Both the position numbers and the translations under genes were made by a program. A DNA stretch of 34,973 nucleotides from Thiobacillaceae bacterium (GTDB lineage Bacteria > Pseudomonadota > Gammaproteobacteria > Burkholderiales > Thiobacillaceae): positions 1 to 34,973 of the forward strand of contig JANWZL010000082.1 in the NCBI GenBank assembly GCA_025054655.1, in the 5' to 3' direction. Each line of letters opens with the position of its first letter. The stretch's first letter is position 1. Below, in pieces: positions 1 to 34,973 of the stretch. Below the pieces are notes generated by a model, which was not told where the DNA came from, searched no databases, and saw nothing but the letters and a program-made list of their open reading frames with translations.

Positions 1-228
1 CGGCTTGAGTTCCACCACAATGGCCTCTTGCGCGGCGCTCAAGGTGGTGGCCAGATGATGGGGTCGGTGCGAGCGGTCATGCACGTCCTCGCGTTGTTTC
101 CACTTGCGCACGCTGCTGCGGGTGATGCCGTACTTCTTGGCCAGCTTGCGCTCGGACAAGGTCGATGTGCGGATTTCCTGCCGGATGGCCGGGGTGGTAC
201 GGGCCTTTTTGTGCAGTTGTATGAGCAT
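1..228 (-). CDS. IS481-family transposase, N-terminal part (cut by window edge)
   Basis: Reading the reverse strand from ATG at 228 gives 76 open codons running off the left edge, beginning MLIQLHKKARTTPAIRQEIR. This is the typical start of IS481-type DDE transposases. The basic N-terminus is followed by a helix-turn-helix (about residues 24-46, SERKLAKKYGITRSSVRKW) and the linker DRSHRPHHLATTLSAAQE. A clear ribosome binding site, AAGGAG, lies a few bases upstream. The catalytic DDE domain would lie outside the window, so whether the gene is intact cannot be judged. I could not identify the terminal inverted repeat between 229 and 400. The family assignment rests on recognised N-terminal motifs only. 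Confidence 0.8.
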   Translation of the reverse strand, partial: MLIQLHKKARTTPAIRQEIRTSTLSERKLAKKYGITRSSVRKWKQREDVHDRSHRPHHLATTLSAAQEAIVVELKP

Positions 229-399
229 GGGGGGCTCCTTCTCAAACCTTGCGCCTCAGGCTCGTTCTGGCCGGCGCCGCTGGCAGGGCCTGCCAGCGCT
301 CGCCCATCGGGCTCGCATCGTCAGGCCCAGCCAGCAATGTCCTCATCACCTCTCGGGCTCTGAACATGGGATAGCTCCTCATAGGTAAACAATATTACG

Positions 400-687
400 G
401 GACTAGATACAAAGACACGTGGGTGAAGGTGCACAAGGGGCGCGATAACCCAGCGTGTTCGCCCAATGCCATGCCGCCCAGCGACCGGGCAGGTCGTTGT
501 AACCGATGGCCAGCACCAGGCCATAATCCCCTGGTGGATGGCTGTGTGCGGCCTGTTCCAAGGTGCCGACGATGCGCGGACCGGTTATACGGTCATCCAC
601 CAAGCCGGCCACCTCGTGCCCGCAGTGCCGGGCCAGTTCCGCCACCGTGCGGGCGAACTCACGTGCGCCGTAGAGCAGCAGACGCAT
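400..687 (-). pseudogene. Truncated, frameshifted NeuD/PglD-type sugar O-acyltransferase remnant
   Basis: From TTG at 687 on the reverse strand the reading frame encodes MRLLLYGAREFARTVAELAR, then a VDD turn and GLVLAIGYNDLPGRW. This resembles the N-terminal nucleotide-sugar-binding Rossmann-like domain (PglD_N) of NeuD/PglD acyltransferases. After WANTLGYR (near 443-450) the expected continuation (APLVHLHPRVFVSS) is in another frame, so one base appears inserted or lost. The left-handed beta-helix acyltransferase domain is missing: homology stops near 400, close to the transposase gene. No polysaccharide genes are nearby. This looks like a dead gene fragment left by rearrangement. An alternative is a short functional Rossmann protein, but the frame break argues against it. 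Confidence 0.6.
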
Positions 688-1284
688 CAGGACTCGAGCT
701 GGCCTTGTTTGCGGGGAGACGGATGTGCGCGGCGGCTAAGGCAGCGCGATGCATCGGGGACTGAGGCTTGCCGCGCTATGCTAGCGTGCTTCCGCGGATT
801 TACCCGGCACAGCCGCGCATAATCCGTGCATGGCGGGCGCCGTCCGTACCGTAGTGCCTGCAGACCTTCTTCCATATCGCGCCCTGTTCGGTCTAATCCC
901 ATTGAGACTCACGAGCAAACCTCATGCCCGGCTTGAGCCTGGTCGTATGAACGCAGGCGTGGTATCAAGCTCAGGTTCGTCCGGCACCAGCCTATCGGCC
1001 CGAACCCTCACATTATCGTCGAGTCTGATGACTTTTTGACGACTCGACTCGGCAGCGGCACGCGACTGGTTTGTGCCAGCGCGGGCAGGTCACGGCCCCC
1101 GGCCCGGCCGGATCCGAACCGCGTGCTCCTGGACGCCACAGCCTTGTAGCAGGGATGTGCGGCGGCACGGGATGCCGCCCTGATGGTGCGCAACGGGTGG
1201 AGATGGGGCTACCCGACCTTCTGTTTGCAAGGCCCCTGCAGCAGGGGGCGCGAAAGATCACGCTGGTTCGCAGGTGCCGGCGTC
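688..1284. other. Long stretch without a recognisable gene
   Basis: About 600 bases in which no reading frame on either strand resembles a known protein or has convincing start signals. It holds two inverted repeats: GTCGAGTC/GACTCGAC at 1018-1048 around a 15-base spacer, and CCCCTGC/GCAGGGG at 1233-1247. The second lies just downstream of the MNT gene on the reverse strand, where it could help end transcription, although no T-tract follows. The stretch is probably eroded accessory DNA. Confidence 0.5.
1018..1048. repeat. 8-bp perfect inverted repeat
   Basis: GTCGAGTC at 1018-1025 and GACTCGAC at 1041-1048 are perfect complements around a 15-base spacer that contains five T residues. No gene starts nearby. 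It could be a protein-binding site or the remains of a mobile-element end. Function unknown. Confidence 0.3.
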
Positions 1285-1686
1285 CTACTGAGGCACCGTT
1301 GCCGGTAGAACGTGCCGATATGCCGGCCGGACGGAGAGCGGTCGGGCTTCATGGCGCAGGCGGCGGTAGAACGGCTGATCGCGCATGGCCTCGAACTCCG
1401 ACAGGGTGAGCACGAGCAGGTCAACCGGGGCGGGGATGCGCGCCAGCAGGTCCCTGTAGTCCAGCAACCGGTCCATCGGCAGCGGTCTGGCCGTATTGAC
1501 CATGACCAGGAGGTCCACGTCGCTGCGCGCGCCGAAATCGCCCCGTGCGCGCGAGCCGAACAACCAGATGCCCAGCACCTCGGGATGGTTCCAAAGGGTG
1601 GTTCCGGCCGCCTCAGCGAGGGCCTGCTGCAGCTTGCGGTTATAGGCCGAGACGTCCGCGTACGAATTCCAAGACACGATCGGCAT
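1285..1686 (-). CDS. MNT-type nucleotidyltransferase antitoxin of a HEPN-MNT pair
   Basis: Encodes 133 residues from ATG at 1686 (MPIVSWNSYADV). A minimal nucleotidyltransferase fold is indicated by GSRARGDFGARSDVDLLV at about residues 44-61, which fits the GSX10DXD pattern: G44-S45, then D56 and D58 as metal ligands. In characterised HEPN-MNT pairs (MntA/HepT) this type of protein acts as antitoxin and can AMPylate the HEPN partner. That role is inferred here from family and arrangement. The start overlaps the end of the upstream HEPN gene by 47 bases, which implies one transcript and coupled translation. Upstream in-frame codons exist, but they lie deep inside the HEPN gene and their translation looks like shadow sequence, so ATG 1686 is preferred. 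Confidence 0.85.
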   Translation of the reverse strand: MPIVSWNSYADVSAYNRKLQQALAEAAGTTLWNHPEVLGIWLFGSRARGDFGARSDVDLLVMVNTARPLPMDRLLDYRDLLARIPAPVDLLVLTLSEFEAMRDQPFYRRLRHEARPLSVRPAYRHVLPATVPQ

Positions 1687-2032
1687 GGTCGATTGCCTCG
1701 TTGGCGTCTTTGTGCAAGAAGTAGTCGCCCGGCGCGCCTTGTGCGAAGCCGTTCGGGTAACGGGTGATGATGTAGAAGCGGTCAAGCAACAATCCGGACT
1801 CGCGGATGTCGGGTGGGGGTATGTCCTGCGGTGGCAGCGAGGCGAGAAGCTGGTGAACGCTATGCCCCCAGCCTTCCAAGCCGCGCCGGAGCAGGAGGGC
1901 TTTGACAGCCTTGTCCGCGGCCTGCTGGGCGGCGAAGCAGGCCCATTCGTAGTCCTGGTCCACCCTGGCATTGCGGGCGTGCCGCAGGTCGCGCCCGGCC
2001 TGCGCAAACCAGTCCTGGGATCGATCGGTCAT
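1640..2032 (-). CDS. HEPN-domain protein, likely toxin of a HEPN-MNT pair
   Basis: Encodes 130 residues, all-helical in appearance, starting MTDRSQDWFAQAGRDL. Hallmarks of the HEPN family (COG2250 type) are the WACFAAQQAADKAVKALLL helix at about 30-48, the SVHQLLASL segment at 58-66, and the LLLDRFYIITRYPNG stretch at 81-95 with a terminal helix ending VLEFVRGRL. The RX4-6H RNase motif of classical HEPN toxins is not seen at the usual place: the TRYPNG segment has no histidine at that spacing. Toxicity through RNA cleavage is therefore uncertain. It overlaps the MNT gene downstream, the usual two-gene layout. No strong Shine-Dalgarno sequence was seen upstream. Confidence 0.85.
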   Translation of the reverse strand: MTDRSQDWFAQAGRDLRHARNARVDQDYEWACFAAQQAADKAVKALLLRRGLEGWGHSVHQLLASLPPQDIPPPDIRESGLLLDRFYIITRYPNGFAQGAPGDYFLHKDANEAIDHADRVLEFVRGRLGL

Positions 2033-2641
2033 CGGCGCTGCTGCTCTGTTTGCGGGGACTGCGGCATGGAAACGGGATCGTGATACTGCCGGGGGCTTGG
2101 GGCCGGGCTACCGTCAAGTTTACCTTTAGTCGTGGCCGTCTGGACGTTCCGATAATTACAGACGAAGGCGTCGTGCTGCTGGTGCCGTTGGATCATCCGG
2201 TCGCCCTCGATGGCAGGGGCGTCGCGCTGGTACCGGCGCATCGCTTCCGGAGGGTCAGGCCAGACTGCACATGGGCAGGATTGTCAGGCCTGGGGGGAAA
2301 TCGCGATCGCCAGCGAAGTTGTGCTGAGCCTTCATGGCCGAGTGGCTGCCCCTCGAGTTGGAGATGCGGCTAGCGGCCATAAACGTTTTTCTGACCCCCA
2401 ACCTTTCCCCCAGGGGGCCGGCGCGGCGTGATCGGCCGCGCCGATGTTCAGAGTACGGCTCAGACGTGGCCTATGGGAAGTCCTGGTACATTCGGCGGAC
2501 CAGTCAACCGGCTGCGAGCCGAGGGGTCGCTAGGAGATATCGCCAGGCTCTGCGAATCGTGTCACGACCTGGGTGACCTGGCCGCAGAGGGGTCGGCGAC
2601 CGCCAAAGCGGTTATTATGAGAGCATCTGCAGGAGATTGCC
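2033..2641. other. Long stretch without a recognisable gene
   Basis: About 600 bases between the divergently oriented HEPN-MNT pair and the nuclease-like gene. It should hold the promoters of both, but I found no convincing -35/-10 pair. No frame resembles a known protein. The one clear structure is a 9-bp GC-rich stem-loop at 2419-2443. Confidence 0.45.
2419..2443 (+). other. GC-rich stem-loop upstream of nuclease-like gene
   Basis: CGGCGCGGC at 2419-2427 pairs perfectly with GCCGCGCCG at 2435-2443 around a 7-base loop. No T-tract follows, so it is not a typical terminator. It lies about 200 bases upstream of the next start codon. Role unknown. Confidence 0.35.
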
Positions 2642-3307
2642 ATGGCTAACACTACCGAACGCGTCGACCGTCTCGAAGAGGCGCTGATGAAACTCGCCTA
2701 TGCGCAGTTCAACACCGAGATGGAGATCCGCGATCTCAAGGGTGAAATGCTGGCGTTCAAGAAAGAAATGGCCGAGTTCAAGAACGAGATGGCCGAGTTC
2801 AAGAACGAGATGGCCGAGTTCAAGAACGAGGTGCGGCGCGATCAGAAGGCGATGAACAAGCGCTGGGGCGAGATCTCCAACAAGATGGGTACCATTGTCG
2901 AGGACATCATCTATCCCTCGGTACGTCGCATCGCCCGCGAACATTTTGGTGCGCCTGACGACATGGAGTTCGAGGGGCAGCGCATCAAACGCCTGCGTGC
3001 GGCAGGCGACCGGCGCGAATTCGACGGGGTCTTCGCCTGGCCGGGGCATGTTCTGGTACTGGAGGCAAAGGCTACGGTGCGGCCGGAGTACCTGGAGGCC
3101 TTCGATGACTTCGTGCGTAAGGGTCTGTTCTTCGCCTACTTTCCGGAGTATGAGGGGCGTCGTCTCATCCCGGTCTTTGCCGCTTTGGCGCTGACGGAAA
3201 GTGAAATTGACTGGTTGAGCGCGCATCATCTCTACGCTGTGGCCATGGGCGAGGAGGCGATGGAGCTATTGAACGGCGAGGTCGTCGACGCGGCGCGCAG
3301 GGGCTGA
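2642..3307 (+). CDS. Coiled-coil protein with C-terminal PD-(D/E)XK nuclease-like domain (DUF3782-like)
   Basis: Encodes 221 residues. Residues 1-80 are a charged heptad-rich coiled coil containing three exact MAEFKNE repeats (43-63) preceded by a degenerate copy (MLAFKKE). Residues 84-200 look like a PD-(D/E)XK nuclease fold: REFDGVF with D128, then VLVLEAKAT with E141 and K143, the D-X12-EXK spacing of this superfamily. The layout matches proteins often labelled DUF3782 or, misleadingly, 'chordopoxvirus fusion protein'. A good ribosome binding site (GCAGGAGATTGCC) precedes the ATG. It stands alone as a single transcription unit in accessory DNA. A nuclease activity, substrate or defence role is inference from the fold only. 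Confidence 0.75.
   Translation: MANTTERVDRLEEALMKLAYAQFNTEMEIRDLKGEMLAFKKEMAEFKNEMAEFKNEMAEFKNEVRRDQKAMNKRWGEISNKMGTIVEDIIYPSVRRIAREHFGAPDDMEFEGQRIKRLRAAGDRREFDGVFAWPGHVLVLEAKATVRPEYLEAFDDFVRKGLFFAYFPEYEGRRLIPVFAALALTESEIDWLSAHHLYAVAMGEEAMELLNGEVVDAARRG
2768..2830 (+). repeat. Three exact 21-bp tandem repeats inside the nuclease-like gene
   Basis: The 21-base unit encoding MAEFKNE occurs at 2768-2788, 2789-2809 and 2810-2830 with no differences. A diverged unit (2747-2767, MLAFKKE) precedes it. The unit is exactly seven codons, one coiled-coil heptad, so gain or loss of copies would lengthen or shorten the coiled coil without a frameshift. Confidence 0.9.
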
Positions 3308-3401
3308 GTCAGCGCTGGTGACCGAGCTGGCCTAGGCCACCGGTGCCCCTTTGCCAATAGCCAGGGCATGCATCCTTACCCGTCGCATTGCACACACGAC
3401 C

Positions 3402-3421
3402 GGCGGCAAGGGATTGCCGCC
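3402..3421 (+). other. Perfect stem-loop upstream of aroB
   Basis: GGCGGCAA (3402-3409) and TTGCCGCC (3414-3421) form an 8-bp perfect stem with a GGGA loop. It lies in the 244-base gap between the nuclease-like gene and aroB, about 130 bases before the aroB start. No T-run follows. It may be a leader structure or weak terminator. The rest of the gap shows no gene and no clear promoter. Confidence 0.35.
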
Positions 3422-3551
3422 CAGGGGCCGAGGTCGTATCTTTCCACTGTTCGTACCTGACCGTTCCAGTGCGTGCGCGTGTTCCGAGCGACAAGACGGC
3501 TGGCACGGCGCTCACCCTCCTTTCGTCAGCGCTCCATCGCCTTCCCGACCA

Positions 3552-4634
3552 ATGCAAACCTTAACCGTCGCGCTCGGCGAGCGCAGCTACCCGATCCACA
3601 TTGGCGCCGGCCTCCTCCACCGCGCCGAATTCATCATGCCGCATCTGGCGCAGCCGCGCGCGGCCATCGTCACCAACAGCACGGTCGGACCGCTGTATCT
3701 CGACACCCTGAGCGCCACCCTAGGCCAGGCCGGGGTGGAGGTCTTGCCCATCGTCCTGCCGGATGGCGAGCAGTACAAAAACTGGGAGACCCTAAACCAG
3801 ATCTTCGATGCCTTGCTCACGGCCCGCGCCGAGCGCAAGACCACCCTGATCGCCCTGGGTGGCGGCGTGATCGGCGACCTCACCGGCTTTGCCGCCGCCT
3901 GCTATCTGCGCGGTGTGCCCTTCGTCCAGGTACCCACGACCTTGCTTGCACAGGTGGATTCCTCCGTGGGGGGCAAGACCGGCATCAACCACCCCCTGGG
4001 CAAGAACATGATCGGCGCCTTCTACCAGCCGCGACTGGTGCTGGCCGATACCGACACCTTGAACACCCTGCCCGACCGGGAGCTGTCGGCGGGGCTCGCG
4101 GAGGTGATCAAGTACGGCCTGATCCGCGACCTCGCCTTCTTCGAATGGCTAGAGGCGAACATGGCGCGGCTCCTGGCGCGCGACAGCGCGGCCTTGGGCG
4201 ACGCCATCTACCACTCCTGCCGCAACAAGGCCGAGGTGGTGGCGGCGGACGAGCGCGAGGCGGGGCAGCGGGCGCTGCTCAACCTCGGTCACACCTTCGG
4301 CCACGCCATCGAGGCGGGGCTGGGCTATGGGGTCTGGCTGCACGGCGAGGCGGTGGCGGCGGGGACGATGCTAGCGGCGGAGCTCTCCCGCCGGCTAGGT
4401 TATCTGACGGCGGCAGAGGTGGAGCGCATCGCCGCGTTGTTCGAGCGGGCGCGGCTGCCCGTCAAGCCCCCCGCCCTTGGGGTGGAGACCTATCTGCGCT
4501 ACATGGGAGTGGACAAGAAGGTGGAAGGCGGGCGCATCCGCTTCGTGCTGCTCAAGCGCCTGGGCGAGGCGTTCGTGACGGCCGAAGTGCCGGCGGAAAT
4601 CTTGCGGGCGACGTTGGCGGCGACCAGCACTTGA
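3552..4634 (+). CDS. aroB: 3-dehydroquinate synthase
   Basis: Encodes 360 residues, the normal AroB length, when started at ATG 3552 ([20 protein letters not shown]). The frame is open 67 codons further upstream, but that part does not resemble AroB. AroB converts DAHP to 3-dehydroquinate, the second step of the shikimate pathway, using NAD and a divalent metal. Visible family signatures are the nucleotide-binding [14 protein letters not shown], the active-site segment [25 protein letters not shown], and the metal-binding [11 protein letters not shown] with a later [10 protein letters not shown] histidine. In many Proteobacteria aroK precedes aroB. Here the upstream DNA is accessory and no aroK is in the window. 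The Shine-Dalgarno sequence is weak. Confidence 0.97.
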
Positions 4635-4774
4635 GTGCCGAATAAATCGTCGTGAGTAGAAAGCAAGGCGCCCGCAGTGCCAGACGCGAGACCTGCTATC
4701 GTACGGATAGGCGAGATAGCCGAGCCTCGCGCAACGCAGTCATCCCACCCGCCCGGACGGGTTGATCGCCTGAT

Positions 4775-4923
4775 GGTCGCGGCCTATGCCGCCCATACAC
4801 ACGACGGTGGATGGGAAAGGGGGAAAGCGACGCTGTAGGAGCGACGACAGTCGCGACCGCATCGCCATACCCAGGCATCCGAGTTTGCACACGCTACGGG
4901 TCGCGGCTTTCGCCGCTCCTACA
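4775..4923. repeat. REP palindromes flanking the toxin-antitoxin module, left cluster
   Basis: A forward REP unit (TGTAGGAGCGACGACAGTCG..., 4834-4858) faces a reverse unit (GGTCGCGGCTTTCGCCGCTC..., 4898-4923), forming a BIME-like pair. A decayed reverse unit lies at 4775-4798, followed by the same ACACGACGGTGG tail as the intact reverse unit. Each unit is itself an imperfect palindrome. The 450-base gap from aroB to the antitoxin gene holds these repeats and the promoter at 5035, with no other gene seen. Confidence 0.8.
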
Positions 4924-5002
4924 ACACGACGGTGGGAAGAAAAGGCTGTGGCCGGGTAGGGGTAACCCGACATGTCCCAGAGCGCTGCGCTTCATGCAGG
5001 GT

Positions 5003-5019
5003 ATGCAAACGGCTTGCAT
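5003..5019 (+). promoter_or_regulatory. Inverted repeat upstream of the Phd/PIN promoter, possible operator
   Basis: ATGCAA (5003-5008) and TTGCAT (5014-5019) form a 6-bp inverted repeat with a 5-base centre, 16 bases before the -35 box. Phd-type antitoxins bind palindromes near their own promoters, so an autoregulatory operator is plausible but not shown. Confidence 0.35.
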
Positions 5020-5034
5020 TGTATGAACGACCGC

Positions 5035-5063
5035 TTGACGCTCGCGGGCACAATGACTATCTT
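5035..5063 (+). promoter_or_regulatory. Sigma-70-type promoter of the Phd/PIN module
   Basis: TTGACG (5035-5040) and TATCTT (5058-5063) are separated by 17 bases, the ideal spacing. The -10 box lies 20 bases upstream of the antitoxin start. Because the PIN and dgt genes overlap downstream, this promoter probably also drives dgt. Confidence 0.6.
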
Positions 5064-5083
5064 GCAGTCATCTAGTTCACTTT

Positions 5084-5344
5084 ATGATCATGATCCGACT
5101 CAACATCCACGAGGCCAAGACCCATCTCTCCGCCTACCTGGCCAAGCTGGAGGAGGGAGAGACGATACTGTTGTGCAAGCGCAACGTGCCGATCGCCGAG
5201 ATCCGCCCACTGCCGAAAAAGCGCCGTGAGCCACGGCCCATAGGTCTGGGCAAGGGCGAGTTCGCGCTACCGGAGAGCTTTTTCGAACCCCTGCCGGAGG
5301 AGGTCTTGGCCGAGTTCGAAAGGCCCCTCGATTGCGCTACCTGA
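5084..5344 (+). CDS. Phd/YefM-type antitoxin
   Basis: Encodes 86 residues with the classic Phd N-terminus, IRLNIHEAKTHLSAYLAKLE, followed by GETILLCKRNVPIAEIRPL, the beta-strand/DNA-binding fold of this family (residues 1-50). The C-terminal half (GKGEFALPESFFEPLPEEVL) is the extended toxin-neutralising tail typical of antitoxins paired with PIN toxins. ATG at 5084 is used. ATG at 5090 is equally possible, since MIMIRL contains two candidate starts and neither has a clear ribosome binding site. The stop overlaps the PIN gene start by 13 bases. It likely represses its own promoter. Confidence 0.88.
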   Translation: MIMIRLNIHEAKTHLSAYLAKLEEGETILLCKRNVPIAEIRPLPKKRREPRPIGLGKGEFALPESFFEPLPEEVLAEFERPLDCAT

Positions 5345-5721
5345 TCGACACCTGTGTCTTCCTGTGGGTGGTGGAGGACAGCCCGCGACTGTCGAAGACC
5401 CTGCGCACGGTGTTGCAAAACCCTGACCATGAGATCTACCTGAGCGCCGTCTCGATCTGGGAGATCACCCTCAAGCATCAGCTGGGCAAACTACCCTTGT
5501 CCCGGCCGGTACAGGAGTTCGTCGCCCATTTCAGACAGGTGCATGGCATTGCATCCCTGCCCCTGAGCGAGGAGGAAGTTTTCCAGCTCGGCCGCCTGCC
5601 CATGCTGCACCGCGACCCATTTGACCGCCTGTTGGTCGGTCAGGCCATCGCCCAGGGCCTGGTGATCATCACTCCGGACCAAGACATCCACCGCTACCCG
5701 GTGCGTGTCTTGTGGACATGA
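5332..5721 (+). CDS. PIN-domain ribonuclease toxin (VapC-like)
   Basis: Encodes 129 residues from a TTG start inside the end of the antitoxin gene. Conserved acidic residues of the PIN metal site are visible: D6 in [11 protein letters not shown]44 in [12 protein letters not shown]95 and D98 in [14 protein letters not shown], and D116/D118 in [10 protein letters not shown]. This is the PIN subgroup that pairs with Phd-type antitoxins. Family members cut RNA, and the target here is unknown. All key residues are present, so the toxin looks active. Its TGA stop overlaps the ATG of dgt (ATGA), tying a housekeeping gene to the toxin's translation. Confidence 0.9.
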
Positions 5722-6845
5722 GTGCTTTGGCCCCCTACGCCGCCGACCCGGCACGCACGCGTGGCCGCCGCCATCCCGAGCCGCCCGCCAGTCCGCGCAG
5801 CGAATACCAGCGCGACCGCGACCGCATCGTGCACTCCACCGCCTTCCGCCGGCTGGAGTACAAGACCCAGGTGTTCATCAACCACGAGGGCGACCTGTTC
5901 CGCACCCGGCTCACCCACAGCCTGGAGGTGGCACAGATCGGGCGCACGGTGGCGCGGCTGCTCGGGCTCGACGAGGACCTGACCGAGACCATCGCCCTGG
6001 CCCACGACCTGGGCCACACCCCCTTCGGCCACGTCGGGCAGGACGCGCTCAACGCCTGTATGCGCGCGCATGGTGGTTTCGAGCACAACCTACAGTCGCT
6101 GCGGGTGGTCGATGAGCTGGAGCAGAAATACGCCGAGTTCGAGGGCCTCAACCTCACCTTCGAGGCGCGCGAGGGCATCCTCAAGCACTGCTCGCCGACC
6201 AACGCGGCGCGCCTGGGTGAGGTGGGCGAGCGTTTCCTCAACGGCGGGCAGCCCAGCCTAGAGGCGCAGATCGCCAACCTGGCCGATGAGATCGCCTACA
6301 ACAACCACGACGTCGACGACGGCCTGCGCTCGGGCCTCATCAGCCTGGAACAGCTGGCCGAGGTGCCCATCTTCGCCCGCCACCTGGCCGAGGTGCGGCG
6401 GCTTTACCCGCAGCTGAACGACCGGCGCGTCATCCACGAGACCGTGCGACGCATGATCAACACCCTGGTGGTGGATCTCATTGAGGAGACCCGCCGCAGG
6501 CTGGTCGTGCACCGGCCGGAGAGCCTCGACGAAGTGCGCCGCTGTCCGCCGCTGGCGGGCTTCAGCCCCGAGGTGCAGGCCGAGCACCTGGAACTCAAAC
6601 GCTTCCTGTTCCACAACCTCTATCGTCACTATCGCGTAGTGCGCATGAGCGAGAAAGCGCGCCGGGTGATCACCCGGCTGTTCGAGGCCTTCGTCGCCGA
6701 GCCGCGGCTGCTGCCGCCGGAATATCAGCGGCGTGCCCAGACCCATGGCCTGCATCGCACGGTGTGCGACTACATCGCCGGCATGACCGACCGCTACGCC
6801 ATCCGCGAGCACAAACGGCTGTTCGACATCGAGGAGCTGGGCTGA
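5718..6845 (+). CDS. dgt: dGTPase-like deoxynucleoside triphosphate triphosphohydrolase
   Basis: Encodes 375 residues from ATG 5718, which overlaps the PIN stop as ATGA. GTG at 5712 is an in-frame alternative. An HD-superfamily phosphohydrolase that releases tripolyphosphate from dNTPs. Signatures are [26 protein letters not shown] at about 28-53, [14 protein letters not shown] (first metal histidine, H67), [14 protein letters not shown] (the HD pair H96-D97), and [17 protein letters not shown] with the distal aspartate. The length matches the shorter type-2 dGTPase-like family. aroB and dgt are direct neighbours in a number of Proteobacteria, so the toxin-antitoxin pair appears to have landed between them. 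Any role in dNTP balance or phage resistance is inference. Confidence 0.95.
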
Positions 6846-6869
6846 GTCGGGGCCTGGCCCGGAAGGGCG

Positions 6870-6888
6870 ACCCAGCCCGGGTGGGTTT
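6870..6888 (+). terminator. Weak stem downstream of dgt
   Basis: ACCCA (6870-6874) and TGGGT (6882-6886) can pair around a CCCGGG-containing loop and are followed by three T residues. It is positioned 25 bases after the dgt stop. The stem is short and the T-tract minimal, so this is only a possible terminator. Confidence 0.25.
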
Positions 6889-7009
6889 GCAGTAACCGAA
6901 TCCAGTCGATTAGCCAGGCGGCCCGGATGAACGCCCGTGCAGGCTGGAATCCGGGGTATCCCGGCCTGTCCCGGGTTGCGCTGCGCTCCATCCTGGCTGC
7001 TAGGCTGCA

Positions 7010-7425
7010 GGTCGCGGCTTACGCCGCTCCTACAACACGGCGGCGGTGGGCCAGGGTGCTAGGAGCGACGTTGTAGGAGCGACATCAGTCGCGACTAGAC
7101 CCAGCCCATACACCGAGGGGGCACCTGCAGTCGCGGCTTACGCCGCTCCTACCCCAACAACCAGCGATTCCAAGGCGACATTGGAGCATTGTGGGAGCGA
7201 CGTTGTAGGAGCGACGTCAGTCGCGACCGTCCCAACCCCGGCACCCGTGTCCACATGCGCTGCAGGTCGCGGCTCACGCCGCTCCTACCCAAACAACCAG
7301 CGATCCCAAGGCGACATTGGAGCATTGTAGGAGTGACGTTGTAGGAGCGACGTCAGTCGCGACCGCCCCAACCCAGGCGCCCGTGTCCGCATGGACTGCG
7401 GGTCGCGGCTTACGCCGCTCCTACA
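7010..7425. repeat. REP/BIME array with a 136-bp tandem duplication
   Basis: Alternating REP units: reverse units (GTCGCGGCTTACGCCGCTCC type) at 7010-7034, 7130-7152, 7265-7288 and 7400-7425; forward units (TAGGAGCGAC...GTCGCGAC type) at 7058-7095, 7191-7228 and 7326-7364. Each forward unit carries an extra half-copy, TAGGAGCGACGT, in front. A 136-base segment (7161-7296) including CCAGCGATTCCAAGGCGACA is repeated almost exactly from 7297 onward. REP pairs of this style are common between genes in Gammaproteobacteria, where they can stabilise transcripts or bind gyrase or IHF. No RAYT transposase is in the window. The 660-base gap from dgt to 7504 holds no other gene. Confidence 0.88.
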
Positions 7426-7503
7426 GCTGCGCCGGGTGCGCGCTGCCGAACTTCGGATTGATCTGTTCTAAAAAGAGTACATGACCCGAGGAGGAATGCG
7501 TGC

Positions 7504-7692
7504 ATGGCCCAAGCACCTGAAGAGACCTCCACCCCGCTGCCGTCCGCCGAACGGCCGTCGGACTACAAGAAAGCGCATACTGGCGTCGGCTTCAGCATGG
7601 TTCTGGCCTTCGGGCTGATCGCCCTGGTGGTGCTGATGCTGTTGCTTGCCCTGATCATGATCGGGGTCTCCGGCCCGCTGGGCGAGCCCTGA
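7504..7692 (+). CDS. Small single-pass membrane protein of unknown function
   Basis: Encodes 62 residues. A hydrophilic N-terminus (residues 1-27, MAQAPEETSTPLPSAERPSD) is followed by one long transmembrane helix (about 29-55, GFSMVLAFGLIALVVLMLLL...IMIGV) and a short tail. A strong ribosome binding site, GAGGAGGAA, sits about 9 bases before the ATG, which supports real translation. It lies right after the REP array and converges on comF, with only 4 bases between the stops. I do not recognise the family. The topology would fit a small regulator or assembly factor of a membrane complex, but nothing in the context identifies the partner. Confidence 0.6.
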   Translation: MAQAPEETSTPLPSAERPSDYKKAHTGVGFSMVLAFGLIALVVLMLLLALIMIGVSGPLGEP

Positions 7693-7696
7693 GCCG

Positions 7697-8422
7697 CTAA
7701 CGCACGAGGGTGCGCGCGCAGGCCCAGGCCTCGATGTGCGCAGCCCCGGCCCGGCGGGCCGCGCGCGCCAGCTCATTGAGGCTTGCCCCGCTGGTCATCA
7801 CGTCGTCGAGCAGGGCCACCCGCAGGCCGCGCAAACCCTCGTCGCACGCGAAAGCCCCGCGCAGGTTGCGCCGCCGTGCCTGCACATCGAGCCCCACCTG
7901 CGCCGGGGTGTCGCGCACCCTGTGGCAGGCGTCGACCAGCAGCGGCAGGCCAAGCCGCCGGGCGAGCCGCCGGCCGATCTCCACCGCCTGGTTGAAACCC
8001 CGTGCCTTGAGCCGCTGTGGGTGCAGTGGCATGGGGACGATGGCCGCGGGCAGGTCCGTGCGCGTGAGGGCGTCGAGCAGCAGTTCGGCCAGCAACCCGG
8101 CCAGGGTGAGGTCCCCCTCGTACTTGAGCCGCCGGATCAGGGCATCGGCCGGCGGGGCGTAGACCAGGGCGGCCTGACAGCGGTCGAAGGCGGGCGGCCG
8201 CTTGAGGCAGGCGCCGCATACCTCGCCCGCCGGTGTGGGGCGGGCGCACAGCGGACAGCGGGGGGAGGGCAGCAGCGGCAGGTCACTCCGGCAGCCAGGA
8301 CACAGGGCGCTGCCTAGGCTGCGCGCCCCGCACAGCACACAGGGCTGCGGCAGCCGCCTGCGCACCCAGGACTGCACACGAAACAGACAGTCGTTCAGAA
8401 ACACACGCTCGAAATTTGACAA
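7697..8422 (-). CDS. comF: ComF-family phosphoribosyltransferase-like protein
   Basis: Encodes about 241 residues from a proposed TTG start at 8422, preceded by a purine-rich AAGGGGGGAC. There is no ATG in the plausible region, and GTG codons at 8407 and 8380 are alternatives. Residues about 24-70 form a double zinc ribbon (CVLCG, CPGC, CPLC, CGAC). The C-terminal half is a type I phosphoribosyltransferase fold with PMPLHPQRLKARGFNQ and the PRPP-binding loop VALLDDVMTSGASL. ComF is linked to DNA uptake and recombination (ComFC/GntX family). The biochemical reaction is not settled. It is divergent from the biotin operon, and comF next to bio genes is a recurring Proteobacterial arrangement. 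Confidence 0.9.
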   Translation of the reverse strand: MSNFERVFLNDCLFRVQSWVRRRLPQPCVLCGARSLGSALCPGCRSDLPLLPSPRCPLCARPTPAGEVCGACLKRPPAFDRCQAALVYAPPADALIRRLKYEGDLTLAGLLAELLLDALTRTDLPAAIVPMPLHPQRLKARGFNQAVEIGRRLARRLGLPLLVDACHRVRDTPAQVGLDVQARRRNLRGAFACDEGLRGLRVALLDDVMTSGASLNELARAARRAGAAHIEAWACARTLVR

Positions 8423-8444
8423 CAGTCCCCCCTTATCCCAACAT
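8416..8444 (+). promoter_or_regulatory. Candidate promoter of the biotin operon
   Basis: A perfect -35 box TTGACA (8416-8421) is followed after 17 bases by CAACAT (8439-8444), a weak -10. A better-looking TATAGG at 8453 is too far away. The -35 box overlaps the proposed comF start codon on the other strand, so the two divergent units share this stretch. I did not see a clear BirA-type operator. Confidence 0.35.
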
Positions 8445-8486
8445 TGCCCCCATATAGGCCCGCCCCGCAGCATTGTCGCCGCGTCC

Positions 8487-8930
8487 ATGTCGCAACTGAA
8501 GACCCTGAGCGCCGCCTCCTGCCGGCGCAGCGCCCAGCTGTTCAACCTGCTGGCAGTGGCCTCCACCCTGCTCGCCATCGCCCTGTTCAGTCTGGGGCAG
8601 GTTCTGCCCAACAAGAAGCTGGCCTTCCTGCCCATGGCCATGAGCCTGCCCCCGATCATGATCTGGCTGGCCGCCTCCATCTTCGTCTATGCCAGCATCG
8701 CCCACCACCCCGACCCCCGCGTGCGCCACTACAACAAGTGGGCCGGCTATCGCTACTACGGGTTGGTGGGCTTCATGACCATCTTTGCCAATGACATGGC
8801 GCAATTGCCGGGGGGCTGGTGGCTGGTGTGGGGGCTGTTCTTCGCGGTGCTGGTGCCCTGGGCCTTGTGGGACGTCTGGCGCGCCGCGCGCGAGCCCTGG
8901 CAGGACGTGACGGTGGAGGTGGCGGCATGA
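8487..8930 (+). CDS. Uncharacterised four-helix membrane protein, first gene of the biotin operon
   Basis: Encodes 147 residues from ATG 8487 ([14 protein letters not shown]). The frame is open upstream, but that part overlaps comF and looks random. Four hydrophobic stretches suggest transmembrane helices: about 19-41 ([17 protein letters not shown]), 47-70 ([20 protein letters not shown]), 88-102 ([14 protein letters not shown]) and 110-131 ([19 protein letters not shown]). I do not recognise the family. Its stop overlaps the bioB start as ATGA, so it is translated together with bioB. That could point to a transport or membrane role connected to biotin or its pimeloyl precursor. The link is contextual only. 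Confidence 0.75.
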
Positions 8931-9916
8931 ACGCCCGGGCGCAGACCACCCCCGCGACCTGGACCACCGAGGCAGTGCTGGCGCTGTACGCGCTGCCTTT
9001 CAACGACCTCGTCCATCGCGCCGCCTGTGTGCACCGGCAACACTTCGACCCCAATGCGGTGCAGCTGTCCACCCTGCTGTCGGTGAAGACCGGCGGCTGC
9101 TCCGAGGACTGCGGCTATTGCGCCCAGTCGGCCCGTTACGATACAGGGCTAACCCGTCAGGGGCTGCTTGAGGTCGAGCAGGTGGTCGAGGCGGCGCGTG
9201 CGGCACAGGCGCAAGGAGCGACCCGGTTTTGCATGGGCGCGGCCTGGCGCGGTCCGAAAGACAGGGATCTCGCTGTGGTGATCGACATGGTGCGGGCGGT
9301 CAAGGCCTTGGGGCTGGAGACCTGCGTCACCCTGGGGCAACTCAGGCCCGGTCAGGCCGAGCGGTTGAAGGCGGCGGGTCTGGACTATTACAACCACAAT
9401 CTCGACACCGGCTCGGACTACTACGATCGAGTAGTGAGCACCCACTCTTATGAAGACCGGCTGCGCACGCTCAATCAGGTGCGTGCGGCGGGGATCAAGG
9501 TGTGCTGTGGGGGTATCATCGGTATGGGCGAGGACCGGCGTGTGCGGGCGCAACTCATCGCCGAGCTGGCCAGCCTCGACCCGCCGCCGGAATCGGTGCC
9601 CATCAACCTGTTGGTGAAGATCCCGGGTACGCCGATGGCGCAGGTGGAGGACCTCGATCCGCTGGAGCTGGTGCGCACCATCGCTTGCGCCCGCATCACC
9701 ATGCCCCGCTCATACGTGCGCCTGTCGGCCGGACGGCGGGCCTTGGGCGAGGCGGTGCAGGCGCTGTGTTTCCTGGCCGGCGCCAATTCCGTGTTCTACG
9801 GCGACCGGCTGCTGACCACAGACAACGCCGAGGTCGAGGCCGACCAGCGGCTGTTCGCCAAGCTGGGCATCAGGCCCGAGCCGGTGCAGGGCCGTCGCTG
9901 TGCCGGCGCCGACTGA
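8927..9916 (+). CDS. bioB: Biotin synthase
   Basis: Encodes 329 residues from ATG 8927. A radical-SAM enzyme that inserts sulfur into dethiobiotin, the last step of biotin synthesis. The CX3CX2C cluster motif is C58/C62/C65 in [16 protein letters not shown]. Other family segments are [53 protein letters not shown] and [19 protein letters not shown]. The TGA stop lies within the start of bioF, 17 bases of overlap. The gene is complete with the usual length, and function is secure. Confidence 0.98.
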
Positions 9917-11090
9917 ACTGGCCGCGCGCCTGGCCGAGATCGCCGCGCGCGGGCGGCTGCGCCGCCGGTGGGCGCGCGACGGCGGCCAGGGTGCGCACAT
10001 CTGGCTGGAGGGCCGGGAATACCTCAGCTTCGCCAGCAACGACTACCTGGGGCTGGCCAATCACTCCGAGCTGGTGGCGGAGGTGCAGATCGCCGCCGGG
10101 CGCCATGGGGTGGGGGCAGGGGCGGCGCACCTGCTCAGCGGTCACCACGCCCTGCATCAGGCCCTAGAGGCGGAGCTGGCCGCGTTCGTGGGCTTGCCGG
10201 CGGCCTTGCTATTCACTTGTGGCTACATGGCCAATCTGGGCGTGGTCACCGCCCTGCTCGGCCACCACGATGCCATCTTTGCCGACCGGCTCAACCACGC
10301 CTCGCTCACGGACGCGGCCATCCTCAGCCGCGCCCAGCACCATCGCTATCCCCATTTGGATCTCGCCGCCTTGGAGCGCATGCTGGCGGACAGCCGCGCG
10401 CGCGTGAAGCTGATCGCCACCGATGCCGTGTTCAGCATGGACGGCGACCTCGCCCCCCTGCCCGAGCTGCTCGCCCTGGCCGAGCGCTATGGGGCCTGGC
10501 TGTACGTGGACGACGCGCACGGCTTCGGCGTGCTGGGCGCCGAGGGGCGCGGCAGTCTGGAACACCACCGCCTCACCCTTCACCCCTCACCCCTCCCTCC
10601 TCACCCCGCCCTCATCTACATGGCCACCCTGGGCAAGGCGGCCGGGGTGAGCGGGGCCTTCGTCGCCGGTAGCCCGGAACTGATCGACTGGCTCACGCAG
10701 CGCGCACGCACCCACATCTACACCACCGCCTCGCCGCCCATGCTGGCGGCGGCAGTGCGCCGCAGCCTGCGCCTGATTCGCGCCGGCGAGCAGCGGCGCG
10801 CGCAACTGAGGGGCCTGATCGAGCGCCTGCGGCGGGGGGCGGAGGGGCTGCCCTGGCGGCTCAGGCCCTCCGACACCCCCATCCAGCCCCTCATCGTCGG
10901 CGAGGATGCCGCCGCGGTGCAGCTGTCCGAGGCGTTGCGCACGCGTGGCCTCTGGGTGCCCGCCATCCGTCCGCCCACCGTGCCCGAGGGCACGGCGCGG
11001 CTGCGCATCTCGCTGTCGGCTGCCCATCGCGAGGCGGACATCGACCGGCTGCTCGAGGCCTTGCACGCCATCGCCACCGAGTGCCGATGA
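9900..11090 (+). CDS. bioF: 8-amino-7-oxononanoate synthase
   Basis: Encodes 396 residues from a GTG start overlapping bioB. A PLP-dependent enzyme that condenses pimeloyl-ACP or -CoA with alanine. Signatures are [44 protein letters not shown] with the PLP-contacting aspartate and H207, and the Schiff-base lysine K246 in [16 protein letters not shown]. It is slightly long: residues about 222-237 ([16 protein letters not shown]) just before the lysine segment are encoded by heptamer repeats (10572-10606) and look like an insertion into a surface loop. The ATG of bioH overlaps its stop (ATGA). Confidence 0.97.
10572..10606 (+). repeat. Five CTCACCC-type heptamers inside bioF
   Basis: Consecutive 7-base units CTCACCC, TTCACCC, CTCACCC, CTCCCTC and CTCACCC are read in frame as part of the segment [12 protein letters not shown]. 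The array is 35 bases long, not a multiple of three, so a change by one unit would shift the bioF frame. Confidence 0.8.
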
Positions 11091-11854
11091 CCCCTGCACA
11101 CACCCCCCACCCCTCATCCCTGACCTGTCTGCACGGCTGGGGCCTGGGTCCTGACGTCTGGGACGATCTCAGGACGCGTCTGCCCGCGTGGGCCATCCGC
11201 ACGCCGGCGCTGCCGGGCTATGACGGGGGGGCCCTGCCCGCGCCTTATCGCCCCGAGACGCTGGCGGACGCCCTAGCCCGGCACGAGCCGGCACCGGGCG
11301 TGCTGCTGGGCTGGTCCATGGGCGGCATGGTGGCGCTCGCCTGGGCGGCGCGGGCGCCGCAGACGGTGCGCGGCCTGATCCTGGTGGCGAGCACCCCGGT
11401 CTTCGTCCAGCGAGCGGATTGGGCCGCGGGCCTGGCCCCCGAGGTGGTGGACGCATTCGCGGCCGAGCTGCTCGCCGATCCACGCGCCACCCTGCTGCGC
11501 TTCCTGGCCCTCACCGCCCGTGCCGGCGAGGCGGCGCGCGCGGTCACCGGTCGGCTGCGGGCGCTGCTCGACCGCCATGGCCACCCGCCCGCCACGACCC
11601 TGGCCGCGGGGCTTGAGCTGCTGCGCACGGCGGATCTGCGCCCGCGGCTGGCCGCCGTGCGCTGCCCGGTGCTGCTCGTGCACGGCGGCCACGACGCCCT
11701 GTGCCCGCCCGCGGCGGCTCATTGGCTCGCCGAGCGGCTGCCGCAGGCTCGCCTGGCGCTGCACCCACATGCCGCCCACGCCCCCTTCCTGTCCCACCCC
11801 GAGTGGTTCGCCGCCACGGTGGACGCCTTCCTGACCGAACTCGATGCACGCTAG
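11087..11854 (+). CDS. bioH: Pimeloyl-ACP methyl ester esterase
   Basis: Encodes 255 residues from ATG 11087, overlapping the bioF stop as ATGA. GTG at 11081 is a possible alternative. An alpha/beta hydrolase that removes the methyl group from pimeloyl-ACP methyl ester so that BioF can use it. The catalytic triad is visible: nucleophile S77 in LLGWSMGGMVALAW, D203 in LVHGGHDALCPP, H231 in HAAHAPFLSHPEWF, with the oxyanion HGWG motif at 16-19. The first twelve residues are read from degenerate heptamers (11099-11126). Its pairing with bioC directly downstream supports BioH rather than a generic hydrolase. Confidence 0.93.
   Translation: MTPAHTPHPSSLTCLHGWGLGPDVWDDLRTRLPAWAIRTPALPGYDGGALPAPYRPETLADALARHEPAPGVLLGWSMGGMVALAWAARAPQTVRGLILVASTPVFVQRADWAAGLAPEVVDAFAAELLADPRATLLRFLALTARAGEAARAVTGRLRALLDRHGHPPATTLAAGLELLRTADLRPRLAAVRCPVLLVHGGHDALCPPAAAHWLAERLPQARLALHPHAAHAPFLSHPEWFAATVDAFLTELDAR
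11099..11126 (+). repeat. Degenerate heptamers at the start of bioH
   Basis: CACACCC, CCCACCC, CTCATCC and CTGACCT follow each other in a 7-base rhythm that resembles the CTCACCC units in bioF and bioC. They begin 12 bases after the bioH start codon. The similarity is weaker than in the other two genes. Confidence 0.45.
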
Positions 11855-12734
11855 ACGGGCCATTCGCGCCGCCTTTGAACGCGCCGCTGCCGGTTATGAT
11901 GCCGCCGCCGTGCTGCAGCAGGAGGTGGCGCGCCGGCTCGACGAGCGGCTCACGGTGATGCGCATCGACCCCGCCGTGGTGCTCGACGCCGGTTGCGGCA
12001 CCGGCTTCGGACTGCCGTTGCTGCGCGCCCGCTATCCGCGCGCGCGCCTGCTCGCGCTCGACCTCGCCCTGGCCATGCTGCGTCAAGCACGGGCGAAATA
12101 CGAGACACCGCCCGGACCGCTCGGCAGACTCTGGTCACGCCTCACCCCTCACGCCTCACCCCTCAGCTTCCTATGCGCCGACCTGGAGCGGCTGCCGCTC
12201 GCCGCCAGCAGTCTGGACCTGGTGTGGTCCAACCTCACCCTGCAGTGGGTCGGCGACCCGGTGCAGACCTTCCGCGAACTGCGGCGGGTGCTGCGGCCGG
12301 GCGGTCTGTTGTTGTTCAGCACCTTCGGCCCCGACACCCTGAAAGAGCTGCGCCAGGCCTTCGCCGGGGTGGACGGCCACGCGCACGTCAACCGCTTCAT
12401 CGACCTGCACGACCTGGGCGATGCCCTGGTACACACGGGATTCCAGCATCCGGTGATGGAGATGGAGTTCATCACCCTCACCTACCCCGACCTCAAGGCC
12501 CTGCTGCGCGAGCTCAAGGCGATCGGGGCGGACACCGTGCTCGAGGGGCGCCGCCGTGGGCTCATGGGCAAGGCCTCTTGGCAGCGGCTGGAGCAGAACT
12601 ACGAGCGGCTGCGGCGGGCGGACGGCCGGCTGCCGGCCACTTTCGAGGTGATCTACGGCCACGCCTGGGCGGTTGGCCCAGGACCGGCCCAAGGCGGCCG
12701 GCGGGTGATCAGCCTGCGGCTCGAGCCCGGCTGA
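11844..12734 (+). CDS. bioC: Malonyl-ACP O-methyltransferase
   Basis: Encodes 296 residues from ATG 11844, overlapping the end of bioH by 11 bases. SAM-dependent methylation of malonyl-ACP starts the pimeloyl branch of biotin synthesis. SAM motif I is VVLDAGCGTGFG at 46-57, followed by LLALDLALAMLRQA. The family segments FLCADLERLPLAASSLDLVWSN and LRPGGLLLFSTFGPDTLKEL are strongly BioC-like. Residues about 98-108 (WSRLTPHASPLS) are encoded by heptamer repeats and extend a loop before the ADLERLP segment. It is the last gene of the operon, and no bioD follows, unlike the common bioBFHCD order. Confidence 0.95.
   Translation: MHARRAIRAAFERAAAGYDAAAVLQQEVARRLDERLTVMRIDPAVVLDAGCGTGFGLPLLRARYPRARLLALDLALAMLRQARAKYETPPGPLGRLWSRLTPHASPLSFLCADLERLPLAASSLDLVWSNLTLQWVGDPVQTFRELRRVLRPGGLLLFSTFGPDTLKELRQAFAGVDGHAHVNRFIDLHDLGDALVHTGFQHPVMEMEFITLTYPDLKALLRELKAIGADTVLEGRRRGLMGKASWQRLEQNYERLRRADGRLPATFEVIYGHAWAVGPGPAQGGRRVISLRLEPG
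12141..12168 (+). repeat. Four CTCACCC-type heptamers inside bioC
   Basis: CTCACCC, CTCACGC, CTCACCC and CTCAGCT lie head to tail and are read as RLTPHASPLS. The 28-base length is not a multiple of three, so a change in copy number would break the bioC frame. Confidence 0.75.
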
Positions 12735-12770
12735 CGGCCGATCGTCACTGTGCAAATTGCGGCTGGCCGT

Positions 12771-12793
12771 TATAATCGGACATAAGACTCTTA
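12771..12793 (+). promoter_or_regulatory. -10 box and palindrome in front of the Rrf2 gene
   Basis: A consensus TATAAT lies at 12771-12776. A clear -35 box is missing at the right distance. Directly downstream, TAAGACTCTTA (12783-12793) is a perfect palindrome around a central C, where a repressor would block transcription. Rrf2 proteins often control their own promoters, so this is a candidate operator. Confidence 0.5.
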
Positions 12794-12803
12794 GGGGTTG
12801 CAT

Positions 12804-13259
12804 ATGGTTTTGTCCCGCACCAGCCAGTACGCCGTGCAGGCCCTGATCTTCATCGCCACGCAGCCGCCCGGCGAACCCGTCCTCAACCGCGACATCGCCG
12901 AGCGGCTCAACGTGCCGGCGGCCTATCTGGCCAAGATCCTGCAGAACCTGTGCAAACACGGCCTGCTCGACTCCTTCCGCGGCCGGCTGGGCGGGTTCTG
13001 CCTGCGCGAGGGCATGCACAAGACCAACCTCATGCAGGTGCTGCTGCTTACCGAAGGGCCCGATTTCACCAAGAGCTGCATCCTGGGGTTGAAGGAATGC
13101 TCCGACGCCACCGCCTGCCCTCTGCACCACAAATGGATCCCGGTGAAGAAGAAGATCATCGATCTGCTGCAGAACATGACCCTGGAGGAGCTGGCCCGCG
13201 CGGTGCAGTCGGGCAAATACCGTCTGTCCGACCTGCCGGCGGCGGCGATGGCGCACTGA
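12804..13259 (+). CDS. Rrf2-family transcriptional regulator, probable Fe-S sensor
   Basis: Encodes 151 residues from ATG 12804, preceded by AGGGGTT. A TTG two codons earlier is a less likely start. The N-terminal winged helix is characteristic (SRTSQYAVQALIFIA, then DIAERLNVPAAYLAKILQNL at 30-49 and RGRLGGF at 59-65). C92, C99 and C105 are spaced CX6CX5C, close to the CX5CX5C cluster ligands of IscR and NsrR, so it probably senses redox state, oxygen or NO through a Fe-S cluster. It sits 3 bases upstream of SCO and ahead of the cbb3 oxidase operon, which suggests control of those genes. The ligand and targets are unproven. Confidence 0.9.
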   Translation: MVLSRTSQYAVQALIFIATQPPGEPVLNRDIAERLNVPAAYLAKILQNLCKHGLLDSFRGRLGGFCLREGMHKTNLMQVLLLTEGPDFTKSCILGLKECSDATACPLHHKWIPVKKKIIDLLQNMTLEELARAVQSGKYRLSDLPAAAMAH

Positions 13260-13262
13260 GCC

Positions 13263-13862
13263 ATGCCCTGGCGCGCCCTGCTGCTCGCGCTCGTGCTCGC
13301 CCTGGCCTGGGGTTGTGAGCGCGCGGCGGCGCCGGCGGGCTACCGGGGCACCGACATCACCGGGGCCGACTTCGGCCGCCGTCTGGAGGGCCTGCGCGAC
13401 CACGACGGGCGGCCGCGCCGTCTGGAAGACTTCCGCGGCAAGGCGGTAGTGCTGTTCTTCGGCTACACCCACTGCCCCGACGTGTGCCCCACCACCCTGT
13501 CCGACCTGGCGCAGGCCCTCAAGCTCATGCCGCCGGAACTGGCGGCCCGGGTGCAGGTGCTGTTCGTGACGGTGGACCCCGAGCGCGATACGCCCGAGCT
13601 GCTCAAGGGCTTCGTCACCTATTTCCACCCCTCCTTCCTCGGCCTGCACGGCAGCCCCGAGGCGGTGGCGCAGGCGGCGCGCGAGTTCAAGGTCAGCTAC
13701 CGCCGCCACGTCGAGCCGGGCGCGAGCGATTACCTGATCGACCACACCGCCGGCAGCTTCGTCATCGACCCGGCCGGCCGGCTGCGGCTGTACCTGCCCT
13801 ACGCCCACCCGCCGCAGGACATCGCGCACGATCTGACCACCCTCTTGCGCGCGGGCGGCTGA
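13263..13862 (+). CDS. SCO1/SenC-type copper chaperone lipoprotein
   Basis: Encodes 199 residues. A signal peptide with a lipobox-like LAWGC places C18 as the lipidated residue, so the protein is expected on the periplasmic face of a membrane. The thioredoxin-like fold carries the copper-binding CX3C motif C71/C75 in [15 protein letters not shown] and the distal H161 in [16 protein letters not shown], plus [14 protein letters not shown] proteins deliver copper to, or reduce thiols of, cytochrome oxidases. Here the partner may be the cbb3 oxidase encoded next, although SCO is classically tied to CuA oxidases. It forms a two-gene unit with the Rrf2 regulator. Confidence 0.93.
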
Positions 13863-13897
13863 GCGCCACCGCCTGACGGCCCTGTGGGGGGAGCGGG

Positions 13898-13943
13898 TCA
13901 CCCGTTGGGGTGATTGTGGCCGGCCGCCTTTCGCGGCTATACT
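13898..13943 (+). promoter_or_regulatory. Promoter of ccoNOQP with adjoining palindrome
   Basis: TTGTGG (13914-13919) and TATACT (13938-13943) have an 18-base spacer and sit about 80 bases before ccoN. Touching the -35 box is a perfect inverted repeat, TCACCC (13898-13903) and GGGTGA (13908-13913) with a 4-base centre, which could be a regulator site. It is not an obvious FNR box (TTGAT-N4-ATCAA). Confidence 0.5.
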
Positions 13944-13972
13944 GCAAGACCTTTTCAGACCAGGATGTCTCC

Positions 13973-14005
13973 AGGTCGGCCGTCGCCGTTGGCAGCGGCC
14001 GACCT
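13973..14005 (+). promoter_or_regulatory. Ten-base-pair hairpin in the ccoN leader
   Basis: AGGTCGGCCG (13973-13982) pairs perfectly with CGGCCGACCT (13996-14005) around a 13-base loop. The hairpin ends 6 bases before the AGGAGGG ribosome binding site (14012-14018). It has no T-tract, so it is more likely an mRNA stability or translation element than a terminator. Confidence 0.6.
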
Positions 14006-14022
14006 CAGCACAGGAGGGTGTC

Positions 14023-15495
14023 ATGGCGACCATCACGGCGACGAGCCCAAGCTTGGCGGCGAGCCCGAGCCTAGCAGTGCCGCAGTACGACTACGACATC
14101 ATCAAGAAATTCGCCGTCATGTCCATCGTTTGGGCGGTGGTGGGCATGGGCGCGGGGGTCTTCATCGCCGCGCAACTGGCCTGGCCAGTGCTCAACTTCG
14201 ACATCCCCTACCTCACCTTCGGCCGCTTCCGGCCCGTGCACACCAGTGCGGTGATCTTCGGCTTCGGTGGCAGCGCCCTGTTCGCCACCTCCTACTACGT
14301 GGTGCAGCGCACCTGCCAGACGCGGCTGTTCGCCCCGGGGCTGGCCACCTTCACCTTTTGGGGCTGGCAGGCGGTGATCGTGCTCGCCGCCCTGTCGTAT
14401 GTCCTGGGCTATTCCCAAGGGCGCGAATACGCCGAGATGGAGTGGCCCATCGACCTGCTGATCCTGGCGGTGTGGGTGGCCTACATGGCGGTGTACATCG
14501 GCACGCTGATGAACCGCAAGCAGCCGCACATCTATGTGGCCAACTGGTTCTATCTGTCCTTCATCCTGGCCACCGCCCTGCTGCACGTGTTTAACAACCT
14601 GGCGATGCCGGTGGGCCTGTTCTCCATGAAGTCCTACAGCCTATTCGCCGGCGCGCAGGACGCCATGACCCAGTGGTGGTATGGCCACAACGCGGTGGGC
14701 TTCTTCCTCACCGCCGCCTTCCTGGGCATGATGTACTACTTCGTGCCCAAGCAGGCGGGCCGTCCGATCTACTCCTATCGCCTGTCCATCGTCCACTTCT
14801 GGGCGCTGTCGTTCATGTACATGTGGGTCGGCACCCACCACCTGCACTGGACGGCGATCCCCGACTGGACCTCCACCCTGGGTGCGACCTTCTCCATCAT
14901 GCTGCTGCTGCCGTCTTGGGGCGGCATGATCAACGGCATCATGACCCTGTCCGGGGCGTGGGACAAGCTGCGCACTGACCCGGTCATGCGCTTCATGATC
15001 GTGGCCCTGTCCTTCTACGGCATGTCCACCTTCGAAGGGCCGCTGATGAGTCTCAAGGACGTCAACGCCCTGTCGCATTACACCGACTGGACCGTGGGAC
15101 ACGTGCACTCCGGTGCCCTGGGCTGGGTGGCGATGATCTCCTTCGGCTCGCTCTATCACATGATCCCGCGGCTGTGGAACACGCAGCTGTACAGCGAGCG
15201 CTTGGTCAACGTGCACTTCTGGGTGGCCACCATCGGCGTGCTGCTGTACATCACCGCCATGTGGATCTCCGGCATCTCGCAGGGCCTCATGTGGCGCGCC
15301 TTCGACGAATACGGCAACCTGCAATACTCCTTCGTCGAGTCGGTGGCGGCCATGCATCCCTTCTACGTCATGCGCACGATCGGCGGGGCCTTCTTCCTCA
15401 GCGGCATGCTGATCATGGCCTATAACATCACCATGACCATCCGCCAGGGCGTGCGCGCCGCGCGTGCCCCTGGTGCCGCCCTGGCCGTGGCCTGA
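14023..15495 (+). CDS. ccoN: cbb3-type cytochrome c oxidase subunit I
   Basis: Encodes 490 residues, twelve or so transmembrane helices in the inner membrane. It is the catalytic core of the high-affinity cbb3 oxidase that reduces oxygen to water and pumps protons. Ligand segments are H73 in [14 protein letters not shown] (low-spin haem b), H222 in [18 protein letters not shown] and H272/H273 in WVGTHHLHW (CuB), and H360/H362 in [13 protein letters not shown] (haem b3 and haem b). The segment [12 protein letters not shown] holds the tyrosine region of cbb3 enzymes. The first 20 residues are a low-complexity extension before [11 protein letters not shown], so the protein is slightly long. A strong AGGAGGG precedes the ATG. 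Confidence 0.98.
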
Positions 15496-15510
15496 GCGAG
15501 GGGCGGAGCG

Positions 15511-16254
15511 ATGATCAAGTTCAAACACGAGTCCCTGGAGACCAACACCGGCCTGCTGCTGGTGGCCACCATGCTGGCCATCAGTGTGGCCGGCATGGTG
15601 GAGATCGCCCCCCTGTTCCTGATCAAGGATACGGTCGAGGACGTGCCCGGCGTGCGTCCCTACACCCCTCTGGAACAGCTCGGGCGCGACATCTACATCC
15701 GCGAAGGCTGCTACACCTGTCACTCGCAGATGATCCGCCCGTTCCGCGATGAGCAGCTGCGCTACGGCCACTACTCGCTGGCGGCGGAGTCGAAATACGA
15801 CCACCCCTTTCAGTGGGGCTCCAAGCGCACGGGCCCGGATCTGGCCCGTGTGGGGGGGAAGTATTCCAACGAGTGGCACGTGCAGCACCTGATCGCGCCC
15901 CGCTCGGTGGTGCCCGAGTCGGTAATGCCGAACTATCCCTGGTTGATGGAGAACCGCCTGGACTACGCCGACATCGGCGCGCGCATGCGGGCGCTGCGGG
16001 CGGTGGGTGTGCCTTATTCGCTCAATCAGGCGGAATATGAGCGTAATGTAAAGCAGTTCGGTGCGGAGATGGCCGCCCAACTGCACATCCCCAACGCGCG
16101 CGAGAGTCTCATCGCCCAGGTCAAGGCCAACAACTACGACGGCGATCCGAGTTTCGTGAGCGAGATGGACGCCTTGGTGGCCTATCTGCAGGTGCTGGGC
16201 ACCATGGTGGACTTCAGCAAGATCAAACCGGAGGAGCTGGTCAAGTACCGCTGA
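15511..16254 (+). CDS. ccoO: cbb3-type cytochrome c oxidase mono-haem subunit II
   Basis: Encodes 247 residues with one N-terminal membrane anchor (about 14-34) and a periplasmic cytochrome c domain. The haem c motif is C67-Y-T-C70-H71 in [15 protein letters not shown]. The [23 protein letters not shown] and SVMPNYPWL segments are typical CcoO, the latter supplying the methionine ligand. It relays electrons from CcoP towards CcoN. It starts 15 bases after ccoN, within the operon. Confidence 0.98.
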
Positions 16255-16266
16255 GGTGCGCAGGCG

Positions 16267-16473
16267 ATGTCGGCTCTGCTCGACTGGCTGGCCAGGCCGG
16301 AAAACGCCAAACCGCTGGGGCTGGTCATCCTGTTTACGACCTTCTGCCTGATCGTGCTATGGGTCTATGGTAGCCGGCGGCGGGGCGAGCGGCTGGAGCG
16401 CTACAAGCACATCCCTTTTCTGGACGAAGCCGAGGACGTGAAGGACGCAGAAGATGGCAGAGCAACACGTTAA
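16267..16473 (+). CDS. ccoQ: cbb3 oxidase small subunit CcoQ
   Basis: Encodes 68 residues with a single transmembrane helix (about 17-35, LGLVILFTTFCLIVLWVYG) followed by a basic stretch (SRRRGERLERYKHIPFLD) and an acidic tail. This is the normal layout of CcoQ, which stabilises the cbb3 complex. Sequence conservation in this family is low, and position between ccoO and ccoP is decisive. The last 20 bases overlap ccoP. Confidence 0.92.
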   Translation: MSALLDWLARPENAKPLGLVILFTTFCLIVLWVYGSRRRGERLERYKHIPFLDEAEDVKDAEDGRATR

Positions 16474-17374
16474 GCCTCAGGGGCCGCAGACCACCGGCCA
16501 CGTCTGGGACGGCGACCTGCAGGAGTACAACAACCCGTTGCCGCAGTGGTGGCTCTACGGCTTCTACGTCACCATCCTGTTCGCCCTGGTCTATTGGATC
16601 GTCTATCCGGCCTGGCCGCTCGGCGAGGGTTTCACCACCGGGCTGAACAGCATCACCTACGTCAATTCCGAGGGCAAGGAGGAGACCTGGCACTGGAACA
16701 CGCGCGCCAAGCTGCTCAAGGAGACCCAAGCGGCGGCGGCGCAGCAGAAACCCTGGTTCGACCGTATCGCCCAGGCCTCTTATCAGCAGATCGTGCAGGA
16801 CCCTGAGCTGATGGGCTTCGTCAACTCGGCCGGCCGGGCCCTGTTCAACGACAACTGCGCTGGCTGTCACCAGATCGGTGGGGCCGGCAAGATCGGCCAT
16901 TATCCCAACCTCGCCGACGACAACTGGATCTATGGCGGCAGCTTCGAGAAGATTCGTGAGACCATCGTCAACGGCCGGCAGGGCTACATGCCACCCTTCG
17001 CCGAGGCCCTGAGCCGCGATCAGGTCGAGGCGCTGGCCCATTATGTGCTGTCGCTCTCGGGCGAGCCGCACGATGCCCGGCTCGCCGCCGAGGGCGACAA
17101 ACTCTTCCACAGCCACACCGGGGCCTGTTACTACTGCCACGGCAGCGACGCCAAGGGGCGGCAGGACATCGGTGCGGCCAACCTCACCGACCGCATCTGG
17201 GTATGGGCCAACGTGCCTGGGGCCAGAGACATGCCGGCCAAGGTCGCTGCGGTGCGTCAGGTCATCCTGGGCGGGCTCAACCGCGGCATCATGCCGGCCT
17301 GGGGTGGACGGCTCAACGAGGAACAGATCAAGGTCCTGACCGTCTATGTCCATCAGCTGGGCGGCGGACAGTGA
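16454..17374 (+). CDS. ccoP: cbb3-type cytochrome c oxidase di-haem subunit III
   Basis: Encodes 306 residues. The N-terminus is typical CcoP (GHVWDGDLQEYNNPLPQWW, then a membrane helix at about 33-54). Two haem c motifs follow, C135-A-G-C138-H139 and C225-Y-Y-C228-H229 (HTGACYYCHGSDAKG), each with a later methionine region (GRQGYMPPF and RGIMPAWGG). CcoP accepts electrons from soluble cytochromes. It overlaps ccoQ by 20 bases and ends the core operon. Immediately after its stop there are short open frames (26 and 54 codons) that look non-coding. Confidence 0.98.
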   Translation: MAEQHVKPQGPQTTGHVWDGDLQEYNNPLPQWWLYGFYVTILFALVYWIVYPAWPLGEGFTTGLNSITYVNSEGKEETWHWNTRAKLLKETQAAAAQQKPWFDRIAQASYQQIVQDPELMGFVNSAGRALFNDNCAGCHQIGGAGKIGHYPNLADDNWIYGGSFEKIRETIVNGRQGYMPPFAEALSRDQVEALAHYVLSLSGEPHDARLAAEGDKLFHSHTGACYYCHGSDAKGRQDIGAANLTDRIWVWANVPGARDMPAKVAAVRQVILGGLNRGIMPAWGGRLNEEQIKVLTVYVHQLGGGQ

Positions 17375-17548
17375 ATGAAACGCCGAATGAGCCTGTTGCG
17401 TGGGCGGAGGACTACATTGCGCGCTGCTCACCCCTCCGCCTGTGGGCATGACATCTCTCACGGCTGGCGCTGCGGGCGACTTGCCCTGCGCCCGTTCGCG
17501 ACGATCTCTTCAGCGTCGCCCGAACCCGCCGGCGTTTGAGGCGGCGGA

Positions 17549-17569
17549 CCCCGGCTCGCCGGGGTTTTT
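17549..17569 (+). terminator. Rho-independent terminator after ccoP
   Basis: CCCCGGC (17549-17555) and GCCGGGG (17558-17564) form a 7-bp GC stem with a two-base loop, followed directly by TTTTT. This is a classic terminator. It lies between ccoP and ccoG, about 175 bases after the ccoP stop and 30 before the ccoG start, so ccoG may have its own promoter or depend on readthrough. The rest of 17375-17599 has no convincing gene. Confidence 0.8.
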
Positions 17570-17599
17570 CGTTGGCTGAGGCCAACCGGAGCGAGGGGC

Positions 17600-19027
17600 G
17601 TGCACAGTCAAGGTCAGCAGCTACAGCTCTACGCCAAACGGGTGGCGGTAGTGCCGCGCTCGATCAGCGGGCGTTTCCGCAGCTTCAAGAGCGCGGTCCT
17701 CATCCTCGGCTTTGCCGTCTATTTCGGTCTGCCCTGGCTGCCCTGGGCGCGCGAGGGCGCCCCCGCGCAGGCGGTGCTGTTCGACATCCCGGGCCGCCGC
17801 TTCCTCATCTTCGACCTCACGGTCTATCCGCAGGACATCTTCCTGCTCTCGCTGTTCCTGTTCATCGCCGCGGCGTTGCTCTTCTTCGTCACCGCCCTCG
17901 TCGGGCGTGCCTTCTGCGGCTATTTCTGCTTCCAGACCCTGTGGACCGACGCCTTCATCTTCATCGAGCGCTGGCTGCAGGGCGAGCGGCCGCAGCGGCT
18001 CAGACTCGCCAGACTGCCCTGGTCGAGCGCGGAGAAACTCGTCAAGCTAGGGGCCACGCGCCTGGCCTGGCTGCTGCTGGCGTTCTGGACGGCGCTCACC
18101 TTCGTCCTCTACTTCGGCCACGCCCCCAGTCTCCTCGTCCGCTTCTTCCAGGGCGAGGCGCCGGCGGCGGCCTACATCACCGTGCTCACCCTCACGCTCA
18201 CGACCTATCTGGCCGCCGGGCTGCTGCGCGAGCAGGTGTGTATGTTCATCTGCCCCTATGGACGGTTTCAGAGCGTCATGTACGACCCGGAGACCCTCAC
18301 CGTGCATTACGACCGCCGCCGCGGCGAGGGCACGGCCGGGCGAGTACCGGCGCGCACGGGGCTGCGCACGCGCGAGGAGCGACAGGCGCGCGGGCACGGC
18401 GACTGCATCGACTGCGGACTGTGCGTGCAGGTCTGCCCGGTGGGTATCGACATCCGCGAGGGCTTGCAATATTCCTGCATCGCCTGCGGGCTGTGCATCG
18501 ACGCCTGCGACCAGATCATGGACAAGATGGGTTTCCCGCGCGGGCTGGTGCGCTACGACGCGGAGGCCAACCTCGCCCGCACGCAGCCCGGGCCGCCCCG
18601 GCTGGACTGGCGGCGGCTCAAGGTGCTGGGCTGGGGGGCGGCGCTCGTGTGCATGACCGGCGTGATGGCCTATGATCTCACCCACCGGCGCAGCTTCGAA
18701 CTGTCCATCCAGCAGGTGCGCCAGCCCCTGTACGTGGTGTTGTCCGACGGCAGCATCCGCAACCGCTACGAGATCCGTCTGACCAATCTCTCACCCGTCG
18801 AGGACAGCTATACGGTGAGCGCACGCGGCATCCCACCGGAGGCGCTCGACCTGGGCCATTTCCACACCATCACCGTGCGCAGCGGCAAAAGCGTCACGGT
18901 GCAGGCGAGCGTGCGGCTCGATCCCCTCACCGCCGCGCGCACGCCCGAGTTCGAGTTCGTCGTCCGCAACCGGCGGGGCGAGACCGTGGTCGATCCGGCC
19001 CATTTCTTCACGCGCAGATCGGGATGA
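17600..19027 (+). CDS. ccoG: Cytochrome c oxidase accessory protein CcoG (RdxA/FixG)
   Basis: Encodes 475 residues from a GTG start, preceded by GCGAGGGGC. A polyferredoxin-like membrane protein needed for copper handling during cbb3 assembly. Several membrane helices occur between about 30 and 215. FCGYFCFQTLWTD and VCMFICPYGRFQSVMYD are family signatures. Two 4Fe-4S clusters are indicated by CIDCGLCVQVCPVGIDIREG and CIACGLCIDACDQIMDKMG. The C-terminal periplasmic immunoglobulin-like domain starts near residue 365 (SIQQVRQPLYV). The stop overlaps the next gene as ATGA. Confidence 0.97.
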   Translation: MHSQGQQLQLYAKRVAVVPRSISGRFRSFKSAVLILGFAVYFGLPWLPWAREGAPAQAVLFDIPGRRFLIFDLTVYPQDIFLLSLFLFIAAALLFFVTALVGRAFCGYFCFQTLWTDAFIFIERWLQGERPQRLRLARLPWSSAEKLVKLGATRLAWLLLAFWTALTFVLYFGHAPSLLVRFFQGEAPAAAYITVLTLTLTTYLAAGLLREQVCMFICPYGRFQSVMYDPETLTVHYDRRRGEGTAGRVPARTGLRTREERQARGHGDCIDCGLCVQVCPVGIDIREGLQYSCIACGLCIDACDQIMDKMGFPRGLVRYDAEANLARTQPGPPRLDWRRLKVLGWGAALVCMTGVMAYDLTHRRSFELSIQQVRQPLYVVLSDGSIRNRYEIRLTNLSPVEDSYTVSARGIPPEALDLGHFHTITVRSGKSVTVQASVRLDPLTAARTPEFEFVVRNRRGETVVDPAHFFTRRSG

Positions 19028-19803
19028 ACCTGTTCGTCACCCTGTTCGGCGGCATGCTCGCCACCGCCCTGCTCTATGCCCTGGGCCGACGGCTGCGGTT
19101 GTCGAATTTCTGGGCTGCCGTGAGCGCCGCGGGCCTCACCGTGAGCGCCTATCTGGCGCACGTGGTCCTGCACCGGCCTGGCCTGGACGTCATCACCCTG
19201 CACCTGGTGGCCTATCCCACCATCGCCCTGCTGCTCAATCAGCTCTATGGCGGGCGCACGGGCCTCGCCCGCAACGTGCACTGGGTGCCCAAGCTGTTGC
19301 TCGCCTTCTTCGCCGTGCTGACCGTGCTCTATGGCGGTTTCATCTACGTCGCCGCGCATGGGCTGCCGCAATGGCTGGCCGCCTGGTGGCTGCCGCATGC
19401 CAGGGATGGGCGCGTGTACACCGGTTTTGCCGGCGTGGTCGAGCACGACCGGGGGGCGGCCAAGGTCATCGCCACGCACATGCGCACGGAGCAGCGCCTG
19501 GCCGAGCGCGGCTGGCGGGTCGAGATCGAGGGGCTGCGCGCGCCGCGCGCGGGTCAGCCCCAGCCGGTGCGGGTACGCGTCACCGATCGCCAGGACCTGG
19601 CGGTCACGGACCTGGCGGTGAAGCTGCAATGGGCCCGGCCGGGGCAGAGGCCATCAGCCGCGGTGGAGCTGGCGGCCGATGGCCACGGCGACTATCGGGG
19701 CAGCCTGCCCCCGCTGCCTGCAGGTGGCTGGGTGGTGTACCTGAGCCTCGAGCGCTCCGGTGCAGACCCGATACGCCTGGAACACAGCCTGCTGGTGCAC
19801 TGA
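19024..19803 (+). CDS. FixH/CcoH-like protein with an extra N-terminal membrane domain
   Basis: Encodes 259 residues, longer than the usual 150-170 of FixH/CcoH. Four hydrophobic stretches (about 3-20, 27-50, 55-77 and 91-117) precede a soluble domain (about 130-259) of beta-rich character, ending GWVVYLSLERSG, that resembles the periplasmic part of FixH. CcoH assists cbb3 maturation. The gene is coupled to ccoG (ATGA), which supports this role. The three additional helices are unlike standard FixH, which has a single anchor. An alternative is an unrelated membrane protein with a FixH-like tail. Assignment rests on position and general fold. Confidence 0.7.
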   Translation: MNLFVTLFGGMLATALLYALGRRLRLSNFWAAVSAAGLTVSAYLAHVVLHRPGLDVITLHLVAYPTIALLLNQLYGGRTGLARNVHWVPKLLLAFFAVLTVLYGGFIYVAAHGLPQWLAAWWLPHARDGRVYTGFAGVVEHDRGAAKVIATHMRTEQRLAERGWRVEIEGLRAPRAGQPQPVRVRVTDRQDLAVTDLAVKLQWARPGQRPSAAVELAADGHGDYRGSLPPLPAGGWVVYLSLERSGADPIRLEHSLLVH

Positions 19804-19876
19804 GCCCGATCGTCCCAATGTGCGGCCAGCCGGCCGGCGCGCCGAGGGGTGCGGTCGGCGGTGGGCTAGCGCGGCC

Positions 19877-20866
19877 TCAGGTCCACTCGTCCTTCAGGGC
19901 GCGGCTCAATAGCGCCCCCGCCGCCTGCTGTGGCGACAGCTCCTGATCGAGCAGGCGGCAGACCGTCTCGGTGATGGGCATGTCCACCCTCAGTTGCGCC
20001 GCCAGCCGCCTGACCTCGCGCGCGGTGGTCACCCCCTCCGCCACGTGGCCCAGCGCGCGCAGGATGGTCTCCAGCGATTCGCCGCGGGCGAGCCGCAGCC
20101 CCACCTGACGGTTGCGCGAGAGGTCGCCCGTGCAGGTGAGGATCAGGTCCCCCATGCCGGACAGGCCCATGAAGGTCTTGGGCTCGCCGCCCAGGTGCAC
20201 GCCCAGCCGGCTGACCTCGGCCAGACCGCGCGTGATGAGTGCGGCGCGGGCGTTGAGCCCGAACGCCAGGCCGTCCGATACCCCGGCGGCGATGGCGATG
20301 ACGTTCTTGACCGCACCGCCCACCTCGACGCCCACCACATCGGTGCTGGTGTAAGGACGCAGGCCTGGCGCGTGCAGGTCCTGCGCCGCGCGATGGGCGA
20401 AGTCGGCATCGCGCGAGGCCAGGGTGAGCGCCACGGGCAGCCCGCGCGCCACCTCCAGGGCGAAACTGGGGCCGGAGAGCACGGCGTGCGGCAGCCCCTC
20501 AGGCCACTCCTCGGCCACCACCTGATGAGGCAGCCTCATGCTGCCGGCCTCGAAGCCCTTGCACAGCCAGATGAGCGGCCGCAGGCAAGCGGCCTCGCGC
20601 AAGCGTCTGAGCAGGCTGCGCAACCCCCCCGTGGGGACGGCGCTGATCAGATAATCGGCAGCCCAGGCGGCCGCCGGCAGGTCATCGGTGACGTGCAGGG
20701 CAGGCGGCAGCGGCACGCCGGGCAGATGCCGCTCGTTCACCCGCGCCTTGCGCATGGCGCGCACGTGTTCGGGGTTGCGCGCCCACAGCCAGACCTCGGC
20801 GTGTGCGGCGAGGCGCACGGCCAGGCCCGTGCCCCAGGCGCCGGCCCCCAGTATGCACAGCTTCAT
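19877..20866 (-). CDS. gpsA: Glycerol-3-phosphate dehydrogenase [NAD(P)+]
   Basis: Encodes 329 residues. It reduces dihydroxyacetone phosphate to sn-glycerol 3-phosphate for phospholipid synthesis. The N-terminal dinucleotide-binding motif is LGAGAWGTGLA (about 6-16). The catalytic lysine region GAVKNVIAIAAGVSDGL, LSGPSFALEV, GLSGMGDLILTC and SRNRQVG are typical GpsA. It starts 22 bases after secB on the reverse strand, matching the common secB-gpsA order, and converges on the FixH-like gene. Confidence 0.98.
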   Translation of the reverse strand: MKLCILGAGAWGTGLAVRLAAHAEVWLWARNPEHVRAMRKARVNERHLPGVPLPPALHVTDDLPAAAWAADYLISAVPTGGLRSLLRRLREAACLRPLIWLCKGFEAGSMRLPHQVVAEEWPEGLPHAVLSGPSFALEVARGLPVALTLASRDADFAHRAAQDLHAPGLRPYTSTDVVGVEVGGAVKNVIAIAAGVSDGLAFGLNARAALITRGLAEVSRLGVHLGGEPKTFMGLSGMGDLILTCTGDLSRNRQVGLRLARGESLETILRALGHVAEGVTTAREVRRLAAQLRVDMPITETVCRLLDQELSPQQAAGALLSRALKDEWT

Positions 20867-20888
20867 GCCGCCAGGCGCGGACGTGGGC

Positions 20889-21356
20889 TCAGTTCGGCTG
20901 CTGACCGGCCTGGCGTGCCGCCTGTTGTTGCATGTACAGCAGCTCGAAGTTCACCGGCTGCAGCAGCAGCGGCGGGAAACCGGCCGACAGCACGGCGCTG
21001 GAGACCGCCTCGCGCGCGTAGGGAAAGAGGATGTTGGGGCAGCCGATGGCGAGCGCCGCCTCCAGCGCCTCCCTGGGCAGGTTCTGGATGCGGAAGATGC
21101 CGGCCTGGTGCAGCTCGACGAGGAAGGCCGTCTTGTCCTTGATCTTGGCCGTGATGGTCAAGGTCAGCTCGGTCTGGTAGATGTCCTGCTCGATGGCGCC
21201 GCTTTGCGTGTTGATCTGCATGTCGATCTGCGGCGCCTCGCGCTCCAGGAAGATCTGCGGTGCATTGGGCACCTCGACCGAGAGGTCCTTGATATAGATC
21301 TTTTCGATGTTGAAGAAGGGCTGGCCCTGAGTCTGCTGCGGTTGTTGTTCGCTCAT
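20889..21356 (-). CDS. secB: Protein-export chaperone SecB
   Basis: Encodes 155 residues, standard length. SecB keeps preproteins unfolded in the cytoplasm and hands them to SecA. Recognisable segments are FNIEKIYIKDLSVEVPNAP, EVTL-type strands (YQTELTLTITAKI), CPNILFPYAREAVSS and GGFPPLLLQPVNFE-like AGFPPLLLQPVNFELLY. It lies in a reverse-strand cluster trxC-secB-gpsA with its own promoter in the 78-base gap from trxC. SecB is widespread in Alpha-, Beta- and Gammaproteobacteria, which fits the proposed host. Confidence 0.98.
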   Translation of the reverse strand: MSEQQPQQTQGQPFFNIEKIYIKDLSVEVPNAPQIFLEREAPQIDMQINTQSGAIEQDIYQTELTLTITAKIKDKTAFLVELHQAGIFRIQNLPREALEAALAIGCPNILFPYAREAVSSAVLSAGFPPLLLQPVNFELLYMQQQAARQAGQQPN

Positions 21357-21385
21357 GGTGGGGATCGCTTTGCGGTGAAAGCCCC

Positions 21386-21391
21386 ATTATA
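21386..21391 (-). promoter_or_regulatory. -10 box of secB
   Basis: On the reverse strand GGTTATAATGG contains a consensus TATAAT about 30 bases upstream of the secB start. No good -35 hexamer is seen at 16-18 bases, so it may act with an activator or as a partly extended -10. Confidence 0.5.
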
Positions 21392-21434
21392 ACCAGCGCG
21401 GATGACATGCATGGGCGTACTGGCTCGGGCCGGT

Positions 21435-21854
21435 TCAATGGCGGGCGAGCCAGGCCGCCAGCTGCTGCGGCGGCAGCGCGCCGCTCACCCGGTCCACCTC
21501 GCGCCCGCCGCGAAACAGGGCGAGCGTGGGGATGCTGCGGATGCCATGACGCGCGGCCAGCTCGGGTTGCGCCTCGGTGTTGACCTTGGCGAAGCGCACG
21601 CGCCCGACGTATTGGGCCGCCATCTGCTGGAACACCGGGGCGAACATCTTGCACGGGCCGCACCACGGGGCCCAGAAGTCCACCAGCACGGGCAGCTCGT
21701 TGCGAGCGATGAATTTGTCGAAGTTGGCGGCGGTCAGCTCGACCGGCTGGGCAGGCAGCACCTCGGCCCCACAACGGCCACACTTGGGCCGATCGTGCAG
21801 ACGCTGCGGCGGCACGCGGTTGACGGTGCCGCATTGGGGACAGACCAGTTCCAT
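21435..21854 (-). CDS. trxC: Thioredoxin 2 (zinc-ribbon thioredoxin)
   Basis: Encodes 139 residues. An N-terminal zinc ribbon (C5/C8 in VCPQCG and C25/C28 in KCGRCG) precedes a thioredoxin domain with the active site C65-G-P-C68 in DFWAPWCGPCKMF and the cis-proline region RSIPTLALFRGG. This two-part structure is typical of TrxC, a disulfide reductase active under oxidative stress. It occupies the position upstream of secB where a glutaredoxin (grxC) is often found in Proteobacteria. Confidence 0.95.
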   Translation of the reverse strand: MELVCPQCGTVNRVPPQRLHDRPKCGRCGAEVLPAQPVELTAANFDKFIARNELPVLVDFWAPWCGPCKMFAPVFQQMAAQYVGRVRFAKVNTEAQPELAARHGIRSIPTLALFRGGREVDRVSGALPPQQLAAWLARH

Positions 21855-21916
21855 GCACGCCTCCAGGATGTCTTACTGCCCTCCAGATGGCGGCGGCAGG
21901 ACGAAAATCAACCGTC

Positions 21917-21939
21917 GGCGCGTGCGGCGCGCACGCGCC
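21917..21939 (-). terminator. Strong hairpin after the spermidine-synthase-like gene
   Basis: GGCGCGTGCG (21917-21926) and CGCACGCGCC (21930-21939) form a perfect 10-bp stem with a 3-base loop, just past the stop codon of the reverse-strand gene. The T-rich part (TTGATTTTCG) comes a few bases later, so termination is likely but not textbook. Confidence 0.5.
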
Positions 21940-21944
21940 CGGGC

Positions 21945-22736
21945 TCAGTCCGCTCCGGCGCCGTCGCCGTGCCCGGACAGGGCGTGCAGCGGGTTGCCGC
22001 TGCTCAGCCGTGCGAGGAAGTGCGGCAGCTCCAGTCCCAGGTCGCGCTGCCAGCGTTGTGCACGCCCGAGCAGGGTTTGGGGATCCAGCGGAGGTAGTGG
22101 GGGTTTGAGCCCGAAGACGATGACATTGGCCCTGCGCTCGGCCGGCAACGACAACACGCGGTCGGCGAAGGCCTGCGCGATGCGCTGCCGATAGACGGCA
22201 TAGTCGCGGTCCGTGGCCCACAGGTTGAACACCGCCACACCGCCCGGCCGCAGGGCCCGCGCGCAAGCGCGATAGAACTCCAGCGAGGCGAGCGCCTCGA
22301 CGATGCGCACCGCGTCGTAGCCGTCCACCAGCAGCACGTCCAGCGCCTCGTGCTGCGCATGCACGTACTCGGCCCCGTCGCCCAGGCGCACCTGCAGGCG
22401 CTCGTCGTCCGGCGGCAGCAGGAAGTGCGCGCGTGCCGCCGCCACCACCTCCGGGTTGATCTCCAGGGCGGTGAGTCTCATCTGCGGCAGGCGCCGATGG
22501 ATGAACTTGGCGATCGAGCCACCCCCCAGCCCGATCAGGGCCGCCTCTCGGGCGGTCGGGTGGAACAGCACGAAGGCCATCATCGCCCGCGTGTATTCGA
22601 GCTCCAGGTCGAACGGGGCGCGGATGCGCATGGCGCTTTGCACGGCCGGTCCGTCGAGATGCAGGAAGCGCACGCCGTCCTTCTCGCTCACCTGGACGGC
22701 GGCGTGGCTGCGGCCGCGGCGGGTCAGCAGACGCAT
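21945..22736 (-). CDS. Spermidine-synthase-like SAM-fold protein
   Basis: Encodes 263 residues from ATG 22736 (MRLLTRRGRSHAAVQVSEKD). The frame is open further upstream, but that part overlaps proS. The methyltransferase-like fold is shown by ALIGLGGGSIAKFIHRRLP (about 80-98), LTALEINPEVVAAARAHF, LGDGAEYV and DVLLVDGYDA, as in polyamine aminopropyltransferases. The protein lacks a clear full polyamine-binding N-terminal domain and is shorter than typical SpeE, so the substrate is uncertain. Such SpeE-like proteins of unknown function are common. It is divergent from proS with only 37 bases between the starts, leaving room for a very short leader. Confidence 0.8.
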   Translation of the reverse strand: MRLLTRRGRSHAAVQVSEKDGVRFLHLDGPAVQSAMRIRAPFDLELEYTRAMMAFVLFHPTAREAALIGLGGGSIAKFIHRRLPQMRLTALEINPEVVAAARAHFLLPPDDERLQVRLGDGAEYVHAQHEALDVLLVDGYDAVRIVEALASLEFYRACARALRPGGVAVFNLWATDRDYAVYRQRIAQAFADRVLSLPAERRANVIVFGLKPPLPPLDPQTLLGRAQRWQRDLGLELPHFLARLSSGNPLHALSGHGDGAGAD

Positions 22737-22773
22737 TTGGTAGAATGAGGGTTGGCAAATCGCAGGCGTAATT

Positions 22774-24498
22774 ATGCGCACATCCCGCTTTTTCCTCTCC
22801 ACCAGCAAAGAGGCCCCGGCCGAGGCGGAACTCATCAGCCACAAGCTCATGCTGCGCGCCGGCCTCATCCGGCGGCTGGGCGCCGGGCTGTATACCTGGA
22901 TGCCGCTGGGCCTGCGGGTGCTGCGCAAGGTGGAGGCCATCGTGCGGGAAGAGATGGACCGCGCCGGCGCCCTGGAGCTGCTCATGCCCAGCGTGATCCC
23001 GGCGGAGCTGTGGCAGGAGACCGGCCGCTGGGAGGCCTTCGGGCCGCAGATGCTCAAGCTCAAGGACCGGCATCAGCGCGACTTCCTCTACGGCCCCACG
23101 CACGAGGAGGTGATCACCGACCTCGCCCGCCGCGAGATCCGCTCCTACCGCCAGCTGCCGGTGAACTTCTACCAGATCCAGACCAAGTTCCGCGACGAGA
23201 TCCGGCCGCGCTTCGGGGTCATGCGCGCGCGCGAGTTCCTGATGAAGGATGCCTATTCCTTCCATGCCGACGAGGCCAGCCTGGAGGCCACCTATCGCGC
23301 CATGTACGACGCCTACAGCCGCATCTTTACCCGGCTGGGGCTTAAGTTTCGCGCCGTGGCCGCCGACACCGGGGCGATCGGCGGCAGTGTGTCGCACGAG
23401 TTCCACGTGCTTGCCGACAGCGGCGAGGACGCCATCGCCTATTGCCCCGATTCCGACTACGCCGCCAACGTGGAGCTGGCCGAGGCCCTGCCCCCCGCCA
23501 CGCCGCGGCCTGCCCCCAGCCAGCCGTTACGGAAGGTCCCCACGCCGGGGCGACACACGATCGAAGAGGTGTGCGCCTTTCTGCAGGTCGCTCCCAGCCA
23601 GGTGGTCAAGACCCTGCTCGTGCGCGGCGAGGCGGGCCTGATCGCCCTGCTCGTGCGCGGCGACCACGTGCTCAACGAGGTCAAGGCCGGCAAGCTGCCC
23701 GGCGTGCGAAGGCCGCTCGAGTTCGCCAGCGAGGCCGAGATCCGCGCCGCTGTGGGCTGTGGGCCCGGTTCCCTGGGGCCAGTGGGGCTTGGGCTGCCCA
23801 TCTACGCCGACCACGCCGTGCTGGCCCTGGCCGACTTCGTCTGCGGGGCCAACGCGGACGACCACCACCTCACCGGGGTGAACTTCGGCCGCGACCTGCC
23901 CGAGCCGCAGGCGGCCGACATCCGCAATGTGGTGGCGGGCGACCCCTCGCCCGATGGCCGTGGGGTGCTCGCCCTCTGCCGCGGCATCGAGGTGGGGCAC
24001 ATCTTCAAGCTGGGCACCAAGTATTCCGAGGCCATGGGCGCCAGCTTCCTCGACGAGCAGGGCAGAAGCCGTCCAATGATCATGGGCTGTTACGGCATCG
24101 GGGTGTCCCGCATCGTCGCCGCCGCCATCGAACAGGGGCACGACGAGCGCGGCATCGTCTTCCCGCAGGCCATCGCCCCCTTCGAGCTGGCCATCGTCGC
24201 CCTGGGCTATCATCGCATTCAAGCCGTGCGCGATACGGCCGATAAACTCTACGACGAGCTGCGTGCCGCCGGCATCGACGTGCTGCTGGACGACCGCGAC
24301 GAGCGACCCGGGGTGATGTTCGCCGATATGGAGCTGATCGGCGTGCCGCACCGGGTGGTGGTGAGCGAGCGGGGCCTGAAGGCGGGCGAGCTCGAATACC
24401 AGGCCCGCACCGACACAGCCGGCACGCGCATGGCTCTGTCCGCGGCATCGTCTTTCATCAGGGAGCGAGTGCAGACATGCCGCCCAGCCGATACCTGA
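22774..24498 (+). CDS. proS: Prolyl-tRNA synthetase, bacterial type with editing domain
   Basis: Encodes 574 residues, normal for the bacterial type. The class II core carries motif 2 ([20 protein letters not shown] and LMKDAYSFH) and motif 3 ([17 protein letters not shown]). The YbaK-like editing insertion that removes mischarged Ala-tRNA occupies about 235-385 ([33 protein letters not shown]). The C-terminal anticodon-binding domain includes [28 protein letters not shown] box at 22740-22745 is a possible -10. The last 22 bases overlap the next gene. Confidence 0.98.
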
Positions 24499-25115
24499 TC
24501 GCTCTCCTGCTGTTCGCCTGCGGCCTGGCCTGGGCCGGCGCGCAGCGCTACGAGCCGCTGTCGGCCAGCGTGCGGGCACAGTTGTCCAAGGCGGTGGCGG
24601 ACATGGGGCGCAGAGAGGCCGCCTTCGCCGACGACCCCTATGTGCGCGTGTGGCTGGCGGAGATGTCGCGCCGGCTGGAGGGATATATCCCCGACCCCGA
24701 CTTCCGCGCCGATTTCCTCAACACCCTGCACTACGAGGCCACGCGGGCGGGTCTGGACCCCGAGCTGGTGCTGGGGCTGATCGAGGTGGAGAGCGGTTTT
24801 CGCAAGTATGCCGTCTCTATCGCCGGTGCCATGGGGTTGATGCAGGTGATGCCCTTCTGGGTGGACCTGATCGGCACGCGCGAGCACAACCTCTTCCACC
24901 TGCGCACCAACCTGCGCTATGGCTGCACCATCCTGCGCCACTACCTGGACATCGAACGCGGCGACCTGTTCCGCGCACTGGGGCGCTACAACGGCAGCCT
25001 GGGCCGGTCCGAATACCCGATGGCGGTCTATACCGCCTGGCGCAAGCGTTGGACCTACGGCATCACCCCGGTGGGGCTGAAGCGGGCCCCGGCCGCGGTG
25101 CGCAAGGGCACCTGA
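24477..25115 (+). CDS. Lytic transglycosylase (SLT domain), exported
   Basis: Encodes 212 residues. An N-terminal signal peptide (about 1-20, [14 protein letters not shown]) targets the periplasm. The SLT lysozyme-like domain spans about 90-190, with the catalytic glutamate E105 in [16 protein letters not shown], then [12 protein letters not shown] and [14 protein letters not shown], and [15 protein letters not shown]. It cleaves peptidoglycan, yielding anhydro-muropeptides. It overlaps proS by 22 bases, so it is co-translated. A proS-transglycosylase neighbourhood recurs in Proteobacteria. The specific family (Slt35/MltC-like) cannot be fixed by eye. Confidence 0.92.
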
Positions 25116-25139
25116 GCGGCCGTCGGGCGACCATCCGGC

Positions 25140-27308
25140 TCAGCGGCGCTCCCACACCGTCAGCTCCGCCACCGTGTGCTGGTACTTGCGCGCCGTCTCG
25201 CGCAGGACGAAGGGCAGCTCACGCCGATCGACGAGCCGGAAGTGGGTGTGCAGACACTCTTGCAACCCCTCCAGACTGGACACCGGCCGACCGTCGCGCC
25301 GGTAGCCGCCCAGCCATTCCGACTTGGGCGTGTACTCCTCCAACCAGGTGTAAGGCGAGGTGAGGATGAGCAACCCACCGCGCTGCAGGCGCTCGTGCAC
25401 ACGTTGCAGGAAGGCGCGCGGACGGGCGAGCCGGTCGATCAGGTTGCCGGCGAAGATGAGGTCGTAGCCCGTGAACTGGGGCTTGAGATTGGTCGCATCG
25501 CCCTGCCAAAAGGCCACCCGCTCGCCGACCTCCGCCAGGCCGAGGTCGGCCAGCCGCAGCTCGCGCGCCTCGGTCAGTTCGCCCTCGGTGGGGATGGCCC
25601 AGGCGATCCGCCCTTGCTCTTTGAGCGCCAGGGCCACGCGGATGAAACGGGCGGTGTAGTCTATGCCTTCGACCTGAGCGAAACCGCGCGCGAGCTCATA
25701 GGCCGCCCGTCCTACGGCGCAGCCGAGGTCCAGCGCCCGCCGGCGCGGCCGGTCTTGCATGTACTGCAGGCACAAGGCGGCGCAGGCGGCGGGGAAGTTG
25801 GCCACCCCGAAATACTCTGGCCCGTAGTGGAACTCGCAATACTGCGCCACTTGCGCATCGGTCTCGTAGAGGTTGCGGGTGGAGCGCTCCACCCGTGCGC
25901 CATAGGGGTTTTCGCCCGCTTCCACATAACGCAGGCCGGCGTGCTGGAAGAAGTGGCGGCGGAAGGCGTAGCGCGCATGGCGGCTCGCTTCGTTGCCGGT
26001 GGAGATGAAGCTGCCGCCCTTGATCAGGTTGTGCTTGTCGTCGAAGGTGGGGGTGGAAAAGTCGTCGTAGAGCGGGTGGACGGCGAAGCCCTCGAAGGCG
26101 TCTATGGGGGTCTCGGTCCACTGCCAGACATTGCCCACCACGTCGCAGAAGCCGTCGCGGAAGACGAAACGGTCCACCGGGCAGGCGCTCGCCCAGTGCT
26201 CCAGGTTGATGTTGCCCGGGGCCGACCCCGCCGGGCCCCAGTCAGGCTCGTCGGGGATGCCCGAGTGGTCGCGCAGCCGCAGCCACTCGTCCTCGGTGGG
26301 TAGGCGCAGGGGGCGGCCGGTCTGCGCCGCCTTCCAGTTGCAGAAGGCCTTGGCCTCCAGCCAGTTGACGTCCACCGGCCAGTCCCAGGGCATGTCGATC
26401 TCGGCAGCCAGGGTCCGGTAGCGCCAATGTCCGCCCGCGCGCCGCCAGAACAGCGGATGCTCGGGCTTGCGGTAGGCGAGCCAGGCGCGCCCCTCCTCGG
26501 TCCACCAGCGCGGCTGCCGATAACCACCGGCCTCGACGAAGGCCAGATATTCGGCATTGCTGACCAGGTAACGGCTTGCCCGGAAGGGCGCGATCTCGAC
26601 CGTGTGCCGACCGTACTCGTTGTCCCAGCCGTAGAGCTTGTGGCCGCGCGGCTTGCCGGCCTCGACGCGGCCGCCGGGTACCGGCAACAGCTCATTGCGC
26701 GGCACCGAACCGGGCTCGGTGCGCATCTGCGGGCAGCGGACCCAGAAGGCGTGCACGGGGTCGGCAGGGGGTTTGAGATGTTCCAGCGCGGTCTGGCGGA
26801 TCAGCACCGAGGAGGTCTCCAGATGGATGCGCTCGTGCTCGATGCCCATAAGCAGCGCCCAGGCCGGCGAGTCCCAACCCACCGGCAGCTCGATGGGCAA
26901 CCTTTCGATCACCGCATGCACCAGCGCCTTCATACGCGTGCGGTAGGCGCGCACCTCGGCCACCGGTGGCCAGCGATAATGGGCGGGGTTGAGGTCGTCC
27001 CAGCTCATCTCGTCCACCCCGACCGCGAACATGGACTCGAACTCCGGGTGGATGCGCTCGTCGGTCAGGCCGGCGAGGTTCAGCTTATTGACGTAGAAGG
27101 TGGCGGTGTGGCCATAGTAGAAGATGTGCGGGTGGCGCAACGGCTCGGGCTGCACATAGAAGGCGGCATCGTCGCGCAGACAGTCGAACAGCCGCTCATA
27201 CAGCGCCGTGGTGCGGTCGAAGTAGTCGCGCAGCCGCGCCCGCCAGACCTCGGGCGGGCCCTGGTCGAGCAGTAGGTTGCGGGTATGGAAGTCGCGCAGG
27301 GTGTCCAT
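25140..27308 (-). CDS. ovoA: Ovothiol synthase OvoA (5-histidylcysteine sulfoxide synthase with methyltransferase domain)
   Basis: Encodes 722 residues in the three-part OvoA layout. A DinB-like N-terminal domain carries the non-haem iron motif HX3HXE (H158, H162, E164 in GIEHERIHLETS) and H67 in YYGHTATFYVNKL. An FGE/sulfatase-modifying-type domain follows at about 205-460 (YLVSNAEYLAFVEAGGY, RLPTEDEWLRLRD, VVGNVWQWTETP, KGGSFISTGNEASRHARYAF). A C-terminal SAM methyltransferase starts near 510 (ALDLGCAVGRAAYEL). OvoA joins histidine and cysteine as a sulfoxide, and after C-S lyase (OvoB) action its methyltransferase makes ovothiol, an antioxidant. No ovoB is visible here. It converges on the transglycosylase gene. 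Confidence 0.93.
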   Translation of the reverse strand: MDTLRDFHTRNLLLDQGPPEVWRARLRDYFDRTTALYERLFDCLRDDAAFYVQPEPLRHPHIFYYGHTATFYVNKLNLAGLTDERIHPEFESMFAVGVDEMSWDDLNPAHYRWPPVAEVRAYRTRMKALVHAVIERLPIELPVGWDSPAWALLMGIEHERIHLETSSVLIRQTALEHLKPPADPVHAFWVRCPQMRTEPGSVPRNELLPVPGGRVEAGKPRGHKLYGWDNEYGRHTVEIAPFRASRYLVSNAEYLAFVEAGGYRQPRWWTEEGRAWLAYRKPEHPLFWRRAGGHWRYRTLAAEIDMPWDWPVDVNWLEAKAFCNWKAAQTGRPLRLPTEDEWLRLRDHSGIPDEPDWGPAGSAPGNINLEHWASACPVDRFVFRDGFCDVVGNVWQWTETPIDAFEGFAVHPLYDDFSTPTFDDKHNLIKGGSFISTGNEASRHARYAFRRHFFQHAGLRYVEAGENPYGARVERSTRNLYETDAQVAQYCEFHYGPEYFGVANFPAACAALCLQYMQDRPRRRALDLGCAVGRAAYELARGFAQVEGIDYTARFIRVALALKEQGRIAWAIPTEGELTEARELRLADLGLAEVGERVAFWQGDATNLKPQFTGYDLIFAGNLIDRLARPRAFLQRVHERLQRGGLLILTSPYTWLEEYTPKSEWLGGYRRDGRPVSSLEGLQECLHTHFRLVDRRELPFVLRETARKYQHTVAELTVWERR

Positions 27309-27362
27309 GGCGTCGATCGCTCCTCCTTGCCCATAGCATAGCGTCTCGGGCGCAGGTGTGGG

Positions 27363-27397
27363 TTGACGCGCGGGGCGATCGGGGTAAAATCCCGATC
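27363..27397 (+). promoter_or_regulatory. grxD promoter with palindrome across the -10 box
   Basis: TTGACG (27363-27368) and TAAAAT (27385-27390) are 16 bases apart, a good sigma-70 pair. GATCGGG (27377-27383) and CCCGATC (27391-27397) form a perfect 7-bp inverted repeat centred on the -10 box, so a repressor binding here would block the promoter. ovoA diverges about 55 bases to the left and could share the control. Confidence 0.6.
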
Positions 27398-27427
27398 AAA
27401 TCGGTCAGGTTTTACAGGAAAACACGC

Positions 27428-27757
27428 ATGAGCGTACTCGACACCATCCGCGCCCAGGTCAGCTCACACCCCGTCGTGCTGTACATGAAGGGCACGCCGC
27501 AATTCCCCCAGTGCGGCTTTTCGGCCACGGCGGTGTCCATCTTGCACGCCTGCGGGGTGAAAGACTTCTTCAGCGTCAACGTGCTGGAAGACCAGGCCAT
27601 CCGCGAAGGAGTGAAGCAATACGCCAACTGGCCCACCATCCCGCAGCTGTACATCAACGGCCAGTTCATCGGCGGGGCCGACATCATGCGCGAGCTCTAC
27701 CAGAGCGGCGAGCTGCAGAGGCTGCTGCAGTCGGCCGTCGGCGCCCATCAGTCCTAG
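27428..27757 (+). CDS. grxD: Monothiol glutaredoxin, CGFS type
   Basis: Encodes 109 residues from ATG 27428 (MSVLDTIRAQVSSHPVVLYM). The frame is open upstream, but that part contains the promoter. The active site is C29-G-F-S in FPQCGFSATAV, with WPTIPQLYINGQFIGGADIM as the glutathione-binding TVP-like and GG segments. CGFS glutaredoxins carry and transfer Fe-S clusters and act in iron homeostasis rather than in dithiol reduction. It stands alone between ovoA and ptsI. Confidence 0.97.
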   Translation: MSVLDTIRAQVSSHPVVLYMKGTPQFPQCGFSATAVSILHACGVKDFFSVNVLEDQAIREGVKQYANWPTIPQLYINGQFIGGADIMRELYQSGELQRLLQSAVGAHQS

Positions 27758-27808
27758 CGATTCAGCGGGCGCCGGGGGCCGTCGCCGGGTCCGGGCGGCC
27801 AGGCCGGT

Positions 27809-29533
27809 CTAGGCGTTGAGCCGCTGCACGTAGGCGTGGATGCGCTCGGCCTCGCCCTCGCGCAACAGCCGTCGGGCGTGGGCGCCCAACTCGCGCAGGT
27901 CGCTGTGCAGGATGCGCTGTTTGACCTTGAGCAGGTGGGCCGGGTGCATGGAGAAGCTGCGCAAGCCGAACGCCAGCAACAGGCGAGTCAGCTGTGCATC
28001 CCCCGCCATCTCGCCGCATATGGACACCGGTTTGCCCAGCCGTGCGGCCACCCGCAAGGTGTGGTGGATGAGCCTCAGCACCGCGGGATGCAGCGGGTCG
28101 TAGAGGTGGGCCACGCTGTCGTCGGTGCGGTCGATGGCCAGGGTGTACTGGATCAGGTCGTTGGTGCCGATGGACAGGAAGTCCAGCCGGCGCGCGAACC
28201 ATTCGACCGCGAGCGCCGCTGCCGGCACCTCGATCATGCCGCCGATGGGTACGTCGCGCCGGTAGGGGCGGCCGGCACGGTCGAGCTCCGCCTTGGCCTG
28301 GGCGATCAGTTCCAGGGCCTGGTTGAGCTCCTTCAGGTTGGCCAGCATGGGCAGCAGGATGCGCACGTCGCCGTGGCAGGCGGCGCGCAGTAGGGCCCGC
28401 ACCTGGGTCAGGAAGATGGGCGGCTCCGACAGGCATAGCCGGATGGCGCGCAGTCCCAGGGCCGGGTTGATGCTCTCGTGCCGCAACCAGGGCAGTCGCT
28501 TGTCGGCGCCCAGATCGAGCGTGCGGATGACCACCGGCCGCCCCTTCATCGCCTCCACCACAGCGCGGTAGGCCTCGAACTGCTCGTCCTCGCCCGGCAG
28601 GTCGGAGCGGTTCATGTACAGGAACTCGCTGCGGAACAGGCCGATGCCGGCGGCGTTCTGCTCCAGCGCCTCCTGCACGTCCTGCGGCAGGTCGATGTTG
28701 GCCATCAGCTCGATGGGTGTGCCGTCCAGGGTGGCCGCCGGGCTCTTCTTCAGCCGCTTGAGCTTCTGCTGCTCCAGCCGCCACTGGTTCTGGCGGATGC
28801 GGTATTCCTCCAGGATGGCCTGGTCCGGCTCGACGATGACCACGCCCTGCTCGCCGTCCACCACCAGCACGTCGCCCTCGCGGATCAGCGCGCGCGCGTT
28901 GTGTAGCGCCATCACCGCGGGGATGTTGAGGCTGCGGGCGAGGATCGCCGTGTGCGAGGTGGCCCCACCCAGGTCGGTGATGAAGGCGGCGTAGTTCTGC
29001 CGCTTGAACAGCACCATGTCGCTCGGTGACAGGTCGTGCGCCACCAGCACGCTCGCCTCCTCGCCGACGGTCTTCAGCGGCGCGTGCCCCGGGTGGCCCA
29101 TGAGCGCCTTCATGATGCGCTCGCTCACCTGGCGCACGTCATGCTTGCGCTCGCGCAGGTAGGGGTCCTCCATGGCCTCGAACTGGTCGATCAAGGCCTG
29201 GGTCTGCTGCGCCAGGGCCCACTCGGCGTTGCAACGTTCCGCCTCGATCAGGCGCTTGGGCGCCTCGGCGATCATGGAGTCCTCCAGGATGAGCCGGTGC
29301 ACGTCGAGGAAGGCCGCCAGCTCCGCCGGTGCATGCTCGGGCAGCTGATCCTGCAGAAGGGTCAGCTCCGCCCGCACGGCGGAGACCGCCTCGTCATAGC
29401 GCGCGATCTCGGCTGGCAGATCCTCGCGGCGCAGCACGTAATGCGGCGCCTCCAGGCGGTCGTGGGAGAACAGTTGTGCGCGCCCGATGGCGTAGCCGCC
29501 GGACACACCGATACCGTGCAGGGTGAAGGGCAT
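27809..29533 (-). CDS. ptsI: PTS enzyme I (phosphoenolpyruvate-protein phosphotransferase)
   Basis: Encodes 574 residues. It transfers phosphate from PEP to HPr. The phosphorylated histidine is H194 in DLGGATSHTAILARSLNIPAV. The TIM-barrel PEP domain shows GIGLFRSEFLYM, IRTLDLGADKR, and the C-terminal active-site cysteine in KPVSICGEMAGD. The start codon is directly joined to an array of TCCCTGA heptamers on the coding strand, so there is no Shine-Dalgarno sequence. Initiation may depend on translation arriving from ptsH or on unusual signals. It is the last gene of the EIIA-HPr-EI operon. Confidence 0.97.
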   Translation of the reverse strand: MPFTLHGIGVSGGYAIGRAQLFSHDRLEAPHYVLRREDLPAEIARYDEAVSAVRAELTLLQDQLPEHAPAELAAFLDVHRLILEDSMIAEAPKRLIEAERCNAEWALAQQTQALIDQFEAMEDPYLRERKHDVRQVSERIMKALMGHPGHAPLKTVGEEASVLVAHDLSPSDMVLFKRQNYAAFITDLGGATSHTAILARSLNIPAVMALHNARALIREGDVLVVDGEQGVVIVEPDQAILEEYRIRQNQWRLEQQKLKRLKKSPAATLDGTPIELMANIDLPQDVQEALEQNAAGIGLFRSEFLYMNRSDLPGEDEQFEAYRAVVEAMKGRPVVIRTLDLGADKRLPWLRHESINPALGLRAIRLCLSEPPIFLTQVRALLRAACHGDVRILLPMLANLKELNQALELIAQAKAELDRAGRPYRRDVPIGGMIEVPAAALAVEWFARRLDFLSIGTNDLIQYTLAIDRTDDSVAHLYDPLHPAVLRLIHHTLRVAARLGKPVSICGEMAGDAQLTRLLLAFGLRSFSMHPAHLLKVKQRILHSDLRELGAHARRLLREGEAERIHAYVQRLNA

Positions 29534-29659
29534 TCAGGGATCAGGGATCAGGGATCAGGGATCAGGGATCAGGGGTCAGGGATCAGGGATCAGGGATCAG
29601 GGATCAGGGATCAGGGGTCAGGGATCAGGGGTCAGGGATCAGGGGTCAGGGATCAGGGC
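29534..29659. repeat. Eighteen TCAGGGA heptamers abutting the ptsI start
   Basis: On the plus strand TCAGGGA is repeated head to tail 18 times. Copies 6, 12, 14 and 16 are TCAGGGG and the last is TCAGGGC. On the coding strand this reads TCCCTGA and runs directly into the ptsI ATG. The 78 bases from 29660 to 29737 are unique sequence without a gene. Confidence 0.95.
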
Positions 29660-29737
29660 TGTGTGGGGAATAGACATCAAGTCTGCGATTTCTGCAACCC
29701 GATGCCCTGACAACCTGGTCTCTAACACAAGCCCCGT

Positions 29738-29786
29738 TTCCTGATGCCTGATGCCTGATTCCTGATGCCTGATTCCTGAGGCCTGA
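29738..29786. repeat. Seven NNCCTGA heptamers starting at the ptsH stop
   Basis: Plus-strand units TTCCTGA, TGCCTGA, TGCCTGA, TTCCTGA, TGCCTGA, TTCCTGA and GGCCTGA end exactly at the ptsH stop codon. On the coding strand they read TCAGGNN. This is roughly complementary to the TCCCTGA array further downstream in the same mRNA, so the two can pair. Confidence 0.92.
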
Positions 29787-30056
29787 TTACTGTTCCTCCC
29801 CGAACTTGTCGGCGATCAGGGTGGTGAGCGCGGCCATCGCCTCCTGCTCGTCGGGCCCATCGACCTGGAGCTTGAGCGTGGTGCCTTTGGCCGCGGCGAG
29901 CATCATCACCCCCATGATGCTCTTGCCGTTCACCCGGCGGCCATCGCGCACCAGCCACACGTCCGAGGCGAAGCGGCTGGCGGTCTGGGTCAGCTTGGCC
30001 GAGGCACGCGCGTGCAGGCCCAGCCGGTTGACGATCTGGACCTCACGCTCCAGCAT
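29787..30056 (-). CDS. ptsH: PTS phosphocarrier protein HPr
   Basis: Encodes 89 residues from ATG 30056 (MLEREVQIVNRLGLHARASA), the usual HPr length. ATG at 30071 would add five residues. The phosphorylated histidine is H15 in RLGLHARASAKL, and the regulatory serine S46 in VNGKSIMGVMML suggests possible control by an HPr kinase, although hprK is not in the window. It overlaps the EIIA gene by 14 bases. Without EIIB/EIIC sugar permease genes nearby, this HPr probably serves regulatory phosphotransfer. Confidence 0.96.
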   Translation of the reverse strand: MLEREVQIVNRLGLHARASAKLTQTASRFASDVWLVRDGRRVNGKSIMGVMMLAAAKGTTLKLQVDGPDEQEAMAALTTLIADKFGEEQ

Positions 30057-30450
30057 CGCAGGTTTCGGCATGGATATGGAAGGTGCTTTCACGGGCGCCC
30101 TGGACGACGTGGTCGGCCAGGCGTGGCAGGGGTTCGCCGCGGTAGGTGATGGCCTTGAGCAGCATGGGCAGGCTCGCACCGGCCACCGCCTCCACCCGGC
30201 CGGGTTGGACCAGGCGACAGACGGTGTTGCAGGGCGTGGCGCCATAGATGTCGGCCAGGATCAGGACCCCGTCGCCTTCGTCGAGTTGGGCGATCCTCTC
30301 CCGCGCCCGTGCGAGCAGGCGCTCAGGGTCCGCCTCGCTCGATAGGTCGAGTGAGAGCAGGTGTCGAGGGCGCTGACCAAGGACATGGGTGGCACACTCG
30401 ATGAGTGAATCACCCAAGCTGCCATGGGCGACGACGAGCAGGCCGATCAT
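30043..30450 (-). CDS. PTS EIIA component, mannose family
   Basis: Encodes 135 residues. The EIIA-Man fold starts IGLLVVAHGSLGDSLIE with the phosphorylated histidine H9. GDGVLILADIYGATPCNTVCRL and VAGASLPMLLKAITYR are typical. In Beta- and some Gammaproteobacteria this EIIA lies with ptsH and ptsI, often near hprK and rapZ, and no sugar-transport EIIB/EIIC is present. It is then thought to regulate metabolism. First gene of the operon, overlapping ptsH. A possible -10 (TTATAG, reverse strand at 30474-30479) lies just upstream. Confidence 0.92.
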   Translation of the reverse strand: MIGLLVVAHGSLGDSLIECATHVLGQRPRHLLSLDLSSEADPERLLARARERIAQLDEGDGVLILADIYGATPCNTVCRLVQPGRVEAVAGASLPMLLKAITYRGEPLPRLADHVVQGARESTFHIHAETCDAGA

Positions 30451-30473
30451 GCAGGCTTAGAGGGATGCGACCG

Positions 30474-30590
30474 CTATAAGTTTAGCATTCCCTCATATAC
30501 CTTCCGTGAGCAGGGTCACTCTCAGGCGTAGCTGAGCGCAGATTTGTCACCCCATCGCCACGTCTGCCTGACCGCCGGTCGAGTTACAAT
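30474..30590. promoter_or_regulatory. Divergent promoter region between PTS operon and dehydrogenase
   Basis: On the reverse strand TTATAG (30474-30479) is a candidate -10 for the PTS operon. On the forward strand TACAAT (30585-30590) is a candidate -10 for the dehydrogenase gene 48 bases downstream. No strong -35 box was seen for either. The 187-base gap contains no gene. Confidence 0.3.
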
Positions 30591-30637
30591 ATCCGGTTCA
30601 CCTCCAGCGCCTTGCCTAACCTCGCCGTCCCCACCGC

Positions 30638-33600
30638 ATGACCGAGCGCATCCGCGAGATCCCCTACAACTACACCTCCTTTTCCGACCGGGAGATCGTG
30701 CTGCGCATCCTGGGCGAAGAGGGCTGGCGTCTTATCGACGAGCTGCGCCACGAGCGGCGCACCGGCCGCTCGGCGCGCATGCTGTTCGAGGTGCTGGGCG
30801 ACATCTGGGTGGTCACCCGCAACCCCTATCTGGAGGACGACCTGCTCGCCGACCGCCGCCGCCGGCGGCTGCTCATCGAGGCCTTGCGCCACCGCCTGGC
30901 CGAGATCGAGCGCCGGCGTCAGGGCAACGCGAAGGTGGGGCGGCTGCTTGCGCTGGCACAGGCGGCAGTGGAGGCCTTCGAACGCGGTTTCGACCAGACC
31001 GCCCGGCTTAGAGCGGCAGTGGTGCGGCGGCTCGCCCGCCACACCCGGCGCGACAACATCGCCTTCGACGCCTATGCGCGCGTGTCGCATGTGACCGACG
31101 CCACCGACTGGCGGGTCGAATACCCCTTCGTGGTGCTGTTCCCCGACCGGGAAGAGGAATTGCCGCCGCTGGTGGCCGGCTGTGTCGAGTTGGGGCTCAC
31201 CGTCATCCCGCGCGGCGGCGGCACCGGTTACACCGGCGGGGCGGTGCCGCTCACCCGCCTGAGCGCGGTGATCAACACTGAGAAACTGGACTGGATCTCG
31301 CCCATAGAACTCAAGGTGCTGCCCGGTCATCGCGAGCCCACGCCGGTGATCACCTGCGGCGCGGGGGCGGTGACCCGGCGGGTGATGGAGGTGGCCGAGG
31401 CGGCGGGGCTCGTCTTTGCGGTCGATCCCACCTCGGCCGACGCCTCCACCATCGGCGGCAACGTGGCCATGAACGCCGGCGGCAAGAAGGCGGTGCTGTG
31501 GGGCACGGCGGTGGACAACCTGGTGGCGTGGAAGATGGTCACCCCGCAGGGCGATTGGCTCACGGTCACGCGGCTCGACCACAACCTGGGCAAGATCCAC
31601 GAGGTGGAGACGGCCCGCTTCGAGTTGCGGCGCCATCACGCCGACGGCCGCCCCAAGGGCGCGCCCGAGGTGCTGGAGATCCCCGGCCGACGCTTCCGCA
31701 AGGCGGGGCTGGGCAAGGATGTCACCGACAAGTTCCTGTCCGGCCTGCCGGGCATCCAGAAAGAGGGCTGCGACGGCCTCATCACCCAGGCGAGCTTCGT
31801 CCTGCATCGCATGCCCTCCCAGGTGCGCACGGTCTGCCTGGAGTTCTTCGGCAGCGCGCACGACTCGGTCCCGGCCATCGTCGAGGTGAAACGCTTTCTC
31901 GACGCGCGGCCGGGCGGGGTGGTGTTGGCCGGGCTGGAGCATCTGGACGCGCGCTACGTCAAGGCGGTGGGCTACGCCACCAAGGCCCCGCGGCCACAGC
32001 GCCCCAGCATGGTGCTGCTGGCTGACCTGGCGGGCGAGGATGCCACTGCGGTGCAGGCGGCGGCCGAACACATGGTCGAACTGGCCCGTCGGCGCGGCGG
32101 CGAGGGGTTCATCGCAGTGGAGGAGGCCCAACGCCGGGCCTTCTGGCAGGATCGCGCCCGCACCGCGGCCATCGCCGCGCACACCAACGCCTTCAAGATC
32201 AACGAGGACGTGGTGATCCCACTGGAGCGGCTGGCCGACTACACCGACGGGGTGGAGCGCATCAACATCGAGCTGTCCATCGCCAACAAACTGGAGCTGC
32301 TCGATGCCCTGGAGGCCTTTCTGCGCGGGCCGCTGCCCACCGCCGCCGACGAGGAAGAGCCCGACGCCAGGCTCACCGAGACGCGCCGGGCGCAGGCCTT
32401 GGAGCTGATCGGCCAGGTGCGCCGCCGCTGGCAAACCTATCTGCACGATCTGGACGCGCCCGTGCCGGATGAGGGCACCGGTGCGGGGGGTGGGGTGAAG
32501 ACGGTGTTCCGCGCCCTGCAGGACCATAGCCTGCGCGTGTCCTGGAAACGCGAGGTACGCGCCCCGCTCAGGCAGATCTTCACCGGCCGGGCCTATGCCC
32601 CGGTGCTCACGGAGTGCGAGCGCATCCACGCCCAGGTGCGCAAACGCCGGGTGTTCGTGGCCCTGCACATGCACGCGGGCGACGGCAACGTGCACACCAA
32701 CATCCCGGTCAACTCGGACGACTATGACATGCTCAAGACCGCCAATGCGGCGGTGGCGCGCATCATGCGCCTGGCCGAGGATCTGGGCGGGGTGATCTCG
32801 GGTGAACACGGCATCGGCATCACCAAGCTGGAATTCCTGCCCCCCGAGGCCCTGGAAGCGTTCGCCCGTTACAAACGCGAGGTGGACCCGGAAGGCCGTT
32901 TCAACCGCGGCAAGCTGCTCGCCGGCGCGGATCTGCGCAACGCCTACACCCCCAGCTTCAACCTGCTGGAGCTGGAGTCCCTGATCATGGAACAGTCCGC
33001 CATCGGCGCCATCGCCGATGCGATCAAGGACTGCCTGCGCTGCGGCAAGTGCAAGCCGGTGTGCAACACCCACGTGCCGCGCGCCAACCTGCTCTACAGT
33101 CCGCGCAACAAGATCCTCGCTACGTCGCTGCTGATCGAGGCCTTCCTGTACGAGGAGCAGACCCGCCGCGGCGTGTCCGCCAACCACTTCGCCGAGTTCG
33201 ACGACGTGGCCGACCACTGCACCGTCTGCCACAAATGCAAGAACCCCTGCCCGGTGGACATCGACTTCGGCGACGTCTCCGCCGCCATGCGCCAGTTCCT
33301 GCGCGACCAGGGCAAGCTACGGCGCAAGCCGGGCGCCGCGGCGGCGATGTTCTTCCTCAACGCCACGCGTGAGCGGACTATAGAACTGACCCGCAAGGCA
33401 ATGATCGTCTGGGGCTACCGGATGCAGCGCCTGGGGCATACGGTGGTGCGCCGGCTGCGGCTTACCGAGGCACAGACACGCGAGCCCCCGGCCACCACCG
33501 GCCGCCCTGCCGTCACAACCCAGGTCATCCATTTCTTCAACCGGCCGCTGCCGGACAAACTGCCGGCCCGTCCCATGCGCGCCCTGTTGGGCCTGGCCGA

Positions 33601-34435
33601 CCCCGCCAAGGTGCCCATCCTACGCGACCCGGCCAAACTGGAGGAGGACGGCGAGGCCGTGTTCTACTTCCCTGGCTGCGGCAGCGAGCGGCTGTTCTCC
33701 CAGGTGGGGCTGGCCACCCTGGCCTGGCTGTATGAGCTGGGCGTGCAGACCGTGCTGCCGCCGGGTTACCTCTGCTGCGGCTATCCGCAGACCGCCGCGG
33801 GTGACCGCGCGCGCGGCGAGGCCATCACCACCGCCAACCGCGTGCTCTTCCACCGCGTGGCCAACACCCTCAACTATCTCGACATCAAGACCGTGCTCGT
33901 CTCCTGCGGCACCTGTCTGGACCAGCTGGCGCACTACCAGTTCGACCACATCTTCCCCGGCTGCCGCATCCTCGACATCCATGAGTACCTGATGGAGAAA
34001 GGGGTGCGGCTCGAGGGGGTGCCGGGTGTGCGCTACCTCTACCACGACCCTTGCCACAGCCCCATGAGGCAGCACCACCCCATCGCCACCGCCCAGCGTC
34101 TGCTCGGCACCGAGGTGCGCCTGTCCGAGCGCTGCTGCGGCGAGGCGGGGACCTTCGCCGCCGCCCGCCCCGACATCGCCACCCAGGTGCGCTTCCGCAA
34201 GGCGGAGGAGATCCGCCGAGTGACCGGGCCTATGCTGGCCGAGACGGGCAGCACGGTCAAACTGCTCACCGCCTGCCCGTCCTGCCTGCAGGGCTTGAGC
34301 CGTTTCGAGCCGGACACCGGGGTGCAGGCCGATTATCTGGTGGTGGAGCTGGCGCGCCGCAGGTTGGGTGAGGACTGGATGGAACGTTTCCTCGATCGGG
34401 TGCAAAATGGTGGCATCGAACAGGTCCTGTTGTGA
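30638..34435 (+). CDS. Large FAD/Fe-S/CCG-domain dehydrogenase (DUF3683 type)
   Basis: Encodes 1265 residues. The order is an N-terminal DUF3683 (about 1-130, [17 protein letters not shown]), a GlcD-like FAD-binding domain (about 165-390, [20 protein letters not shown] and [17 protein letters not shown]), an FAD-linked oxidase C-terminal domain ([16 protein letters not shown] and [17 protein letters not shown]), two 4Fe-4S motifs ([11 protein letters not shown] and [13 protein letters not shown], about 800-875), and a CCG domain ([11 protein letters not shown] and [11 protein letters not shown]). It resembles D-lactate or D-2-hydroxyacid dehydrogenases fused to their electron-transfer part, so it probably oxidises a hydroxyacid and passes electrons to quinone or a cytochrome. 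The substrate is unknown. No separate partner subunit is nearby. Confidence 0.92.
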
Positions 34436-34443
34436 GGCGCGCC

Positions 34444-34973
34444 ATGGGATACGCCGCGGAAAGACTCGCCCGTTACGAGGACCTGTTCGACCTGCCCGAG
34501 CATGTGGTGGGCGAGATCGTCAACGGGCGGCTGGTCACCCATCCCAGACCTGCACCCAAACACACGCTGACCTACTCCAGCCTGGGCGATGAACTGGTCG
34601 GTCCTTTCCAGAAGGGCCGCGGCGGTCCTGGCGGCTGGTGGATTCTGGACGAGCCGGAGATCCACCTCGGCGGCGACATCCTGGTGCCGGACCTGGCCGG
34701 CTGGCGGCGCGTGCGGCTGCCCAGGCTGCCGGAGACGGCTTGGTTCGAGCTGGCCCCCGACTGGGTGGCGGAGATCCTTTCGCCCTCCACCGAGAGGTTT
34801 GACCGGGCGGAGAAGCTACCGCTGTATGCGCGCTGGGGCGTGGGCCACGTGTGGCTGATCGACCCGGAGCTGCGCACCCTGGAGGCGTATGAGAACCAGG
34901 GCGGTCGCTGGGTGTGGCTGGCCACCCTCAAGGACGACGACAGCGTGCGGCTGCCGCCCTTCGATGCGGTGGC
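34444..34973 (+). CDS. Uma2-family (DUF820) PD-(D/E)XK protein, 3' end outside the window
   Basis: Open from ATG 34444 for 176 codons to the right edge, starting MGYAAERLARYEDLFDLPEH. Uma2-type features are GEIVNGRLVTHPRPAPKH (about 22-39), ILVPDLAGWRR with the PD aspartate, and PDWVAEILSPSTERFDRAEK followed by LPLYARWGVGHVWLIDPE. This is a restriction-endonuclease-like fold common in cyanobacteria and some Proteobacteria, often next to mobile DNA, with no settled function. It begins 8 bases after the dehydrogenase stop, so it may share its transcript. Nuclease activity is unproven. Confidence 0.85.
   Translation, partial: MGYAAERLARYEDLFDLPEHVVGEIVNGRLVTHPRPAPKHTLTYSSLGDELVGPFQKGRGGPGGWWILDEPEIHLGGDILVPDLAGWRRVRLPRLPETAWFELAPDWVAEILSPSTERFDRAEKLPLYARWGVGHVWLIDPELRTLEAYENQGGRWVWLATLKDDDSVRLPPFDAV

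Follow-up and report, generated by a model that had tools for sequence, protein, structure and literature searches.

Two opposed heptamer arrays occupy the gap between ptsH and ptsI in a Thiobacillaceae bacterium, and a comparison with related genomes shows that the arms of such gaps are complementary, that the word is shared within a junction far above chance and that the word at the orthologous junction varies with lineage. The real finding, judged from the sequences compared, is an apparent turnover of the word while the arms stay matched. The opposed-array architecture is already known from Xanthomonas (2015); the word lock and the word turnover at one junction appear to be new, as judged from the literature searched.

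Layout and predicted fold of the ptsH–ptsI gap

Coordinates are positions in the 34,973-nt stretch of contig JANWZL010000082.1, Thiobacillaceae bacterium, which as a whole is called the window. Both genes lie on the minus strand and are separated by a 253-nt gap, with the following features (basis in brackets):

27809–29533, minus strand: ptsI (enzyme I, EI), 574 aa (Pfam, NCBIfam)
29534–29659, minus strand: long arm, 18 heptamers (sequence, Tandem Repeats Finder, unit counts)
29660–29737, minus strand: unique centre of 78 nt, flanked by both arms (blastn, promoter and terminator search)
29738–29786, minus strand: short arm, TCAGGNN in seven units (sequence, Tandem Repeats Finder, unit counts)
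29787–30056, minus strand: ptsH (HPr), 89 aa (Pfam)
30043–30450, minus strand: EIIA-Man gene, upstream, overlapping ptsH (Pfam)

On the coding strand, the long arm runs from 29659 down to 29534 as TCCCTGA or CCCCTGA units with GCCCTGA as the first (TCAGGGA/TCAGGGG when read outward on the plus strand), and its last base adjoins the ptsI ATG (29531–29533) with no spacer. The short arm runs from 29786 down to 29738, its first base adjoining the ptsH TAA stop (29787–29789), and Tandem Repeats Finder gave copy numbers of 17.9 and 6.9 for the long and the short arm, respectively. The preliminary description, which placed seven TCAGGNN units at the ptsH stop and 18 TCCCTGA units up to the ptsI start, was borne out by sequence and counts. 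Matches to TCAGGNNTCAGG numbered 23 in the window, all within 29534–29786 (17 on the plus and 6 on the minus strand), against an expectation of 0.06 per stretch from shuffles. Read outward, every unit has C or A at base 6 if it belongs to the 7-unit arm and G if it belongs to the 18-unit arm, so the arms pair at 5 to 6 of 7 bases, as had been claimed, with base 6 as the mismatched one.

The centre returned zero blastn matches (E up to 1) against 74 own-genome loci (about one-fifth of the genome) and the junction loci of nine relatives. Promoter-like and intrinsic-terminator-like sites were both absent from 29400–30700, and an intrinsic terminator in the gap was rejected on this basis; known RNA families at gathering threshold were likewise absent from the window.

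For the coding-strand RNA of the gap, the predicted fold had an energy of −118.2 kcal/mol versus −77.0 ± 4.6 kcal/mol for shuffles (z −8.9), a strong stem that agrees with the long imperfect hairpin proposed earlier, for which folding was the suggested check. The alternative registers also proposed were right as thermodynamics, since 12 short-on-long-arm duplexes in different registers lie close in energy, from −60.1 to −64.6 kcal/mol (a spread of at most 4.5 kcal/mol). In a ptsH–ptsI read-through mRNA, the arms are predicted to pair as an intercistronic stem that separates the ptsH stop from the ptsI start, the minimum-free-energy stem in the source gap ending 35 nt ahead of the ptsI ATG.

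Elsewhere in the window, a 136-bp tandem repeat of 2.7 copies with palindrome-like parts (GTAGGAGCGACG / GTCGCGGCTTACGCCGCTCCTAC) occupies 7060–7424. An OvoA-type protein is encoded near the pts genes (25140–27308, minus strand) and combines a 5-histidylcysteine sulfoxide synthase domain with a putative 4-mercaptohistidine methyltransferase domain, and a 1265-aa ORF on the plus strand (30638–34435) has DUF3683, FAD-oxidase, Fe-S and CCG domains, with DUF3400 at the end.

The same junction in related bacteria

The best ptsI matches carried names such as Burkholderiales, Thiobacillus and Parasulfuritortus. From 210 junction loci (own genome twice), 195 were resolved and 175 were unique by sequence, junctions being lost at contig ends or where ptsH or ptsI motifs were undetected; most of the genomes are draft assemblies or metagenome bins, and their repeats may have been collapsed in length. 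In 105 of the 175 junctions, ptsI overlaps ptsH or follows it closely (gap ≤20 nt), and in 49 the two genes lie 60–300 nt apart; within the family Thiobacillaceae, 38 of the 68 resolved junctions have a gap ≤0 nt, and most of those listed show a 4-nt overlap. Period-7 arrays, called where lag 7 gave ≥14 of 21 possible matches and no lag in 4–6 and 8–11 did better, were found in 23 of the 49 gaps of 60–300 nt, with lags 4–6 and 8–12 giving 0–3. In 16 of these 23 gaps the arms are complementary; the words, read by eye, number about a dozen and include ACCGGGG (outward), AAAGTGA, GTGTTAA, TTTCGGA and AAGGATG; the other seven have no matched arms, and 26 of the 49 gaps have no arrays.

Arm complementarity was 12.7 within a gap versus 6.7 across lineages, and 0 of 20,000 permutations were as high (25 gap lineages, some of them close kin). 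Read outward, G exceeds C in 30 of the 32 arms of the 16 both-armed gaps, with one tie and one reversed. The matching has exceptions: one counter-example (L236) carries two different words in its arms, three gaps (L042, L160 and L298) have one arm each, another (L316) is filled by a single array, L232, with a score of 11, falls just below the cut, and L075, counted as array-bearing, is probably GC-rich noise.

Both copy number and word differ among related genomes, a comparison of copy numbers having been put forward as a check, and between species (one genome per species compared) the arrays differ in word and length. Among three congeners with 83–85% EI identity, two have GTGAGG-type units only before ptsI, one above the period-7 cut and the other just below, and the third has nothing above the cut. 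In one clade of 12, the gap measures 86–116 nt in 11 members and the word differs among members. Parsimony on a 101-protein tree, with array-state labels set by hand and three degenerate cases included, requires at least 8 switches of array state and 13 of long-gap state; with 8 changes of array state, the lineages are therefore not all independent. Arrays were present in 19 of 38 ptsH–ptsI gaps versus 3 of 111 other gaps of the same loci (Fisher p 7e-11), a hot-spot status to be stated with care because the controls were not matched for position within operons and a gap that holds arrays is necessarily long.

The range of words bears on the idea that the G-rich strand forms quadruplexes that act on transcription or replication. 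Each unit of the 18-unit arm contains GGG on the plus strand, and similar words formed quadruplexes in vitro (PMC4692102, available text). Against this, at least four GGG runs within the first 45 nt occur in only 1 of the 32 arms of the 16 both-armed junctions (the long arm of the source gap), the relatives' words listed above have, apart from ACCGGGG, no GGG, and the source mRNA bears the C-rich strand of the long arm. As a general cause, quadruplexes are disfavoured by the count of GGG runs, and we regard this reading as very improbable.

Heptamer arrays across the genome

The preliminary description treated the arrays as a feature of a single locus, a view that did not stand, as the source gap belongs to a repeat architecture that is widespread. 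In the assembly (2.2 Mb, 84% complete), TCAGGNNTCAGG has 100 matches in 27 clusters (backwards control, 0), and for a second word, GTGAGGN, three-unit matches (≤1 mismatch) number 121 versus 5 for the control. Arrays of both words lie mostly at gene edges and are directed away from genes. Intergenic TCAGG arrays of the own genome and of a congener number 40, and 31 of them are directed away from the nearest called gene. Of the nine exceptions, eight lie in co-directional gaps and face the start of the neighbour, and the ninth (L124) abuts an ORF start that the caller set too late and is therefore outward too, as the 32nd. Nine more TCAGG arrays, outside the 40, lie inside called genes, five outward within 60 nt of the 3' end and four elsewhere. 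Of 44 intergenic GTGAGG arrays in a selection of 42 own-genome stretches (a subset of those in the genome), 40 are outward (39 of 43 without one that lies inside bioC), and in each of the 13 GTGAGG arrays placed inside called genes the C-rich strand is sense, the orientation without stop codons, some of these calls possibly being read-through of stop-free array frames. Random scatter through the genome, named earlier as evidence against a role, was not the pattern found: there is a gene-edge bias and a preferred polarity, though some arrays are intragenic.

Two of the intragenic cases lie in the window. In bioF (9900–11090, plus strand), an in-frame C-rich array of the CACCCCT type at 10560–10613 goes with 8 additional residues relative to the best solved homologue, and in bioC (11844–12734, plus strand) a CACCCCT-type word lies in frame at 12135–12165, directly ahead of ADLERLPL. 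All gene calls came from a home-made codon-score caller, which missed bioC near 12140, set the ORF start beside L124 too late and mistyped two junctions (L119 4272 and L136) as divergent; the last three loci were re-read, and at the L119 array a tRNA-hydrolase-like ORF runs into the array with a same-strand ORF beyond.

Samples drawn blind to arrays showed lag 7 in 10 of 104 own-genome gaps (non-harmonic lags, 0–2) and, modestly, in 6 of 203 gaps of a complete relative (other lags, 0–3); G-skew fitted outward polarity in only 11 of 16 array-blind regions. In a lag profile pooled over all intergenic edges of 80 named loci, a period-7 peak was not clear; with per-region windows in place of the pooled profile, period 7 became visible.

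Word sharing within a gap was counted in 200 own-genome gaps, array-enriched by selection, with outward units alone counted. Arms were present in 48 gaps, 15 both-armed and 33 single-armed. The both-armed gaps comprise six TCAGG/TCAGG pairs, nine GTGAGG/GTGAGG pairs and no mixed pair (Fisher p 2e-4, two-word test), cases such as L357 and L120 falling outside the two-word test and so never being counted as mixed. At L357 (347–498), a GTGAGG-type arm is joined to a heptamer-like word, GGACAGA/GACGGAG, as a possible mixed pair, and words of this type also occur in L139 around an array at 2999–3024; L120 has a different left edge and is likewise a possible mixed pair.

By the gene calls, 13 of the 15 both-armed junctions are co-directional, with a single convergent and a single divergent one, against a background of 43 divergent gaps in 200. 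The one called divergent (L136) is co-directional, its minus-strand ORFs comprising one of 167 aa that ends at one arm and one of 308 aa that starts at the other. This junction (3054–3211) is both-armed in TCAGG, with 11 and 5 units, and is a second operon junction of like build; the ORFs, named from their sequences, are presumably peptide-deformylase-like followed by formyltransferase-like. Without reference to words, arm complementarity of ≥13 in gaps of 60–300 nt was found in 2 of 70 own-genome gaps (both co-directional, 0 of 21 divergent) and in 8 of 143 gaps of the relative. Of these eight, six are co-directional and two convergent, with 0 of 43 divergent gaps reaching this value; just three are heptamer arrays.

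A mobile inverted-repeat element (MITE- or REP-like) with heptamer arms, inserted into the gap, would fit the paired arms around a centre and the many gapless relatives. It would not fit a centre that is unmatched in the searched fifth of the own genome, arms that abut stop and start codons, words that vary among relatives or single arms in 33 of 48 arm-bearing gaps, and it is the least probable of the origins considered, extremely so in our estimate.

Comparable repeats have been described in Xanthomonas (GGGAATC) and Nostoc (GGGGA(C/T)T), where heptamers are mostly intergenic between co-directional ORFs and under-represented between divergent ones, with the G-rich strand ≤50 bp past stops on the sense strand or ahead of starts on the antisense strand (PMC4692102, available text). 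The same text reports 70 and 75 convergent heptamer pairs in two Xanthomonas genomes and a gene context shared between two species for 83% of the repeats; in it, Rehm et al. (2015) discuss quadruplexes and identify no regulatory role. Our arrays are of the same kind in being dispersed tandem 7-base units of at least two copies, in their outward polarity for TCAGG and GTGAGG alike (both source arms too), and in forming inverted pairs in one gap, the source gap included among the 15. They differ in that the source units read GGGATCA/GGGGTCA and GGCATCA/GGAATCA rather than GGGNATC, and in that two words coexist here, each junction being word-locked, whereas the available text gives one G-rich word family per organism for Xanthomonas and Nostoc. 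A further difference from Xanthomonas is that the word at an orthologous junction varies by lineage and can lack GGG.

The TAACTGA repeats of Beggiatoaceae end a few nt before starts, where canonical ribosome-binding sites are rare; they are mostly in one orientation, with one inverted case in 170 sets and no paired arms in the available text (PMC4679880). TCCCTGA is a similar word and likewise lies directly before a start, although the word itself differs. A description of word-locked arms, or of word turnover at one junction, was not found in the literature searched, most subscription journals lying outside the search.

Translation signals and proposed explanation

The last codons of ptsH provide a Shine-Dalgarno-like sequence, GGGGAGGAA at 29793–29801, and no Shine-Dalgarno sequence lies ahead of the ptsI ATG in the source gap. 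Among the relatives, 91 of 105 junctions with gaps ≤20 nt have a Shine-Dalgarno-like motif ahead of ptsI, versus 9 of 49 with gaps of 60–300 nt, the latter split as 4 of 23 with arrays and 5 of 26 without; the loss is equal in array-free gaps and is therefore tied to the gap, not to the arrays. In tested E. coli pairs, translational coupling was nearly gone at about 20 nt (PMC10666635, available text). Because the motif is rare and coupling is nearly lost at about 20 nt, the long gap would remove both the usual signal and a coupling-range distance, arrays or not. An internal ptsI promoter in the centre was tried and rejected (sigma-70 weights, mean z −0.35 in the 16 both-armed versus 0.41 in the 26 array-free gaps).

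The stem might instead act as a bridge, setting the ptsH stop and its Shine-Dalgarno-like end beside the ptsI start and so restoring translational coupling. In line with this, predicted anti-Shine-Dalgarno pairing reaches −6 kcal/mol or stronger at the ptsH end in 14 of 16 both-armed lineages and in the region before ptsI in 1 of 16, and in 9 of 16 the distances from the outermost predicted spanning pair to the stop and to the start add up to ≤10 nt. The ptsH end, however, is Shine-Dalgarno-like in all gap classes and equally so in array-free gaps (23 of 26), and the protein sequence may therefore explain it; its retention is non-discriminating and was rejected as proof of bridging. Array-free gaps also often close near both ends, the source stem falls 35 nt short of the ATG and the coupling range in the tested E. 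coli pairs is short, all of which make bridging improbable.

The explanation we favour, tentatively and at somewhat less than even confidence, is a family of inverted heptamer-array pairs maintained by slippage and template switching. Heptamer arrays would lengthen and shorten through slippage, and replication template switching across the inverted repeat would copy one arm onto the other, so that the word changes and the arms stay matched. Template switching is reported to create and maintain hairpins (Monttinen and Loytynoja 2022; PMC8794818, available text), and the arm-to-arm copying would be a shared mutation process, although those hairpins are in RNA genes and ours are tandem heptamer arrays between protein genes. 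In a read-through mRNA, a stem with the ptsH stop and the ptsI start at its two ends would form. EI translation would be uncoupled from that of HPr, because the overlap and the Shine-Dalgarno sequence in the ptsH end are replaced by a long C-rich, hairpin-closed leader without a Shine-Dalgarno sequence, and would probably be lowered relative to HPr; this is the weakest step. Array copy number would then tune EI relative to HPr, and the HPr:EI ratio may plausibly be affected. Slightly more guarded is our confidence in the self-rewriting hairpin, in which slippage gives new words, template switching imposes the same word on both arms and the stem persists.

Selection on pairing is opposed by base 6, which does not covary between the source arms, contrary to the prediction of strict selection, and intragenic arrays fit, as expected, a spread into any tolerated site. 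Slippage and template switching wherever tolerated, with a hairpin that has no use, could leave the arrays as a neutral by-product. Their polarity would then reflect purifying selection only, with G-rich words before starts acting as false Shine-Dalgarno sequences or starts and words with an in-frame TGA barred from genes. Neutrality is favoured by the stop-free arrays within bioF, bioC and 11 further called genes, the one in bioF going with extra residues, and also by the variation of word and copy number among relatives and the persistence of array-free gaps. By itself it leaves unexplained the outward polarity after stops, which holds for TCAGG (TGA on the C-rich strand) and GTGAGG (TGA on the G-rich strand) alike, and the enrichment at ptsH–ptsI, as far as a control unmatched for operon-internal gaps allows. 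We consider the neutral reading a serious contender, with perhaps one chance in three of being right.

Gene-edge heptamer repeats have been published since at least 2015 with their role unexplained, and the quadruplex proposal needs G-rich words. A change of word at an orthologous junction, with arms that tend to stay matched, separates pairing from word sequence, and the natural matched-word junctions are ready-made compensatory cases with which the question is testable with reporters. If the self-rewriting hairpin is true, it would generalise the Xanthomonas repeats and remove quadruplexes as their common cause, and operons would gain a fast-evolving spacer, with ptsH–ptsI as a hot spot.
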